NCBI RefSeq assembly: GCF_900112605.1
Contig: NZ_FOMJ01000001.1
Coordinates: 582,577-646,576 of the forward strand
Length of the DNA: 64,000 bases
Source: Thiohalospira halophila DSM 15071
GTDB taxonomy: Bacteria > Pseudomonadota > Gammaproteobacteria > Thiohalospirales > Thiohalospiraceae
Direction of reading: 5' to 3'
The notes beneath the pieces are model-generated. The model was given only the letters and a program-made list of their open reading frames with translations, had not been told where the DNA came from and searched no databases. A program made the translations under genes and the position numbers. Below are positions 1 through 64,000 of this stretch, in pieces (the first letter of the stretch is position 1; each line of letters starts with the position of its first letter).

Positions 1-609
1 GCTGCCCGTGGCCTCCGGCGGCAGCCGGATGAGCCGGGGCAGCGCCCGGGGCGCCTGGACCACCGCCACACCGGAGCTGCGACCGAAGGCGTCCTTGCCC
101 TCCAGCGAGACCAGGAAGTTCAGGCTCTTGTTGAGGATTCGCGGGAAGGGGTGGGCCGGGTCCAGCCCCAGCGGGCTGATGACCGGCGCTAGCTCCGATT
201 CAAAGTATTCCCGCAGCCACCGCTCCTGCTCCCGCGTCCAGTCGCCGCGCCGGATGAAGCGGATGGACTCCGCCTCCAGCGCCGGCAGCAGCTCCTCGTT
301 GAGGGTCCGGTACTGCTGGTCCACCAGGTCGTGAGCAGTCTCGCTGATGGCGCGCAATGCCTCGGCGGGGGCGAGATTGTCCGGCCCGGTGGCCATGGAG
401 CCCAGCTCCGCCTTCTGCACCAGCCCCGCGGCCCGGACCTCGAAGAACTCGTCCAGGTTGGTGGAGGAGATGCAGAGGAACTTGAGCCGCTCCAGGAGGG
501 GGTTCTCCGGGTCGCGCGCCTGCTCCAGGACACGCCGGTTGAACTCCAGGAGGCTGAGTTCACGGTTGATGTAGAGGTCGGGGTGTCGGAGGTCGGCGTC
601 GTCAGCCAT
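1..609 (-). CDS. ppk1: polyphosphate kinase 1, N-terminal part (cut by window edge)
   Basis: This is the first 203 codons of a gene that runs off the left edge. Starting at the ATG at 609, the protein reads MADDADLRHPDLYINRELS, followed by LLEFNRRVLEQA and the STNLDEFFEVRAAGL stretch. This is the typical N-domain of Ppk1, which makes inorganic polyphosphate from ATP at the inner membrane. The catalytic phospho-histidine region lies beyond the window. The reading frame stays open to base 1. A polyphosphate-using enzyme (Pap) lies at 17647-19167, so both sides of polyphosphate turnover are nearby. The 174 bases between this start and the NTF2-like gene presumably hold its promoter, but I see no convincing boxes there. 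Confidence 0.93.
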   Translation of the reverse strand, partial: MADDADLRHPDLYINRELSLLEFNRRVLEQARDPENPLLERLKFLCISSTNLDEFFEVRAAGLVQKAELGSMATGPDNLAPAEALRAISETAHDLVDQQYRTLNEELLPALEAESIRFIRRGDWTREQERWLREYFESELAPVISPLGLDPAHPFPRILNKSLNFLVSLEGKDAFGRSSGVAVVQAPRALPRLIRLPPEATGS

Positions 610-783
610 TGGGTGATTCCGTCTAGTGGTGAATTCGAGCGCGACAGGCGTCCACTCTACCGCCAGCCACACCGGTTTCAAGCGACTCTGCCGCCCGGCC
701 CTCGAGGAGACCGCAACCCGGGCCGCCGGTTCCCGCTTCGGCCGGGCGGCTCCTGCATTGGCGGCCGCCGTGGTCCGTCGCCC

Positions 784-1230
784 TCAATCGGCGGCAAGCC
801 GCCGGCGGACCCAGCGCAGGACGGTGCCGAGGAGCGGCAATCGCTCATAGATACCCGCCGCCGGATCCCAGTAGTCGATGTGTTCGACGATCCGGCCATC
901 CTCGCCCAGGGCCAGCCGGGAGACCCCCTCCACCGACCAGGGCGCCTTCGCCCTCCCCGGGGTAAAGGTGAAGTCCCAGCGCACATAGAGCAGCGGCGCC
1001 GCCCCGATTACCTCCTGGACGGTGAACCGGGCATCCGGCGCCTGCTCGAACATGTCGGCAAAGATCCGGCGGATGGCGGCGATCCCGACGACCTCGTTGA
1101 AGGGATCGCGGAACCGGGCCTCCTCGTCGTAGATCCGATTCAGTTGTTCCAGGCCGGCGGGGGTCAGGCCCTCGAAGAAGGTACGTATCGCCTCCCCCTC
1201 CTCCGCTCTGGCCGGACCCTGTTGCGACAT
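784..1230 (-). CDS. NTF2-like / SnoaL-family protein
   Basis: A 148-residue protein of the nuclear transport factor 2 / SnoaL-like fold. It opens with a helix-rich stretch (residues about 12-40), then the conserved RDPFNEVVG segment and an alternating beta pattern that ends in VEHIDYWD. Proteins of this fold serve as small isomerases, hydrolases or ligand-binding proteins, and no specific reaction can be read here. I chose ATG 1230 over the TTG just upstream because GAGGGGG lies at a good distance. Genes of this type usually sit beside SDR, MerR and photolyase genes in light-responsive clusters, which fits its position here. It is on the same strand as the SDR at 1542-2285, with 311 bases between them, so it may have its own promoter. 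Confidence 0.8.
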   Translation of the reverse strand: MSQQGPARAEEGEAIRTFFEGLTPAGLEQLNRIYDEEARFRDPFNEVVGIAAIRRIFADMFEQAPDARFTVQEVIGAAPLLYVRWDFTFTPGRAKAPWSVEGVSRLALGEDGRIVEHIDYWDPAAGIYERLPLLGTVLRWVRRRLAAD

Positions 1231-1541
1231 CAATACCCCCTCGGCGGGACTGGCGACCCCCCGGTCGTACCAGGGCGGCCCTCAGGCTCCCACGGCCCTG
1301 TTACATCCGGATGTAACTTCTCCACAGAAACTGTGGATAACTCTGTGGAGACTGCGTGGGAACAGCCCTCCAGCCCCCGCCATTCCGGAACTGTGCTCGA
1401 ACTGGTCACTCTGTAGCCACCCATTTTATCTATCTGATATTGTTACTCTTTTTGCAAATCCTTGATTCGCCGTTGAACAGCTCTGCGGGAGCAGGTCAAG
1501 GCCTTCCGGCGATCCCCCGACCTGTTAACAAAAGCCCCCGC
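1231..1541. other. 311-base intergenic region with palindromes, a DnaA box and an AT-rich tract
   Basis: No credible gene is present. The region holds a perfect 18-base palindrome at 1300-1317 (GTTACATCC/GGATGTAAC). Beside it is an inverted repeat, CTCCACAGA (1320-1328) with TCTGTGGAG (1342-1350), that encloses a shorter competing stem, CCACAG/CTGTGG (1322-1336). The loop side carries TGTGGATAA (1332-1340), a perfect DnaA box on the opposite strand. An AT-rich tract spans about 1420-1475 in otherwise GC-rich DNA. The region should contain the promoter of the NTF2-like gene. A 64-codon open frame on the minus strand (1230-1424) crosses these elements but has no ribosome site and no recognisable protein. 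Confidence 0.6.
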
Positions 1542-2285
1542 TCAACCCCTGTTCATGCGCCCTGTCAAGGCCAGATAGAGCCGGATCGGCAGGCAGCGCA
1601 GGATCTTCATTACGCGGGTGAACCGCTTGGGAAAGTGGATCTCGAACCCCCGCCCCATCAGGCCCGCTACCAGCGCCCTGGCTGCCTCCTCCGGCTCCAT
1701 GAGCGCCGGCATGTGGAAGGTATTCTTCGCCGTCAGCGGCGTCCGGATGAAGCCGGGATTCACCACGCGCAGGCGCAGGCCCCGGGCGCGGAACTCAGGC
1801 TCCAGGGACTCGGCCATGCTGTTCACCGCCGCCTTGCTGGCACCGTAAGGCGCCGCCCGGGGCAGCCCTCGATAGCCGGCCACACTGGCGGTGAGCACCA
1901 CCTGCCCGCCAGCGGCCATGCGCCCGAGTACCGCCTGAATGCCGTGGACCACGCCGAGATAGTTCACCTCCATGATCCGGCGGAACAGGGCCGCGTCGAA
2001 CTCCTCCAGGGTCATGGGCTGATAGTCACCGGCATTGAACAGCGCCAGGTCCAGGGGCCCCATCTCCTCGGCGATGGCCGCGGCCGTGGCCTCCATGGCC
2101 GCCGGGTCGGTGACGTCCACCGGGTAGGGATGGATGGTGCCGGCCGGGGCATCGGCGGCCAGCGCCTCCAGCCGCCCGCGATCCCGGCCACTGACTGCCA
2201 GGCGCCAGCCCTGCCGCGCCAGGCGCAGGGCGGTCTCGCGGCCCAGCCCCGAACCGGCACCCGTGATCCAGCCGAGCTCCGCCAT
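1542..2285 (-). CDS. short-chain dehydrogenase/reductase (classical SDR)
   Basis: A 247-residue classical SDR that probably reduces or oxidises a small carbonyl or alcohol with NAD(P). From the ATG at 2285 it reads MAELGWITGAGSGLGRE, giving the Rossmann glycine motif TGAGSGLG near residues 8-15. The NAG motif (ALFNAGDYQ) follows near residue 85, then the catalytic serine (VVLTASVAGYRG) and the YGASKAA tyrosine-lysine pair. The substrate is unknown. It is divergent from the MerR regulator, and their 143-base gap carries the TATAC-N5-TTGTACGT motif, so both genes are likely controlled together. The frame is open further upstream to 2462, but that part overlaps the regulator and the promoter and is not gene-like. 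Confidence 0.88.
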   Translation of the reverse strand: MAELGWITGAGSGLGRETALRLARQGWRLAVSGRDRGRLEALAADAPAGTIHPYPVDVTDPAAMEATAAAIAEEMGPLDLALFNAGDYQPMTLEEFDAALFRRIMEVNYLGVVHGIQAVLGRMAAGGQVVLTASVAGYRGLPRAAPYGASKAAVNSMAESLEPEFRARGLRLRVVNPGFIRTPLTAKNTFHMPALMEPEEAARALVAGLMGRGFEIHFPKRFTRVMKILRCLPIRLYLALTGRMNRG

Positions 2286-2370
2286 GGTCCTGCCCTCCCT
2301 TCCGAGCGATTCGCCGGTCAATTCGTGAACGGCTTCTTGTACTGGAAGAGTAGCAATTATGGCATCATTT

Positions 2371-2392
2371 ACTATACATACCTTGTACGTCA
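2371..2392. promoter_or_regulatory. candidate operator/promoter, copy 1 (TATAC-N5-TTGTACGT)
   Basis: TATACATACCTTGTACGT at 2373-2390 lies between the divergent SDR and MerR genes. The same arrangement, TATAC, five bases, TTGTACGT, recurs at 5594-5611 before the FAD oxidoreductase. ACTATA reads as a -10-like TATAGT for the SDR and as TATACA for the regulator gene, so the site would cover both promoters. A further TTGTAC lies at 2337-2342. Binding by the adjacent MerR protein is inference. Confidence 0.55.
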
Positions 2393-2428
2393 CCCCATTC
2401 ACGAACCGATCGGGCCGCGGAGCATCCC

Positions 2429-3382
2429 ATGTCCCAGGACGAACCCGGCAAGGCGCCGGCACGCGACGATGAAGGGCTCTACCCCATTCGCACGGTGGCC
2501 AGCCTCACCGGCGTGAACCCCATCACCCTGCGTGCATGGGAGCGTCGCTACGGTCTTATCCGCCCGCATCGGACGGAGAAGGGCCATCGGCTCTACACCC
2601 AGGCCGACATCGACCTCATCAATCAGGTCGTCCAGCTCCTGGAGCAGGGGATCCCCATCAGCCGGGTCCGCCACCGGCTGGAGCAGTCCACCGTCCCCGC
2701 CGAGAACGGCGAGGCTCCGGACAGTGACCCGTGGCACCTCTTCCGGCTGCGCATGCACCACGCCGTCAGCCGCTTCGACGAGGCGGCGGTGGACGCCACC
2801 TACAACGAGGCCCTGGCCCTCTACCCTATCGATACGGTCACACGCCGCCTGCTCATGCCACTGCTGCGGGAGCTCGGCGAGATCTGGCAGCAGCGCGACA
2901 GCGGCATCGCCGAAGAGCACTTCTTCGCCACCTACCTGCGCAACAAGCTCGGGGCCCGCTTCCACCATCAGACCCAGGGCAACGACGGCCCCCGACTGGT
3001 GGCCGCCTGCCTGCCCGAGGAGCGCCACGAGCTGGGGCTCATGCTCTTCGCCCTGTCGGCGGCGGCGCGCAACTACCGCGCCGTGATGTTCGGGGCCGAC
3101 ATCCCGCTGAGCCAGGTTGCCCTGGCGGGCCAGCGGGTGGAGGGCGCCGTGGGGGTCATCCTCTCCAGCTCCGTCTCGCCCAGCCGCTCGGTCCTGGAGA
3201 CCGAGCTGCCGGCCCTGGTAGCGGCCATGGAGATCCCGGTCTTCGTCGGCGGCGAGACCGCCGTCCGCCAGCACGATGCCCTGGTGCGCGCCGGGGCGAT
3301 CCCCCTGGGCAACGAGATTCCGGCTGCCCTGCGGCGACTGGAGGAGCATCTGGCCAGCGACTCCCAAGAGACGGTGGATTGA
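2429..3382 (+). CDS. MerR-family regulator with cobalamin-binding photoreceptor-type domain (LitR/CarH-like)
   Basis: A 317-residue regulator. The N-terminus (residues about 18-85) is a MerR winged helix with LTGVNPITLRAWERRYG and the basic wing TEKGHRLYTQAD. Residues about 100-310 form a B12-binding module. W153 is followed nine residues later by E163-H164, the W-x9-EH signature of CarH-type light sensors. An E198-R-H200-E-L-G203 motif takes the place of the usual DxHxxG, with H200 as the lower cobalt ligand. In the known family, adenosylcobalamin-bound protein represses in the dark and light breaks the complex. The next gene, a photolyase, overlaps its stop codon (TTGA). Its own promoter region carries the motif at 2373-2390. 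I infer light sensing from the residues and neighbours; the repressor role is untested here. Confidence 0.88.
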   Translation: MSQDEPGKAPARDDEGLYPIRTVASLTGVNPITLRAWERRYGLIRPHRTEKGHRLYTQADIDLINQVVQLLEQGIPISRVRHRLEQSTVPAENGEAPDSDPWHLFRLRMHHAVSRFDEAAVDATYNEALALYPIDTVTRRLLMPLLRELGEIWQQRDSGIAEEHFFATYLRNKLGARFHHQTQGNDGPRLVAACLPEERHELGLMLFALSAAARNYRAVMFGADIPLSQVALAGQRVEGAVGVILSSSVSPSRSVLETELPALVAAMEIPVFVGGETAVRQHDALVRAGAIPLGNEIPAALRRLEEHLASDSQETVD

Positions 3383-4806
3383 CGGACGATATCGCCCTCC
3401 TCTGGCTCCGCCACGACCTGCGTCTGGCGGACAATCCCGCGCTGGCCGCGGCTGCTGGCTACCGCCGCCTCATCCCGTTGTACATCGTCGAGGAGCCCGC
3501 CCCGCGACCCGATGGCGCGGCCGGCCGCTGGTGGCTGGAGCAGAGCCTGGACGCCCTCCACCAGGAGCTGACCCGCCTGGGCTCCGGACTGGTCTGCCGG
3601 CAGGGGGACCCGGAACGGATCCTGTCCGGGCTGGCCGCCGAGCACGGGGCCGATGTCTACTGGAACCGCCGCTACGGCCCCGAGCGGGCCCGGGACAAGC
3701 GGATCAAGGAGGCCCTGCGCGAGGCCGGCCACACCGCCCGCAGCTACCCGGGTAACCTGCTGTTCGAGCCCTGGACGGTGGCCACCGGCAGCGGGACGCC
3801 CTATCGGGTCTACACCCCCTACTGGAAGGCGGTTCGCCCGCGGCTCGGCGAGGTCGCCCCGCAACCGGCCCCGGCGGAACTCCCTCCCCTCCCGGCGGGC
3901 CTCGAAGCGGATGGCGCCCCCGCCGTAGCCGACCGGCACCCCTGGACGGCCAAGCTGGACGACCACTGGGTCCCCGGTGAGAGCGGCGCCCGCAGCCGGC
4001 TCTGCGCCTTCGCCGGCGCCCCCATGGCCGACTATCCCGAGAGCCGGGAGCGGCCCGCGCTGCTGGAGGGGACCTCGCGGCTCTCGCCCCACCTCCACTT
4101 CGGCGAGGTCTCGCCGCGCCAGGTCACGGCGGTGGCCCTGGCCTGCATCGAGGAGGGCCACCACCGCGACGGCATCGAGACCTTCCTCCAGGAGCTGGTC
4201 TGGCGGGAGTTCGCCCACCACATCCTGTTCCACTACCCGGCCACCGCCGACGAACCCATGGACCCGCGCTTTGCCGACTTCCCCTGGCGCGATGCCCCGG
4301 AGGACCTTGCCGCCTGGCAACGCGGCGAGACCGGCATCCCCCTGGTGGATGCCGGCATGCGGGAGCTCTGGGCCACCGGCTGGATGCACAATCGGGTACG
4401 GATGGTGGTCGCCTCCCTGCTGACCAAGAATCTGCTGCTGCCCTGGCAGCGCGGCGCCGAGTGGTTCGAGGACACCCTGGTGGACGCCGATCTCGCCAGC
4501 AATCGCCTGGGCTGGCAGTGGGCCGCCGGCTCCGGGGCCGATGCCGCCCCCTACTTCCGCGTCTTCAACCCGGTCCGCCAGGCCGAGCGCTTCGACCCCG
4601 ACGGCGAGTACATCGCCCGCTGGGTCCCCGAGCTGGCCCCGCTACCGGCCCGATGGCGGCGGCAGCCCTGGGCCACCCCGAGCGGCACGGCGCGGGAGGC
4701 CGGCTTCACGCCGGGAGTGACCTACCCCCACCCGCGGGTGGACCTCAAGTCCTCCCGGGAGCGGGCCCTCGCCGCCTGGCACCAGCTACCGGCCTTCAAT
4801 CGCTAG
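3379..4806 (+). CDS. phrB: deoxyribodipyrimidine photolyase (class I CPD type)
   Basis: A 475-residue light-driven DNA repair enzyme that would split cyclobutane pyrimidine dimers using FADH-. The N-terminal alpha/beta domain opens with LLWLRHDLRLADNPAL. The helical FAD domain shows TSRLSPHLHFGEVSPRQ, WREFAHHILFHYP and ELWATGWMHNR. The C-terminal motif NRLGWQWAAGSGADAAPYFR is typical of class I enzymes. The start is a TTG at 3379 that overlaps the regulator's stop in TTGA, so the two are translationally coupled; the frame is open upstream, but that region encodes the regulator. Its stop overlaps by 11 bases the end of the convergent MoaB/CinA-like gene. Co-transcription with a light-sensing regulator suits a photolyase. 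Confidence 0.95.
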   Translation: MTDDIALLWLRHDLRLADNPALAAAAGYRRLIPLYIVEEPAPRPDGAAGRWWLEQSLDALHQELTRLGSGLVCRQGDPERILSGLAAEHGADVYWNRRYGPERARDKRIKEALREAGHTARSYPGNLLFEPWTVATGSGTPYRVYTPYWKAVRPRLGEVAPQPAPAELPPLPAGLEADGAPAVADRHPWTAKLDDHWVPGESGARSRLCAFAGAPMADYPESRERPALLEGTSRLSPHLHFGEVSPRQVTAVALACIEEGHHRDGIETFLQELVWREFAHHILFHYPATADEPMDPRFADFPWRDAPEDLAAWQRGETGIPLVDAGMRELWATGWMHNRVRMVVASLLTKNLLLPWQRGAEWFEDTLVDADLASNRLGWQWAAGSGADAAPYFRVFNPVRQAERFDPDGEYIARWVPELAPLPARWRRQPWATPSGTAREAGFTPGVTYPHPRVDLKSSRERALAAWHQLPAFNR

Positions 4807-5548
4807 CCTCCGCCGGCCCCTCCAGCGGCTCCCAGCGCCCACCGCGCTCGGCCACTGCGGCCAGTAGCGCCTCCAGCGCCGCGGACTCGCCACCGCGGCC
4901 GCGACAGCCCAGCTCGATGCCGGCGCCACCGGTACTCGGCAGGCTGTAGGCGCGCACCCCGGGATGATTCGCGCGTACCGCATCCATGGGCCCGACCAGT
5001 TCGCTCTCTCCCACCCCGAAGACCCGCACGGCCACCACTCGCTCCGGCTCACCGGCCGGGAAGTCCCGAGCGAGAATGGCGTCCACCATGGGCCAGGCCA
5101 TCTCCGGGAAGCCGGGCAAGAAGTAGTGGTCATCCAGGCGGAAGCCGGGGATACCGTTGTACGGGTTGGGCTCCAGGTCGGCCCCCTCGGGCCACTGCGC
5201 CATGCGGATCCGGTTGGGCCGGACCGCCTCGCCGAAGCGCGCCTCCAGCTGGGCCGCTGCCTCGGGATGGTCCACCAGCGACCGCCCCCAGGCCGCCGCG
5301 GCCGCCGGCCGGGTGAGGTCATCCGGGGTCGCGCCGATCCCGCCGCAGACGAAGGTCGGCCGTTCGGAGGCCCGGGTGCGCTCCAGGGTTGCCCGGAGCG
5401 GCTCGGGTTCATCCCCCACCACCACGGCCTCGACCAGGGTATGACCGGCAGCGGCAACCGCGGCCCCGATGTGGGCCACGTGGCCGTCCACCCGCCGCCC
5501 GGCCAGGATCTCGTCGCCCACCACCACCAGCCCGAAAGAGATCGTCAT
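4796..5548 (-). CDS. MoaB/CinA N-terminal-domain protein
   Basis: A 250-residue protein of the molybdopterin-binding (MoaB/MogA) fold, as found in the N-terminal half of CinA. It starts MTISFGLVVVGDEILAGRR, and VCGGIGATPDDLTRPAA follows near residue 70, matching the conserved GG.GPT.DD..T loop. The C-terminal deamidase domain of full CinA is absent. In CinA the N-terminal domain is linked to ADP-ribose pyrophosphatase activity, so a nucleotide-hydrolase role is possible but not shown. ATG 5548 faces the FAD oxidoreductase across a gap of 79 bases that carries the second copy of the light-block motif. The 3' end overlaps phrB convergently by 11 bases. Confidence 0.82.
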   Translation of the reverse strand: MTISFGLVVVGDEILAGRRVDGHVAHIGAAVAAAGHTLVEAVVVGDEPEPLRATLERTRASERPTFVCGGIGATPDDLTRPAAAAAWGRSLVDHPEAAAQLEARFGEAVRPNRIRMAQWPEGADLEPNPYNGIPGFRLDDHYFLPGFPEMAWPMVDAILARDFPAGEPERVVAVRVFGVGESELVGPMDAVRANHPGVRAYSLPSTGGAGIELGCRGRGGESAALEALLAAVAERGGRWEPLEGPAEASD

Positions 5549-5572
5549 GGATCCACCTTTGCACTTGCGCTT

Positions 5573-5613
5573 TTGAAAAACCGATACAATAATTATACGA
5601 AACTTGTACGTGA
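5573..5613. promoter_or_regulatory. candidate promoter and operator, copy 2 (TATAC-N5-TTGTACGT)
   Basis: TATACGAAACTTGTACGT at 5594-5611 repeats the spacing and both half-motifs of the site at 2373-2390. A possible -35 (TTTTGA at 5571-5576 or TTGAAA at 5573-5578) precedes TATACG, which could act as -10. The TTGTACGT part would then cover the transcription start. It lies 16 bases before the ATG of the FAD oxidoreductase and upstream of the MoaB/CinA-like gene on the other strand. Confidence 0.55.
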
Positions 5614-5627
5614 GCCGGGAGAGGCGC

Positions 5628-6977
5628 ATGGAAGGCAAGAACATCGCCGTCATTGGTGGCGGCATCTCGGGGCTCGGTTCAGCCTGGCTGCTCCAGCGCC
5701 ACCACAGTGTAACGCTGTACGAGCGTAATGCAGTCGCCGGCGGCCACACCCACACCGTGGACGCCCCCTCCGCCTCCGGCCCGGTGCCGGTGGATACCGG
5801 CTTCATCGTCTACAACGAGCGGAACTACCCCCATCTTACCGGGCTGTTCGCCACCCTGGGGATCGAGACCCGGCCATCGGAGATGTCCTTCTCCGCCTCG
5901 GTGGACGGCGGCCGGCTGGAGTACGCCGGCAGCGGCCTCGCTACCCTCTTCGCCCAGCGGCGCAACCTGCTCCGCCCGCGTTTCTGGGGCATGCTGCGGG
6001 ATATCCTGCGCTTCAACCGCCAGGGTCGCGCCATCCTCGCCATCGCCGACGGCCGCGGTCGCAGCCTGGGTGAATTCCTTGCAGAGAACGGCTATGGCAG
6101 CACCTTCCGGGACTACTACCTTCTACCCATGGCCGCCGCTATCTGGTCCTGCCCGGTGAGAACCATGCTCGACTTCCCCCTGGTGAGCTTCCTGCGCTTC
6201 TTCGACAACCACGGGCTGCTCCAGCTCGGCGACCGTCCCCAGTGGCGGACGGTGGTTGGCGGCGGCCGCACCTACGTCGAGCGCATCCTCACCGACCTCC
6301 GGGAGCGGCAGGGGGATGCAGCGGTCCAGACCGGCGATCCGGTGGTCCGGGTGGAGCGGGATGCCGAGGGGGTCACCCTGGTCACCGCCAATGGCTACCA
6401 CCGCCGTCATGACGAGGTGGTCCTGGCCGGCCACGCCGACGAGATGCTGCACCTTCTCGCCGATCCCTCGGCCAGTGAGAGCGCCCTGCTCGGCAGCTTC
6501 CGCTACCAGCCCAACCACGCCGTCCTGCACGGCGACCCGGCGCTGATGCCGCGTCGGCGGGCCGTCTGGTCCGCCTGGAACTACCTGGCGGACGGCACCA
6601 GCGCCGGCACCGAACGCGTCTCGGTGACCTACTGGATGAACTGCCTGCAGGGGCTCGAGTCGGCGGACCGCGACCTCTTCGTCAGCCTCAATCCGTTGCA
6701 GGAGCCGGACCCGGAGCAGGTCATCGCCCGGCGCGACTGGGACCACCCGGTCTTCGACCAGCCGGCCATGGAGGCCCAGGGCGGCATCGCCGGGCTCCAG
6801 GGGATCCATCGTACCTGGTACGCCGGGGCCTGGCTGGGCTACGGCTTCCACGAGGACGGCCTGCGCTCCGCCGTGGAGGTCGCCCGCGGCCTCGGAGTGG
6901 AGCCGCCCTGGACCCCGAGCCACGCCGAATCCCCGGTGGAGGAACCGCTGCCCATGGGCCAGCCGGAGGTCACATGA
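5628..6977 (+). CDS. FAD-dependent oxidoreductase (amine-oxidase-like, NAD(P)-binding Rossmann)
   Basis: A 449-residue flavoprotein. The N-terminus NIAVIGGGISGLGSAWLL is the dinucleotide-binding GxGxxG motif, followed by the acidic end of beta-2 (LYERN) and AGGHTHTV. Proteins of this family always travel with DUF1365 and CFA-type methyltransferase genes, and they probably modify an unsaturated or methylated fatty-acyl chain; the exact reaction is unclear. I start it at ATG 5628, with GGGAGAGG just upstream, and not at the in-frame TTG at 5604, which falls inside the operator motif. It ends in an ATGA overlap with DUF1365. It is the first gene of a seven-gene coupled run ending at 12075. Confidence 0.85.
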   Translation: MEGKNIAVIGGGISGLGSAWLLQRHHSVTLYERNAVAGGHTHTVDAPSASGPVPVDTGFIVYNERNYPHLTGLFATLGIETRPSEMSFSASVDGGRLEYAGSGLATLFAQRRNLLRPRFWGMLRDILRFNRQGRAILAIADGRGRSLGEFLAENGYGSTFRDYYLLPMAAAIWSCPVRTMLDFPLVSFLRFFDNHGLLQLGDRPQWRTVVGGGRTYVERILTDLRERQGDAAVQTGDPVVRVERDAEGVTLVTANGYHRRHDEVVLAGHADEMLHLLADPSASESALLGSFRYQPNHAVLHGDPALMPRRRAVWSAWNYLADGTSAGTERVSVTYWMNCLQGLESADRDLFVSLNPLQEPDPEQVIARRDWDHPVFDQPAMEAQGGIAGLQGIHRTWYAGAWLGYGFHEDGLRSAVEVARGLGVEPPWTPSHAESPVEEPLPMGQPEVT

Positions 6978-7738
6978 CCGACGCGGACCGAATCCTCCAC
7001 AGCCAGGTCATGCACCGGCGCACGGGCGCCGTCCGGTACCGCTTCGTCTACCGGATCTTCAGCCTCCTGGTGGATGTGGACCGGCTAAACGAACTCGACC
7101 GCCGGCTGCGCCTGTTCGGGCACAACCGCTTCCGCCTGCTGAGCCTGTACGACCGCGATTTCGGCCCCGGCGACGGCAGTCCCCTGCGCCCCTGGCTGGA
7201 GGGCCACCTGGCCGAACACGGCATCGACCTGGAGGGCGGTCCCGTCCGGCTGCTGGCCATGCCGCGGGTCCTGGGCTACCAGTTCAACCCCCTCTCGGTC
7301 TGGTACGCCTACCACCGCGACGGCACCCTGCGCGCCGTCCTCGGCGAGGTCCACAACACCTTCGGCGACCGCCACGGCTACCTGCTCCACGACGAGGGCC
7401 GCCCCCTGCCCGATCCGGTCCGGCAGTCGAAGGTGAAGGTCTTCCACGTCTCCCCCTTCATCGGCATGGACTGCGAGTACCACTTCCGCCTGACCCATCC
7501 GGGGGACGAGGTGGCGGTGGTCATCCGCCAGACCGAGGGGGGCGAACACCGGCTCACCGCCACCCAGACGGGGACCACGGCGCCGCTCACCGACCGCACC
7601 CTGGCGGCGGCGGCCCTGCGCCTTCCCCTGGTCACGCTCAAGGTCATCACCCTGATCCACTGGTGGGCCCTGCGGATCTGGTGGTCCGGAGGCCGCTTTC
7701 ACCGCCGCCCCGCGCCCCCCGAGAAGGAGGTTACCTGA
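6974..7738 (+). CDS. DUF1365 domain protein
   Basis: A 254-residue protein of the DUF1365 family. It shows the family's opening pattern (HSQVMHRRTGAVRYRFVYRIF), then RVLGYQFNPLSVWY, GEVHNTFGDRHGYLL and FHVSPFIGMDCEYHF. The biochemical function is unknown. In many proteobacteria this gene lies between an FAD oxidoreductase and a cyclopropane-synthase-like methyltransferase, as here, which points to lipid modification. The start overlaps the preceding stop (ATGA) and its own stop directly abuts the next ATG, so the three genes are almost certainly one translation unit. Confidence 0.92.
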   Translation: MTDADRILHSQVMHRRTGAVRYRFVYRIFSLLVDVDRLNELDRRLRLFGHNRFRLLSLYDRDFGPGDGSPLRPWLEGHLAEHGIDLEGGPVRLLAMPRVLGYQFNPLSVWYAYHRDGTLRAVLGEVHNTFGDRHGYLLHDEGRPLPDPVRQSKVKVFHVSPFIGMDCEYHFRLTHPGDEVAVVIRQTEGGEHRLTATQTGTTAPLTDRTLAAAALRLPLVTLKVITLIHWWALRIWWSGGRFHRRPAPPEKEVT

Positions 7739-8953
7739 ATGGATGCCGAACAGCTCCGCCCCCTGGAGGCCGGTCCCGGCCTCGCCCTGCGCCCCTGGTC
7801 CTGGCTCCTCCGGGGCCTGCACGTCGGTCGCCTGCGGGTGGACGGAGCCGGCGGGCGCGGCTTCACCGCCACCGGCGCCGAGGCCGGACCGGAGGCACAG
7901 ATCCTCCTCCATCGCCCCCTCAATCTTCTGAACCGGGTGATGCGCCGCGGAGCCATGGGCTTCGCCGAGGGCTACATGGCCGGGGAGTGGGAATCCAGCG
8001 ACCTCACCACCCTTCTCACCCTGGCCGCCCGCAACGAGGCGGCCCTGGGACGGGCCAGTGAGGGTGGTCGGCTGGCGCGCTGGCGGGAGACCCTGAGCCA
8101 TCGCACCCGGGCCAACACCCGGCGGGGGAGTCGGCGCAACATCGCCGCCCACTACGACCTGGGCAACGACTTCTACCGCCTCTGGCTCGATCCCACCATG
8201 ACCTACTCCGCCGCCCTCTACGCCCCGGGGGAGGACAACCTGGCGGCGGCCCAGCGCCACAAGTACCAGCGCCTGCTGAGGCAGCTGGACGCCCGCCCCG
8301 GCGACCACATCCTCGAGATCGGCTGCGGCTGGGGCGGCTTCGCCCTGGAGGCGGCGCGCTGCGGCTACCGCGTCACCGGCATCACCCTCTCCCGGGAGCA
8401 GCTCGCCTGGGCCCGGCGGCGGGTGGCCGAGGCCGGCCTCAGTGACCGCGTGGACCTCCAGCTGCGCGACTACCGCGACCTGGAGGGGGCCTGGGACCAC
8501 GTCGTCTCCATCGAGATGTTCGAGGCGGTGGGCGAAGCCTGGTGGCCGACCTTCTTCGGGACCGTGGGCCGCTGCCTGCGCCCCGGCGGGCGGGCGGCGC
8601 TGCAGGTCATCACCATCGACGAGTCGGTCTTCGACGATTACCGACGCGGTGCCGACTTCATCCAGCGCTACATCTTCCCCGGTGGCATGCTGCCCAGTAT
8701 CACCGCCTTCCGGGAGCGGGCCGGCGAGGCGGGCCTGCGGGTGAGCAGCCTGGACCGCTTCGGCCACGACTACGCCCGCACACTGCAGTCCTGGCACCGG
8801 CGCTTCCTGGACGTCCTGCCCCGGGTCCGGGAGCAGGGCTTTGATGACCGCTTCATCCGCATGTGGCGCTACTACCTGAGCTACTGCACCGCCGGCTTCC
8901 AGACCGGCCGCATCGACCTCATTCAGACCACCCTGGAACACCCGGATGGCTGA
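7739..8953 (+). CDS. cyclopropane-fatty-acyl-phospholipid synthase-family methyltransferase
   Basis: A 404-residue SAM-dependent methyltransferase of the CFA synthase family, which adds a methylene or methyl group across a double bond of membrane phospholipid acyl chains. An N-terminal lipid-binding domain (residues about 1-115) precedes NIAAHYDLGNDFYRLWLDPTMTYSAA. The SAM-binding loop is ILEIGCGWGGFALEAA, then VVSIEMFEAVGEAWW. Near the C-terminus YLSYCTAGFQTGRIDL holds the family's conserved cysteine region. The start abuts the DUF1365 stop and its end overlaps the MFS gene by 8 bases. In Rhodobacter a similar gene set responds to singlet oxygen and makes furan fatty acids, from memory; this copy may act similarly. 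Confidence 0.9.
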   Translation: MDAEQLRPLEAGPGLALRPWSWLLRGLHVGRLRVDGAGGRGFTATGAEAGPEAQILLHRPLNLLNRVMRRGAMGFAEGYMAGEWESSDLTTLLTLAARNEAALGRASEGGRLARWRETLSHRTRANTRRGSRRNIAAHYDLGNDFYRLWLDPTMTYSAALYAPGEDNLAAAQRHKYQRLLRQLDARPGDHILEIGCGWGGFALEAARCGYRVTGITLSREQLAWARRRVAEAGLSDRVDLQLRDYRDLEGAWDHVVSIEMFEAVGEAWWPTFFGTVGRCLRPGGRAALQVITIDESVFDDYRRGADFIQRYIFPGGMLPSITAFRERAGEAGLRVSSLDRFGHDYARTLQSWHRRFLDVLPRVREQGFDDRFIRMWRYYLSYCTAGFQTGRIDLIQTTLEHPDG

Positions 8954-10322
8954 GCGGCTCCCCCGGGGACAGCTCCTCGCCTACGGCCTGCCGGGGCTCC
9001 CCCTGGCGGTGCTGGGGTTGCCGCTCTACGTCTACCTCCCCGGCTTCTACGCCGAGGAGGTGGGGCTGGGGCTCACCCTCACCGGCGCCCTGCTGCTCAT
9101 CGCCCGGATCTGGGACATGGTCACCGACCCCGTCGTCGGCAGCCTCGGCGACCGCCTGCACCTGCCCCTGGGACGGCGGCGCGGCCTCATGCTGCTGGGT
9201 GCCCCGCTACTGCTCATCGCGGCGACGGCCCTGTTCCTGCCACCGGCTGATGCGGGCGGCGGCCATCTACTGCTCTGGAGCCTGCTCATCTACCTGGGCT
9301 GGACCCTGGTGACCCTGCCCTACACCGCCTGGGGGGCCGAGCTCTCCGACGACTACGACGAGCGCTCTCGGATCACCGGGATCCGCGAGGGGGCCGTGGT
9401 CCTGGGGACCCTGGTGGCCGCCCTGCTGCCGCCGCTGCTCGGGCGCGACGAGCCGGGGCAGGCCCTGGCCGTCCTTACCACCTTCCTGTGGCTGGCCGTG
9501 CCCCTCACCGTGGGGCTGGCGCTGTGGCGGGTCCCCGAGCCGGTGACCAGCGGCGAGCCCATCCCCTGGCGTGAGGGGCTGACACTCCTGCGGGGGAACC
9601 GGCCCTTCTTCCGGCTCCTGCTGGCCTACGCCGCCAACGGGACCGCCAACGCCCTGCCGGCGACCCTCTTCCTGCTCTTTGTCGAGCACATCATCCAGCG
9701 GCCGGACTGGACCGGCACCCTCCTCGGCCTCTACTTCGTCGCCGGGATCGCCGGGCTTCCCCTGTGGCTGGCCCTGGCCCGCCGCTGGGGCAAGCACCGC
9801 ACCTGGGCCGCCTCCATGCTCTGGGCCGCGGCCATCTTTGCCACCGTGCCGCTGCTCGGTGCGGGGGACCTGGTCGCCTTCAGCCTCATCGTCGTCCTCT
9901 CCGGCCTGAGCCTGGGGGTGGACATGGCCCTGCCCGCCTCCATCCAGGCCGACGTGGTGGACGAGGATACCGCCGCCGGCGGCGGCGGCCGGGCGGGGCT
10001 CTTCTTCGGCCTCTGGGGCATGGCGACCAAGCTCGCCCTGGCCCTGGCGGTGGGCATCGCCTTCCCGCTGCTGGACCTGGCCGGCTTCGACGGCCCCGCC
10101 GGCGAGGGTCTGCTCGCCCTGGCCCTGCTCTACGGCGGTCTGCCGGTGATCATCAAGATCACCGCCGTGGCCCTGGTCTGGGACTTCCCCGTGGACCGGA
10201 CGAGACAACACCAACTGCAAGGGAGCATCCACCATGAAACGGACCCATCGACGCCCGGGCATCCTGGCTCGGATCCGGGGGGCCTCGATCCTCGGCCTGA
10301 CCCTGCTTCTGGCCGGCTGTAG
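8946..10322 (+). CDS. MFS transporter, MelB/GPH-like type
   Basis: A 458-residue membrane carrier with about 12 hydrophobic segments. The motif RIWDMVTDPVVGSLGDR in the loop after the second segment is typical of the glycoside-pentoside-hexuronide/MFS_2 group. The substrate is unknown; its place beside lipid-modifying genes hints at lipid or lysolipid export or flipping. It overlaps the upstream methyltransferase by 8 bases. Its last 89 bases also overlap, in another frame, the start of the DUF3833 lipoprotein gene, and the tail (from about residue 429, after WDFPVDRT) is hydrophilic and proline-rich, unlike a membrane carrier. The tail may be a genuine extension or the result of a lost stop. 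Confidence 0.85.
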   Translation: MAERLPRGQLLAYGLPGLPLAVLGLPLYVYLPGFYAEEVGLGLTLTGALLLIARIWDMVTDPVVGSLGDRLHLPLGRRRGLMLLGAPLLLIAATALFLPPADAGGGHLLLWSLLIYLGWTLVTLPYTAWGAELSDDYDERSRITGIREGAVVLGTLVAALLPPLLGRDEPGQALAVLTTFLWLAVPLTVGLALWRVPEPVTSGEPIPWREGLTLLRGNRPFFRLLLAYAANGTANALPATLFLLFVEHIIQRPDWTGTLLGLYFVAGIAGLPLWLALARRWGKHRTWAASMLWAAAIFATVPLLGAGDLVAFSLIVVLSGLSLGVDMALPASIQADVVDEDTAAGGGGRAGLFFGLWGMATKLALALAVGIAFPLLDLAGFDGPAGEGLLALALLYGGLPVIIKITAVALVWDFPVDRTRQHQLQGSIHHETDPSTPGHPGSDPGGLDPRPDPASGRL

Positions 10323-10800
10323 CAGCATGGACATCAACGACTTCCGCGACACCCAGCCGGAGCTGGACATCCACGACTACTTCCAGGGGGAGCTGCGCGC
10401 CTGGGGCATCGTGGAGAACCGCTCCGGCGTGGCCACCCGCCAGTTCACCGTGGACATGGTGGGTCGCCTGGAGGGGGACACCCTGGTCCTGGAGGAGGAC
10501 TTCGAGTACGCCGACGGCGAGACCGACCGCCGCGTCTGGCGGATCCGCAAGGAGGGCGAGCACCGTTACGTGGGCACCGCCGGGGACGTCATCGGCGAGG
10601 CGCGCGGCGAGGCGCGCGGCCGGGCCTTCCACTGGGAGTACAAGGTGGACCTGAAGGTGGGCGACTCCACCTACCGCGTGGCCTTCGACGACTGGATGTA
10701 CCGCCAGGAGGACGACGTGGTCATCAACCGCGCCACCATCACCAAGTGGGGCTTCGAGGTGGCCCGGGTCACCGTGGTCTTCCAGAAGAGGGACTCTTGA
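10234..10800 (+). CDS. DUF3833 lipoprotein
   Basis: A 188-residue envelope lipoprotein. The signal peptide (residues 1-28) ends in LLLAGC, a good lipobox, so the mature protein starts at the cysteine near residue 29. The rest matches DUF3833, with DIHDYFQGELRAWGIVENRSG, EEDFEYADGETDRRVWRI and DDWMYRQEDDVVINRA. DUF3833 proteins accompany CFA-like and DUF1365 genes, but their activity is unknown; a lipocalin-like or lipid-chaperone role is only a guess. GGGAG stands before ATG 10234, which lies inside the end of the MFS gene. Its stop shares a base with the next start (TGATG). Confidence 0.9.
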   Translation: MKRTHRRPGILARIRGASILGLTLLLAGCSSMDINDFRDTQPELDIHDYFQGELRAWGIVENRSGVATRQFTVDMVGRLEGDTLVLEEDFEYADGETDRRVWRIRKEGEHRYVGTAGDVIGEARGEARGRAFHWEYKVDLKVGDSTYRVAFDDWMYRQEDDVVINRATITKWGFEVARVTVVFQKRDS

Positions 10801-11375
10801 TGAGCACCCGGCGCATCGGCCTGGCCGGCCTGCTCCTGGCCCTCGCCCTCCTGCCGTTCGGCCCCGCCGCCGCGGAGGAGGTCAAGGTCAAGGACATCAC
10901 CTTCGCCACCGAACGGGGCGACCTGGCCCTGCGCGGGGCCGGGATCCTCACCTACCGGCTGGTCTTCGACGTCTACGCCGCGGCCCTCTACCTGCCTCCG
11001 GAGGCCGCCTCATCGGCGGTCCTGGCCACGGAGACGCCCAAGCGGTTGGAGCTGGCCTACCGCTACGAGATCGAGCAGGAGGACTTCGCCCGGGCCGCCT
11101 GGACCGTGCTCTCCGAGCAGTACGAACCCGCGGTGCTGGAGGCGCTGAAACCGAGCGTCGAGGCCCTCCACGACGCCTTCACCGCCGTGGAACCCGGCGA
11201 CCGCTACGCCCTCATCTGGGAACCGGGGGCCGAGGCACCCCTGCGCCTGACCCTCAACGGCGAGACCCGCTATCGCGGCGACAATGCCGACCTGGCCCGC
11301 GCCTACTTCGGGATCTGGCTCTCCGCCAACGAACCCATCGACGCCGGGCTGCGCCGGAAGCTGCTGGATGAGTGA
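10800..11375 (+). CDS. chalcone-isomerase-like periplasmic protein
   Basis: A 191-residue secreted protein with a signal peptide (about residues 1-24, cleavage after PAAA). The mature part matches the chalcone-isomerase-like domain: TYRLVFDVYAAALYLP, then RLELAYRYEIEQEDFARAAW and YLALIWEP-type beta strands with GIWLSANEPID at the end. Bacterial members probably bind fatty acids and are not plant-type chalcone isomerases; this agrees with the lipid-modifying neighbours. The start overlaps the DUF3833 stop (TGATG), and the next gene starts inside its last codons. Confidence 0.85.
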   Translation: MSTRRIGLAGLLLALALLPFGPAAAEEVKVKDITFATERGDLALRGAGILTYRLVFDVYAAALYLPPEAASSAVLATETPKRLELAYRYEIEQEDFARAAWTVLSEQYEPAVLEALKPSVEALHDAFTAVEPGDRYALIWEPGAEAPLRLTLNGETRYRGDNADLARAYFGIWLSANEPIDAGLRRKLLDE

Positions 11376-12075
11376 TCTCTCGTTGCCCTCGCTTCCCGAG
11401 GGCTACCGGGCCGTGGTGGTCGGGGCTAGCGGCGGCCTGGGGGCGGCCTTCCTGGAGCGGCTGGTCACCGACTCGCGCTGCGGCGAGGCCATCGGCCTGG
11501 CCCGGGACTCCGACCCGCCGCTGGAACTCACCGACGAGGCGACCATCGCGGCCGCTGCCGAGGCGGTGGGCGGACCGGTGGACTGTCTCATCGTGGCCAC
11601 GGGGGCGCTGACCCTGGACGGCCACGGGCCGGAGAAGGCCCTGAACCGCCTGGACCCGGCCGTGCTGGCCCGCCAGTTCGCCATCAACGCCACCGGGCCG
11701 GCCCTGGTACTCAAGCACTTCGCCCCGCTCCTGCCGCGCCGGGGCCGCTCCATCGCCGCGGCCCTCTCCGCCCGGGTGGGCTCCATCGGCGACAACCAGA
11801 CCGGCGGCTGGTACAGCTACCGGGCCGCCAAGGCGGCGCTGAACCAGCTCTGGCATACCGCCGCCCTGGAGATCCGGCGCCGCCACCCGGAGGCCATCCT
11901 GGCCACCCTCCAGCCGGGTACGGTGGATACCGACCTCACCGCCCCCTACCGGGGCAACCGCCCGGCCCTCTCCCCGCGCGCGGCCGCTGCCCTCCTCCTG
12001 GAGACCCTGGACGGCCTGGAACCGACCGACAGCGGCGGCTTCTTCGACTTCGCCGGGAACGCCCTTCCCTGGTAA
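11368..12075 (+). CDS. short-chain dehydrogenase/reductase (CsgA/C-factor-like SDR)
   Basis: A 235-residue SDR and the last gene of the run. The glycine motif is VVVGASGGLGAAF (residues about 17-29). The central region has FAINATGPALVLKHF, the serine segment AALSARVGSIGDN and the YSYRAAKAALNQ tyrosine-lysine pair, ending with QPGTVDTDLT. Such short SDRs are often named C-factor or cell-cell signalling proteins; the substrate is unknown. It starts at ATG 11368, eight bases inside the chalcone-isomerase-like gene. Only three bases separate its stop from the convergent glk stop, and no clear terminator hairpin is visible between them. Confidence 0.85.
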   Translation: MSDLSLPSLPEGYRAVVVGASGGLGAAFLERLVTDSRCGEAIGLARDSDPPLELTDEATIAAAAEAVGGPVDCLIVATGALTLDGHGPEKALNRLDPAVLARQFAINATGPALVLKHFAPLLPRRGRSIAAALSARVGSIGDNQTGGWYSYRAAKAALNQLWHTAALEIRRRHPEAILATLQPGTVDTDLTAPYRGNRPALSPRAAAALLLETLDGLEPTDSGGFFDFAGNALPW

Positions 12076-12078
12076 CCC

Positions 12079-13065
12079 TCACTGGCCGGCAGCCCGCCGG
12101 GCAGCGCCCAGGAGGCCGACGCGGGGCTCGGTGACCACGTGGACCGGGAGGCGGGTGGCCAGGGGGGTCATGGGGCCCTTGTCGTTGAAGGCCTCCACGA
12201 AGGCAGGCTCCCGCAGCGCCGGCAACAGTCGGGGCGGGATCCCGCCGGCGAGGAAGAGGCCACCGGTGGCGGCGGTCTCCAGCCCCCAGTCGCCGGCGAT
12301 GGCGCCCAGCAGCTCGGCAAAGGTCGCCACGGTGGCCGTGGCCAGGGGATCCTCGCCGGCCAGCCCGGCGCGACCCAGGATGGCGGCGGGATCCTCGTCG
12401 CCATCGGCCAGGGCGGCGGCCACCTCCGGCCCCGGCGCGATGCCCTCCCTCTCCCGAAGATAGGCGGCGATACGCGCCAGCCCGGGACCGGAGAGCAGGT
12501 CCTCGCGACATACCCGGCCCAGCCGCTCCCGCCACCAGGCGACCAGGGCCACCTCCCGCTCGGTACGCGGGGCCAGGCCGGCGTGCCCTCCCTCGCTGGG
12601 GACCACGGCATGGCCGTCGCCGCAGGGAACCAGCGCACCCTGACCCAGACCGGTCCCTGGCCCCAGGTAGCCGATGGTGCCACCGGGGTCGCGCTCCCCG
12701 GTCTGCAGGGTCGCGTACTGCCCCGGACCCAGGGCCGGCAGCCCCTCGCCAACCCCGACGAAATCGTTGATCAGGGTCACCCGTTCCAGACCCAGTTCGC
12801 CGGCCAGACGCCCCTCCTCCAGGGTCCAGGGGAGGTTGGTGATCCGGGCCCGGCCGCCATGGACCGGCCCCGCCACGGCGAAGCAGGCGCGCGCCGGGGC
12901 ACCGGGGACGCCGTCGGGAAAGGCGGCGCGCACCGCCGGGGCCAGGTCGGGATGGTCGCCGCTGGGGACCCGCTCTTCGGCCACCGGCTCCACCCGGTCG
13001 CCGTCGACCTCGGCCACCAGGAAGCGGCAGTGGGTGCCGCCGATGTCTCCGGCCAGAACCCGCAT
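12079..13065 (-). CDS. glk: glucokinase
   Basis: A 328-residue glucokinase of the bacterial ROK-unrelated Glk family (PF02685), which phosphorylates glucose with ATP in the cytoplasm. The phosphate loop is LAGDIGGTHCRFLVA (residues about 4-18). The sugar-binding and catalytic aspartate segment is LINDFVGVGEGL, followed by YLGPGTGLGQGALVPCG, SEGGHAGLAPR and the adenosine-binding FLAGGIPPR. The ATG at 13065 lies two bases after the pgl stop, so pgl and glk form a coupled pair. With the invertase-like gene divergent from pgl, it could phosphorylate glucose released from sucrose. Confidence 0.95.
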   Translation of the reverse strand: MRVLAGDIGGTHCRFLVAEVDGDRVEPVAEERVPSGDHPDLAPAVRAAFPDGVPGAPARACFAVAGPVHGGRARITNLPWTLEEGRLAGELGLERVTLINDFVGVGEGLPALGPGQYATLQTGERDPGGTIGYLGPGTGLGQGALVPCGDGHAVVPSEGGHAGLAPRTEREVALVAWWRERLGRVCREDLLSGPGLARIAAYLREREGIAPGPEVAAALADGDEDPAAILGRAGLAGEDPLATATVATFAELLGAIAGDWGLETAATGGLFLAGGIPPRLLPALREPAFVEAFNDKGPMTPLATRLPVHVVTEPRVGLLGAARRAAGQ

Positions 13066-13067
13066 GG

Positions 13068-13775
13068 TCAGCCCTCCCCCGCCGCGGCGCGGTCGAGCAG
13101 GATCCGGTACTCCCCCGCCGGCGCCAGCCGCGCCGCCGGGGCGCTGGCATCCCCGGACCGGAGCCGCGCCACCGCCCCGGCCTTCTCCGCCCCCGTGGCC
13201 AGGAGCCACACCCGGCGCGCCGCGTTGATGGCGGGATAGGTCAGGGTCAGCCGCCACGCCCGCAGTTTCGGGGCATAGTTGGCAACAACGCTGCGATGCG
13301 CCTCGTGGAGGGCGCAGGAGCCGGGGAAGAGCGAGGCGGTATGGCCGTCGGCCCCCAGCCCCAGCAGTACCAGGTCGAATATTGGCCAGCCGGCGGTATC
13401 CCGGGGCGCCCATCGGCTCAGCTCCCGCCGGTAGGCCGCGGCATCGTGGCGGATGGTGGTCACCGCCGGCCGCATGGGGTGGACCTGTCCCGGGGGAATG
13501 GGCACGTGGTCCAGTAGCGCCTCCCGGCTCATGCATTCGTTGGAGTCGGGATCATCCGGCGGCACGGCGCGCTCGTCCCCGAACCAGATGTGGAGGCGGT
13601 TCCAGGGCAGGTCCATCCCTGCCAGGCGGCGATAGAGCCGTTCCGGCGTGCGCCCCCCGGCCAGCGCCAGGTGGAAGGGGCCGTCACTCCCCTCCAGCAA
13701 CTGGGCCAGGTCCGCGGCGGCGGTGGCCGCCACCGCCTCGGCATCGGTCTCGGTTCGCCATTGCGGCTGCGTCAT
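13068..13775 (-). CDS. pgl: 6-phosphogluconolactonase
   Basis: A 235-residue lactonase of the DevB/SOL type, which hydrolyses 6-phosphogluconolactone in the oxidative pentose-phosphate or Entner-Doudoroff route. The conserved blocks are LALAGGRTPERLYRRLA, HIWFGDERAVPPDDPDSN and LLGLGADGHTASLFPGS, in the usual order. It is transcribed ahead of glk with a two-base gap. No zwf or edd lies in the window. It is divergent from the GH100-like gene across 98 bases that should contain both promoters. Confidence 0.95.
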   Translation of the reverse strand: MTQPQWRTETDAEAVAATAAADLAQLLEGSDGPFHLALAGGRTPERLYRRLAGMDLPWNRLHIWFGDERAVPPDDPDSNECMSREALLDHVPIPPGQVHPMRPAVTTIRHDAAAYRRELSRWAPRDTAGWPIFDLVLLGLGADGHTASLFPGSCALHEAHRSVVANYAPKLRAWRLTLTYPAINAARRVWLLATGAEKAGAVARLRSGDASAPAARLAPAGEYRILLDRAAAGEG

Positions 13776-13873
13776 TCCGGCCTCCCGGATGCTTGCACGA
13801 TTCCCCGTTCCCAGTGTGCGCCAGGCGCCCGGCGCTTGCTATATTGAAACCGAACCCCAACGGAGGTCGGAGC

Positions 13874-15172
13874 ATGGCGGAGTCCGCGGAAACCGGCGAG
13901 AACGGCACCACTCCCGAGGGCTACACCGAGGCCCTGGCCCTGATGCACCGCTGCGCCACGGCGGACGGCTTCCTCGCCTCCCCCACCGAACACGCCAACT
14001 ACCACCGGGTCTGGTCCCGGGACGGCGCCGTCCTCGGCCTGGCCGCCCTGGCCAGCGGCGACGAGACGCTGATCATGACCCTCCGCCGGACCCTGGAGAC
14101 CCTGGCGAACCACCAGGGACCCCACGGCGAGATCCCCAGCAACGTGGAGCCCATGACCGAGCGCGTCTCCTTCGGCGGCACCGCCGGCCGGGTGGACGCC
14201 AGTCTCTGGTTCGTCATCGCCTGCGGGGAGTACTGGGCGGCCACCGGAGACGATGCCTTCATCGAGGCGATGCTGCCGGCGCTGGAACGGGTCCGCTTCC
14301 TCCTGGGGGCATGGGAGTTCAACAATCGCGGCCTGCTCTACGTCCCCCAGACCGGGGACTGGGCCGACGAATACATCCAGTCCGGCTACGTCCTCTACGA
14401 CCAGCTCCTCTACCTCCAGGCGCTGCGCACGCTCTGCCGGATCCACGGCCATGTCCACGGGACGACGGACCACGCCCTGCTGGAGCGTATCGGCCGGCTC
14501 TACCATCTCATCCGCGCCAACTACTGGTTCCGCAACGGCGACGATGCCGGCGAGGATGCCTACCACCCGGTCCTCTACCAGCGTGGCCGGGAGGCCGCCG
14601 CCCTGCGCGAGAGCGAGCACCGCCACTGGATGCCCTTCTTCTCGCCCACCGGCTACGGCTTCCGCTTCGACGCCTTCGCCAATGTCCTCGCCTCCCTGCT
14701 GCGGGTGGCCTACGACGACCAGCGCGCCGAGGTGGACACCTTCATCCGCGAGATCGCTCCCGAGGGGATGGAACTGCTGCCGGCCTTCCATCCGGTCATC
14801 CATCCCGAGGACAGCGCCTGGGAGGAGCTGCAGATGAACTTCTCCTACAGCTTCCGCAACCACCCCCACGAGTACCATAACGGTGGGCTCTGGCCGCTCA
14901 TCACCGGCTTCCACGTGGCCGACCTGGCTGGTCGGGACGAGGCCGCCGCCCGCCACCACCTGGCCGCTCTGGACCGGGCCAACGCCCTTCCCATGGAGGG
15001 CGAGCCCTGGTCCTTCCCCGAGTTCGTCCACGGCACCGAACTCACGGCGGGCGGCACCCGCCACCAGGGCTGGAGCGCCGCGGCGGCGGTCCTCGGCCAC
15101 CGGGCCCTGGCCGGCGCCCCGGTGCTGCGCCTCACGGGGGCAATGGACGAGGGAGAAGTCGACCTTGGCTGA
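13874..15172 (+). CDS. GH100-like glycosidase (neutral/alkaline invertase type)
   Basis: A 432-residue cytoplasmic protein without a signal peptide, with an (alpha/alpha)6-barrel pattern. YHRVWSRDGAVLGLAAL near residue 40, GRVDASLWFVIACGEYW near 105 and NHPHEYHNGGLWPLITG near 330 resemble the conserved blocks of GH100 neutral invertases (in plants VDSGLWW and YHNGGSWP). The likely reaction is hydrolysis of sucrose to glucose and fructose, though other GH63/GH15-like activities cannot be excluded. The start ATG has GGAGGTCGGAGC in front. It overlaps the sucrose-phosphatase-like gene by 8 bases, and this pairing strengthens the link to sucrose, a common osmolyte in halophiles. Confidence 0.68.
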   Translation: MAESAETGENGTTPEGYTEALALMHRCATADGFLASPTEHANYHRVWSRDGAVLGLAALASGDETLIMTLRRTLETLANHQGPHGEIPSNVEPMTERVSFGGTAGRVDASLWFVIACGEYWAATGDDAFIEAMLPALERVRFLLGAWEFNNRGLLYVPQTGDWADEYIQSGYVLYDQLLYLQALRTLCRIHGHVHGTTDHALLERIGRLYHLIRANYWFRNGDDAGEDAYHPVLYQRGREAAALRESEHRHWMPFFSPTGYGFRFDAFANVLASLLRVAYDDQRAEVDTFIREIAPEGMELLPAFHPVIHPEDSAWEELQMNFSYSFRNHPHEYHNGGLWPLITGFHVADLAGRDEAAARHHLAALDRANALPMEGEPWSFPEFVHGTELTAGGTRHQGWSAAAAVLGHRALAGAPVLRLTGAMDEGEVDLG

Positions 15173-16016
15173 TCGCCTGCTGCTCTGCTCCGACCTGGAC
15201 CGCACCCTGCTGCCCAACGGCCGCTGGCCGGAGTCGCCGGAGGCCCGCCCCCGGCTGCGCGCCTTCGCCGCCCGACCGGAGACGGCGCTGGCCTATGTCA
15301 GTGGCCGCCACGAGGCCCTCCTGCACGCCGCCATCGCCGAGTACGACCTGCCGGAGCCCGACTTCGCCATCGGCGATGTGGGCACCACCATCTATCGCAT
15401 CGAGGACGGGCGCTGGCCCCCCTGGCAGGCGTGGCACGACCACATCGCCCCCGACTGGGCCGGCCATGACCGCGATGCCATCGCCGCGACCCTGGCCGTT
15501 CTGCCGGAACTCACCCCCCAGGAGCCGGAGAAGCAGAACACCTTCAAGTGCTCCTGGTACGCCCCCACGGATACCGACCGCGACGCCCTCCTGGCCCGGG
15601 TCCGGGATCGGCTGGACCCCCTGGGGATCCGCGCGAGCCTCATCTGGTCCATCGACGAGGCCGCCGATACCGGCCTGCTGGACATCCTTCCCGAGCGCGC
15701 CACCAAGCGCCACGCCGTGGAATTCCTGGTGGACCGGCTCGGCTTCGCCCGGGAGTCCACCGTCTTCGCCGGTGACTCCGGCAACGACCTGCCCGTCTTC
15801 GACAGCGGCCTGGAGGCAGTGCTGGTGCGCAACGCCGCCGACGACGTCCGCGCCGAGGCGCGGGAGCGGGTCGACGCCATCGGCCACCCGGACCGGCTCT
15901 ACATCGCCGGCGGCGATTTCCTGGGCATGAACGGCTACTACGCCGCCGGGGTGCTGGAAGGGGTGGCCCACTTCCATCCCCGGGCGGCCGATTGGATGGC
16001 GCTGCCGGGGGAATAG
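15165..16016 (+). CDS. HAD-IIB phosphatase, sucrose-6-phosphate phosphatase-like
   Basis: A 283-residue HAD phosphatase. Motif I is LCSDLDRTLLPNG (the two catalytic aspartates near residues 10 and 12), motif II AYVSGRHEAL, motif III lysine in RATKRHAVEFL and motif IV VFAGDSGNDLPVF. The cap and the GMNGYYAAGVLEGVAHF end resemble sucrose-phosphate phosphatase and its relatives, which release sucrose from sucrose-6-phosphate. The start is a TTG at 15165 with GAGGGAGAAG just ahead, inside the last codons of the GH100-like gene. Sucrose-phosphate synthase is not in the window. Mannosylfructose- or glucosylglycerol-phosphate are possible alternative substrates. Confidence 0.75.
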   Translation: MADRLLLCSDLDRTLLPNGRWPESPEARPRLRAFAARPETALAYVSGRHEALLHAAIAEYDLPEPDFAIGDVGTTIYRIEDGRWPPWQAWHDHIAPDWAGHDRDAIAATLAVLPELTPQEPEKQNTFKCSWYAPTDTDRDALLARVRDRLDPLGIRASLIWSIDEAADTGLLDILPERATKRHAVEFLVDRLGFARESTVFAGDSGNDLPVFDSGLEAVLVRNAADDVRAEARERVDAIGHPDRLYIAGGDFLGMNGYYAAGVLEGVAHFHPRAADWMALPGE

Positions 16017-16049
16017 CGCCCTTTACCCGTCGGGCGTCCGTCTGCTCGG

Positions 16050-16161
16050 GGCGGCCGGTGCGAGTCCCGGCTACCAGGTACGCCGTGAAGACATCCCTGT
16101 CGGCTCGACGGCAGCATCCCTGCTGCCGACGACCTGGTAGCCGGGACTCGCACCGACCGCC
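16050..16161. repeat. structured intergenic repeat, copy A
   Basis: A 112-base element with 30-base arms (16050-16079 and 16132-16161) that form a long stem with one mismatch. Between them are two small hairpins: GACA-tccc-TGTC and GGCAGCA-tccc-TGCTGCC. Copy B (44252-44363, reverse orientation) has exactly the same length, and its 52-base centre differs at one position. Base changes in the arms keep pairing. It lies between the phosphatase and DUF465 genes, both on the plus strand. Confidence 0.85.
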
Positions 16162-16268
16162 GGGCCTTTTCCGGAAACCACACGGATGCCCTCTGCTCCC
16201 GGGATTGAATCACCGCCGCCACCGCGTATCCTGTGGCCTCCGACGAGTGTCCGAGAGCGGGGGTGGCC

Positions 16269-16475
16269 ATGGGTCCCAGCGAGGAGAGTGAACTCCGTCA
16301 GCGCCTGGAGGCTCTGCGCGAGGAGCACCGCGACCTCGACGAGGCCGTCGCGCGCCTGGCCGAGGATCCGGCCATGAACCGGCTGCAGCTCACCCGGCTG
16401 AAGAAGCGCAAGCTCCAGCTCAAGGACGCCATCGCCCATATCGAGAGCCGACTGATACCCGACCTCAATGCCTGA
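16269..16475 (+). CDS. YdcH-like DUF465 small protein
   Basis: A 68-residue, highly charged helical protein of the DUF465/YdcH family. It reads as a helical hairpin: ELRQRLEALREEHRDLDEAVARL, a short turn at EDPAMNR, then LQLTRLKKRKLQLKDAIAHIES. Such small coiled-coil proteins are widespread in proteobacteria and have no firm function. An in-frame GTG lies six bases before the ATG. The gene overlaps the DUF3549 gene by 8 bases, so the two are coupled. It is the first gene after structured repeat copy A. Confidence 0.82.
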   Translation: MGPSEESELRQRLEALREEHRDLDEAVARLAEDPAMNRLQLTRLKKRKLQLKDAIAHIESRLIPDLNA

Positions 16476-17487
16476 TTCCGAGACTGAAGCCCCCCAGGGG
16501 ATCGCCGACCTCTGCGCCCGTCAGGGCGTCCCCCTCCACGCCTTCGACATGGGCCGCCAGCTCACCCCGGTGGATGTCGAGACCCTGGCCGCGGTGGAGC
16601 GCGGCGATACCCCCTGGCCCCTGCCCTTCCAGGGCCGGGCACGGCTGGGGCTGGTGGGCGAGACCGGCGCCGATCCCTTCGTCTGGTTCCTGGCCCTGCC
16701 CCTGGACGAGGCGGGCTACCTCCATCCGGCGGTGCGCGACGACCTCCTGGCCCGGCTGGCGGAGGCGCCGCTGCGGGAGCAGGACCCCAACGAGCACGAC
16801 CCCCTGGGCGACAATCCCTACGGCTTCACCCCGGATCCCGAGCGCATGGCAGCCCTGCACGCCCGGGCCGGCCGACTCCTGGGGCGGGAACCCTCGGCCT
16901 ACTACGAGCATGTCCGGATCTATCTCACCGGCGCTCACGGCTGGGACCAGTGGGCTTTCCTGGGGCTGCAGGGGCTGGCGGACATCGCCGAACGGCTGGA
17001 CGAGGCGGACAACGCCGAGCGGGTGGCCGGTGCCATCCCGCAGCTCCCGGCCACGCCCTTCGAGGCGCTGGCGCGCCAGCTGGAGCACGTTACGCTGCCG
17101 GAGCCGGTGGCCGCGGCCCTGCTGGACCGGGCGGAGACGGCGACGGGGACCGAGGCGGCCGCCGCCCTGCGCGGGCTCACCGGGGCTGCCGACGCGGCTC
17201 CGCGCCGGGCGTGGCTGACCCGCCGGCTGGGAGGGCTGGATCCGGAGACCGAGGCCGAGTTCCTGGCCGCCGTGGCCGGCCGCGCCTGGGCCGACCTCGC
17301 CGATCCCGCCGTGGCCGGCGCCTTCCTGGAGGCGCTGGCGGGAACCGGCCAGGAGGTCTTCTCCAAGACCATCACCGAGCTGGTGGCCCTGCCGGGGATG
17401 CGCAGCGCCCTGCGCGACGCCATCGCCGACCCGGCCCGGAGCGAGACGGTAAGCCGCGCCGCGGCGGCCCTGCCAACCCTGCCCTGA
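16468..17487 (+). CDS. DUF3549 family protein
   Basis: A 339-residue soluble protein of the DUF3549 family, known from gammaproteobacteria and without an assigned function. The first half has an alpha/beta character, with FVWFLALPLDEAGYLHPAVRDDLLARL and DPNEHDPLGDNPYGFTPDPERM. From about residue 140 the protein is alanine-rich and helical, like a repeat-type scaffold. No signal peptide, metal motif or active site is evident. The start lies inside the last codons of the DUF465 gene. Downstream is a short repeat hairpin (17588-17613) that may end the transcript. Confidence 0.8.
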   Translation: MPDSETEAPQGIADLCARQGVPLHAFDMGRQLTPVDVETLAAVERGDTPWPLPFQGRARLGLVGETGADPFVWFLALPLDEAGYLHPAVRDDLLARLAEAPLREQDPNEHDPLGDNPYGFTPDPERMAALHARAGRLLGREPSAYYEHVRIYLTGAHGWDQWAFLGLQGLADIAERLDEADNAERVAGAIPQLPATPFEALARQLEHVTLPEPVAAALLDRAETATGTEAAAALRGLTGAADAAPRRAWLTRRLGGLDPETEAEFLAAVAGRAWADLADPAVAGAFLEALAGTGQEVFSKTITELVALPGMRSALRDAIADPARSETVSRAAAALPTLP

Positions 17488-17587
17488 GCCCAGGGCCGGG
17501 CCGGCCCCCTCACCCAGCACCGTGGCCTGTTCTCGAGGTTCCGGACTGGCGCTGGCACGCCATCCGGAACGACGTCTCTTGAACCGC

Positions 17588-17613
17588 GTCATTCCCGCGA
17601 AGGCGGGAATCCC
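17588..17613. repeat. short palindromic repeat (ATTCCCGC-GAAG-GCGGGAAT)
   Basis: GTCATTCCCGCGAAGGCGGG with AATCCC after it is a palindromic unit widely scattered in proteobacterial genomes. The stem is 17591-17598 with 17603-17610 and the loop GAAG. It lies between two convergent genes (DUF3549 and pap) and may act as a transcript end for both. There is no T-tract. Confidence 0.8.
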
Positions 17614-17646
17614 GACAACGGAGCCACCCGGAACGACGGGGACGGC

Positions 17647-19167
17647 TCAGTCGGCCAGGGCCTGCTTCAGGGCCTGGATGAGGGTATCCAGTACCCGGAT
17701 GCGGGCGACCTTCTTGTCCTCCGCCGGGATCAGGGTCCAGGGCGCCTCCCTGGTGGAGGTGCGGGCGACCATCTCTTCCACGGCACGCCGGTAGTCGTCG
17801 CGCCGTTCGCGGTTGCGCCAGTCCTCGTCGGTGATCTTGTGCTGCTTCCACGGCGTCTCCTCCCGCTCCCGGAAACGGCGTAGCTGCTCCTCGTCGCTGA
17901 TGTGGAGCCAGAACTTGGCGACCACGGTGCCGTGCTCCACCAGCTGCTCCTCGAAGCGGTTGATCTCGGCGTAGGCGCGGCGCCAGTCGGCCTCGGCGGC
18001 GAATCCCTCCACCCGCTCCACCAGCACCCGGCCGTACCAGGAGCGGTCGTAGAGGGTGGCATAGCCATCCCGGGGGATCTGCCGCCAGAACCGCCACAGG
18101 TGGTGATGGGCCGCCTCCTCGTCGGTGGGCGCGGCCACCGAGATCACTCGGTGCAGCCGGGCATCCATGGCGGCAATGACCCGGCGAATGGCCGAGCCCT
18201 TGCCGGCGGCATCCCAGCCCTCGAAGACGGCCACCAGGGAGCGGCCGGCATCCCAGGCGGCCCAGGCGAGTTCGTGGAGCTCGCGCTGGCGCGCCTTGAG
18301 CTGCTCGCGATAGTCCGCCTCGGCCAGACGCTCGCCGAGGTCGACGCTGTCCAGCAGGGAGGGGGCCTTCCCCGCCGGCTCGGGGGCCGGGTGCGGAACC
18401 GGGGCCGGGCCGGCGGCTCCCTGCTCCGCCCGGGCCTCGATGGTCGACTCCATGGCCGCGGCCAGGGTCTGGCCGAGGGTGAGGTCGCGGTGGCGGCCAT
18501 CGCCGGCCTCGATAAGGTACCAGGGGCTCTCACCGGTATCGGTGGCGCGGATGGTCTGCTCGGCGGTCTCGCGCAGGGCGGCGTAGTGGGCCTCGGGCTC
18601 GGCCTCCAGGGCCGTGGCGGCGTGGCGACGGGCCCGGCGGGCCGCCTGGCTGGCCTTCTGCTCCTTCTTCCGCCGCTTGGCCAGCCGCCGTGACTGCTGC
18701 TCCGCGGTGAGATGGAGCCAGAACTTCACCACCAGGGTCCCCTCGGCGGCGAGGGTCCGTTCCAGGTCGGCGTTCCGGTGGAGCGCCCGTTCCAGGTCGG
18801 CCCCCTCCAGCTCCCCCAGGGTCCCGCCCTGGAGGGGGCGGCGATACCAGCCGTCAAAGAACAGCGCGATCTCCCCGCGCCCGGGCAGCCGCCGCCAGAA
18901 GCGCCAGTGCGCCGGGCGCTGGCGCTCCTCGTCGGTCTCGTCCCAGAAGGCGGCGGTGGTCATGCCGCGAGTGTCCAGCCACTTGTCCAGGCGGTCGGCG
19001 ACCTTCGCCCGCCCGGCCGCCTCGGCACCGGCAAGGATGATGACCAGCGGCACCCCCTCCCGCTGCAGGGCCCACTGCGCCTGCAGAAGGCGCGTCCGCA
19101 GGGCCGGCTCCGCCGCCTTGAAGTCGGCCTTGTCCAGCTCGCGGCCGAGTTCGACGGCCTCGAACAC
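17647..19167 (-). CDS. pap: polyphosphate:AMP phosphotransferase (duplicated PPK2 domain)
   Basis: A 506-residue enzyme with two PPK2 domains, which moves phosphate from polyphosphate to AMP to make ADP. The N-terminal domain (about residues 10-225) has a degenerate P-loop, AGAEAAGRAKV. The C-terminal domain (about 275-500) has the full FEGWDAAGKGSAIRR, the lid region TDEEAAHHHLWRFW and YDRSWYGRVLVERVEGF. This inactive-active arrangement is that of class II PPK2 (Pap). The start is a GTG at 19167, three bases after the stop of the small upstream gene. Together with ppk1 at the left edge it suggests active polyphosphate use, for example ATP recovery under stress. Confidence 0.93.
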   Translation of the reverse strand: MFEAVELGRELDKADFKAAEPALRTRLLQAQWALQREGVPLVIILAGAEAAGRAKVADRLDKWLDTRGMTTAAFWDETDEERQRPAHWRFWRRLPGRGEIALFFDGWYRRPLQGGTLGELEGADLERALHRNADLERTLAAEGTLVVKFWLHLTAEQQSRRLAKRRKKEQKASQAARRARRHAATALEAEPEAHYAALRETAEQTIRATDTGESPWYLIEAGDGRHRDLTLGQTLAAAMESTIEARAEQGAAGPAPVPHPAPEPAGKAPSLLDSVDLGERLAEADYREQLKARQRELHELAWAAWDAGRSLVAVFEGWDAAGKGSAIRRVIAAMDARLHRVISVAAPTDEEAAHHHLWRFWRQIPRDGYATLYDRSWYGRVLVERVEGFAAEADWRRAYAEINRFEEQLVEHGTVVAKFWLHISDEEQLRRFREREETPWKQHKITDEDWRNRERRDDYRRAVEEMVARTSTREAPWTLIPAEDKKVARIRVLDTLIQALKQALAD

Positions 19168-19170
19168 GGG

Positions 19171-19467
19171 CTAGCTGCCCTCTTCTTCGGCGATCCAGCC
19201 GTCCAGGGTGTCCCGGATCTTCTTCGCCTGGTCCACGCTGGAGATATTGAAGCGGGACTTGGGGATGAAGCTGTCCCCGCGCTTCTGGTAGCGGCGGATG
19301 GTGAAGCGGGTCTGGCCGAAGTCGCCGGTCTTGCGGTCGAGCTCGGTGTACTTGAACAGGATGGTGGTCCAGGCGCCGCGGGTGAGCACGGCCTTGTCCA
19401 GCTCGCGCACCACCTCCTCGCTGCCCTCGTGGTAGGCGACGGTGAGGTCGTCGATGGCCTCGGCCAT
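19171..19467 (-). CDS. conserved small protein coupled to pap
   Basis: I do not recognise a named family for this 98-residue cytoplasmic protein. It starts MAEAIDDLTVAYHEGS and carries a basic, strand-rich middle (RFTIRRYQKRGDSFIPKSRF) and a helical end (VDQAKKIRDTLDGWIAEEE). The ribosome site AAGGAG lies five bases before the ATG. Only three bases separate its stop from the GTG of pap, so they share a transcript and probably translation. A role in binding or steering polyphosphate or the enzyme is conceivable from the basic patch, but this is speculation. Confidence 0.8.
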   Translation of the reverse strand: MAEAIDDLTVAYHEGSEEVVRELDKAVLTRGAWTTILFKYTELDRKTGDFGQTRFTIRRYQKRGDSFIPKSRFNISSVDQAKKIRDTLDGWIAEEEGS

Positions 19468-19521
19468 GGGAGTTCTCCTTGTAGGTGTTGGTTCTTCGAA
19501 AAAAGACTGCGGCAAACGAAG

Positions 19522-19653
19522 GGGAGAGAGCAAGGCCGGGCCCCGCGGGGGTGGCCGGGACACGGCGTACATACGTCCCTGTAGCCTCCACGGCGGCATC
19601 CCTGCCGCCGAGGGTCCCGGCCACCCCCGCGGGGCCCGGCCTCACTCTCTCCC
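19522..19653. repeat. structured intergenic repeat, copy C (divergent)
   Basis: A 132-base element. Outer arms GGGAGAGAG (19522-19530) and CTCTCTCCC (19645-19653) are followed inward by a near-perfect 28-base stem (GGCCGGGCCCCGCGGGGG... pairing with its complement at 19615-19642). The centre keeps the GTCCCTGT segment and a GGCGGCA-tccc-TGCCGCC hairpin, the same design as copies A and B with different arm sequences. It lies between the small pap-linked gene and the M16C protease gene, both on the minus strand, so it could be transcribed with the protease gene. Confidence 0.75.
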
Positions 19654-19667
19654 GCAACTTCTTCCGT

Positions 19668-22625
19668 TCAGGACTCCAGACGCTCCACCACCAGCCCCAG
19701 GTCGTCGGCGGTCTCCGCCCCGAAGGCGCCGGTGACCACCGCGGTGCTCGAGGTGCCCTCGGCCAGGTATTCCCGGGCGACCCGCTCCAGATCGGCCTGG
19801 CGCACGGCGAGCACCCGGTCGCGGAAGCGCTGGCGCACCTCCGGGGTGCGGCCGTAGAGGCGGCCGTGGAAGTCCTGGCGCGCCTCGCCGGCCGGGGAGC
19901 GCGGCTTGTCCAGGGAGGAGACCACCCCGAGGATGGACTCCTCCACCGCCGACCAGTCGTGGTCGCGGCCCAGGAACCACTCCACCGCGGCGTCGAAGTC
20001 GTCCAGCGTTCCCTGGATCCGCGGATCGCGGTAGGAGAAGAAGCGGAAGGCGGCGTTGTCCACGTCCTGGCTGGCGCCGGCGCCGTAGGCGCCGCCCTGC
20101 TCGCGGATGGCCCGGTGGAGGAACTGGTTGCGCAGCAGCACGCCCAGGGCGGTGAGCGGCGCGGCATCGGGATGGTCCTTGGTCACCGTGGGATAGGCGC
20201 GGGCGCAGAAGCTCACCTGGCTCTGGGTCACCCAGAGCTGGTGGACGGCCTCGCGCACCGGCGGCAGGGCCAGCCCGGCGAACTCCTCGGCGGCCGGTGC
20301 CGTCGGCCAGTGGGCGTTGACCGCCCTCTCCAGCCCCTCGGCATGCTCCGGCTCTCCCACCAGGAGGAAACGCCGGGGCGCCTGCCGGATGCGCTCGTGC
20401 AGGGCCAACAGCCGCTCGGCAAAGGCGCGGACCGCGCCCTCGTCATCCTCCATGGCGCTATCCAGCGCCTTGAGCCGCCGCAGCCCCTCCAGGCCGCGCA
20501 GGCGGTGGGTTAGCGACGCCGCCGGGGCCATGCCGGCGGAGGCGGCGCGCATGGCCAGGACGTGGCCCTGCCCGGTAACCGCCCGCTCCTGGCGGGCGCG
20601 CTGCTCGGCGACGATGTCGCGCAGCCAGTCGTGTTCATCGAAGCGGGCGCCGTTGAGGGTGGCCTCCAGCAGCTCGGAGAGATGGTCGGCATTACGCGCC
20701 AGGGCCTTGCCGCCCAGGACCAGGTGGCCGGCGGTGGTCTGGACGTCGGCCACGCCGCCCTGGACGGTGCTGTAGGCGTGGATCCCGCCGGTGACGGCAT
20801 CCTGCCATGCCTGGGCCTCGCGATAGTCGCGCTCGCCCACCCCCACCTCGGTGAGGCAGTCGGTGTACAGGGGCAGCAGTTCCAGCAGCTCCGGCTCCAG
20901 CTCGGGGAGCTCCACCACCACCTGCTGGTAGACCAGGCCGTTGGTGCCCTGGCCGTAGAAGCTGGCCGGGGCGGACGTACCCGCCAGGGTGGTAAAGTCC
21001 GGCGGCTCGGCCGCCGGCGGGATGTCCTCGATGCCCACCTTCGGCAGCAGCTCCGGGTCGTCTTCCCGGTTCTGGCGGTCGGCCAGCTCCGCGGCCCGTT
21101 CCACCAGTTGCTGGCGCTGGTCATGGTCCAGGGTGGCGGCAATGGCATCCAGGTGGGTGCGTTCCGCCGACTCCCGGCGCTGGGTCATCTCCGGCTCCGG
21201 ACGCAGGGTCAGCCGCACCCGGTGGGGGTTGTCCAGCAGCCGCTCGCGGACCAGCCGCGGGATGAAGTCGGGCTCGGCGGCCTCGGCGCGCAGCTCCGCC
21301 AGGGCGGTGTCCAAGTCCCAGACGCCCACCGGGTCACCCCGGTGGATGGCAGCGGAGAGCCCGTCGAGGATGATCTGGAGGCCGAAGGGCATACCGTCGC
21401 CCTCGATCTCCCGCTGGCTGATCTCGATCTGGTGGAGGACCGCCTCCACCCGCTCGGCGGGGACGCCCTCCCGGGCCACCTCCTCCAGGGTATCCAGGAC
21501 CAGGCGCTCCACGGCGTCGGCGTGCTCGGGATCGGAGCCCTCCAGGCCGCAGACGAAGGCCATCTCCTTGTTGGAGTCCTCCACCCCCAGCAGCGGCGAG
21601 GGGTTGGTCCCCAGGTCGCTGCTCTCCAGGGCGTGGCGCAGGGGCGAGGCGCTGTTGTCCAGCAGCACGCCGGAGAGGACCTGGGCGCGCAGCTGCTCGG
21701 CCAGGTCGGTGGAGCGGCCCAGCAGCCAGCCCAGCACGTGGTGGGTCTTGCGCGCGGTGTCGGGCCCGTCCACGGCGTAGCCCTCCTCTACCCGCACGGG
21801 GGCGTGGTAACGATGCTCGTCCGGCACCTCCATCCGCCGGTCCAGCCGCTGGAAGGCGGAGAGCGCCCGCTCCTCGATGGCGGTCTGGATCTCGCCCACC
21901 GGCAGGTCGCCGAAGGTCATGAAGACGGCATTGGAGGGGTGGTAGTGGCTGGCGTAGAAGGCCTTGAGCTGCTCGTGGGTGAGCTGCGGGATCTGCTCCG
22001 GGTCACCGCCGCTGTTGTGGTGGTAGGTGACCGTGGGGAAGAGATAGCGCGTGAGCTCCTGGAAGAGCACCGCCGTGGCGGAGCTCATCGCCCCCTTCAT
22101 CTCGTTGTAGACGACCCCGCGCCGGACCAGGGGCGTGGTGGGGTCCGAGGGCTCCTTGAACTCCAGCCGGTGGCCCTCCTGGGCGAAGTCCATCTCGTCG
22201 AGATTGGCGAAGAAGACCGCGTCCAGGTAGACGTCCAGGAGGTTGAAGAAGTCCTTGCGGTTGGTGCTCGCGAAGGGATAGGCAGTCCAGTCGCTGCTGG
22301 TCAGCGCGTTCATGAAGGTGTTCAGCGACCGCCGGATCATCATGAAGAAGGGGTCGCGCACCGGGTAGTTCTGGCTGCCGCAGAGGACGGTGTGCTCCAG
22401 GATATGGGCCACGCCGGTGGAGTCCTGGGGCATGGTCCGCAGCCCCACCAGGAAGACGTTCTCGGGATTGTCCGCCGCGATGTGGTAGTGGATGGCGCCA
22501 GTGGCGCGGTGGCGCCAGGTCTCCACGGTGACCTGCAGGGCCTCGATGGGCCGTGCTCCCAGGGATTCGAAGGCCGGGTGGCCGTGGTGCTCCCCTTGCG
22601 GGACCGTCGCGGGGCTGTTGCTCAT
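19668..22625 (-). CDS. M16C-family metallopeptidase (PreP/Cym1-like)
   Basis: A 985-residue zinc peptidase of the M16C (presequence protease) group, which degrades peptides inside an enclosed chamber formed by two halves. The inverted zinc motif H74-I-L-E77-H78 lies in GVAHILEHTVLCGSQNYP, followed by FMMIRRSLNTFMNALT and the second glutamate region VVYNEMKGAMSS. The C-terminal half has the usual late arginine-tyrosine region (EQGGAYGAGA). There is no signal peptide, so it is probably cytoplasmic. ATG 22625 has GAGAGGAG ahead. The frame stays open upstream to 22961, but that part overlaps metF on the same strand and is not gene-like. Confidence 0.93.
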   Translation of the reverse strand: MSNSPATVPQGEHHGHPAFESLGARPIEALQVTVETWRHRATGAIHYHIAADNPENVFLVGLRTMPQDSTGVAHILEHTVLCGSQNYPVRDPFFMMIRRSLNTFMNALTSSDWTAYPFASTNRKDFFNLLDVYLDAVFFANLDEMDFAQEGHRLEFKEPSDPTTPLVRRGVVYNEMKGAMSSATAVLFQELTRYLFPTVTYHHNSGGDPEQIPQLTHEQLKAFYASHYHPSNAVFMTFGDLPVGEIQTAIEERALSAFQRLDRRMEVPDEHRYHAPVRVEEGYAVDGPDTARKTHHVLGWLLGRSTDLAEQLRAQVLSGVLLDNSASPLRHALESSDLGTNPSPLLGVEDSNKEMAFVCGLEGSDPEHADAVERLVLDTLEEVAREGVPAERVEAVLHQIEISQREIEGDGMPFGLQIILDGLSAAIHRGDPVGVWDLDTALAELRAEAAEPDFIPRLVRERLLDNPHRVRLTLRPEPEMTQRRESAERTHLDAIAATLDHDQRQQLVERAAELADRQNREDDPELLPKVGIEDIPPAAEPPDFTTLAGTSAPASFYGQGTNGLVYQQVVVELPELEPELLELLPLYTDCLTEVGVGERDYREAQAWQDAVTGGIHAYSTVQGGVADVQTTAGHLVLGGKALARNADHLSELLEATLNGARFDEHDWLRDIVAEQRARQERAVTGQGHVLAMRAASAGMAPAASLTHRLRGLEGLRRLKALDSAMEDDEGAVRAFAERLLALHERIRQAPRRFLLVGEPEHAEGLERAVNAHWPTAPAAEEFAGLALPPVREAVHQLWVTQSQVSFCARAYPTVTKDHPDAAPLTALGVLLRNQFLHRAIREQGGAYGAGASQDVDNAAFRFFSYRDPRIQGTLDDFDAAVEWFLGRDHDWSAVEESILGVVSSLDKPRSPAGEARQDFHGRLYGRTPEVRQRFRDRVLAVRQADLERVAREYLAEGTSSTAVVTGAFGAETADDLGLVVERLES

Positions 22626-22713
22626 CGCCGATTTGTCTCCTCTCGGATGGGTGGGGTCGGAAAGGGTAAAGAATGGGGGCGTACCCCCGTCGGGGGCAAG
22701 GGGTAGGCCCTGC

Positions 22714-22740
22714 CAAAAAACCCCGCCACGGGGCGGGGTT
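22714..22740 (-). terminator. rho-independent terminator after metF
   Basis: On the minus strand AACCCCGCCCCGTGGCGGGG is followed by TTTTTT, a strong GC stem with a T-run, starting seven bases beyond the metF stop at 22748. It separates metF from the M16C gene. Confidence 0.9.
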
Positions 22741-22747
22741 GAGGGGG

Positions 22748-23608
22748 TCAGGTCCGGATGCCGAGGTCCTGCCAGAGCTTCATGGTCGGCTTCGCCTGAT
22801 TCATGCTGTAGAAGTGGATGCCGGGGGCGCCCTGGGCGAGGAGTTCCTCGGCCATGGTCCCCACCACCTCGTGACCGAAGGCCTGCAGGCCCTCCTTGTC
22901 GTCCTTGTCGGCCAGCTCCTCGGCGCGCCAGCTCATCCAGCGCGGCAGCTCCGCCCCGCACATGCCGGAGAAGCGCTTGAGCTGCTCCCAGTTGATGATG
23001 GGCATGATGCCGGGGATCACCGGGATATCCACGCCGCGCTTCTCCAGCTGGTCGATGAACCGGTAGTAGGCATCGGCGTTGAAGAAGTACTGGGTGATGG
23101 CCACGTCGGCACCGGCCTTCACCTTGCGGGCGAAGTTGTCGATGTCGGCAGAGGCGGACGGCGCCTGCGGGTGGAATTCCGGATAGGCGCCCACCTCCAG
23201 GTGGAAGGTATCGCCGTACTCGGACCGCAGGAACTCCACCAGCTCGTTGGCGTAGCGGAACTCGCCGGAGGGGCCGCGCATGCCGGAGGGCACGTCGCCG
23301 CGCAGGGAGACGATGCGCTTGACGCCCATGTCCCGGTAGTTGTTCACCAGCTCCCGGATCTCGTCCTTGCTGGAGGTGATGCAGGAGAGGTGGGGCGCAG
23401 CGTCCAGACCGGCGTTGAGCATGTCCTGGACGGTCTCCACGGTGCCCTGCTGGGTGGAGCCGCCGGCGCCGAAGGTCACCGAGACGTAGTGCGGGTTGAG
23501 GGTCATGAGCTTGTCCCGCACGCGATGGAGGCGATCCCGCGCCTCCTCGGACTTGGGCGGGAAGAACTCGATACTGAAACTCTTTTCAAACTTCTTCTGC
23601 GATTCCAT
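22748..23608 (-). CDS. metF: methylenetetrahydrofolate reductase
   Basis: A 286-residue FAD-dependent reductase making 5-methyl-tetrahydrofolate for methionine synthesis. It opens with FSIEFFPPKSEEARDRL, the family's catalytic glutamate segment, then VSVTFGAGGSTQQGTVE, HLSCITSSKDEI, IVSLRGDVPSG and the GADVAITQYFFNADAYYRF region; the length equals that of E. coli MetF. ATG 23608 has GTGAGGAGTGTC directly before it; the upstream TTG is not needed. A strong terminator-like hairpin ends only about 29 bases upstream of the ATG, so expression seems to need read-through from ahcY. It belongs with ahcY and metK in the activated-methyl cycle. Confidence 0.96.
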   Translation of the reverse strand: MESQKKFEKSFSIEFFPPKSEEARDRLHRVRDKLMTLNPHYVSVTFGAGGSTQQGTVETVQDMLNAGLDAAPHLSCITSSKDEIRELVNNYRDMGVKRIVSLRGDVPSGMRGPSGEFRYANELVEFLRSEYGDTFHLEVGAYPEFHPQAPSASADIDNFARKVKAGADVAITQYFFNADAYYRFIDQLEKRGVDIPVIPGIMPIINWEQLKRFSGMCGAELPRWMSWRAEELADKDDKEGLQAFGHEVVGTMAEELLAQGAPGIHFYSMNQAKPTMKLWQDLGIRT

Positions 23609-23633
23609 GACACTCCTCACGAGGTAGCGTCCC

Positions 23634-23685
23634 AAGAAAAAGGGAAGGCGCGGCGACCCGTATGCACGGGCCGCCGGCCTTCCCT
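23634..23685 (-). terminator. strong terminator hairpin between ahcY and metF
   Basis: On the minus strand an 8-9 bp outer stem (AGGGAAGGC with GCCTTCCCT) continues into CGGCG/CGCCG and CCCGT/ACGGG with a four-base loop, then TTTTTCTT. The hairpin spans 23641-23685. It lies 34 bases after the ahcY stop and directly before the metF ribosome site, with little room for a separate metF promoter. Confidence 0.88.
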
Positions 23686-23718
23686 CATGCTGCCGAAAGG
23701 CGGCGGACCGCCGTTGGC

Positions 23719-25032
<1,314 letters not shown>

Positions 25033-25076
25033 GAAAGGTTTCTCCTTCGCTATAAATTCGGGAATGCTGCGCTACT

Positions 25077-25101
25077 GGCGGGGTGCGGTGGGCACCCCGC
25101 C
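25077..25101 (-). other. perfect hairpin between metK and ahcY
   Basis: GGCGGGGTGC and GCACCCCGCC form a 10-bp perfect stem with a five-base loop. There is no T-run on the minus strand, so it is not a standard terminator; an mRNA-stability or processing element is more likely. I found no SAH or SAM riboswitch consensus in this gap. Confidence 0.7.
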
Positions 25102-25111
25102 CGGCGCCGCT

Positions 25112-26278
25112 TTAGATGCCGGCGGCCTTGCGCAGGGCGTCGGCCTTGTCGGTCTTCTCCCAGGTGATGTCGTCCTCGGTGCGACCGAAGTGACCGTAGG
25201 CGGCCGTCTTCTTGTAGATGGGCCGCAGCAGGTCGAGCATGTTCACGATGCCCTTCGGACGCAGGTCGAAGTTGTCGCGGACGATCTGCTCGAGCTTGTC
25301 CTCGGAGATCTTGGCGGTGCCGAAGGTCTCGACGCGCACGGAGGTGGGCTCGGCCACGCCGATGGCGTAGGAGAGCTGGACCTCGCAGCGGTCGGCCAGG
25401 CCCGCGGCCACGACGTTCTTGGCGACGTAACGGCCGGCGTAGGCAGCGGAACGGTCCACCTTGGACGGGTCCTTGCCGGAGAAGGCACCGCCGCCGTGAC
25501 GGCCCATGCCGCCGTAGGTGTCGACGATGATCTTCCGGCCGGTGAGGCCACAGTCACCCACGGGGCCGCCGATGACGAAGCGGCCGGTGGGGTTGATGTG
25601 GAACTTGGTGTCCTTGGTGACCCACTCCTCGGGGAGCACGGGCTTGAGGACCTCCTCGCGAATGGCCTCCTCGAGGTCCTTCTGGGAGATGTCCTCGTCG
25701 TGCTGCGTGGAGAGGACGACGGCGTCCAGGCCCACCGGCTGGGTGCCCTCGTAGCGCAGGGTCACCTGGCTCTTGGCGTCGGGCCGGAGCCACGGCAGGG
25801 TGCCGTCGTTACGGACAATGGACTGACGCTGGGTCAGCCGCTGCGCCAGGGTGATCGGGGCGGGCATGAGCACGTCGGTCTCGTTCACGGCGAAGCCGAA
25901 CATCAGGCCCTGGTCGCCGGCGCCCTGGTTGGGGTCGAGGCCGCGGCCCTCGTCCACGCCCTGGGCGATGTCGGGGGACTGCTTGTCGAGAGCGACCAGG
26001 ACGGCGCAGCTCTCGTAGTCGAAGCCCATGTCGGAGTGGTTGTAGCCGATCTCGTTGACCACCTCGCGGGCGATCTCGTTGTACTCGATCTTGGCACTGG
26101 TGGTGATCTCCCCGGAGAGGACGATCATGCCGGTGTTGATCATGGTCTCGCAGGCAACACGCGCCTTGGGGTCCTCAGTGAGGATGGCGTCGAGGATGCC
26201 GTCGGAGATCTGATCGGCCACCTTGTCGGGATGGCCCTCGGAAACGGACTCGGAAGTAAAGAGGCTGGTGTTCGACAT
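25112..26278 (-). CDS. metK: S-adenosylmethionine synthetase
   Basis: A 388-residue enzyme that makes S-adenosylmethionine from ATP and methionine. It carries [21 protein letters not shown] at the N-terminus, then [16 protein letters not shown], and the phosphate-binding [19 protein letters not shown] (around residue 260). Length and order match the family. The ATG at 26278 is preceded by TAGGAGCGACCAGTATA. Its leader region (26279-26802) is unusually long, and its promoter is not evident. It is the first gene of the metK-ahcY-metF methyl-cycle group, all on the minus strand. Confidence 0.97.
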
Positions 26279-26802
26279 TATACTGGTCGCTCCTAGCTTG
26301 GCCCCGTATCGGGGTTACACAAAAGACGCGCCGTCCGGAATGGACGACCCACGTTGAAAATCATGATGCGCCACGGCTGCTTGCTTCTGGGTGCGGGCGG
26401 GCGCTCGGGCCGGATGTGCGGGCAGCACTGGCTGCCCTTCTCGAATCGGCGGTGGACCCGGCCCGTGCCGTTGCCATCCGCGATAACTGTAGTCTCAGGA
26501 GAATGGGTTTGTTGCTGTTCCCGGGGCCTGCCGCAGACCGGCGCCGCCGCGGAACAACAATCATGGAAACATATCCCGATGGCAGTTTCAACCGCCAACC
26601 CCGGGCGCCGCCGTTCAGTGGTGGGACCCTCGCGGGTAACTGGCTGATGATAAAGGAGGAACCATGAGTACCGGCAATTGTCAGAATTCCCGTCTCCGGC
26701 CCCTGAAGGCCCTTTAGGGGCCGATGCCATCCGGTGCCGGGGTAAAAAATCGGCCACGACTTCGGTACACCAAAACGGCCTTTCATACAGGTTTAATAGC
26801 AA
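26279..26802. other. 524-base region between divergent metK and MBL genes
   Basis: The region contains no long gene. Near metK the minus strand shows a small CCCCGATACGGGG hairpin (about 26300-26312). The middle part has an ordinary GC-rich composition. At 26651-26723 there is a strong ribosome site with a 17-codon open frame and a hairpin, annotated separately. Next to the MBL gene the sequence becomes AT-rich (26740-26830). No known riboswitch or small RNA could be matched by eye, and neither promoter is clear. Confidence 0.6.
26664..26717 (+). CDS. possible 17-residue leader peptide with overlapping hairpin
   Basis: TAAAGGAGGAACC (26651-26663) is a near-perfect ribosome site directly before ATG 26664, the strongest in the region. 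The frame reads MSTGNCQNSRLRPLKAL and stops at TAG 26715-26717. A hairpin CGGCCCCT (26697-26704) with AGGGGCCG (26716-26723) covers the last codons and the stop, a layout seen in translational attenuators. The next plus-strand gene begins 85 bases later. The peptide has no run of one amino acid that would suggest a regulated codon. It could also be a remnant of a longer gene. Confidence 0.4.
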   Translation: MSTGNCQNSRLRPLKAL

Positions 26803-27843
26803 TTGAAATTCAGCAACTTGAGTCGATATCCCAATAGAATCCGGAGATTTTTCGGGGTCGTGGCATGCCTCCTGGGGGCTGCCTGTACCTCCCCCTCCCC
26901 CTCGGCCGAGCCGCACCATGCCGGGGACGGTTTCCGGAACCACCCGCCGGTGGAGCGGCCCGGCTTCCTGGATTTCCTGCGCTGGCAGTGGAACCGCCCC
27001 GACCACGAACCCTGGGATCCCCCTCTGGCCCGACCCGACCCACTGGTCGGCGAACCCGGCAAGGCCGTCACCTGGGTCGGTCACGCCACGGCGCTGGTGG
27101 AGGTCGACGGCCGGACCGTCCTCACCGATCCGGTCTTCAGCGACCGCGCCTCGCCGCTCACCTGGCTGGGCCCCCGGCGGTACACCCCGCCCCGTCCGGG
27201 ACTGGAGGCGCTACCCGACATCGATGTCGTGGTGATCTCCCACAACCACTACGACGCCCTGGATGCGGAGAGCGTGGAGACCCTGGCCGAGGCCCATCCG
27301 GGGGCGCACTTCTTCGTCCCCCTGGGCCTGGCCGACTGGTTCCGGGAGCGCGGCATCGACCGGGTCACGGAGCTGGACTGGTGGGAATCGGCCGACCATG
27401 CGGGGCTGACGATCACCGCCACCCCGGTACAGCACTGGAGCAAGCGCGGCCTGTTCGACGAGAACGAGAGCCTCTGGGCCGGCTGGGCGGTGGACTTCGG
27501 CGACTTCGATTTCTGGTTCGCCGGCGATACGGGCTACCAGCCAGTACACTTCCGGGAGACGGGGCGGCGACTGGGCCCCTTCGACCTGGCGGCGATCCCC
27601 ATCGGCGCCTACGCCCCCCGCTGGTTCATGGAGACGAGCCACGTCACGCCCGAGGAGGCCGTGCGGATCCGCGAGGATGTGGGGGCGCGGCGGGCGCTGG
27701 CCATCCACTGGGGTACCTTCTCCCTCACCGACGAACCGCCGCCCGAACCAGCGGAACGGCTGCGGAGGGCGCGTGCGGCGGCAAGGCTCGCACCGACCGC
27801 CTTCCGGGTTCTGCGACACGGGGAGACCTGGCATCTGCGCTGA
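26803..27843 (+). CDS. MBL-fold metallohydrolase (RomA / NAPE-PLD-like)
   Basis: A 346-residue metallo-beta-lactamase-fold hydrolase. The metal motif is SHNHYDALD (H-x-H-x-D, residues about 146-154), later FAGDTGYQ, and the C-terminal histidine AIHWGTF. The opening TWVGHATALVEVDGRTVLTDPVF is typical of the RomA/UlaG/NAPE-PLD branch, whose members cleave phosphodiester or lactone bonds. The N-terminus has a basic stretch and a short hydrophobic part ending GAACTS, so it may be an exported or lipid-anchored protein. The start is unsure: I chose the TTG at 26803, but no good ribosome site precedes it, and a GTG at 26860 is an alternative. Confidence 0.82.
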   Translation: MKFSNLSRYPNRIRRFFGVVACLLGAACTSPSPSAEPHHAGDGFRNHPPVERPGFLDFLRWQWNRPDHEPWDPPLARPDPLVGEPGKAVTWVGHATALVEVDGRTVLTDPVFSDRASPLTWLGPRRYTPPRPGLEALPDIDVVVISHNHYDALDAESVETLAEAHPGAHFFVPLGLADWFRERGIDRVTELDWWESADHAGLTITATPVQHWSKRGLFDENESLWAGWAVDFGDFDFWFAGDTGYQPVHFRETGRRLGPFDLAAIPIGAYAPRWFMETSHVTPEEAVRIREDVGARRALAIHWGTFSLTDEPPPEPAERLRRARAAARLAPTAFRVLRHGETWHLR

Positions 27844-27985
27844 ACGCCACCGATAACAACGGCCTCCTTGAAATCGGCAGTCGGTGCCCCGAACTTACGC
27901 CATTCCGAACGGTCTACGGCGACGGGTGCCCCCGGGCGCCCGACTCGCCAGTCGAATTGGACACACAGGCAAGGGAGCAAGAAAA

Positions 27986-28447
27986 ATGCGCAAGCTCATC
28001 GCCAGCAGCCTCGTCGCCGCCACCGCCTTCATGGGCGCCAGCAGCGCCATGGCCGAGAAGAAGGACGCCGACTACGTCGAGTACCGCCAGGGCGTGTTCA
28101 CCGCCGTGGCCTGGAACTTCGGCCCGCTGGTCGCCATGGCCAAGGGGGAGATCGATTTCGACGCCGACCTCGCCCAGCGTAATGCCGAGCGCATTGCCCA
28201 GCTGGCCAGCATGCCGCTGGAAGGCTTCCGGGGCGGCCCCCACGACGCCGGGGACGGCCACACCCACGCCAAGGACGCCATCTGGGAGAACATGGACAAG
28301 TTCGAGGGCGGCATGGAGAAGTTCCAGCAGGAGGCCGACGAGCTGGCCGAGGTCGCCCAGCAGGGAGAGCTCGGCCCGCTGCGCCAGCAGGTGAGCGCGG
28401 TGGGTGAGTCCTGCAAGAAGTGCCACGACAACTTCAAGGAAGACTGA
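27986..28447 (+). CDS. cytochrome c' (class II, periplasmic)
   Basis: A 153-residue periplasmic c-type cytochrome. The signal peptide (residues 1-23) ends in SSAMA. The mature part is a four-helix bundle pattern beginning YVEYRQGVFTAVAWNFGPLVAMA, and the single heme site CKKCH lies near the C-terminus (VGESCKKCHDNFKED), as in class II cytochromes c'. These bind NO and other gases or carry electrons. AAGGGAGC precedes ATG 27986. The convergent gene is a cytochrome b561, a frequent partner, and they share a bidirectional terminator. Confidence 0.93.
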   Translation: MRKLIASSLVAATAFMGASSAMAEKKDADYVEYRQGVFTAVAWNFGPLVAMAKGEIDFDADLAQRNAERIAQLASMPLEGFRGGPHDAGDGHTHAKDAIWENMDKFEGGMEKFQQEADELAEVAQQGELGPLRQQVSAVGESCKKCHDNFKED

Positions 28448-28457
28448 AGTCCCGCGG

Positions 28458-28533
28458 CGGTCGGACCCGGCAGGGCAAGCCGGGCCCGACCTGCACGAAA
28501 AAGGGGCCGGCGCAGTGCGTCGGCCCCTTTTCG
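28458..28533. terminator. hairpin and bidirectional terminator between cytochrome genes
   Basis: The stem AAAAGGGGCCG-(GCGCAGTGCG)-CGGCCCCTTTT (28499-28532) is flanked by A- and T-runs, so it can end transcripts from both sides. A second hairpin, GGTCGGACCCGGC with GCCGGGCCCGACC, precedes it at 28458-28490. Confidence 0.88.
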
Positions 28534-28560
28534 ATCCGCCCTCGAAAGCGCCGGGAAGGC

Positions 28561-29223
28561 CTAGGGCGCCGTCACGACCGCGATGGCCAGGGTCCCGGCG
28601 ACCAGCGCCAGCAGGACCACGGCACGCAGCAGCGGCGCCATGGTCGGCTGCCGCGCCACCTCCCGCTTGTACCCCGTCACCATGGGCCGGACCAGGTCTT
28701 CCCCCCGGACCAGGCGATAGAGCACGACGGCCACGATGTGCAGCGCAATGAGCGCCAGCAGGAGATCGAACAGCGTCTTGTGCCAGCCGGTAAGCCAGCT
28801 CTGGGTGTCGCCGCTCACCCACCCGCCCAGGGGACCATCGAAGAAGATATCGTCGGTGGCGAAGAGCCCCGTGATCCCCTGGGTCAGGAGCAGGACCAGC
28901 ATCACCAGGACCATCCAGCCGCCGGCCGGGTTGTGGCCCAGGGCATGCTCCTCTCCCCGGAACCAGCCACGCAGATAGCCAATGATCCGCCGCGGGCCGT
29001 GGAGGAAGTCGGTAAAGCGAGCCGTCTCGCTGCCGACGAGTCCCCAGAGGATGCGGAAACCCACCAGGGTAATGATGGCGTAGCCGCTCCAGATATGGAT
29101 ATCCACCCACTCCAGCCCCTGCTCGCCGCTGTACCAGGAGAGGGCGAAGGCGGCCACCAGCAACCAGTGGAACAGGCGAACCGGCAGGTCCCAGACCTTC
29201 ACCCGGGGGGCGTCCGATGTCAT
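28561..29223 (-). CDS. cytochrome b561-family membrane protein
   Basis: A 220-residue inner-membrane di-heme cytochrome b. It opens VKVWDLPVRLFHWLLVAAFALSW, continues with IHIWSGYAIITLVGFRILWGL, and has later helices LVMLVLLLTQGITGLF and LFDLLLALIALHIVAVVLY. The conserved histidines sit in FHWLL, IHIWSGY, HKTLFD and LHIV. Members transfer electrons between quinol and periplasmic c-type cytochromes. It faces the cytochrome c' gene and they probably interact. A further hydrophobic segment close to the C-terminus (VVLLALVAGTLAIAVV) adds a fifth helix. Confidence 0.92.
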   Translation of the reverse strand: MTSDAPRVKVWDLPVRLFHWLLVAAFALSWYSGEQGLEWVDIHIWSGYAIITLVGFRILWGLVGSETARFTDFLHGPRRIIGYLRGWFRGEEHALGHNPAGGWMVLVMLVLLLTQGITGLFATDDIFFDGPLGGWVSGDTQSWLTGWHKTLFDLLLALIALHIVAVVLYRLVRGEDLVRPMVTGYKREVARQPTMAPLLRAVVLLALVAGTLAIAVVTAP

Positions 29224-29257
29224 CGCTCCTCTCCTCGTCGCTGCCTCGATACGCCGG

Positions 29258-30217
29258 TTAGGACTGCGCGGCGCCGGCGGTGTTCCCGTGGCCGGCGGTG
29301 AGCCCCTCCACCACGCGGCGGGCCAGAGAGACCGATTCGAACTTGGTCAGGGTGGCGTCGGCCCCCACCCGCTCGGCCTGCTCAGTATTGATCACCCCGG
29401 TCAGGGAGGTATGCAGCAGGACGTAGAGGTCGCTGAGATTGCGATCCTGGCGGATGGCGCGGGTAAGGCTGTAGCCGTCCATCTCCGGCATCTCAATGTC
29501 GGAGATGACCATGGCGATGTGGTCGCGGATATCCTCGCCCTCTGTCTCCTGCGCCTTCTCCCGCAGAAGGTCCAGGGCCTCCCGCCCGTCCCGGGCCATG
29601 AGGTAGTTCACCCCCAGCCGATCCAGGGTCCGGGCGGTCTGCTTGCGGGCAATGGCAGAGTCATCCACCACCAGCACACTTCGATCCCCGGCGGCGTGGG
29701 CATCGGCCAGATCGTCGAACTCGGCATTGCCGTCGAGATCGAACTCCACGTGCTCGTCCAGGACGGTCTCGAAGAGCACCTTCTCCACGTCCAGGATCTC
29801 CACCAGATGGTCATCGATATAGGTCACACCGGTGATATAGCTGGCCCGCGAGGAAGTCTGGGGCGGCCGGTGGACATCCTTCCAGTCGAGCACCGAGATC
29901 CGGTCCACCGCCGCGACGCGGAAGCCGACCTGAACCCGGTTGAAGGAGCCGATGATGACCATGCCGGGGCCGGAGCGGTCCGCCCCCTTGAAGCCCACGG
30001 TCCGGGCCAGATCCACCACCGTCACCGACTCGCCGCGGAAGTTGGTCACCCCCAGGACTGCGCGATGGGCATCGGGCAGCCGGGTGAGCTCCGGCGTGGT
30101 CATCACCTCCATGACCTTGAGGACGTTGATGGCAAAGCGCTGCTCGCCGCCCAGGCTGAAGAGCAGTAGCTCCAGGCGGTCGGAATCGGCACCCTGGCGG
30201 CGGTCGCTTACGGCCAT
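29258..30217 (-). CDS. cheV: chemotaxis protein CheV
   Basis: A 319-residue protein with a CheW-like coupling domain (residues about 15-165; LELLLFSLGGEQRFAINVLKVMEVM, then GVTNFRGESVTVVDLA) followed by a response-regulator receiver domain (about 178-305). The receiver has the acidic pair VLVVDDSAIARK and the phospho-acceptor aspartate in MVISDIEMPEMDG, with the late lysine in LTKFES. CheV links receptors to CheA and can be phosphorylated. No other chemotaxis gene is in the window. It is divergent from the MobB-MoeA gene; TATACT on its strand at about 30256 could serve as -10. Confidence 0.95.
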   Translation of the reverse strand: MAVSDRRQGADSDRLELLLFSLGGEQRFAINVLKVMEVMTTPELTRLPDAHRAVLGVTNFRGESVTVVDLARTVGFKGADRSGPGMVIIGSFNRVQVGFRVAAVDRISVLDWKDVHRPPQTSSRASYITGVTYIDDHLVEILDVEKVLFETVLDEHVEFDLDGNAEFDDLADAHAAGDRSVLVVDDSAIARKQTARTLDRLGVNYLMARDGREALDLLREKAQETEGEDIRDHIAMVISDIEMPEMDGYSLTRAIRQDRNLSDLYVLLHTSLTGVINTEQAERVGADATLTKFESVSLARRVVEGLTAGHGNTAGAAQS

Positions 30218-30337
30218 GACGGCCCCCTGGTATCAAGTGACTGTCCAACCAGTATAACGTGGGTACCCCGCCTCCGCGCCAGAGTCAGCATGAACCGTGG
30301 GCATGAAGGAGCAAGACCGGAAGGGTAGAATCGCGGC

Positions 30338-32119
30338 ATGACAAGCGCCTTCTCGCCCCCTCCCCCGGCCCTCGGTCTCGCCGGTTTCAGCGGTTCCGGC
30401 AAGACGACCCTCCTGGAGGCGGTCATCGCCTACCTGGCAGCCGCGGGCTGGCGGCTGGGGGTCCTCAAGGCGAGCCACCACGACGTCGACCCCGATCGCC
30501 CGGGCAAGGACAGCTACCGCCTGCGCCATGCCGGGGCGGCCGTCACCCAGCTCGCCGGCCCCCGCCGCTGGAGCCTCTTCGTGGAGCCCCCGCCGGAAGA
30601 GTCCCCGCCCGATCTGCCCGCGGCACTCGCCCGCTTCGCCGGCTACGAGCTGGACCTGGTCCTGGTGGAGGGCTACCGCGAGGCCGAGTTCCCCCGCATC
30701 GAGGTCCATCGCGCCGAGCGCGGCGGTCCCTGGCTCTTTCCCGACCATCCCGGCATCATTGCCGTTGCCTGCGACGAGGCCCCACCGGCCGGCGCACCGC
30801 CGTTTCTGGCGCTGTCCGAACCCGCCGCCGTCGCGCAATTCATCATCGACCACTACCCCACCCTGGAGGGACCTATGACCCGTGACGACGCCTGCTTCCA
30901 GCCCGGCCCCGACCTGCTGCCCGTGGTCGAGGCGCGCCGACGGATCCTCGCCGCGGCCGGCCCGGTCACGGGTACGGAGATGGTCGACCTGCGCGCCGGC
31001 CTTGGCCGGGTCCTGGCGCAGACCGTGGCGGCGGCCGAGCCGGTCCCGGGCTTCGACAATTCCGCCATGGATGGCTACGGGCTCCGCGCCGCCGACGCCG
31101 GCGAATCCCTCCGACTGGTCGGACACAGCCTGGCCGGCAGCCCCTACGCCGGGAACATCGGGCCCGGCGAGGCCGTCCGGATCATGACCGGGGCGCCGGT
31201 CCCCGAGGGCGTCAACACCGTGGTGATGCAGGAGCACGTCACCGCCGACGAGACGACCGTCCGCATCGACAAGCAGCCCACCGAGGGCGACAACATCCGT
31301 CGTGCCGGAGAAGACCTGACTGCCGGTGAGACCGTCCTGGAACCGGGCCGTCGCCTGCGCCCGGCCGACCTGGGCCTGCTGGCCTCCGTGGGGGTCAGCC
31401 AGGTGCGAGTCCACCGCCGCCCCCGGGTCGCCTTCTTCTCCACCGGCGACGAGCTACGCGGCGTGGGCGAGCCGCTGGAGCACGGCACCATCCGCGACAG
31501 CAACCGCTACACCCTGCACGCGCTGCTGGAGCGCGCCGGGGTCGAGGTCCACGACCTGGGCGTGGTCCGCGACGACCTGGCCGCCACCGAGACCGCCCTG
31601 GCCGAGGCGGCGGCCATGGCCGATGCCGTCATCACCACCGGTGGCGCCTCGGTGGGAACCGCCGACCACATCCACACCGCCCTGGCCAACCGGGGTGAGG
31701 TCGCCTTCTGGCGCATCGCCATGAAGCCGGGCAAGCCGCTGGCATTCGGCCACGTGGGGGATGCGCTCTTCTTCGGCCTGCCGGGGAACCCGGTCTCGGC
31801 CATGGCGACCTTCCTCCAGTTCGCCGCCCCGGCCCTGGCGGTCCAGGCCGGGGAGCCGCCGGCGGAGCCGCGCACCCTGCGCCTGCCGGTGGCCGAGGCC
31901 GAGCCCTTCACCAAGGCGGCGGGGCGGACGGAGTTCCAGCGCGGCCAGCTGGAGCCCACCGCCGATGGCAGCCTGGCGGTCCGCCCCACCGGCCCCCAGG
32001 GCTCCCACATCCTCCGCTCCATGAGCCTGGCGGACTGCCTGGTCATCCTCCCCGCCGAGTCGGAGGGCGCCAGCCCCGGGGAGCTGGTCGAGGTCCAGCC
32101 GCTGACTACCGACGCCTGA
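30338..32119 (+). CDS. MobB-MoeA fusion (molybdenum cofactor biosynthesis)
   Basis: A 593-residue fusion. Residues 1-175 are MobB, a GTP-binding adaptor with P-loop GFSGSGKTTLLEAV and LVLVEGYREAEFPRIEV. Residues 180-593 are MoeA, which inserts molybdate into adenylated molybdopterin: PVPGFDNSAMDGYGLRAAD, RIMTGAPVPEGVNTVV, STGDEL, TTGGASVGTADH and GLPGNPVSAMATF. The junction keeps GGAGGG (30865-30870) directly before an in-frame ATG at 30875, so MoeA may also be made alone. Fusions of these two are known. A MoaB-like domain protein lies at 4796-5548, but no other cofactor gene is in the window. Confidence 0.94.
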   Translation: MTSAFSPPPPALGLAGFSGSGKTTLLEAVIAYLAAAGWRLGVLKASHHDVDPDRPGKDSYRLRHAGAAVTQLAGPRRWSLFVEPPPEESPPDLPAALARFAGYELDLVLVEGYREAEFPRIEVHRAERGGPWLFPDHPGIIAVACDEAPPAGAPPFLALSEPAAVAQFIIDHYPTLEGPMTRDDACFQPGPDLLPVVEARRRILAAAGPVTGTEMVDLRAGLGRVLAQTVAAAEPVPGFDNSAMDGYGLRAADAGESLRLVGHSLAGSPYAGNIGPGEAVRIMTGAPVPEGVNTVVMQEHVTADETTVRIDKQPTEGDNIRRAGEDLTAGETVLEPGRRLRPADLGLLASVGVSQVRVHRRPRVAFFSTGDELRGVGEPLEHGTIRDSNRYTLHALLERAGVEVHDLGVVRDDLAATETALAEAAAMADAVITTGGASVGTADHIHTALANRGEVAFWRIAMKPGKPLAFGHVGDALFFGLPGNPVSAMATFLQFAAPALAVQAGEPPAEPRTLRLPVAEAEPFTKAAGRTEFQRGQLEPTADGSLAVRPTGPQGSHILRSMSLADCLVILPAESEGASPGELVEVQPLTTDA

Positions 32120-32178
32120 CTCCGGCTCCGGCTCCGGCTGGAACCACGCGCCGATTCCGGGGTAGAGTTGCCGATTCC

Positions 32179-32201
32179 CCGGTTCCCCTCGAGGGAACCG
32201 G
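32179..32201. promoter_or_regulatory. inverted repeat before nhaD
   Basis: CCGGTTCCC and GGGAACCGG form a perfect 9-bp inverted repeat around five bases (CTCGA). It lies 42 bases before the nhaD start, has no T-run and could be an operator or a leader hairpin. The sequence upstream (32122-32142) repeats CTCCGG/GCTCCGG units. Confidence 0.5.
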
Positions 32202-32243
32202 AAACGATACAAGGCGGACCACCGCCGACAAGGAGGAGAGGAC

Positions 32244-33695
32244 ATGTCCCGGATCCCGGCCGCCGCCATCGCTGTCCTGGCGGCGCTGCTGCTCCCGTTA
32301 CCCGCGCTGGCTGCCACCGAGGCGCCGGACCTCACCGCCAGCCTCTACGGCTACATCGCGGTGGGTCTCTTCGTTCTGGCCTACGCCCTGGTGGTGACCG
32401 AGGAGTTCCTCCACGTCCGCAAGTCCAAGCCGGTAATGGTGGCCGCCGGGGTGATCTGGATCCTCATCGGGATCGCCTACCAGCAGCACGGCATGGGCAA
32501 CGCCGCCGGCGAGGCGGTCCGCCACATGATCCTGGAATTCGCCGAGCTGCTCCTCTTCCTCATCGCGGCGATGACCTACATCAACACCATGGACGAGCGC
32601 CAGGTCTTCAACGCCCTGCGCGCGCAACTGGTCTCCCGCGGCTTCTCGCTCCAGTCCATCTTCTGGATTACCGGCCTGCTCGCCTTCTTCATCTCCCCCG
32701 TGGCCGACAACCTCACCACCGCCCTGCTCATGGCGGCGGTGGTCATCGCCATCGGCGGCGACAAGATGCGCTTCGTGGTGGTGGGCTGCATCAACATCGT
32801 GGTGGCAGCCAACGCCGGCGGCGCCTTCAGCCCCTTCGGCGACATCACCACGCTCATGGTCTGGCAGAAGGGGATCATGGAGTTCCAGGAGTTCCTGGCG
32901 CTGTTCGTCCCCTCGCTGGTGAACTGGCTGGTGCCGGCCATCTTCCTGGCCATGGCCGTGCCCGGCGGCAAGCCCGATCCCCTCAAGGAGGAGGTCACCA
33001 TCCGCCACGGCGGCTGGGTGGTGGTAGGGCTTTTCCTGTTCACCATCGCCATGACGGTGAGCCTGCACAGCTTCCTCCACCTGCCCCCGGTGCTCGGCAT
33101 GATGACCGGGCTGGGGCTGCTCAAGGTGTACGGCTTCTTCATCCGCCGGGCGGACCTGCGCGAGGGGGATGAGCCGGTGAGCGAGCCGGAGGAGATCGGG
33201 CTGACCGTGGACGACCGCGAGGCCTTCCACCAGCATTTCAAGCCGCGCCACCGGCCCTTCGACATCTACACCAGCCTCAAGCGCGCGGAGTGGGACACCC
33301 TGATGTTCTTCTACGGCGTGGTACTGGCGGTGGGCGGCCTGGGTACCCTGGGCTACCTCGCCCTGGTCTCCGAAGCGATGTACGGCGGCCTGGGGGCGAC
33401 CTGGGCCAACACCCTGGTGGGTGTGCTCTCGGCCATCGTGGACAACATCCCGGTGATGTTCGCGGTGCTGACCATGGAGCCGGACATGTCCCACGGCCAG
33501 TGGCTGCTGGTGACGCTGACCGCCGGCGTGGGTGGCTCCCTGCTCTCCATCGGCTCGGCGGCCGGGGTGGCGCTCATGGGCCAGGCGCGGGGGGTCTACA
33601 CCTTCTTCGCCCACCTCAAGTGGAGCTGGGCCATCGCCCTGGGCTACGCCGCCAGTATCCAGACCCACCTCTGGCTCAACGCCGACCTCTTCTGA
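32244..33695 (+). CDS. nhaD: Na+/H+ antiporter NhaD
   Basis: A 483-residue antiporter of the ion-transporter superfamily that exports sodium in exchange for protons. It begins with a signal-like segment, then about 12 helices. Characteristic stretches are ITGLLAFFISPVADNLTTALLM, VAANAGGAFSPFGDITTLMVWQKG and the mirrored TLVGVLSAIVDNIPVMFAVLTM with GSLLSIGSAAGVALMG. NhaD is common in halophiles and haloalkaliphiles and supports growth at high salt and pH. AAGGAGGAGAGGAC precedes ATG 32244. An inverted repeat at 32179-32201 may control it. Confidence 0.96.
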   Translation: MSRIPAAAIAVLAALLLPLPALAATEAPDLTASLYGYIAVGLFVLAYALVVTEEFLHVRKSKPVMVAAGVIWILIGIAYQQHGMGNAAGEAVRHMILEFAELLLFLIAAMTYINTMDERQVFNALRAQLVSRGFSLQSIFWITGLLAFFISPVADNLTTALLMAAVVIAIGGDKMRFVVVGCINIVVAANAGGAFSPFGDITTLMVWQKGIMEFQEFLALFVPSLVNWLVPAIFLAMAVPGGKPDPLKEEVTIRHGGWVVVGLFLFTIAMTVSLHSFLHLPPVLGMMTGLGLLKVYGFFIRRADLREGDEPVSEPEEIGLTVDDREAFHQHFKPRHRPFDIYTSLKRAEWDTLMFFYGVVLAVGGLGTLGYLALVSEAMYGGLGATWANTLVGVLSAIVDNIPVMFAVLTMEPDMSHGQWLLVTLTAGVGGSLLSIGSAAGVALMGQARGVYTFFAHLKWSWAIALGYAASIQTHLWLNADLF

Positions 33696-33705
33696 CGCCG
33701 ACCGT

Positions 33706-34428
33706 TCAGCCGGCGGGCTCCTCCCCGGGCCAGGGGGGACGGCTGCCGGCGGCGGCCTCCAGGGCCGCCAGCCGTTCGGTATGGGCACTGCGCTCCTCCG
33801 TCGAGACCGCGATCCCCGGCAGCGCCGGCCGATCCGCCGGCAGCCGCCGGATGGCGTTCGCCGCCTCGCCCCCCTCCTCGGCCGACTCCCCCAGGGAGAG
33901 GGCCGTCTGGCCGCCGGTCATGGCGAGGTAGACGTCGGCGAGGATCTCGGCGTCCAGCAGGGCGCCGTGAAGGTCGCGATTGCTGTTGTCGATGCCGTAG
34001 CGCCCGCACAGGGCGTCCAGGCTGTTGCGCTGACCGGGGTGCCGCTGCCGGGCGTAGGGCAGGGTGTCGAAGATGGCGGCGTGGTCGGTGACCCGGCCCC
34101 ACTCCGGCCCCAGCCGGGCGAACTCGGCATCCAGGAAACCGACGTCGAAGGGGGCGTTGTGGATGATCAGTTCCGCCCCGCGCAGGAAGTCCAGGAGTTC
34201 GGCGGCGATCGCCTCGAAGCGGGGCTTGTCCGCCAGGAACTCGGAGCCCAGCCCGTGGACCTCGTAGGCGCCGGCATCCACCTCGCGATCGGGATTGAGA
34301 TAGTAGTGGAACTGGCGGCCGGTGTAGCGGCGGCGGTCCACCTCCACGGCCCCCACCTCGATGATGCGGTGGCCCTTGTCCGCCTCCATGCCGGTGGTCT
34401 CGGTGTCGAGGACGACCTGGCGGGTCAT
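33706..34428 (-). CDS. dnaQ: DNA polymerase III epsilon subunit
   Basis: A 240-residue 3'-5' proofreading exonuclease of the replicase. Exo I is VLDTETTGM with the catalytic D-x-E, Exo II IHNAPFDVGFLDAEF, and Exo III HGALLDAEILADVYLAM. The end is a flexible linker and a short helix for binding the polymerase subunit. ATG 34428 follows the rnhA stop by only four bases. The order rnhA-dnaQ is conserved in gammaproteobacteria, although in E. coli the two are divergent; here they are on the same strand. Confidence 0.96.
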   Translation of the reverse strand: MTRQVVLDTETTGMEADKGHRIIEVGAVEVDRRRYTGRQFHYYLNPDREVDAGAYEVHGLGSEFLADKPRFEAIAAELLDFLRGAELIIHNAPFDVGFLDAEFARLGPEWGRVTDHAAIFDTLPYARQRHPGQRNSLDALCGRYGIDNSNRDLHGALLDAEILADVYLAMTGGQTALSLGESAEEGGEAANAIRRLPADRPALPGIAVSTEERSAHTERLAALEAAAGSRPPWPGEEPAG

Positions 34429-34432
34429 GGAG

Positions 34433-34879
34433 TTACCCTCCCTGCTGCATGGCGTCGATGGCCTGATTGGCCAGGGCATCGGCGCGCTCGTTCTCGGCAT
34501 GGCCGTTGTGGCCCCGCACCCATTCCCACTTCACGGTGTGGCGGCCGGCAGCGGCATCCAGCGCCTGCCAGAGGTCCTGGTTCTTCACCGGCTTGCCGGC
34601 CGCGGTCTTCCAGCCGCGGCGCTTCCAGCCGGGGAGCCACTCGCTGATCCCCTTCTGCACGTACTGCGAGTCGGTCACCACCGTCACCTGACAGGGCCGA
34701 TCCAGCGCCTCCAGGGCGCGGATCACCGCCAGCAGCTCCATGCGATTGTTGGTGGTCCCCTTCTCGGAGCCGGAGAGCTCCCGCTCGTGCTCACCCTTGC
34801 GCAGCAGGGCACCCCAGCCGCCCGGGCCCGGATTGCCGCGGCAGGCGCCGTCGGTAAAGATTTCCACGGTATCGGACAC
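34433..34879 (-). CDS. rnhA: ribonuclease HI
   Basis: A 148-residue RNase HI that cuts RNA in RNA:DNA hybrids. All catalytic carboxylates are visible: D in [18 protein letters not shown] in [14 protein letters not shown] in [10 protein letters not shown] and D in [10 protein letters not shown]; the basic handle [17 protein letters not shown] is also present. The start is a GTG at 34879, with GAGGAG five bases ahead and two bases after the methyltransferase stop; the frame is open far upstream but that overlaps the methyltransferase. It sits in the methyltransferase-rnhA-dnaQ operon. Confidence 0.96.
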
Positions 34880-34881
34880 GT

Positions 34882-35631
34882 TCACTCCTCGTAATGCTGG
34901 CCGGCCGCCGGAACGGCGGCCCCCGTGGCGCGTCGCGGTCGCCACCGCGGTCGCACCGGCGTCATGGAGAAGACCCGCTTGCGCGCTACCAGCAGATGGA
35001 CCGCGCCCCCGGGCAGCGACCAGCGCTCGGCCAGCCCTTCCAGCGGCGCCAGGCGCTCCTGAAGACGCTGGCTGGGCAGGGGCGGCCGGAACATCAGGCT
35101 CCGCTGGAGGACCAGGTCGAACCCCAGCAGGGCCAGCCAGTCCCGCAGGCGGCGGCCGCTGTAGAAGCGCCCGCCCCACGGAGCCCGCCCTCGCCTCCCC
35201 GGCCGCGCCAGCTGCCAGGGGCTGCGGCTGTTGAAGGCGAGCAGGACCAGGTGGCCCTCCGGCATCAGGACCCGCTCCACCTCGCGCAGGACCGCGTGGG
35301 GTTCGGCGGCGAACTCCAGGACATGCTCCAGCAGCACCACGTCCACCGTCCGCGACGCCACCGGCAGGGCATCGGCCTCGGCGCACAGGGAGGGCACCGC
35401 CGGCCCGGGGTCCGTGCCCGGCGCCGGCGTCATGCGAAAGGGGTGGAGGACCCGGCTGGCGGCGGCGAGATCCCCCCGCTCCGTCCCCCCGACCTCCAGC
35501 AGGTAGTAGCCGAAGAGATCGGGCAGTACGGCATCCAGCCACGCCTTTTCGCGCGCCGCCAGCGCCCGGCCGGTGGGCTGGCGGAACCAGGCCGCCAGTT
35601 GGCGGTAGCGCTCCGAGGGCGTCATCTCCAT
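34882..35631 (-). CDS. class I SAM-dependent methyltransferase (YafS-like)
   Basis: A 249-residue methyltransferase. Motif I is degenerate ([14 protein letters not shown]), followed by the acidic end [25 protein letters not shown] and the late [25 protein letters not shown], typical of methyltransferase domain 11. The target is unknown. It lies between gloB (divergent) and rnhA as in E. coli (yafS) and Pseudomonas. A basic, disordered C-terminal tail (about 30 residues from RVFSMTP) is present. Confidence 0.86.
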
Positions 35632-35702
35632 GGGTCGATGATACGCACCGCCGGCCGGGGTCGCCAGGCACCGGTTTGACCGCCCACCCGGCCGGTGGAA
35701 TC

Positions 35703-36485
35703 ATGCGCTCCATGATCCGAATCGACACCATTCCCGCCTTCAAGGACAACTACATCTGGGGCCTGGTGGATACCGCCACCAGCCGCGCTACCGTGGTCGA
35801 CCCCGGGGATGCAGTGCCGGTGCGCGCCTGGCTGGCCGACCAGGGGCTGACCCTGGACGCCATCCTCATCACCCACCACCACGGCGACCATGTGGGTGGG
35901 GTCCGCGACCTCCTCGCCGACCGAGACATCCCCGTCCACGGCCCGGCCCACGGCCGGATCCCCGGCCGCACCCACCCGGTGGCGGACGGCGACCGGGTAA
36001 CGGTAGCCGGGCTACCGGCGCCGCTGGAGGTCCGTGAGGTCCCGGGCCACACCCTGGACCACATCGCCTACACCGACGGCGAACGCCTCTTCTGCGGGGA
36101 CGTCCTCTTCACCGGGGGTTGCGGTGCGGTCTTTGAGGGGACCAATGACCAGATGTTCGCCTCCCTGGAGCGCTTCAACGACCTCCCCGACGCCTGCGAG
36201 GTCTACTGCGCCCACGAATACACCCTGGAGAACCTCGACTTCGCCCGCCGGGTGGAGCCGGAGAACGCCGCGCTGGCCCGGCGACTGGAGACGGCCCGCG
36301 CCGCCCGGGAGCGGGGCGAACCCACGGTCCCCGGCACCCTGGGAGAGGAGCGGGCAACCAACCCCTTCCTCCGCTGCCGGGAGCCGTCGGTCATCGCCGC
36401 CGCCAACCGCTGGGCCAATCGCGACCTCACGGATGCCGCGGCCGTCTTCGGCATCGTGCGGGCCTGGAAGGACAGCCTGGATTAG
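35703..36485 (+). CDS. gloB: hydroxyacylglutathione hydrolase (glyoxalase II)
   Basis: A 260-residue MBL-fold enzyme that releases D-lactate and glutathione from S-lactoylglutathione, the second step of methylglyoxal detoxification. It has [14 protein letters not shown] at the start, the metal motif [22 protein letters not shown] and [13 protein letters not shown], with [11 protein letters not shown] for substrate binding. I start at ATG 35703 because GGTGGA lies just ahead; ATG 35712 ([10 protein letters not shown]) fits family length equally well. It is divergent from the methyltransferase with 71 bases between them. Confidence 0.95.
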
Positions 36486-36554
36486 CCCCGATCCGCTGCA
36501 CACGGGGCCCTGTGCGTTGACCGGCCCCGCCGCCCTCTCTAATATGCCGGGCCC

Positions 36555-38138
36555 ATGACAAGGTTTCACGCGCATTCCTACTGGCTCTTGGCCCTGCTGG
36601 CCCTACTGCTCACCGGCTGTGCCGGTATGGAGCCAGAGCGCGCAGAACTGTCCCCGCTGCCCGCAGCAGGGGATGTCCCGGACGTGGCGGAGGTCGAGCC
36701 GTCGCCCGACCGGGACATCTGGGACCGCGTCCGTAAAGGCCTGGCCTTCTCCGATGTCGATCACCCCGCCATCGAGCCCTACCGGGAGTGGTACGCACGG
36801 AACCCCGCCTACGTGCAGCGAGTCGGTGAGCGGGCCGGCCGTTACCTCCATTACGTCCTGGAACATACCGCCCTTCAGGACCAGCCTGCCGAACTGGCCC
36901 TGCTGCCGATCATCGAGTCGGCCTATCACCCCTTCGCCTATTCCCATGGCCGCGCCTCGGGGCTGTGGCAGTTCATCCCCGGTACGGCCCGCCTCTACGG
37001 CATCGAGCAGAACTGGTGGTACGACGGCCGTCGGGACATCCATGCGGCAACGGATGCGGCGGGCCGCTACCTCGATGACCTCCACGGCCAGTTCGACGAC
37101 TGGCTCCTGGCGCTGGCCGCCTACAATGCCGGCCCGGGCAATGTCCGCCGTGCCCTGGCGGCCGCCCGGCGCGCCGGCGAACCGGAGACCTACTGGGGGG
37201 CTCGCCCGTGGCTGCCCAAGGAGACACGGGGCTACGTCCCCAAGCTCCTGGCCATCGCCGACGTGGTCCGCAAGCCCGGGGCGCTGGGCCTCGAACTCCC
37301 GACCATCCCCGACGAGCCGCAGCTGGCCCGCGTCACCGTCGACGGCCAGATCGACCTGGCCCTGGCCGCCGACCTGGCCGATCTCAGCGTGGACGAACTC
37401 TACCGGCTCAACCCCGGCTTCAACCGCTGGGCCACCAGCCCCGACGGCCCCCACCACCTGCTCCTGCCGGTGGACCGGGTGGCCCCCTTCCACACCGCGC
37501 TGGCCGCACTCCCGGACTCGGCCCGCACCGGCTGGGAGCGCCACCGCATCGAATCCGGGGAGAGCCTGCGCTCCATCGCCCGCTCCTACGGCACCACGGT
37601 GGACCGGATCAGGGCGGTCAACAACGTCCGCGGCTCCACCATCCGCGCCGGCGACCACCTCATGATCCCCGTCGCCATCCATGACGACGAGGCCTACACC
37701 CTGACGGAGGAGGCGCGCACCCGCGCCATCCAGAACCGGACCCGGGAGGGCCGCAAGGTCACCATCCGGGTCCAGCGGGGGGACAGCTTCTGGACCATCG
37801 CCCAGCGCCACGACGTCGGCGTGCGCGAACTGGCCAGCTGGAATGCCATGGCGCCGGGAGACCCGCTGCGCGCGGGGCAGCGGCTGGTGGTCTGGTCGCG
37901 CAACGCCGATGCCGCGGCGGCCCCGCGGGACTTCCGCGCGCCCCACAGCCACAACACCCAGCGTCAGCTCGGCTATACCGTCCGCCGGGGCGACAACCTC
38001 GCCCGGATCTCCCAGCGCTTCAATGTCTCCGTGGAGCAGCTCCGCCAGTGGAACAACATCAGCCGGGGGGAATATCTCCAGCCCGGGCAGGTGCTGACCC
38101 TCTACGTGGACGTTACCGAGCAGTCGAACAACTCCTGA
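36555..38138 (+). CDS. mltD: membrane-bound lytic murein transglycosylase D
   Basis: A 527-residue lipoprotein that cleaves peptidoglycan glycan strands. The signal peptide ends at LLLTGC (about residue 22). The SLT domain (about 105-240) has the catalytic glutamate in LPIIESAYHPFAYSHGRASGLWQFIPGTAR and AAYNAGPGNVRRAL. Three LysM peptidoglycan-binding modules follow at about 335-378, 405-448 and 472-516 (IESGESLRSIARSYGT, VQRGDSFWTIAQRH, VRRGDNLARISQRF). It lies between gloB and the ABC transporter, with three bases between its stop and the convergent ATPase gene stop. Confidence 0.95.
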   Translation: MTRFHAHSYWLLALLALLLTGCAGMEPERAELSPLPAAGDVPDVAEVEPSPDRDIWDRVRKGLAFSDVDHPAIEPYREWYARNPAYVQRVGERAGRYLHYVLEHTALQDQPAELALLPIIESAYHPFAYSHGRASGLWQFIPGTARLYGIEQNWWYDGRRDIHAATDAAGRYLDDLHGQFDDWLLALAAYNAGPGNVRRALAAARRAGEPETYWGARPWLPKETRGYVPKLLAIADVVRKPGALGLELPTIPDEPQLARVTVDGQIDLALAADLADLSVDELYRLNPGFNRWATSPDGPHHLLLPVDRVAPFHTALAALPDSARTGWERHRIESGESLRSIARSYGTTVDRIRAVNNVRGSTIRAGDHLMIPVAIHDDEAYTLTEEARTRAIQNRTREGRKVTIRVQRGDSFWTIAQRHDVGVRELASWNAMAPGDPLRAGQRLVVWSRNADAAAAPRDFRAPHSHNTQRQLGYTVRRGDNLARISQRFNVSVEQLRQWNNISRGEYLQPGQVLTLYVDVTEQSNNS

Positions 38139-38141
38139 CGA

Positions 38142-39767
38142 CTACTCGGACTCCCTGCCGTCCCCCATGCGGGGAACCGCCGCTACCAGCCGTTGCGTGT
38201 AGGTCTCCCGGGGTGAGTGCAGAACCTGATCGGTGGTCCCGTACTCCACGATCCGACCCGCCTCCATCACCGCCACCTCGTCGGCGAGATAGCCGACAAC
38301 CCCCAGGTCGTGGGTGATGAAGAGCAGCGAGAGCCCCTCCTCCGCCCGCAGGCGCAACAGCAGATCCAGGATCCCCGCCTGCACCGAGACATCCAGGGCG
38401 GAGGTGATCTCGTCACAGACCAGGAAGCGCGGCTCCAGCGCCAGGGCCCGGGCGATTCCCAGGCGCTGACGCTGACCGCCGGAGAAGGCGTGGGCGTACC
38501 GATCCAGGCTGTCTGCCGGCAGGTCCACCAGCTCCAGCAGCCGGCGCGCCCGGTCCAGCCGGTCGGCCACGTCACGCCCCAGGCCGTGGACCGCCATGGG
38601 CTCGGTGAGCATGGTCGCCACCGACAGGCGCGGATTCAGCGCCGAATAGGGGTCCTGGAAGACCGCCTGGAGATGGCGACGACGCCGGCGAAGCTCCGTT
38701 CCGTCCAGCCGCGCCAGGTCTTCACCCTCCCACCAGACGGAGCCCGCCGTGGGCCGCTCCAGGCGGAGGATGGCGCGGGCCACGGTGGACTTGCCGGAGC
38801 CCGACTCCCCCACCAGGGCGGTAATCCCCCCGCGGCGTACCGTCAGGTCCACCCCGTCCACGGCACGGACGTGGCCCACCGTCCGACGCAGGACCCCGCG
38901 CCGGACCGGGAAGTGGACGGCGAGATCCCGCACCTTCAGCGCGACCTCGGAGCCGGGACCCGGCCCTTCCGGCCGCGGCCGGCGCTCCGGCAGGGCATCC
39001 AGAAGGGCCCGGGTGTAGGCGTGCTGCGGTCGCTGCAGGAGCTCGGCCCGCGCCCCGCTCTCCACCACCTGCCCGCGGCGCATCACCGCCACCCGATCCG
39101 CGATGGCGGCCACCACGCCGAAGTCGTGGGTAATGAAGAGCAGCCCCATCCCGGTCCGTGCCTGCAGGTCGCGCAGCAACTCCAGGATCTCGGCCTGGAC
39201 GGTGACATCCAGGGCCGTGGTGGGCTCATCGGCGATGAGCAGGTCCGGCTCCGCCACCAGCGCCATGGCGATCATCACCCGCTGGCGCTGGCCGCCGGAG
39301 AGGCGGTGGGGATACTCGTCGTAGCGCTGCTGCGGCTCGGGCAGCCGTACCTGCGCGAAGACCGCCTCCACCCGGACACGGCCCTCGGCGGCGGTGAGCG
39401 CCGGCTGGTGGATGGTCAGCACCTCCCGGACCTGCTCGCCCACGGTCATCACCGGGTTCAGGGAGGTCATGGGCTCCTGGAAGATCATGGCCATGCGCCG
39501 GCCGCGCAGCCGGCGATGGGCCTCGGCGGCCAGGCCTGCCAGTTCACTGGTCCCGCCGCCGTGCTCCAGGGTCAGGGCCCCGGCGGACATCCGCGCCCGC
39601 CCGGGAAGAAGCCCCATGAGCGCGAGCGCGGTCACCGACTTCCCGGAGCCCGACTCCCCCACCAGGCAGAGGGTCTCGCCGCCGGCGAGCTCCAGGTCGA
39701 CGCCGGCCACCGCCGGTTCCTCGGCGTTGGGGAAGGTCACCCGCAGGTTGGAGACGGTCAGCCGCAT
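38142..39767 (-). CDS. ABC transporter ATP-binding protein, two fused NBDs (peptide type)
   Basis: A 541-residue protein with two complete nucleotide-binding domains, as in YejF and NppD. Domain 1 has [31 protein letters not shown] and [12 protein letters not shown]. Domain 2 has [29 protein letters not shown] and [12 protein letters not shown]. It energises the peptide-type importer encoded upstream. Its ATG at 39767 directly follows the permease stop. Gene position next to fabI and mltD matches the nppABCD locus of Pseudomonas, which takes up peptides and peptidyl nucleosides; the same substrate here is inference. Confidence 0.93.
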
Positions 39768-40943
39768 TCAGCTCGCCTCGCTGTCCATGGCGTCACGCAG
39801 CGCCTCGCCCAGGAGGTTGTAGGCGAAGACGGTGCAGAAGATGGCCCCGCCCGGGAAGAGCGCCATCCACCAGTTGAAGGTCGACGACTGCACCGCCTGG
39901 TCCAGCATCCGGCCCCAGGTGGGGGTATCCACCGGCCCCAGCCCCAGGAAGCTCAGGGTCGCCTCCGCCAGGATGGCCGAGGCCACGCCGAAGCTCGCCG
40001 TAACCAGCACCGGCGCCATGCCGTTGGGGAGCATGTGGCGGAAGAGGATGGAGCGCAGGGGCAGCCCCATGACCACCGCCGCCTGGACGTACTCCTGCTG
40101 GCGCAGCTTGAGGAACTCGGCCCGCACGTAGCGGGCGTAGACCGACCAGCTGGTGAGCCCGATGATGACCATCATCAGGTAGAGGTCGCGGCCGAAGAAG
40201 GCGACGAAGATGAGCAGCAGGAAGAGGGTCGGGATTGCCTCCACCACCTCCACCACCCGCATGCCGAGGATATCCACCACGCCGGAGAAGTAGCCCATGA
40301 AACCGCCGATGACCACGCCGATGACCAGGGCGATGCCGGTGGCCACCAGCCCGATCCCCAGCGCCACCCGGGTAGCGTGGATCATCCCCGAGAGGAGATC
40401 GGAGCCGCCGGCCTCGGTCCCCATCCAGTGGATCCGTTCCGGCGCCGCCTCCAGCGGTGCCTCCAGGCCGGTGTGGCCGTAGTCGCGGAGGTAGTCGCCC
40501 GGACTCCAGGGGACCGGCGCCCAGACCACCCAGTCCCACTGCCCGGCCGTCGCGGCCTGGCGCGGCTGCTCGTGGGCGACCAGGCGGGGCGGTTCCAGCA
40601 GGGTATGGCTGGCCACGAGGGCCACCGCAAAGAGGCTGGCGGCGGCCACCATTGCCACCCGGGGGCGACAGGCGAGGCGCCACCCCACCAGCACGGCGAG
40701 GAAGACCCCGAGCAGCGCCCCGTCCTCGGGGGCGAGATGGTCCAGCACCGGGCTGGCGAGGCCGCCCTCCCCGGCTACCAGCAGGGGGTGGCTGGTGGCC
40801 AGGAAGGGGGCGAAGACGGCCAGCAGCGCCACCACGGCAATCCAGGCCAGACCCAGGCGCGCCCCCCGACGGGCGAGAACGGCGCGGGCGATGGCCCGGG
40901 CCGGCGTCACGCGCTCTCCCTCGTGCCACGCTCCTTCAGTCAT
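39768..40943 (-). CDS. ABC transporter permease (DppC/YejE-like) with extra N-terminal helices
   Basis: A 391-residue inner-membrane permease. The C-terminal half (from about residue 190) is a standard DppC/OppC core, with [24 protein letters not shown] and the EAA loop [21 protein letters not shown]. Before it lies an insert of roughly 130 residues holding two added hydrophobic segments ([15 protein letters not shown] and [17 protein letters not shown]), which makes it about 90 residues longer than usual. The start overlaps the end of the other permease gene by 8 bases; a GTG eleven codons in is an alternative start. Confidence 0.9.
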
Positions 40944-42312
40944 AGCTCACCCGGGGGTCCACCACGGCGTAGAGGAGATCCGCCAGCAGGTAGCCGGCCA
41001 GGGTCAGCAGGCCGCTGATGAGGGTGATGGAGAGGACCAGCTCCCGGTCCCGGCCGGTGACCGCCTCCACGGCCAGCTTGCCCATGCCCTCGATGGAGAA
41101 GATGCTCTCCACGATGACCGAGCCGGAGAGCAGGGCCGGCAGCAGGGTGGCCGCCACCGTTACCAGCGGCAGCAGGCTGTTGCGAAAGACGTGCCGCCAC
41201 AGGACATCCGACTCCGGCAGCCCCTTGGCCCGGGCGGTGCGGGCGTAGTCGCTGTGGAGGTTCTCCAGCACCGAGGAGCGGGTGAGCTTGGCCAGGAAGG
41301 CGATACCGCCGTAGCTCAGGGTGAGCACCGGGAGCACCAGGTGCCACGCCCGGTCCAGCAGGTAACCGCGCACGAAGGCGTCCTCCATGAAGGCCGAGGC
41401 CACCAGCAGCCCCGCCAGGAGCCCGGCCCCGCCCAGGGCCACGCCCCGCAGCGCCGGCACCGAGGCGCTGGCCGCCCCGCCCAGCAGCGCTGCCAGGGCC
41501 ACCGCCAGGCCGGCCATCGAGGGCCAACCCCCATCGGGCAGCGCCGCCGCCCAGGCACTCCCGAGGATCAGGCCGGCGGCGGTGCCGAGACCGGTCCGCC
41601 AGGCCCGGTCCAGGCGGGCTGCCCAAAGGCCGGCGAGCACCCCCAGCCCGGCGCCGGCCAGCGCCCGGAGGGCATCCAGGAGGGTGCCCCAGTGGGGCAG
41701 AAAGGTCATGGCCGCGCCCTCCCGGGAGAGGGTGCCGGCAGTGGGGAACCACTGCCAGTACTGGTCGCTGGCGAAGAAGCCGATGAAGAGGACCCCGGCC
41801 AGCATGGTGGGGACCGACCACAACGCCAGCAGGGCCAGGCCGGAACCGGTGTCGAAGGCACTCCCCCGCTCCCGGGCCGCCTGCAGTCCGATGGTCACCG
41901 CCACCAGGTAGACCAGCGGGATGGAGAGTGCATTGAGCAGCAGCGTGATGGGGAGCCGCTCGGCGATGAGGTCGGCCACCGGCCGGCCGTAGCGGAAGCT
42001 GTCCCCCAGGTCCATGCCCTTGGTCCAGGAGAAGGCGCCCAGGCCGCCGTCAGCGGTGATGGTAAAACCCACCGGCGAGATGCTGTTGAGCCAGCGCAGG
42101 TACTGCACCGGCGCCGGGTCATCCAGGCCGTAGCGCCGGTTGTAGTAGGCCTCCAGCGCCTTGCGCGCCTCCGGATCGAGATTCTGGCCCGCGGTCAGGG
42201 TCTCCGGCGAGACGCCGCCGGGGGCAGCGACCATGATGCCGAAGACCACCACGGTGATGCCGAAGAGCGTCGGGACCATGAGCAGGAGCCGGCGCAGGAT
42301 GTAGGCGTGCAT
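40936..42312 (-). CDS. ABC transporter permease (DppB/YejB-like) with large insertion
   Basis: A 458-residue permease; typical DppB-type proteins are about 310-360. It begins with the family start [24 protein letters not shown] and ends with a normal core, including the EAA loop [23 protein letters not shown]. Between about residues 200 and 320 is an alanine- and glycine-rich insert with three or four hydrophobic stretches (for example [16 protein letters not shown] and [16 protein letters not shown]). The neighbouring permease carries a comparable insert. ATG 42312 lies nine bases after the substrate-binding-protein gene. Confidence 0.9.
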
Positions 42313-42321
42313 CCCGGCTCC

Positions 42322-44148
42322 TCAGTAGCGCTGCGCGGCCGCCGGGACGTACCACTCCACCGGGACGGCATCCGCGTTGAGGCCCAGGCGGGTCTGCTGC
42401 ACGTTGCGGAAGCGATCATCCATCAACAGCAGGGTCTCCCGGCGGAACAGGAAGGTATAGGGCTGGTCCTCGAAGAGGTGGCGCTCGGCCCGATGCCAGA
42501 GCGCCATGCGCGACCCCTCCTCCACGGTGGCCCGGGCCTGCTCGATGACCGCATCCAGCTCCGGATTGGAGTAGCCGACGTAGTTGTCCCCCTCCCCGAT
42601 CTGGGAGGAGTGGAACATCTGGTAGATGTCGATCTCGATGTCGCTGGTCCAGCCCAGGGTGATGGCATCGTAATCGCCCTGGTCGATGGCCTCCAGCATC
42701 ACCGACCACTCGGTGGGCCTGGGCACCATCTCCACCCCGGCCCGGGCCCAGGCGTCGCGCAGGTACTCCACCACTCGCTGGGTATCCGTGCTCGCCTGGA
42801 CGTAGGTGAGTTCAAAGGAGAAGTCGTTCCCCGCCTCGTCCTCCAGCACGCCGTCGCCGTTGCGATCTTCCCAGCCGGCCTCGGCCAGCAGCGCCCGGGC
42901 CCGCTCGGGGTCGTGGCCGCGCGGTTCGATGCCGTCGTCATGCTGGGGGCTGCGCGGATTGAAGGGGCTCACCGCCACCTCGGCATGGCCGGCCAGGACC
43001 TCCTGGATGAGCGCCTCGCGGTCGGTGAGAAAGGTCATGGCCCTTCGGACCCGCGGGTCATGGAAGGGGGTCTCGGCCCCTTCCCGCTGGTTCCAGGCGA
43101 TGTAGGAGTAGCCCCCGGTGGGGCTCATGTAGGCCCGGCTCTCGCTGCGCTCCATGAGCGCCGGATCTTCAAGGAGATCCTCGAACTCCCGGGGACGGGC
43201 CTGGTAGAGGTCGATATCGCCGTTGCGGTAGGTCGTCAGCCGCGCCGAATCATTCTCGATGACCTCCCAGACCAGCCGGCGGAAGGACGGCTCCACCGGC
43301 CCCCAGTAGCGGGGATTGCGTTCCAGCTCCACGCGGCCGCTGTCCGGGGTCCACTCCCCTGCCGCCGGGAAGCGGTAGGGACCGGAGCCGAAGAGCCGGC
43401 TGCGGGAGTTGTTGAAGGCCTCGGGATCCTCCCGGAAACGCCCGTAGTAGTGCTCGGCCAGCACCGGCAGCCCGCCGGCCAGGGAGAGGGCCTTGAAGTA
43501 GGGCTCGGCGAAGCGGAAGACCACGGTGTGCTCGTCCACCGCCTCCACCTCCTGAACCCGCCGGTAGTAGGCGCGCTGACGGGGGGCGGCGATGTCCTCG
43601 TCCATGATGAAGTCGTAGCTGAAGGCGACATCCTCGGCGGTGAGCGGCTCGCCATCGGAGAAGCGCAGACCGCGACGGAGCTCGAAGGTGATGGTCAGGC
43701 CGTCCTCGGCCACCTCCCAGTCGCGGGCGAGCAGCCCCTGCCACTCCAGGGTCTCGGGGTGGCGAACCAGCAGCGACTCCAGGACGTAATTCTGGATCTC
43801 GCTGGCGTAGGCATCCGTGGAAACCAGGGGCGTCAGGGTATCCAGGCCCTGCCCCAGGGCATGAACCCGCCAGTCACCGGGGGCGAAATCGGGCTCCTGG
43901 CTGGCCTCGTGGGCGCGCTGGAAGGCCGGCGGCACGGTGGGCCGCTCCTGGCCCTCGGCGGCCCCGGTGGCCGCGGGTCGGCGCGCCAGCTCCCGGCGCA
44001 GATCGCCGATGCGGTCCCGCTGCTCCTCCACGGCCTCGCGGATCTCGGCGAGCTCCCGCCACTGCCGGTCCACCTGGAACATGGCCAGGAGGATCAGCAG
44101 CGCCGTCAGGCCGAAACCGGCAACAGTGATGAGCGTGAGTCGATTCAA
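42322..44148 (-). CDS. membrane-anchored peptide-type solute-binding protein (SBP family 5)
   Basis: A 608-residue solute-binding protein, first gene of the ABC operon. The N-terminus ([20 protein letters not shown]) is an uncleaved-looking membrane anchor without a lipobox. Residues about 28-58 ([20 protein letters not shown]) form a predicted coiled coil. The family 5 fold follows, with [52 protein letters not shown] and an EF-hand-like [11 protein letters not shown]. It probably binds peptides for import. The start is a TTG at 44148, with GGGAGG four bases ahead. A tethered binding protein with coiled coil is unlike the usual free or lipid-linked forms. Confidence 0.88.
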
Positions 44149-44472
44149 GGGGCCTCCCGTTCAGCCGCCCTCACTATACGAACTCAGACCGCCGCATGCA
44201 CCACCCGGGGGACTTTCTACAGTGCAGCCGCCTACCTCCCCGAAAAGGCCTGGCGGTCGGTGCAAGTCCCGGATACCAGGTCGTCGGCAGCAGGGATGCT
44301 GCCGTCGAGCCGACAGGGACGTCTTCACGGCGTACCTGGTCTCCGGGACTTGTGCCGACCGCCCCCGGAGCAGACGACCATCCGGAGCGGCGTTGCTTCC
44401 GGTCACCAAAGGCCTTACCGTAGCGCCCTGATCACACACCAATCTCACCGTCCCGTTGCGAGGAGGACACGC
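44149..44472. other. 324-base divergent intergenic region holding repeat copy B and the fabI leader
   Basis: The region contains structured repeat copy B (44252-44363). On the fabI side TTGCTT (about 44394-44399) and TACCGT (about 44417-44422) are 17 bases apart and could be a weak promoter, and GAGGAGGAC precedes the fabI ATG. On the other side I see no clear promoter for the transporter operon. No gene is evident. Confidence 0.6.
44252..44363. repeat. structured intergenic repeat, copy B (reverse orientation)
   Basis: The same 112-base element as copy A, inverted. Arms 44252-44281 and 44334-44363 pair; the 52-base centre differs from copy A at one base only. In the arms, where copy A has CGAG/CTCG, this copy has CAAG/CTTG, and a C-G pair of copy A is an A-T pair here, so base-pairing is kept. 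It lies between divergent genes, so it cannot simply be a terminator for both. Confidence 0.85.
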
Positions 44473-45261
44473 ATGGGTTTTCTCAGCGGCAAGCGCGCGC
44501 TCATTGTCGGCCTGGCCAGTAATCGTTCCATCGCCTGGGGTATCGCCCAGGCGATGCACCGCGAGGGCGCCGAACTCGCCTTCACCTACCAGAACGACAA
44601 GCTCCAGTCCCGGGTCGAGGACCTGGCCGGCCAGGTCGATTCCGAGATCACCATGCCCATGGATGTCTCCTCGGACGAGGAGATCGAGGCGGCCTTCAAG
44701 CAGCTGGACAACTACTGGGACGGCCTGGACATCATCGTCCACGCCGTCGCCTTCGCCCCCAAGAGCGAGCTGGAGGGCAACTACCTGGACGCGGTGACCC
44801 GTGAGGGTTTCCGCACCGCCCACGAGATCAGCTCCTACAGCTTCGCCGCCCTGGCCAAGGCGGCCCGGCCCATGATGGAGGGTCGCAACGGCAGCCTCAT
44901 CACCCTGAGCTATCTCGGCGCCGAGCGGGCCATGCCCAACTACAACGTCATGGGGCTGGCCAAGGCGAGCCTGGAGGCGAACGTCCGCTACATGGCCGAC
45001 TCCCTGGGTCCCGACGGCATCCGGGTCAACGCCGTCTCCGCCGGCCCCATCCGGACCCTGGCGGCCGCCGGAATCAGCGACTTCAAGCGCATGCTTGAAG
45101 AGGTGGAGGCCAATGCCCCCCTGCGGAAGAACGTCACCATCGACGAGGTGGGCAACACCGCCGCCTTCCTGGGCTCCGACCTCGCCTCCGGGATGACCGG
45201 CCAGGTCCTCTACGTGGACAGCGGCTTCTCCATCCTCGGCATGAACGGCTACTACAGCTGA
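44473..45261 (+). CDS. fabI: enoyl-[acyl-carrier-protein] reductase (NADH)
   Basis: A 262-residue reductase for the last step of each fatty-acid elongation cycle. It has the FabI-type start [36 protein letters not shown], the catalytic [24 protein letters not shown] (two tyrosines and the lysine) and [13 protein letters not shown], then [21 protein letters not shown] 44473 follows GAGGAGGAC. In Pseudomonas fabI also lies between ppiD and the npp transporter. Its stop is one base from the convergent symporter stop. Confidence 0.97.
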
Positions 45262-45262
45262 T

Positions 45263-46552
45263 TCAGGCCCCGGCGCCGGTCTCCGCCGGCGCCTTCCCAT
45301 CCGAATAGGGGCGCTCGCCCTCCCATCGCGCCAGGATCACCGCCCCGGTGGCGTCGCTGAAGACGTTCACCGCCGTCCGGGTCATGTCCAGCAGCCGGTC
45401 CACCGCCAGCAGCAGCCCGACCCCTTCCAGGGGCAGGCCGAGGCTGGTGAGGATGAGGGTGATGGCCACCAGGCTCGCCGCCGGCACGCCGGCCACCCCG
45501 ATGGAGGTCGCCAGCGCCATGACCACCACCAGCGCCTGCTCGGCCAGCCCCAGGTCCAGGCCGTAGGCCTGGGCGATGAAGAGCACCGCCGCGCACTCGT
45601 AGAGCGCCGTGCCGTCCATGTTCACCGTCGCCCCCAGGGGGAGGACGACGCTGGAGGTCCGATTGGAGACACCGGCCCCCTGCTCCACGCGATTGAGGGT
45701 CAGCGGCAGGGTCCCCGAGGAGGAGGCGGTGGAGAAGGCGGTAAGCAGCACCGGGGCCAGGTTGCGCAGGTGGCGGCGGGGGTCCACGCCGGTGGTCCAC
45801 CACAGCGCCAGGGGAAGCACGACCAGGCCGTGGAGGAGGAGTGCACCGACCACGGTGGCGAAGAAGACGGCCAGGGAGGCGAAGGCCTCCACCCCCGTCT
45901 CGGCCACCGTCATCGCCACCAGGGCGAAGACCCCGATGGGGGTAAGGCGCAGGACCCAGCCGGTGACCCGCATCATCACGGCGAAGGACTCGTCCCAGAA
46001 GGTGCGCAGGGTTGCCGCCCCCTCCCCCAGGCGGCCAATGGCCAGGCCGAAGACCAGGGCGAAGACGATGAGGCCGAGGAGCTGCCCCTCGGACGCCGCG
46101 GCGAAGATGTTCTCGGGGATGAGCCGATCCAGGAGGCTCCACGCCTCGTCCCCTTCGGCCCGCAGGGACTGCCCCACTTGCGCGGTCTCCGCATCCAGGC
46201 CCAGGGAGTCCCCCACCGGCGCACCACCGCTCAACCCCGGCTGGACCAGGTTCACCGCCCCGAGGGCAATGAAGACCGCCACGGTGCCGGAGGCGAGATA
46301 GTAGGCAACCGTGCGCAGCCCCAGGCGCCCGAGGCCATCGCCGGTCCCGATGCCGGCGATCCCGCTGACCAGGGCACTGAAGACCAGCGGCACCACCAGG
46401 ACGAAGAGGGCATCCAGGAAGAGGCCGCCGATGGTCTCCAGGGCCGCATGGGGGGCAAGACCCAGCCAGCGTGTCTCCGGCGTCAGGGCCAGTCCTGCGA
46501 CCACCGCGAGGGCCAGGCTGGCCAGGATGGCACGGGGAGAGACCGGTGCCAT
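45263..46552 (-). CDS. dicarboxylate/amino acid:cation symporter (DAACS family)
   Basis: A 429-residue secondary transporter of the GltP/DctA family, which takes up glutamate, aspartate or C4-dicarboxylates with protons or sodium. It has about eight helices plus two hairpins; the serine-rich hairpin is AFSTASSSGTLPLTLNRVEQ, and helix 7 reads VVLPLGATVNMDGTALYE, followed by VDRLLDMTRTAVNVFSDATGA. The substrate cannot be fixed. I use ATG 46552; an in-frame TTG at 46561 has GGGAG at good spacing and may be the real start. It lies 12 bases after ppiD. It interrupts the ppiD-fabI order seen in Pseudomonas. Confidence 0.9.
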   Translation of the reverse strand: MAPVSPRAILASLALAVVAGLALTPETRWLGLAPHAALETIGGLFLDALFVLVVPLVFSALVSGIAGIGTGDGLGRLGLRTVAYYLASGTVAVFIALGAVNLVQPGLSGGAPVGDSLGLDAETAQVGQSLRAEGDEAWSLLDRLIPENIFAAASEGQLLGLIVFALVFGLAIGRLGEGAATLRTFWDESFAVMMRVTGWVLRLTPIGVFALVAMTVAETGVEAFASLAVFFATVVGALLLHGLVVLPLALWWTTGVDPRRHLRNLAPVLLTAFSTASSSGTLPLTLNRVEQGAGVSNRTSSVVLPLGATVNMDGTALYECAAVLFIAQAYGLDLGLAEQALVVVMALATSIGVAGVPAASLVAITLILTSLGLPLEGVGLLLAVDRLLDMTRTAVNVFSDATGAVILARWEGERPYSDGKAPAETGAGA

Positions 46553-46564
46553 CGCGCTCAAGGC

Positions 46565-48460
46565 CTACTCCCGTTCGAGGTTGATGGAGATGTCGGCCTG
46601 TTCACGCAGGGACCCTACGACCCCGGCGAACTCGGTCCGGGCATTGGTCTCCACGAGCTGCCGCTGGATGCGCTGGCGTTCTCCTTCCTCGAGGCCTTCC
46701 GGATCCCCGGGAATCACCCTGAAGACACCGATGACCGCACGGTCTCCGTCACCCAGGGTCGTGGTCTCGAAGCTGGCACCCTCCCCGGGACGGGCAATCC
46801 GGAAAGCGGAACGGGTAACGGCTTCAGGGATCTCACCATCCCCGCGGCGGCCGATCCGACGCGGACCCTGCCAGGCCGGAAGTGCCTCCGGCTCGGCCCC
46901 GGATGCGAGTTCCTCCCGGAGTTCCGTCGCCCGCTCTTCGGCCGCTTCCGCGGCGCGGTCCCGAGCCAGGGTCTCGCGTATCCGGTCGCTGACCTCCTCC
47001 AGGGGACGGCGCTGCGCCGGCTGGTGCTCCCGGACCCGGAGCACCGCCACGCGATCGTCGCTGAGCTCCAGCAGCTGGCTGTTGTAGCGTTCCTCCAGGA
47101 CCTCGCCTCCGAAGGCCGCCTGAACCACGGGCTCCTTACTAGCCAGCCCCTCGTCGGCGCTTTCACGGCCGAAGGGCCCGGTCTCGCGGATCTCCAGCCC
47201 CAGAGAGTCGGCCGCCGGCTGCAGGGTATCGGCGTGTTCATAGGCGAGGTTCGCCAGCTCCTCGGTGGCCTCCACGAACCGGCGCTCCGCCCGCCCCTGG
47301 CGGAGCGAGCGCGCCAGCTCGTCGCGCACCTCGGCGAAGGGCGGCACCTCGGCCTCATCCACCTCCTCCAGCCGGATCAGGTGATAGCCGAACTCCGAGC
47401 GCACCGGGCCGGCCACCTCTCCCCGCTCCAGGCCGAAGGCGGCATCGGTAACCGCCGGGTCCAGATCATCCCGGGTGAACCAGCCCAGGTCACCGCCCTC
47501 GCTGGCGGTCGCCCGATCCTCGGAGTGCTCCCGGGCCAGATCGGCGAATTCCTTCCCCTCATCGAGCTCTTCCAGGACCGCCTCGGCCTCCGCCCGCGCC
47601 TCTTCCCAGCCCTGGTCACCACTGCCCTGGGCGGTGAAGAGGATGTGCCGGGCGCGGCGCCGTTCCGGCTCGCCGAACTCATCCTGGCGCGCCTCGTACT
47701 CCTCCCGCAACGCCTCTTCGTCGATCTCGATGTCCTCGGCGACATCGTCCATGGTGAGCTCGACGTAGGCGATTCGAACCTGTTCCGGAGTCCGGTATCG
47801 CTCCGCGTGGGACTCGTAGTGGGCCCGAATATCCTCTTGGGCAACGGCCCCCGGGTCGGCGAACTCACTCAGCGGCACCCGTAGCCAGCCCACCTCTCGC
47901 CGTTGCCGCCAGAGGGCGATGTAGTCATCCACCTGCCGCGGAGTAGCCAGGGCCGTCTCCTCCACACCGGCCCGGAGCTGCTGGACCAGGAGGTCCTGGC
48001 GCACCCGGTCCTCGAACTGCCCCGGCAGCATGCCCTGGCTGGAGAGCGCCTGCTCGTAGCGCTCCCGGGAGAAGTCGCCGCCCTCCTGGAAGGCGCGGAC
48101 GGCGCGGATCCGCGAGGCGAGCTCCCGATCGCCGATGGTGTAGCCGGCATCCCGGAGGGCACCGAGGAGCACACGCTCCTCCACCATGCCCTGGAGTACC
48201 TGTTCACGGATGGTCGCCTCGTCGAAGCCCGCTGCGGCCATGTCCTCGCCGAGGACCTCCTGCAGTTGCTGGCGACGCTGGTAGAAGGCGCGCTGGAACT
48301 CCTGCCGCGCGATGGACTGACCGTCGACCTCGGCCACGGAAGGCGGTCCGCCGCCACCCGTATACTCCTGCACACCCCAGAGGGCGAAGGGGATGGTGAT
48401 CAGTATGACGATGACCCAGGCGATCCAGCCCTGGGCCCGGCTACGGATGGCGTCGAGCAT
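46565..48460 (-). CDS. ppiD: periplasmic folding chaperone PpiD (SurA/PPIC type)
   Basis: A 631-residue membrane-anchored chaperone. Residues 8-28 (GWIAWVIVILITIPFALWG) form the single anchor. A SurA-type N-domain with EVDGQSIARQEFQRAFYQRRQQL follows. The parvulin domain (about residues 255-365) has ARHILFTAQG, SEGGDLGWFTRDDLDPAVTDAAF and GPVRSEFGYHLIRL. The C-terminal half is acidic and helical. PpiD helps newly exported proteins fold near the Sec channel. It keeps its usual place downstream of hupB, with tRNA-Val between. ATG 48460 starts the conserved MLDAIR region; upstream extension to 48487 is unnecessary. Confidence 0.94.
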   Translation of the reverse strand: MLDAIRSRAQGWIAWVIVILITIPFALWGVQEYTGGGGPPSVAEVDGQSIARQEFQRAFYQRRQQLQEVLGEDMAAAGFDEATIREQVLQGMVEERVLLGALRDAGYTIGDRELASRIRAVRAFQEGGDFSRERYEQALSSQGMLPGQFEDRVRQDLLVQQLRAGVEETALATPRQVDDYIALWRQRREVGWLRVPLSEFADPGAVAQEDIRAHYESHAERYRTPEQVRIAYVELTMDDVAEDIEIDEEALREEYEARQDEFGEPERRRARHILFTAQGSGDQGWEEARAEAEAVLEELDEGKEFADLAREHSEDRATASEGGDLGWFTRDDLDPAVTDAAFGLERGEVAGPVRSEFGYHLIRLEEVDEAEVPPFAEVRDELARSLRQGRAERRFVEATEELANLAYEHADTLQPAADSLGLEIRETGPFGRESADEGLASKEPVVQAAFGGEVLEERYNSQLLELSDDRVAVLRVREHQPAQRRPLEEVSDRIRETLARDRAAEAAEERATELREELASGAEPEALPAWQGPRRIGRRGDGEIPEAVTRSAFRIARPGEGASFETTTLGDGDRAVIGVFRVIPGDPEGLEEGERQRIQRQLVETNARTEFAGVVGSLREQADISINLERE

Positions 48461-48488
48461 GGTTGGTCCGTCCGATCGGGAATCCATG

Positions 48489-48523
48489 AGAAAGGGGCGT
48501 ACCCGCAGGCACGCCCCTTTTCC
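48489..48523 (-). terminator. rho-independent terminator downstream of hupB and tRNA-Val
   Basis: On the minus strand AAAAGGGGCGTGCC and GGTACGCCCCTTTC form a strong stem around CTGCG. A second hairpin (GGGGACC with GGTCCCC, 48535-48552) precedes it. It would end the hupB-tRNA-Val transcript before ppiD. Confidence 0.75.
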
Positions 48524-48599
48524 TGGCAGACAGCGGGGACCCTGCGGTCCCCGGACTACCGCGGGAGCGACCTGATGATCGCCGCCGCACGAGCTTCAA

Positions 48600-48675
48600 T
48601 GGTGGGTGCTGAGGGGCTCGAACCCCCGACATTCGCCTTGTAAGGGCGACGCTCTCCCAGCTGAGCTAAGCACCC
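48600..48675 (-). tRNA. tRNA-Val (anticodon TAC)
   Basis: On the minus strand the acceptor GGGTGCT pairs with AGCACCC, the D-arm GCTCAGCTGGGAGAGC is standard, the anticodon loop is CTTACAA (anticodon TAC), and the T-arm is GGGGGTTCGAGCCCC. CCA is encoded. It lies 16 bases after the hupB stop, on the same strand. Confidence 0.98.
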
Positions 48676-48691
48676 GTCTCTGAGCGTGTAC

Positions 48692-48964
48692 TCAGTTCAC
48701 CGCATCCTTGAGGGCCTTGCCGGGCTTGAAGGCAGGGACCTTGGCGGCGGCGATCTTGATCTCTTCGCCGGTACGCGGGTTACGGCCGGTACGGGCGGCG
48801 CGCTCACGCACAGAGAAGGTACCGAAACCGACGATGCTGATCTGGTCGTTCTTCTTCAGCGCGTCGGTGACGGCATCCACCGTCGCATCCAGCGCCCGAC
48901 CGGCCGCAGCCTTGGAAAGATCAGCCCCTTCGGCAATGGCGTCGATGAGTTCAGACTTGTTCAC
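48692..48964 (-). CDS. hupB: DNA-binding protein HU (beta type)
   Basis: A 90-residue nucleoid protein. It reads [20 protein letters not shown], then [25 protein letters not shown], the DNA-gripping beta arm, and [15 protein letters not shown] at the end. The start is a GTG at 48964, with GAGGGGAAG ahead. A strong promoter precedes it (TTGACA and TATAAC, 49035-49064). The order lon-hupB-ppiD is conserved, and here a tRNA-Val gene follows on the same transcript. Confidence 0.97.
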
Positions 48965-49034
48965 GCGACTTCCCCTCTTTGTTCTTGAAAACTCGCCGTC
49001 CGTAGCTCCGGCGGCAGCGAAATGGGTGCCTGGG

Positions 49035-49064
49035 GTTATATCAATGGCACGAAACGACTGTCAA
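49035..49064 (-). promoter_or_regulatory. strong sigma-70-type promoter for hupB
   Basis: On the minus strand TTGACA (49059-49064) is a perfect -35, followed by 18 bases and TATAAC (49035-49040). The leader to the GTG start is about 65 bases. Confidence 0.8.
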
Positions 49065-49164
49065 TGAAGCCCGTCACGGGCCCACGGGCCACCGCCAGAC
49101 TTCCCTCCAGAGGCGATGCCCCGGCACGAACCCACTATGGGCCATCCGGAGAGCGGGATCAACC

Positions 49165-49190
49165 CGAGACGGCGCGTGCGCGCCATCTCG
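49165..49190 (-). terminator. hairpin downstream of lon
   Basis: CGAGATGGCGCG and CGCGCCGTCTCG form a long stem with one mismatch, starting 19 bases after the lon stop. The T-run that should follow is poor, so its efficiency as terminator is uncertain. Confidence 0.55.
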
Positions 49191-49208
49191 CCCAGGGCGG
49201 GAAGTCGA

Positions 49209-51635
<2,427 letters not shown>

Positions 51636-51655
51636 GGGATACCTCTTGCAATAGG

Positions 51656-51675
51656 GGGGTCCGCCGGTGGACCCC
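51656..51675 (-). other. hairpin in the lon leader
   Basis: GGGGTCC and GGACCCC pair around six bases, between the sigma-32 promoter and the lon ATG. There is no T-run. It may be the end of the clpX transcript or a leader structure of lon. Confidence 0.5.
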
Positions 51676-51692
51676 GAATACCTGACTACACT

Positions 51693-51719
51693 ATGGGGTC
51701 ACTACCGGCGGCTTTCAAG
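51693..51719 (-). promoter_or_regulatory. sigma-32 heat-shock promoter of lon
   Basis: On the minus strand CTTGAAA (51713-51719) and CCCCATAGT, whose core CCCCAT covers 51693-51698, are 14 bases apart, matching the E. coli sigma-32 pattern (CTTGAAA, 11-16 bases, CCCCAT). It lies 58 bases before the lon ATG, within the 91-base gap after clpX. Confidence 0.88.
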
Positions 51720-51726
51720 CGGAGGG

Positions 51727-53001
51727 TCAGTGGTCGGTGGCAGCCTGCTGCTGCTCGCCACCCTCGTAGATGAAGATGGGCTGGGTCTCTTCGGTGATGA
51801 CGCCCTCGTCGATGACCACCTTGGCCACGCCCTCCATGGAGGGGAGCTCGTACATGGTCTCCTGGAGGTGGTGCTCCAGGATGGAGCGCAGCCCCCGGGC
51901 GCCGGTCTTGCGTTCCATGGCCTTGCGCGCCACGGCCCGCAGCGCCTCTTCCCGGAACTCCAGCTCCACCCCCTCCATCTCGAACAGGCGGGCGTACTGC
52001 TTGGTCAGGGCGTTCTTGGGCTCGGTAAGGATCTCGATGAGGGCATCCTCGTCGAGCTCGTCCAGTACGGCGAGCACCGGGACGCGGCCCACGAACTCGG
52101 GGATGAGACCGAACTTCACCAGGTCCTCGGGCTCGGCGGTATGCATCAGCTCCTGTTCCGAGACCTTGTCGTCGCTGGACCGGATCTCGGCGCCGAAGCC
52201 GATGCCGCCCTTCTCGGTGCGCTCCCGGACCACCTTGTCCAGGCCGGCGAAGGCGCCGCCGACGATGAACATGATGTTCTTGGTATCCACCTGCAGGAAC
52301 TCCTGCTGGGGATGCTTGCGCCCGCCCTGGGGCGGTACCGAGGCCACCGTGCCCTCGATGAGCTTGAGCAGGGCCTGCTGCACGCCCTCCCCGGAGACGT
52401 CCCGGGTAATGGAGGGGTTGTCCGACTTGCGGGAGATCTTGTCGATCTCGTCGATGTAGACGATGCCGTTCTGCGCCTTCTCGACGTCGTAGTCGCACTT
52501 CTGCAGCAGCTTCTGGATGATGTTCTCCACATCCTCGCCCACGTAGCCCGCCTCGGTGAGCGTGGTGGCGTCGGCGATGGTGAAGGGGACATTGAGCATC
52601 CGCGCCAGGGTCTCGGCCAGCAGGGTCTTGCCGGAACCGGTGGGCCCGATGAGCAGGATGTTGCTCTTGGCCAGCTCCACGTCATCCTTGCGCTGGCCGC
52701 TCTCCAACCGCTTGTAGTGGTTGTAGACGGCCACCGAGAGCGCCTTCTTGGCCGTGTCCTGGCCGATGACGTACTCGCCCAGGGTGCCGTGGATCTCGGA
52801 CGGGGTGGGCAGCTTGTTCCGGCCGGTGCTCGCCTCCTGCTCCTGGATCTCCTCGCGGATGATCTCGTTGCACAGATCCACGCACTCGTCGCAGATGAAC
52901 ACGGACGGACCGGCGATGAGCTTGCGGACTTCGTGCTGGCTCTTGCCGCAGAAGGAACAGTAGAGCAGCTTCTCGTCGCCGCCGTGCTTTTCGTCGCTCA
53001 T
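51727..53001 (-). CDS. clpX: ATP-dependent Clp protease ATP-binding subunit ClpX
   Basis: A 424-residue AAA+ unfoldase that feeds proteins to ClpP. The N-terminal zinc-binding domain has the four cysteines in [12 protein letters not shown] and [10 protein letters not shown]. The P-loop is [15 protein letters not shown], Walker [11 protein letters not shown], and the ClpP-binding loop region lies in the mid-part ([14 protein letters not shown] after it). It follows clpP by 60 bases on the same strand, in the standard tig-clpP-clpX order. Confidence 0.98.
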
Positions 53002-53061
53002 TGAACCACCTCGCTGTGCCTGGTTTCGAGGGTGCCGCGCACCGGAACTTCGCGGCGGATG

Positions 53062-53706
53062 TCAGGCACCGGCATCCGCCCCGCGATGGGTCATGACCTC
53101 GTCGATCAGGCCGTACTCCACCGATTCCTCGGCGCTCATGAAGAAGTCGCGGTCGGTATCCCGGGCGACCTTCTCCTCGTCCTGACCGGTGTGGTGGGTC
53201 ATGATCTTGTTGAGCCGCTCGCGGACCTTGAGGATCTCGTTGGCGTGGATCTCGATGTCCGACGCCTGGCCCTGGAAGCCGCCCAGGGGCTGGTGGATCA
53301 TCATCCGCGAGTGCGGCAGGGCGAACCGCTTGCCCGCCGCGCCGGCGGTGAGCAGGAGCGCCCCCATGCTCGCCGCCTGGCCCACGCACATGGTGGCCAC
53401 GTCCGGCTTGATGAACTGCATGGTGTCGTAGATCGACAGCCCGGCGGTCACGGAGCCGCCGGGGCTGTTGATGTAGAGGTGGATATCCTTGTCGGGATTC
53501 TCGGATTCCAGGTAGAGGAGCTGGGCCACGATAAGGTTGGCCATGTGGTCCTCCACCGGCCCCGTCAGGAAGATGACCCGTTCCCGGAGCAGGCGCGAGA
53601 AGATGTCGTAGGCACGCTCCCCGCGGGCGCTCTGCTCCACGACCATGGGGACGAGGCCGGAGTTCTGGATCTCCGGGGCCATGCCCTGTCCTTCGCCTTC
53701 GCTCAT
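53062..53706 (-). CDS. clpP: ATP-dependent Clp protease proteolytic subunit ClpP
   Basis: A 214-residue serine protease that forms the ClpP barrel. The catalytic serine is in [13 protein letters not shown], the histidine in [15 protein letters not shown], and the aspartate in [15 protein letters not shown]. The start [15 protein letters not shown] lies in an ATGA overlap with the end of tig, so the two are translationally coupled; open frame further upstream lies within tig and is discarded. Confidence 0.98.
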
Positions 53707-55025
53707 GCGTTCTCCCCCTCTGCCTCTTCGGCGCCGGGATTCATCAGATCCTGGAAGCTCATGGGCTTGTCGGTGGTCCGGGCCCGCTCGGCGAACCACT
53801 CCACCACCTTGCCCTCGAGCACCAGGGATTCCACCTCTGCCAGCCGCTGGCGATCCCCATAATAGTAGTCGATCACCTGCTGCGGCTGCTCGTAGGGTGC
53901 CGCGATCTCTTCCACCTTCTCGCGCACCTCGTCGCGATCGGCCTGGAGACTCTCGTCCTCCACGACCTTCGACAGGATGAGGCCCAGCGCCACCCGGCGC
54001 CGCGCCTGCTCGTCGAACATGGAACGGTCGAGGTTCACGTCCTGGGCGGCAGCGCCCTGGGACTGCATCTGCTGGCGCATCTGCTCCACCAGGTTGTCCG
54101 CCTCCTGGTCCACCAGGCCCTGGGGAAGTTCCAGGCCGTGGTTCTGCCACAGCTGCTCCATCACCTGGTCCTTCACACGCTCGCGCAGGCGCTGGTTGAG
54201 CTCGCGCTCCATGTTGGAACGGACCTCGTCACGCAGCGCCTGGACGCTGTCCATGCCCAGGGAGGCGGCGAATTCCTCGGTGACCTCGGGCAGCTGGGGC
54301 GTCTCCACCTTCTTAACCGTGGTCTCGAAACGGGCCGTCTTGGCGGCCAGGTTCTCCGCCGGGTAGTCCTCGGGGAAGGTCACCGACAGCTCCGGGCTCT
54401 CGCCGGCGGAGGTGCCGCGCAGGCCATCCTCGAAGCCCTCGAGCATGCGCGCGGAGCCGATCTCCACGGCGAAGTCGCTGGCCTCGCCGCCCTCGAAGGC
54501 CTCCCCGTCGACGTAGCCCTTGAAGTCCAGGGTGACGCGGTCGCCCTCCTCGGCGGGCCCGTCCTTCTCGACCCACTCCTTGCGCTGCTCGCGGATCATG
54601 TCGAGGGTCCGATCCACGTCGGCCTCCTCGATGGTGACCTGCGGACGCTCCACCTCCAGGGAGGCGGCGTCGGGCACGGTGACCTCGGGGTAGACCTCGA
54701 ACCGGGCGGTGAAGGTCAGCTTGCCGTCATCCCCGATCTGCGGCGCCTCCACCTCGGGGGTGCCGGCGGGGCTGAGCTCCTGCTGGCCCAGCGCCTCGAC
54801 CAGCGAGGACTGGATCACCTCGCCGACCACCTCCTCGCGGACCTGGGAGCCGTAGCGCTTGCGCATGACCGAGAGCGGCACCTTCCCGGGACGGAAACCG
54901 TCGATCCGGGCATTCTTGCGCATCTGCTCCAGCCGCTGGTCCACCTGGGTGGTGACCCGGTCTTCGGGGACGGTGACCGTGAGCCGTCGCTCCAGGCCAC
55001 CGGGGGATTCGACGGAAACGTCCAT
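53703..55025 (-). CDS. tig: trigger factor
   Basis: A 440-residue ribosome-bound chaperone and prolyl isomerase. The N-terminal ribosome-binding domain contains [20 protein letters not shown], the signature near residue 45. The FKBP domain (about 155-245) has [22 protein letters not shown] and [11 protein letters not shown]. The C-terminal chaperone arms are helical and acidic. ATG 55025 has AAGAGGAGTCGAG before it. The tRNA-Leu gene lies 86 bases upstream on the same strand. Confidence 0.97.
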
Positions 55026-55111
55026 CTCGACTCCTCTTGTCGGATTCTGCAATTTCAACGCGATTGATCTTCCCGTGACAACCGGCCACGGGTGGGGGTT
55101 TCCCCGAAAGC

Positions 55112-55196
55112 TGGTGCGAAAGGCGAGACTCGAACTCGCACGGGCAAAGCCCACTGGATCCTAAATCCAGCGCGTCTACCATTCCGCCACTTTCGC
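55112..55196 (-). tRNA. tRNA-Leu (anticodon TAG)
   Basis: On the minus strand the acceptor GCGAAAG pairs with CTTTCGC, the D-arm contains GGCGGAATGGTAGACGCG, the anticodon arm is CTGGA-TTTAGGA-TCCAG, and a long variable arm (TGGGCTTTGCCCG) is followed by T-arm CGAGTTCGAGTCTCG. CCA is encoded. It precedes tig, as in other gammaproteobacteria. Confidence 0.98.
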
Positions 55197-55251
55197 GTGG
55201 ATTCGGCCAGTATACCGGCTGTGCCGGCGGCTGCCCAATCGCCCCAAAGCA

Positions 55252-55283
55252 ACGGGCCCGCTCCCCCGGGGGAGCGGGCCCGT
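55252..55283. terminator. 32-base perfect palindrome after the RND gene
   Basis: ACGGGCCCGCTCCCCC followed by its exact complement in reverse forms a 16-bp stem without a loop base. It lies 24 bases past the RND stop, on the minus strand, and would act as terminator for the efflux operon. The following T-run (TTGCTTT) is weak. Confidence 0.7.
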
Positions 55284-55306
55284 CGACCTACCGGCCGGTT
55301 ACCGGA

Positions 55307-58300
55307 TTACGCCGGCGTCTCGCCGCGGCGCTCGGCCTTGCGCTGCAGGTGCCGCTCGTACAGGTAGTAGAGCAGCGGGATGACGAACAGCGTCAGCGCC
55401 GTGGAGGCGAAGACCCCGAACATCAGCGAGATGGCCAGGCCGCCGAAGACCGGGTCCGTCAGGATCACCGACGTGGCGATGATGAGCGCCAGGGCGGTGA
55501 GCATGATGGGCCGCAGCCGCGCGATGCCGGCATGGAGCACGGCGTCGAACAGACCCTCACCGGCCCGCCGGTTGTCCAGGATGAAGTCGATGAGCAACAG
55601 GGAGTTGCGCACCACGATCCCGGCCAGCGCGATGACGCCGATCATGGAGGTGGCGGTGAAGTGCTGCCCCATGGCCCAGTGGCCCGGGAAGACCCCGACC
55701 ATGGTCAGCGGGATCGCCCCCATGACGATGATCGGCACCATGAAGGAGCCGTAGTAGCCCACCAGCACCAGGTAGATGAGGATGATCGCCACGGCAAAGG
55801 CCGAACCCAGGTCGCGGAAGACGTCCAGGGTCAGGCGCATCTCCCCGTCCCAGCGGATGCTGTAGCCGGTGGTATCCGGCGCCGCCATGAAGTACTGGTC
55901 GAGCTTCACGCCGCTGGGCAGGGCGTTGTTGCGCAGGTAGTCCCACATCTTCAGCACGGCGTAGACCTGGCTGGTGGAACCCAGCTCCCCGGTGACGTAG
56001 GCCACCGGCCGCTGGTTGCGGTGCTGGATGGGCTTGGGCGTCGGCTGCTCCTCGATGGTCGCGATCTCGGTGAGCGGGATCTGCCGGCCCTGCTCGTTGG
56101 TGAAGAAGATGTCCTCGAGATCGTCCACGTCCACCCGCGCCTCGGTGGGGATCTGGACGTGGATCGGCACCGGCTCCTGGGCGGTATCCATGTGGATGGT
56201 GCCGATGTCACGACCGTCCAGGAAGGCGTGCAGGGTCTGCGCCACCTCCGCCGGCATGATCCCGGCCAGGGCCGCCTTCTCCCGGTTCACCCGGATATCG
56301 TACTCCCGGGTATCGGCGCTCACCGAGGTGTCGATGTCCACCACGTCGTTGGTCTTCTCGAAGACCTCCGTGCGCAGCTCCCGGGCGATCTCGCGGACCT
56401 TGTCGTAGTCGGGGCCGTAGACCTCGGCGAGGATGGTCGCCCGCACCGGCGGCCCCGGCGGGTCCTCCACCAGCTTGATGTTGGCATCGAAGCGCTCGCC
56501 GATGGCGTCGAGCTTGGGCCGCAGATTGCGCACGATCTCGATGGAGGAGATGTCGCGGTGGTGCTTGTTGGTGAGATTCACCCGCACCGCGCCGACATGC
56601 TCGCCCTCCTTGAGGCTGTTGCCCCGGAGCAGGCCGTTGAAGTCCACCACGCCGGACATGCCCACCGTGGGCTCGTAGCTGGTCACCTCCGGGTGCTCGC
56701 GCAGGACGTCGCCCACGCGCCGGGCCACCCGGTCGGTCCGCTCCAGGGCGGTGCCCTCCGGCATGTCGATGGTGACGTTGAAGGTATTGGTGTTGTTCTT
56801 GGGCAGCATCATGAACTTCACCTTGTCGAAGGCCGGCATGGCCATGACACCCACCATCAGGCCGATGACGATGAGGAAGAACAGGATGCGCGCCCAGATG
56901 GAGCGGAGGATGGGCCGCATGATCACGGCGTAGAGCTTCTCCAGGATCCCCCGCTTGTGCTCCTCGATGCTCTCGTGGCCGCCACCCCCGGCCTTGAGGA
57001 AGCGGTAGGCGAGGTAGGGGGCCACGGTGTAGGCGATGGCCAGGGAGACGATCATCGCCGTGGGCACGAAGAAGGGGATGGGCGCCATGTACGGCCCCAT
57101 CATGCCGGTCACCCAGAACATCGGCACCAGCGCCAGGGCCACGGTGAAGGTGGCGACGTTGGTGGGCTTGCCGATCTCGTTCACCGCGTCGATGGCGGTC
57201 TCCAGGTAGTCCTTCACCTTGCCGCTGTAGTGGCGGTAGATGTTCTCGATGACGACGATGGAGTCGTCCACCAGCAGCCCCAGCGCCAGGATGAGGGCGA
57301 AGAGCGTGATCCGGTTGATGGTCTGGCCCATGGCGTAGCCGATGGCCAGGGTCAGGAAGAGGATGAGCGGGATGGTGATGGTCACGATCCCGGCGGCCCG
57401 CCAGCCCAGGAAGAGGATGAGCAGGACCACCACACTGCCGATGGCGATGCCCAGGTGCTCGATGAGGAAGTTCACCGCCTGGTTGGCCTTGGCGCCGTCG
57501 TTGCGCGTGACGTCCACCCGGACATCCTCCGGGATGACGCTGCCCTGGATCTCGTCCAGCCGCTGGAGCACCCGCTCGGCGACGAAGACCGCGTTGGCCT
57601 CCGGCTTCTTGGCGATGGCCATGCGCACCGCCGGGATCTCCAGGTTCTCCGGCCGCTCGCCGGTGTAGGCGGCGCCGTAGCCGATACGGGTGACGTGGTT
57701 CAGGTCACCGGCGCCGTCGGTCACGGTGGCGACGTCCTTGAGGAAGACCGGACGGTGGCGCTCCAGCGCCACCACCACATCGCCCACCGCGTCGGCATCC
57801 TCCAGCATGCCGCCGGCACGCACCGGGAAGGTGGTGCCGTCCCGAGTAAGCTGGCCGGAGGGGATGTCGATGTTGGTCGCCTCCAGCACCTGGGAGATCT
57901 TGAGCAGGGTGACGTTGTATTCGCGCATGGCCTCCAGGTCGAGGTCCACGTTGATGGTGCGCGAACGCCCGCCGTGCACGTAGGAGGCCGAGGCCCCCTC
58001 CACCCGGCGCAGGTGCTCGATGGCATCCAGACCGATCTGGCGCAGCTCCAGATCGTTGCGCTCCTCGGAGGCCAGAGAGACCTTCATGATGGGAACGTCG
58101 TCCACGTCCACCCGCTGGATCACCGGCTCGTTGGTCCCCGGCGGCATCTGGTCCATGTTGGACATGATCCGGTCATACAGCTTGACCAGGGACGCCTCCT
58201 TGTCCTCGCCCACGTTGAAGCGGACGGTGACCACGCCCATGGAATCCCGCGCCACCGCATAGGTGTCGTCGATCCCCGGCATGCCCTGGAGGATGGACTC

Positions 58301-58549
58301 CAGCGGCTTGACCACCAGTTCCTCCACCTCTTCCGGCGAGGCCCCCGGCTTGGAGACGACCACGTTGGCCGCCGGGACCACGATCTGCGGGTTCTCCTCC
58401 CGCGGCGTGAAGTTCAGCGCGAAGATCCCCACCAGGAAGGAGAAGAGGATGATCAGCAGGGTGAGCTTGTTATCGATGAAGGCGCGGGCGATGGAACCGG
58501 CGATATTGGGCCGGATCCCCTCGTCGCTGCCGTGGTTCGGTTCGGCCAT
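55307..58549 (-). CDS. RND-family efflux pump inner-membrane subunit
   Basis: A 1080-residue proton-driven exporter of the AcrB/RND superfamily with 12 helices and two large periplasmic loops. The N-terminus reads SIARAFIDNKLTLLIILFSFLVG, and helix 4 contains LILALGLLVDDSIVVIENIYRH with the paired aspartates of the proton relay. The REENPQIVVP and PGASPEEVEELVVKPLE stretches resemble the MdtC/VexF-like branch. The substrate is unknown. Its gene follows a very short adaptor-like gene and tolC on one transcript. Confidence 0.93.
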   Translation of the reverse strand: MAEPNHGSDEGIRPNIAGSIARAFIDNKLTLLIILFSFLVGIFALNFTPREENPQIVVPAANVVVSKPGASPEEVEELVVKPLESILQGMPGIDDTYAVARDSMGVVTVRFNVGEDKEASLVKLYDRIMSNMDQMPPGTNEPVIQRVDVDDVPIMKVSLASEERNDLELRQIGLDAIEHLRRVEGASASYVHGGRSRTINVDLDLEAMREYNVTLLKISQVLEATNIDIPSGQLTRDGTTFPVRAGGMLEDADAVGDVVVALERHRPVFLKDVATVTDGAGDLNHVTRIGYGAAYTGERPENLEIPAVRMAIAKKPEANAVFVAERVLQRLDEIQGSVIPEDVRVDVTRNDGAKANQAVNFLIEHLGIAIGSVVVLLILFLGWRAAGIVTITIPLILFLTLAIGYAMGQTINRITLFALILALGLLVDDSIVVIENIYRHYSGKVKDYLETAIDAVNEIGKPTNVATFTVALALVPMFWVTGMMGPYMAPIPFFVPTAMIVSLAIAYTVAPYLAYRFLKAGGGGHESIEEHKRGILEKLYAVIMRPILRSIWARILFFLIVIGLMVGVMAMPAFDKVKFMMLPKNNTNTFNVTIDMPEGTALERTDRVARRVGDVLREHPEVTSYEPTVGMSGVVDFNGLLRGNSLKEGEHVGAVRVNLTNKHHRDISSIEIVRNLRPKLDAIGERFDANIKLVEDPPGPPVRATILAEVYGPDYDKVREIARELRTEVFEKTNDVVDIDTSVSADTREYDIRVNREKAALAGIMPAEVAQTLHAFLDGRDIGTIHMDTAQEPVPIHVQIPTEARVDVDDLEDIFFTNEQGRQIPLTEIATIEEQPTPKPIQHRNQRPVAYVTGELGSTSQVYAVLKMWDYLRNNALPSGVKLDQYFMAAPDTTGYSIRWDGEMRLTLDVFRDLGSAFAVAIILIYLVLVGYYGSFMVPIIVMGAIPLTMVGVFPGHWAMGQHFTATSMIGVIALAGIVVRNSLLLIDFILDNRRAGEGLFDAVLHAGIARLRPIMLTALALIIATSVILTDPVFGGLAISLMFGVFASTALTLFVIPLLYYLYERHLQRKAERRGETPA

Positions 58550-58576
58550 GACGTTCGGTCTCCTCTAGCGGGCCTG

Positions 58577-58927
58577 CTACTGCCGGATGGGGGTCCCGTC
58601 GACGACCTCTTCCAGGTCGCCCACTACCAGCGTCTCGTCGCCATCGAGACCCGACAGGACCTCGCGATAGCGGCCACGATCCTTGCCGGGCTCCACCAGC
58701 CGCGCCCGGGCCTTGCCCTCCTCGAGCACGAAGACGTGGGGCATGTCCCAGCGCTGGACGATGGCCGTTTCGGGCACCCGCACGCGGCCATCGCGCACCT
58801 GGGTCTCGGTCACCGACTGTTCCACGGCCTCGCGCTGGGCGAAGGGCGTGGGCTCGCCGGCCTCGTGGACGCAGCCGGCCAGCAGGAGGCCGGCCAGGGC
58901 GGTCATGAACAGGGAACTCGCACGCAT
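58577..58927 (-). CDS. short lipoprotein resembling only the C-terminal part of an RND adaptor
   Basis: A 116-residue lipoprotein. The signal peptide ends LLLAGC (about residue 19). The rest (VRVPETAIVQRWDMPHVFVL, then EGKARARLVEPG, VLSGLDGDETLVVGD and VVDGTPI) matches the membrane-proximal end of RND periplasmic adaptors. The barrel-sandwich, lipoyl and helical-hairpin domains, about 230 residues, are missing. It overlaps the tolC stop (TGATG, or GTGA if the GTG at 58930 is used), so it is translated with tolC. It could be a fixed deletion product or a mini-adaptor. A sequencing gap is unlikely because signal peptide and domain join in frame. Confidence 0.78.
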   Translation of the reverse strand: MRASSLFMTALAGLLLAGCVHEAGEPTPFAQREAVEQSVTETQVRDGRVRVPETAIVQRWDMPHVFVLEEGKARARLVEPGKDRGRYREVLSGLDGDETLVVGDLEEVVDGTPIRQ

Positions 58928-60309
58928 CACGGCATCTCCCCCGTAACGGATTGGTTTTCCTCCAGGAGGCGACCCTGGGCCGCCGACAGTTGCAGCAGGC
59001 CGGCCTGCAGGGCGTGGCGGGCACTCAGCACCTCGTTGCGCGCCTTCACCAGCCGCCCCTCGGCCTGGAGGACGTCGATGAGGATGGTCCGGCCCTGGCC
59101 GTAGCGGCGGTCCACCTGGGTGACGTTCTCCCGCGCCCGCTCCACGGTGCCGCGGCTGTTCTGCAGCCGCTCGCGCGCCAGCTCGATATCGTCCACCGCC
59201 TGGCGGACCTCGTTGCGGATGGCCCGTTCACGATCTGCGATCTCGGCGCGGACCCGCTCGGTGCGCTGGCGCGCCGCCGCCGCCTTGCTGCTGGCGGTGC
59301 CGCCATCCCAGAGCTGATAGCGCACCTGGGCCATGGCGCGCCAGGCGGTGTTGTCGTAGGCGGAGTTCTCGCCGTAGGTGTTACCGGAGGCGACGAGGTT
59401 CACCTGCGGGCCGTAGGCGGCCTCCTCCATGTCCACCCGGGCGCGCTGGGCCGCCTGCTGGGCCCGCAGGGACTGGAGGTCCCGGCGGCTGGCCAGCGCC
59501 TCGGCCTGGAGGGTCTCGAGGCCGGCGAGCTCCGGCATCTCGTCCACCGGCGGCAGCTCCGCCACCTCCAGGGGCTCGTCGCGATCCAGGCCCATGGCCA
59601 GCCGCAGCCGGTTGCGCGCCTGGCGCACCCGCTGCCGCGCCTGGTCGCGGTTGGCCTCCATCTCGTTGAGATTGACCTCGGCGGTGAGCTGGTCGGACTC
59701 GACGATGCGGCCGTCCCGGACCAGCCGGCGGGTGGTCTCGGCGTGGTCCCGGGCGGCCGCCACCGCATCCTCGGCGATGGCCAGACCGCGCTCGGCGGCC
59801 TGGACAGCGAGGTAGGCGCGCCGGGTTTGGTAGGCGATGACCTCCCGGGCGCGCAGGTGGCCGAGCTCCGCCGCCTCCCGGGCCGACTCGGCCCCCTGGA
59901 CCCCCGCGCTCACCCGGCCCCCGGTGTAGAGGGGATAGCGCACCTCCACGCCGGTGGACATGAGGAAGCTGGGATCGGGATTGTTGAGCTCATCCGGGTC
60001 GAAGTCCCCGAAATCCATCGCGGCCATGTCGGCCTCGATGTTCCCCGCCTGGAGCTTGTGGGAGAAGGCGTCCAACGGATTGTTGCTGGCGCTGCCGCTG
60101 GCGGTGAGCGCCACCTGCGCCGACCCCGCCGAGCGCGCTGCCTCCAGGTCCGCCTCCGCCGCACCGATGGAGGCCTGGCTGGCATCCAGCCGCGGATTGT
60201 GGCTCAGGGCGTGATCCACGGCCGCCTCGCGGTCGAAGAAGGCCGCCCCGGCCGGTGGTGCCAGGGCCAGTGTCGCCGCAGCGGCGATTACCCGCATCCC
60301 GTGTCGCAT
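58927..60309 (-). CDS. TolC-family outer-membrane efflux protein
   Basis: A 460-residue outer-membrane channel. The signal peptide (residues about 1-22) ends in PAGA. Two OEP repeats follow, each with long helices: AFFDREAAVDHALSHNPRLDASQASIGAAEADLEAARS begins the first, and ETLQAEALASRRDLQSLRAQQAAQRARVDMEEA the second. The beta segment VEVRYPLYTGGRVSAGV and its partner AQVRYQLWDGGTAS are typical. ATG 60309 follows AGGAGG by nine bases; a GTG at 60312 is an alternative. It is the first gene of the efflux operon, under the promoter at 60347-60375. Confidence 0.92.
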   Translation of the reverse strand: MRHGMRVIAAAATLALAPPAGAAFFDREAAVDHALSHNPRLDASQASIGAAEADLEAARSAGSAQVALTASGSASNNPLDAFSHKLQAGNIEADMAAMDFGDFDPDELNNPDPSFLMSTGVEVRYPLYTGGRVSAGVQGAESAREAAELGHLRAREVIAYQTRRAYLAVQAAERGLAIAEDAVAAARDHAETTRRLVRDGRIVESDQLTAEVNLNEMEANRDQARQRVRQARNRLRLAMGLDRDEPLEVAELPPVDEMPELAGLETLQAEALASRRDLQSLRAQQAAQRARVDMEEAAYGPQVNLVASGNTYGENSAYDNTAWRAMAQVRYQLWDGGTASSKAAAARQRTERVRAEIADRERAIRNEVRQAVDDIELARERLQNSRGTVERARENVTQVDRRYGQGRTILIDVLQAEGRLVKARNEVLSARHALQAGLLQLSAAQGRLLEENQSVTGEMP

Positions 60310-60346
60310 CACTCATGCCCTCCTGGGAATGTTACCAATGCCGCGC

Positions 60347-60379
60347 ATTATAGCGGTGGTGTTTCATTATTCAATAATG
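60347..60379 (-). promoter_or_regulatory. promoter of the efflux operon overlapped by a palindromic operator
   Basis: On the minus strand ATTGAA (60370-60375), 17 bases and TATAAT (60347-60352) make a strong promoter. A perfect 15-base palindrome CATTATT-C-AATAATG (60365-60379) covers the -35 box. This layout fits repression by a TetR-type regulator, whose operators often look like this. No such regulator gene is in the window. Confidence 0.75.
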
Positions 60380-60436
60380 TTCTTGAAGATTTTCGCCATC
60401 GCCTGGCGGCCTCACCTTGGTTAGAATAGCTGCCAT

Positions 60437-60513
60437 CGGGGCATAGCGCAGTCTGGTAGCGCGCCAGCTTTGGGAGCTGGATGTCGCAGGTTCAAATCCT
60501 GCTGCCCCGACCA
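60437..60513 (+). tRNA. tRNA-Pro (anticodon TGG)
   Basis: The acceptor CGGGGCA pairs with TGCCCCG, the D-arm AGCGCAGTCTGGTAGCGC is standard for proline, the anticodon loop is CTTTGGGAG (anticodon TGG), and the T-arm is GCAGGTTCAAATCCTGC. CCA is encoded at 60511-60513. Confidence 0.98.
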
Positions 60514-60561
60514 GCCAATCCCGCGCGGTCGCCACACGGCGCCGCGCCTCCGGCGAAGGCC

Positions 60562-60873
60562 ATGGCCACCGTTCCCGATACCCGCCCCCCTGACCGCGCC
60601 TGGTCGGTCTATATCCTGGAACTCACCAGTGGCGCCTGGTACACCGGCATCGCCACCGATGTGGAGGCCCGCTACCGAGCCCACGCGGCCGGTCGCGGCG
60701 CCCGCGCCGTGCGGATGGGCGGCGGGCCCCGGCGCCTGCTCTGGCAGCAGGGAGAGCTCAGCCATACCGAGGCGCTGCGCCTGGAGCGCGCCATCAAGGG
60801 GCTGCGCCGACCGGAGAAGGCCGCCCTGGTCCGCGGCGAACGGGACTGGCGCGCCCTGCTCCCGGGCACCTGA
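60562..60873 (+). CDS. GIY-YIG nuclease-domain protein (YhbQ-like)
   Basis: A 103-residue single-domain protein of the UPF0213/YhbQ type. WSVYILELTSGAWYTGIATDVEARYRAH is the GIY-YIG core, with the first triplet changed to VYI and the second kept as YTGI; the conserved arginine lies in VEARYRAH and the late glutamate in EALRLERAIKGL. The physiological role of this family is unclear, though DNA hydrolysis is presumed. I start at ATG 60562; the open frame upstream enters tRNA-Pro and is not coding. Confidence 0.85.
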   Translation: MATVPDTRPPDRAWSVYILELTSGAWYTGIATDVEARYRAHAAGRGARAVRMGGGPRRLLWQQGELSHTEALRLERAIKGLRRPEKAALVRGERDWRALLPGT

Positions 60874-60963
60874 ATATCGGACACCATGCCCCTGTCGGGG
60901 GCCCTTGCGCCAACCCCCGCCCACCGGCAGGGTACGTACCACCCTATCCACAGGACCCGAGCC

Positions 60964-61215
60964 ATGACCGAATCCACCCGCATGGAGGCCATCCTCACCG
61001 GGGACCTCGACCCCGACGACGTCACCGTGGGCGAGCTCCTGCGCGAGATGGCCACCCTGGACGAGGGCCGCTACACCCTCTCCGCCGAGAACGACGACGG
61101 CTCCATCGCCGCCGCCATGGTCCTGCTGGCCGGCGACTACGCCGCCGACTGGCTGGCCGCCCTGGAGGCCGCCGATCCCGATGATCACGACCACGGGGAA
61201 CCGGCCGGGGAGTAG
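60964..61215 (+). CDS. small acidic protein of unknown function before recC
   Basis: An 83-residue, very acidic cytoplasmic protein. The sequence (MEAILTGDLDPDDVTVGELLREMATL, a central ENDDGS turn, then AAAMVLLAGDYAADWLAALEAADPDDHD) suggests a small helical fold. I do not recognise a family. It starts 90 bases after the GIY-YIG gene and ends 36 bases before recC. The acidic composition suits a halophile. The preceding gap has CTATCCACA, one base from a DnaA box. Confidence 0.6.
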   Translation: MTESTRMEAILTGDLDPDDVTVGELLREMATLDEGRYTLSAENDDGSIAAAMVLLAGDYAADWLAALEAADPDDHDHGEPAGE

Positions 61216-61251
61216 CAATCCCGGCGGCCAGGGACGAGCGAGAACGACCGC

Positions 61252-64000
61252 ATGGAACAGCCTCCCCACCTGCGACCGGGCTTCATGGTGGTCCACGGCA
61301 ACCGTATGGAAAGCCTGCGGGATCTCGCCGTGGAGTGGATGCGCCGCTACCCCCTGGGGCCGCTGGAGAACGAGACCATCCTGGTCCAGTCCAACGGCAT
61401 CGCCCAGTGGCTGCGCCTGGCCCTGGCACGAGAGCCGGACGCCCCGGAGCCGGGGCTGGGCATCGCCGCCGCCCTGGATATCCAGCTCCCCTCACGCTTC
61501 CTCTGGTCGGCGTACCGCGCCGTCCTCGGCCCGGAGTCGGTCCCCGCGGACTCCCCCTTCGCCAAGGAGGCGCTGACCTGGCGGCTCATGCGGCTGCTGC
61601 CGGACCTCGCGTCCCGGCCGATCTTCGCGCCGCTGGCCGGCTTCCTGGCCGATGATCCCGACGGCCGCAAGCGCCATGAGCTGGCCGGCCGCCTGGCGGA
61701 CCTCCTGGACCAGTACCAGGTCTACCGCGCCGACTGGCTGGACGCCTGGGCGGCCGGCCACGATAGCCTCCCCGATGCCCATGGCCGGGACCGGACCCTG
61801 CCGCCGGATCAGGCCTGGCAGCCGGAACTGTGGCGCGCCCTGCTGGCGGATATTCCGGCGGCGACCGCTCACACCAGCCGCGCCGCCATCCATACCCGCT
61901 TCCGCGAGGCGGCGACCGGGCTGGAGGCACGCCCGGCGGGCCTGCCGCGCCGGGTCGTGGTCTTCGGGATCTCCTCCCTGCCCCAGCAGGCCCTGGAGGC
62001 GCTGGAGGGGGTGGCGCGGGTGAGTCAGGTGCTGCTCTGCGTCCACAATCCCTGCGAACACTACTGGGCCGATATCGTGGCCGACCGGGACCTGCTGAGG
62101 GCCGCCGCCAGCCGCCACCCGCGTCGGCCCGGCATGCCGGTGGAGCTGGACGAGGCGGATCTCCATGCCCACGCCCACCCCCTGCTGGCCGCCTGGGGCA
62201 AGCAGGGGCGCGACTACGTCCGCCTACTGGACGAACACGACGACCCGACGAACTACCGCGACCTGGTGGAGGCGCTGCCGCGCCAGCGTATCGACCTGTT
62301 CGAGTCTCCCGGCGGGGACTGCCTCCTCCACCAGCTCCAGGACGACATCCGCGACCTGCGCCCGGTGGCCGAGAGCCGCGTGGCCTGGCCGCCGGTCCCG
62401 GAGACGGACGATTCCCTGCGCTTCCACGTCTGCCACGGGCCCCAGCGCGAGGTGGAGGCCCTCCACGACCAGCTCCTGGCGCGCTTCGATGCCCAGCCCG
62501 ACCTGCGCCCGCGGGACATCATCGTCATGGTCCCGGACATCGAGACCTACGCCCCCCACATCCGCGCCGTCTTCGGCCGGCTGTCGACGGAGGACCCGCG
62601 CCACATCCCCTTCACCATCTCCGACCAGGGCCAGCGCGGCCGCGCCCCGGTCCTGGTCGCCCTGGAGCAGCTGCTGGAGCTCCCCCGGGCGCGCTCCGGC
62701 GTGGGCGAACTCCTGGACCTGCTGGACGTGGCGGCCGTGCGCCAGCGCCTGGGGCTGGAGGCCGGGGACCTCGCCCGGCTCCACCGCTGGGCCGAGGGCG
62801 CCGGGGTCCGCTGGGGCCTGGACAGCGAACAGCGCGCCGGCCTGGGCCTGCCCGAGGAGGACCGCAACACCTGGGCCTTCGGTCTGCGCCGCATGCTGCT
62901 GGGCTACGCCGTGGGCGACCACGGCCCCTGGAACGGCATCGAACCCTTCGCCGAGGTCGGCGGGCTGGAGGCGGCGGCCGCCGGCCCCCTGGCGGAGCTG
63001 GTGGAGCGGCTCCGCCAATGGCGCACCCACCTGTCGCAGCCGCGGAGCCCGGCCGACTGGGGGGAGACCCTGCGCGCCCTGCTGGCCGAATTCCTGGCCC
63101 CGGTGGACGAGGATGACCGCCTGACCCTGGTTCAGCTGGAAGAGGCGCTGGCGAGCTGGGAGGGGCGCTGCCAGGAGGCCGGACTGGCCGACGAACTGCC
63201 GCTGGCGGTGGTGCGCGAGCACTGGCTGGCCGCGGTGGACGAGGGGGGGCTGGCCCAGCGCTTCCTGGCCGGGGCGGTGAACTTCGCCACCCTGATGCCC
63301 ATGCGCGCCATCCCCTTCCGGGTGGTCTGCCTCCTGGGCATGGACGATGGCGCCTACCCCCGGACCCCGGTCCCGGCGGACTTCGACCTGATGAACGGCG
63401 ACTACCGCCCCGGCGACCGCTCCCGGCGCGAGGACGACCGCTACCTCTTCCTGGAGGCGCTGCTCTCCGCCCGGGACCACCTCCATATCAGCTGGGTGGG
63501 CCGCAGCATCCGCGACGACAGCGAGCAGCCCCCCTCGGTCCTGGTGGGGCAGCTCCGCGACCACCTGGTCGCCACCCATGAACACGCGGAGGCCGACGAC
63601 CTCCTCCGGGCCCTGACCGTGGTCCATCCCCTGCAACCCTTCAGCCGCACCCTCTTCCCGGCCGACGGAACCCACCCCCGCTTTACCTACGCCCACGAGT
63701 GGGCGCCGACCGAGGCGGCGCCTGCGCCTTCGGAGGAGGCGCCCCTGCCGGCCCCCGCGGAGACCACGATTCCCGTCGGGGAGCTGGTCGCCTTCTGGAA
63801 GAATCCCGTACGCGCCCTCTTCCACGGCCGCCTGCGGACCCGCCTGGAGGAGCCGGCCGCCGCCGACGAGGATGTGGAGCCCTTCGGCCTGGACGGGCTG
63901 ACGGCGTGGCAGCTCCGACGCCAGCTGGTCGCCGCCGGGCTGGAGACGGCGGCGGACGAGGCCGCCCGGGCCGGGGCGCTGGACGAGGGCCTGGAACGGC
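61252..64000 (+). CDS. recC: exodeoxyribonuclease V gamma subunit, 5' part (cut by window edge)
   Basis: The first 916 codons of RecC, which continues past the right edge. RecC recognises Chi and binds RecB and RecD in the recombination enzyme. The N-terminal inactive helicase domain starts GFMVVHGNRMESLRDLAVEW, then LGPLENETILVQSNGIAQWL; later blocks are LRFHVCHGPQREVEALHDQLL, RDIIVMVPDIETYAPHI and VNFATLMPMRAIPFRVVCLLGMDDGAYPR. The start ATG 61252 lacks a strong ribosome site. recB and recD would be expected downstream. Confidence 0.95.
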   Translation, partial: MEQPPHLRPGFMVVHGNRMESLRDLAVEWMRRYPLGPLENETILVQSNGIAQWLRLALAREPDAPEPGLGIAAALDIQLPSRFLWSAYRAVLGPESVPADSPFAKEALTWRLMRLLPDLASRPIFAPLAGFLADDPDGRKRHELAGRLADLLDQYQVYRADWLDAWAAGHDSLPDAHGRDRTLPPDQAWQPELWRALLADIPAATAHTSRAAIHTRFREAATGLEARPAGLPRRVVVFGISSLPQQALEALEGVARVSQVLLCVHNPCEHYWADIVADRDLLRAAASRHPRRPGMPVELDEADLHAHAHPLLAAWGKQGRDYVRLLDEHDDPTNYRDLVEALPRQRIDLFESPGGDCLLHQLQDDIRDLRPVAESRVAWPPVPETDDSLRFHVCHGPQREVEALHDQLLARFDAQPDLRPRDIIVMVPDIETYAPHIRAVFGRLSTEDPRHIPFTISDQGQRGRAPVLVALEQLLELPRARSGVGELLDLLDVAAVRQRLGLEAGDLARLHRWAEGAGVRWGLDSEQRAGLGLPEEDRNTWAFGLRRMLLGYAVGDHGPWNGIEPFAEVGGLEAAAAGPLAELVERLRQWRTHLSQPRSPADWGETLRALLAEFLAPVDEDDRLTLVQLEEALASWEGRCQEAGLADELPLAVVREHWLAAVDEGGLAQRFLAGAVNFATLMPMRAIPFRVVCLLGMDDGAYPRTPVPADFDLMNGDYRPGDRSRREDDRYLFLEALLSARDHLHISWVGRSIRDDSEQPPSVLVGQLRDHLVATHEHAEADDLLRALTVVHPLQPFSRTLFPADGTHPRFTYAHEWAPTEAAPAPSEEAPLPAPAETTIPVGELVAFWKNPVRALFHGRLRTRLEEPAAADEDVEPFGLDGLTAWQLRRQLVAAGLETAADEAARAGALDEGLER

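Follow-up and report, generated by a model that had tools for sequence, protein, structure and literature searches.

What does a seven-gene operon in Thiohalospira halophila make, and what switches it on? The operon lies at positions 5628-12075 of the window, by which we mean the whole 64,000-nucleotide stretch of DNA analysed. An earlier note, made from the sequence, had described seven translationally coupled genes of named families forming a lipid-modification operon of the light- or singlet-oxygen-responsive type. This description was borne out: all seven genes are present and co-directional, Pfam matches confirmed their families (Table 1), and they overlap or abut at every junction (from gene 1 to gene 7: a 4-nt overlap, no gap, then overlaps of 8 nt, 89 nt, 1 nt (TGATG) and 8 nt). 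The likely product is predicted to be furan fatty acids, which are oxidant-scavenging lipids. Overall, we consider it probable that the operon makes furan fatty acids under CarH/LitR-type light control, with accessory lipid-handling proteins.

The gene arrangement is not due to chance. Across 51 DUF1365 loci (50 other gammaproteobacterial loci and that of the window), we found the DUF1365 gene flanked by FAD and CMAS genes in 50. Among 274 genomes, 37 of the 41 carrying DUF3833 also carried DUF1365 (Fisher p 7e-20), and 12 further loci carried the whole set of FAD, DUF1365, CMAS, MFS, DUF3833 and CHI genes in the same orientation inside 6.5 kb. The functional unit also takes in an upstream divergent block (784-4806) encoding an NTF2/SnoaL-like protein, an SDR, LitR and a photolyase. 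This block was absent from the earlier note. On a plasmid of Azoarcus sp. KH32C (locus L160), one stretch carries a MerR gene with the B12 motif and FAD, DUF1365 and CFA-type genes, together with chalcone isomerase-like, MFS, DUF3833, SDR and NTF2-like genes; the order of its accessory genes differs from that in the window, and its annotation lists no photolyase in that stretch. The SDR of the Azoarcus cluster matched the upstream SDR of the window with 184 bits and the terminal SDR with 30 bits, and the terminal SDR was thus ruled out as the counterpart of RSP1087.

Table 1. Features of the operon and its upstream block, with positions in the window.
Feature	Position	Strand	Evidence
SnoaL/NTF2-like protein, recurrent cluster member	784..1233	-	PF12680; 42% identity to Azoarcus cluster NTF2-like gene
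SDR, RSP1087-type counterpart of usual cluster SDR, divergent from regulator	1542..2285	-	45% identity over 243 aa to Azoarcus cluster SDR
Second predicted operator, TATACA-N5-TGTACG, before regulator gene	2373..2389	+	TRTACR-N5-TRTACR site
CarH/LitR-type MerR-B12 regulator	2429..3382	+	MerR_1 and B12-binding_2 above cut-off
DNA photolyase, 4-nt overlap with regulator gene	3379..4806	+	PF00875/PF03441; best solved relative 4u63, a DNA photolyase, E 1.1e-126
Predicted CarH/LitR operator of operon, GATACA-N5-TATACG-N5-TGTACG, 11-bp direct repeats	5583..5610	+	TRTACR-N5-TRTACR site at 5594-5610
UfaD-like FAD oxidoreductase, predicted desaturase of methyl-branched acyl chain	5628..6977	+	Pfam Amino_oxidase/NAD_binding_8
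UfaO-like DUF1365 protein, predicted furan-ring-closing oxygenase	6974..7738	+	PF07103, 265 bits
UfaM-type SAM methyltransferase, not cyclopropane synthase	7739..8953	+	PF02353 (CMAS), 286 bits
MFS_2 cation symporter, MFSD2A-like, predicted lysophospholipid/lipid carrier	8946..10322	+	MFS_2, 275 bits
DUF3833 lipoprotein, predicted outer-membrane, calycin-like barrel	10234..10800	+	PF12915, 228 bits; lipobox LLLAGC-S (Ser at +2)
Chalcone_3 (chalcone-isomerase-like) protein with signal peptide	10800..11375	+	PF16036, 87 bits
PRK09009-like SDR, subfamily other than usual cluster SDR	11368..12075	+	NF006532, 152.7 bits, below its cut-off

Judging by sequence, genes 1-3 correspond to UfaD, UfaO and UfaM of the furan fatty acid pathway known from Rhodobacter and Rhodopseudomonas, whose gene set (a UfaD-type FAD oxidoreductase, a DUF1365 protein and a CMAS methyltransferase) is encoded together here. 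The same homologues occur in R. sphaeroides (RSP1091-1087 and ufaM, RSP2144) and R. palustris (RPA2571-2569), and in R. sphaeroides they are enough for 9M5-FuFA; there, RSP1091 is UfaD and RSP1090, which contains DUF1365, is UfaO; the latter closes the furan ring by inserting O2 and yielded the furan when assayed cell-free (PMC7380195). The count of three members without known activity in the earlier note thus fails for the DUF1365 protein, the likely UfaO. The R. sphaeroides operon, like the window, further includes genes for an SDR (RSP1087) and for a lipoprotein (RSP1088); gene order in Rhodobacterales relatives identifies RSP1089 as the MFS gene. However, Rhodobacter uses sigma-E/ChrR control and carries ufaM elsewhere, beside phrB, whereas the window has a LitR/CarH-type regulator, places ufaM third in the operon, and has two additional genes, for a chalcone-isomerase-like protein and for a second SDR. 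In another halophilic gammaproteobacterium, Halomonas sp. YLGW01, ufaM, ufaD and ufaO are consecutive, and its UfaM yielded the methylated product 11-methyloctadec-12-enoate in E. coli (PMC12089945).

The AlphaFold model of the DUF1365 protein (pLDDT 94) is a barrel with a long C-terminal helix. A Foldseek search of this model against solved structures gave no match at E 0.001, and VIA-align reached a Z of at most 6.8, to nitrobindin-type barrels; matches as weak as these do not allow the protein to be assigned to a known oxygenase fold. The BfaA/BfaB pathway to 10-methyl fatty acids was rejected, as the FAD protein matches Amino_oxidase/NAD_binding_8 and not FAD_binding_4, the type to which we take BfaA, a reductase encoded beside a CMAS enzyme, to belong.

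The methyltransferase departs from cyclopropane synthase in its active site, where its signature is A-E-E-A-Q-I-Y and that of Cfa is C-G-E-H-H-I-Y, corresponding to H266Q, C139A, G236E and H240A in E. coli Cfa numbering. Two bicarbonate ligands of Cfa, Glu239 and Tyr317, are kept, and His266, a bicarbonate ligand in E. coli Cfa (PMC11387697), is replaced by Gln. Gln occupies this column in 113 of the 115 cluster enzymes that have a residue there, and His in 34 of the 42 non-cluster enzymes. In the methyltransferase tree, the enzyme was placed in a 79-tip UfaM-type clade (support 0.997) that also holds five Rhodobacterales enzymes, four of which adjoin a photolyase gene; RSP_2143-2144 are listed similarly, with ufaM beside a photolyase gene, in PMC5507510. 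The Rhodobacterales enzymes beside a photolyase gene stand in for the R. sphaeroides UfaM (RSP2144) in this tree; a Paracoccus DUF1365 query gave close Rhodobacterales relatives, R. sphaeroides not among them. A second CMAS enzyme of the same genome keeps the full Cfa signature, His included.

The best solved relatives of the regulator are the Thermus CarH structures 3whp and 5c8d (E about 1e-33), and it resembles Thermus/Myxococcus CarH (5c8d-5c8f) in its MerR-B12 architecture, its ligand residues and its predicted 11-bp direct-repeat operator. Unlike the regulator in the window, the CarH proteins known so far act mostly on carotenoid genes (PMC9758184, PMC9304148). The B12-ligand motifs W-x9-EH and E-x-H-x-x-G are intact, and a cob(I)alamin adenosyltransferase is encoded in the genome. 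The B12-binding Rossmann domain (PF02310) scored E 0.0035, below the Pfam cut-off, and B12 binding may therefore be lost, as in the class II LitR of Pseudomonas. Only two matches to the pattern TRTACR-N5-TRTACR occur in the 2.69-Mb genome, one ahead of the regulator gene and one ahead of the operon; shuffled windows held a mean of 0.01 sites per window. Each predicted operator has two or three repeats spaced 11 bp apart. CarH sites are 11-bp direct repeats of nnnnTnnACAn (PMC9304148); single half-site bases deviate here, and in place of T..ACA the repeats end in ACG or start with G. At other gammaproteobacterial loci, 8 of 11 operator sites fell in the promoter zone of the FAD or the LitR gene (p 9e-12), and no site was found in ChrR-type loci. 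Scans near the two operators revealed neither a sigma-70-like promoter nor a terminator.

The photo-oxidative context proposed in the earlier note held as a link to light but not as a Rhodobacter-like setting. The genome encodes no photosynthetic reaction centre protein, which rules out a photosynthetic context, and has no match to the ChrR-type cupin profile PF12973, which does match in control genomes; it has instead the CarH/LitR-type regulator and the shared operator. B12/light derepression of the operon is therefore more likely than ChrR control. A regulon of the same kind, under the class II LitR proteins PplR/PmlR, is described in Pseudomonas putida and P. mendocina: LitR adjoins a photolyase, as here, and FAD oxidoreductase, ufaM and SDR genes overlap and are light-induced as a polycistron, the LitR-linked ufaM cluster of P. 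mendocina being induced by light. It differs in that class II LitR does not bind B12 and acts together with a short LOV protein, and in its operator, TGTACA-N12-TGTACA as against the N5-spaced 11-bp repeats of the window; MFS_2 is not mentioned for this regulon in the available text of PMC9758184, from which this account is drawn.

Genes 4-6 look like lipid handling. MFSD2A is a lysophospholipid symporter, and among solved structures it was the best match of the carrier (E 1.6e-29, as against E 2.3e-7 for melibiose permease, MelB); the carrier keeps both Asp of WDxxTDPxVG, the cation-site pair, as well as the Lys of the C-domain that aligns with MFSD2A. The DUF3833 model (pLDDT 95.4) reached Z 13-15 to nitrobindins, BFA1 and CpeS lyase, and about 9 to FABPs. 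The Chalcone_3 protein has an N-terminal hydrophobic segment ending in AAAEE, as read from the sequence, and a sequence search of the PDB at E 1 gave no relative for it. The earlier note had placed envelope proteins at the end of the operon; they are indeed envelope proteins, encoded however by genes 5 and 6. Its idea of transport across the envelope gains indirect support from the MFSD2A-like carrier and the lipid-binding-type barrel, but R. sphaeroides deletions of the MFS, DUF3833 and SDR counterparts left the fatty acid profile unchanged (PMC7380195), and carrier, lipoprotein and SDR are therefore accessory. We tentatively suggest, as possible rather than probable, that the carrier, the outer-membrane lipoprotein with its calycin barrel and the chalcone-like protein, placed in the periplasm, form a dedicated envelope route for furan or photo-oxidised (lyso)phospholipids, controlled by a B12 photoreceptor and dispensable for synthesis.

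Several other readings of the locus have to be weighed. Its Pfam CMAS family and its clear homology to E. coli Cfa would allow the methyltransferase to be an ordinary Cfa in a cyclopropane fatty acid operon. We regard this as highly improbable; the reading was rejected on the active-site signature, with its four substitutions, and on membership of the UfaM-type clade, and the genome has a separate canonical Cfa. Alternatively, genes 1-3 could lead to methyl-branched or diene lipids without a furan, the DUF1365 protein having another job, such as a signalling role like the one put forward for RSP_1090 as a trigger of ChrR proteolysis. RSP_1091/1090 were reported necessary for singlet-oxygen-dependent ChrR proteolysis (PMC3818230), and DUF1365 is widespread, with a model that weakly matches solved structures. 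Nevertheless, both genes are kept here although the genome has no ChrR-type cupin to act on, the three-gene core is almost invariant, and the cell-free UfaO assay gave a furan, which leaves a furan-free product quite improbable.

A regulator blind to B12, acting like class II LitR through another photosensor (e.g., a short LOV protein) or answering a non-light cue, would agree with the Pseudomonas precedent at the same kind of operon (PMC9758184) and with the weak Rossmann domain; LitR-like proteins of five other loci (L082, L089, L091, L097 and L161) have no ligand motif at the aligned columns. We hold it unlikely, as all ligand residues are intact here and the adenosyltransferase is present. 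The MFS_2, DUF3833 and chalcone-like genes might also be unrelated to the furan lipid, for example a MelB-type sugar transporter beside unrelated envelope proteins, which would suit the GPH/MelB family names and the R. sphaeroides MFS and lipoprotein counterparts, for which there was no fatty-acid phenotype (PMC7380195). This seems distinctly unlikely, given that these genes recur with the core in gamma-, beta- and alphaproteobacteria, under LitR and ChrR control alike, and that, among solved structures, the carrier matches MFSD2A much more closely than it does MelB.

In the favoured reading, furan fatty acid synthesis under CarH/LitR-type control, the three enzyme activities, the CarH photochemistry and the induction of Pseudomonas ufa genes by light are carried over from published homologues. 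We infer that the regulator binds B12; in the dark, its AdoCbl-charged form would occupy the 11-bp repeats, as presumably functional operators, and repress its own gene, with the photolyase gene, and the operon. Light would break the Co-C bond and lift repression. The UfaM-type enzyme would methylate a cis-vaccenoyl chain, the assumed substrate, and, having no full bicarbonate base, would leave the product as a methyl-branched olefin, which UfaD would convert to a conjugated diene and UfaO, inserting O2, to a furan ring. Furan fatty acids would thus be formed in membrane phospholipids. Once modified or oxidised, the (lyso)lipid may be carried or bound within the envelope by the MFSD2A-like carrier, the lipoprotein barrel and the secreted chalcone-like protein.

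The operon is mostly accounted for by earlier work, and the type of regulator and the transport module are the new points. The cluster is conserved widely and tends to be annotated as genes of unknown function plus a "cyclopropane synthase"; it is hereby assigned to the furan fatty acid pathway. A Gln at the position of the bicarbonate-binding His may distinguish UfaM-type from Cfa enzymes in genome annotation. If the carrier-lipoprotein module does move furan or oxidised lipids, the accessory genes would gain a testable function. The locus further suggests that B12-type LitR photoreceptors govern antioxidant lipids in non-phototrophs.

All seven genes of the operon were recovered on the plus strand with the families named in the earlier note: FAD oxidoreductase, DUF1365, CMAS-type methyltransferase, MFS_2 carrier, DUF3833, chalcone-isomerase-like protein and SDR. 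Because successive genes overlap or abut (a 4-nt overlap, a zero gap, then overlaps of 8, 89, 1 and 8 nt), they likely form a single transcript with translational coupling. Six of the seven show the codon composition of real genes in a window of 69.7% G+C, within a 2.69-Mb, 99.99% complete genome. The extent of the unit had been drawn too short, however, overlooking an upstream regulator, photolyase, SDR and NTF2-like gene.

Features of the operon, its upstream block and other genes of the window
Feature	Coordinates (strand)	Position	Basis
SnoaL/NTF2-like gene	784-1233	divergent	family match
SDR gene	1542-2285	divergent	family match
MerR regulator gene with B12-binding domain	2429-3382	directly upstream of operon	family matches
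Photolyase gene	3379-4806	4-nt overlap with MerR regulator gene	family match
Molybdopterin-binding gene (MoCF, CinA-like)	4796-5548 (-)	between photolyase and operon, opposite strand	
Seven-gene operon	5628-12075 (+)		family matches
Carrier/lipoprotein gene overlap	10234-10322	within operon	
Terminal SDR gene	11368-12075 (+)	end of operon	PRK09009-like
MobB-MoeA fusion (molybdenum cofactor)	30338-32119 (+)	single reading frame	

The terminal SDR is unlike the SDR usual in such clusters, and T. halophila thus carries two SDRs around the operon. Judged by similarity to the Azoarcus cluster SDR (184 bits for the upstream protein versus 30 for the terminal one), it is the upstream SDR that corresponds to the one usual in these clusters; the upstream NTF2-like gene also matches that of the Azoarcus cluster. 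The MoCF/CinA-like gene was not seen in the recurrent cluster among the annotated loci of other genomes.

The core enzymes match those of the furan fatty acid pathway. There, UfaM methylates cis-vaccenate, UfaD (RSP1091, NAD/FAD type) then introduces a further double bond, and O2 addition by UfaO (RSP1090, DUF1365) yields the furan, with the same activities in the R. palustris homologues (PMC7380195). The claim that three members lack known activity is therefore outdated for DUF1365. UfaM from Halomonas, a halophilic gammaproteobacterium, was shown to form the methylated intermediate in E. coli (PMC12089945). The DUF1365 model (pLDDT 94, pTM 0.91) comprises a barrel and a long C-terminal helix, with no good match among solved structures; its invariant or near-invariant residues include R98, G101, P106, E125, N128, Y136, K155, H158, S160 and Y169.

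We compared the methyltransferase with E. coli Cfa, in which Glu239, His266 and Tyr317 bind bicarbonate (PMC11387697), at the active-site columns. Glu and Tyr are conserved in the operon enzyme, but Gln replaces His266 and Ala replaces Cys139; the other CMAS of T. halophila, on C2, has all of these Cfa residues. Among cluster enzymes with a residue aligned to position 266, 113 of 115 have Gln; 34 of 42 non-cluster enzymes have His, and several of the remaining eight resemble cluster-type enzymes separated from their cluster. In a FastTree phylogeny, all sampled cluster enzymes but one, the window enzyme included, form a clade (support 0.997) that also holds five Rhodobacterales enzymes. Four of these adjoin a photolyase gene (L241-L243, L245), the arrangement of RSP_2143/2144; three further CMAS of those genomes (L246-L248) carry the Cfa signature. 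Plausibly, loss of the bicarbonate ligand would let the methyl cation resolve as a branched olefin instead of a ring. The genome's canonical Cfa-type gene (C2, locus L003, 2364-3491) overlaps by 4 nt a following predicted FAD-dependent oxidoreductase, geranylgeranyl-reductase-like by eye.

As for control, the regulator is closest among solved structures to Thermus CarH (E about 1e-33), and it retains W-x9-EH and E-x-H-x-x-G, the adenosylcobalamin-holding residues of CarH; its Rossmann B12 domain scores under the Pfam cut-off. The genome encodes a cob(I)alamin adenosyltransferase and has neither a photosynthetic reaction centre nor a ChrR-type cupin. A candidate operator pattern derived from the regulator and operon promoter regions themselves, TRTACR-N5-TRTACR, has exactly two sites in the genome, one upstream of each. 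Since the pattern came from these two sites, other genomes provided the independent test: other gammaproteobacterial loci, 1.09 Mb in all, contained 11 sites, and 8 of them fell in the FAD or LitR promoter zone, a zone covering 2.2% of the sequence searched (p 9e-12); 0.64 Mb of ChrR-type loci held none. The predicted operators, GATACA-TATACG-TGTACG and TATACA-TGTACG, repeat at 11-bp spacing and agree, except at single bases, with the tandem 11-bp CarH repeats nnnnTnnACAn (PMC9304148). In P. mendocina, light strongly induces the LitR-linked ufaM cluster, acting there by way of a LOV protein and class II LitR (PMC9758184). Of the possible readings, B12-dependent light derepression has the best support. 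At the aligned columns, the B12 ligand motifs are missing from five LitR-like proteins (L082, L089, L091, L097, L161) and present in others, so the same operon type may stand under B12-competent or B12-blind LitRs.

Across the class, DUF1365 occurred in 77 and DUF3833 in 41 of 274 genomes, with both in 37 (Fisher p 7e-20). FAD and CMAS genes adjoin DUF1365 in 50 of 51 loci, the window counted, and in 12 loci besides the window, six of the seven families share a strand over a span of no more than 6.5 kb. DUF3833 was found in none of 11 same-family relatives, and the operon was therefore gained in the genus or lost around it. Azoarcus sp. KH32C has a row of MerR, FAD oxidoreductase, DUF1365, CFA-type, chalcone isomerase-like, MFS, DUF3833, SDR and NTF2-like genes; Salinivibrio has MerR, photolyase, NTF2, SDR, FAD, DUF1365, CFA-type, DUF2878, one more gene and DUF3833. 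In Azospirillum thermophilum, FAD-DUF1365-methyltransferase-MFS-DUF3833 adjoins a sigma factor and ChrR, and several Rhodobacterales (e.g. L202, L204, L209, L214) carry FAD-DUF1365-MFS-DUF3833-SDR beside sigma/ChrR. The latter run fits R. sphaeroides RSP1091-1087, given the published lengths of RSP1089, RSP1088 and RSP1087 (402, 186 and 245 aa; PMC7380195) and the P. syringae counterparts, annotated as a lipoprotein for RSP1088 and SDRs for RSP1087 (PMC5507510). Many gammaproteobacterial loci (L112-L123, e.g. L114, L116, L117) also hold a second, Cfa-like CMAS (H and F signature) with DUF2878, a different accessory set a few kb from the FAD-DUF1365-CMAS core.

Regarding the envelope genes, the carrier is GPH sugar symporter-like by family model, and its closest solved relative is the lysophosphatidylcholine symporter MFSD2A (1.6e-29, versus 2.3e-7 for melibiose permease), with which the cation-site Asp pair and C-domain Lys align. 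DUF3833 bears a lipobox (Ser at +2), and its confident model (pLDDT 95) is a calycin-like barrel (Z 13-15 against nitrobindins, BFA1 and a bilin lyase, about 9 against fatty-acid-binding proteins); by eye, a signal peptide can be recognised in the chalcone-isomerase-like protein. Such features make envelope lipid movement or binding plausible. Such movement would not show in a total fatty acid profile; deleting RSP1087, RSP1088 or RSP1089 left fatty acids unchanged (PMC7380195). The carrier's terminal ~30 residues (HHETDPSTPGHPGS...) resemble an out-of-frame tail, and its 89-nt overlap with the lipoprotein gene may be a late frameshift or a genuine long overlap.

Overall, the earlier note observed the operon correctly, and its functional guess of lipid modification in a light or singlet-oxygen context was largely right; published furan fatty acid and LitR studies already account for most of it. 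What is new here is the regulator type with its operator link, the Gln signature of the methyltransferase and the likeness of the carrier to MFSD2A.
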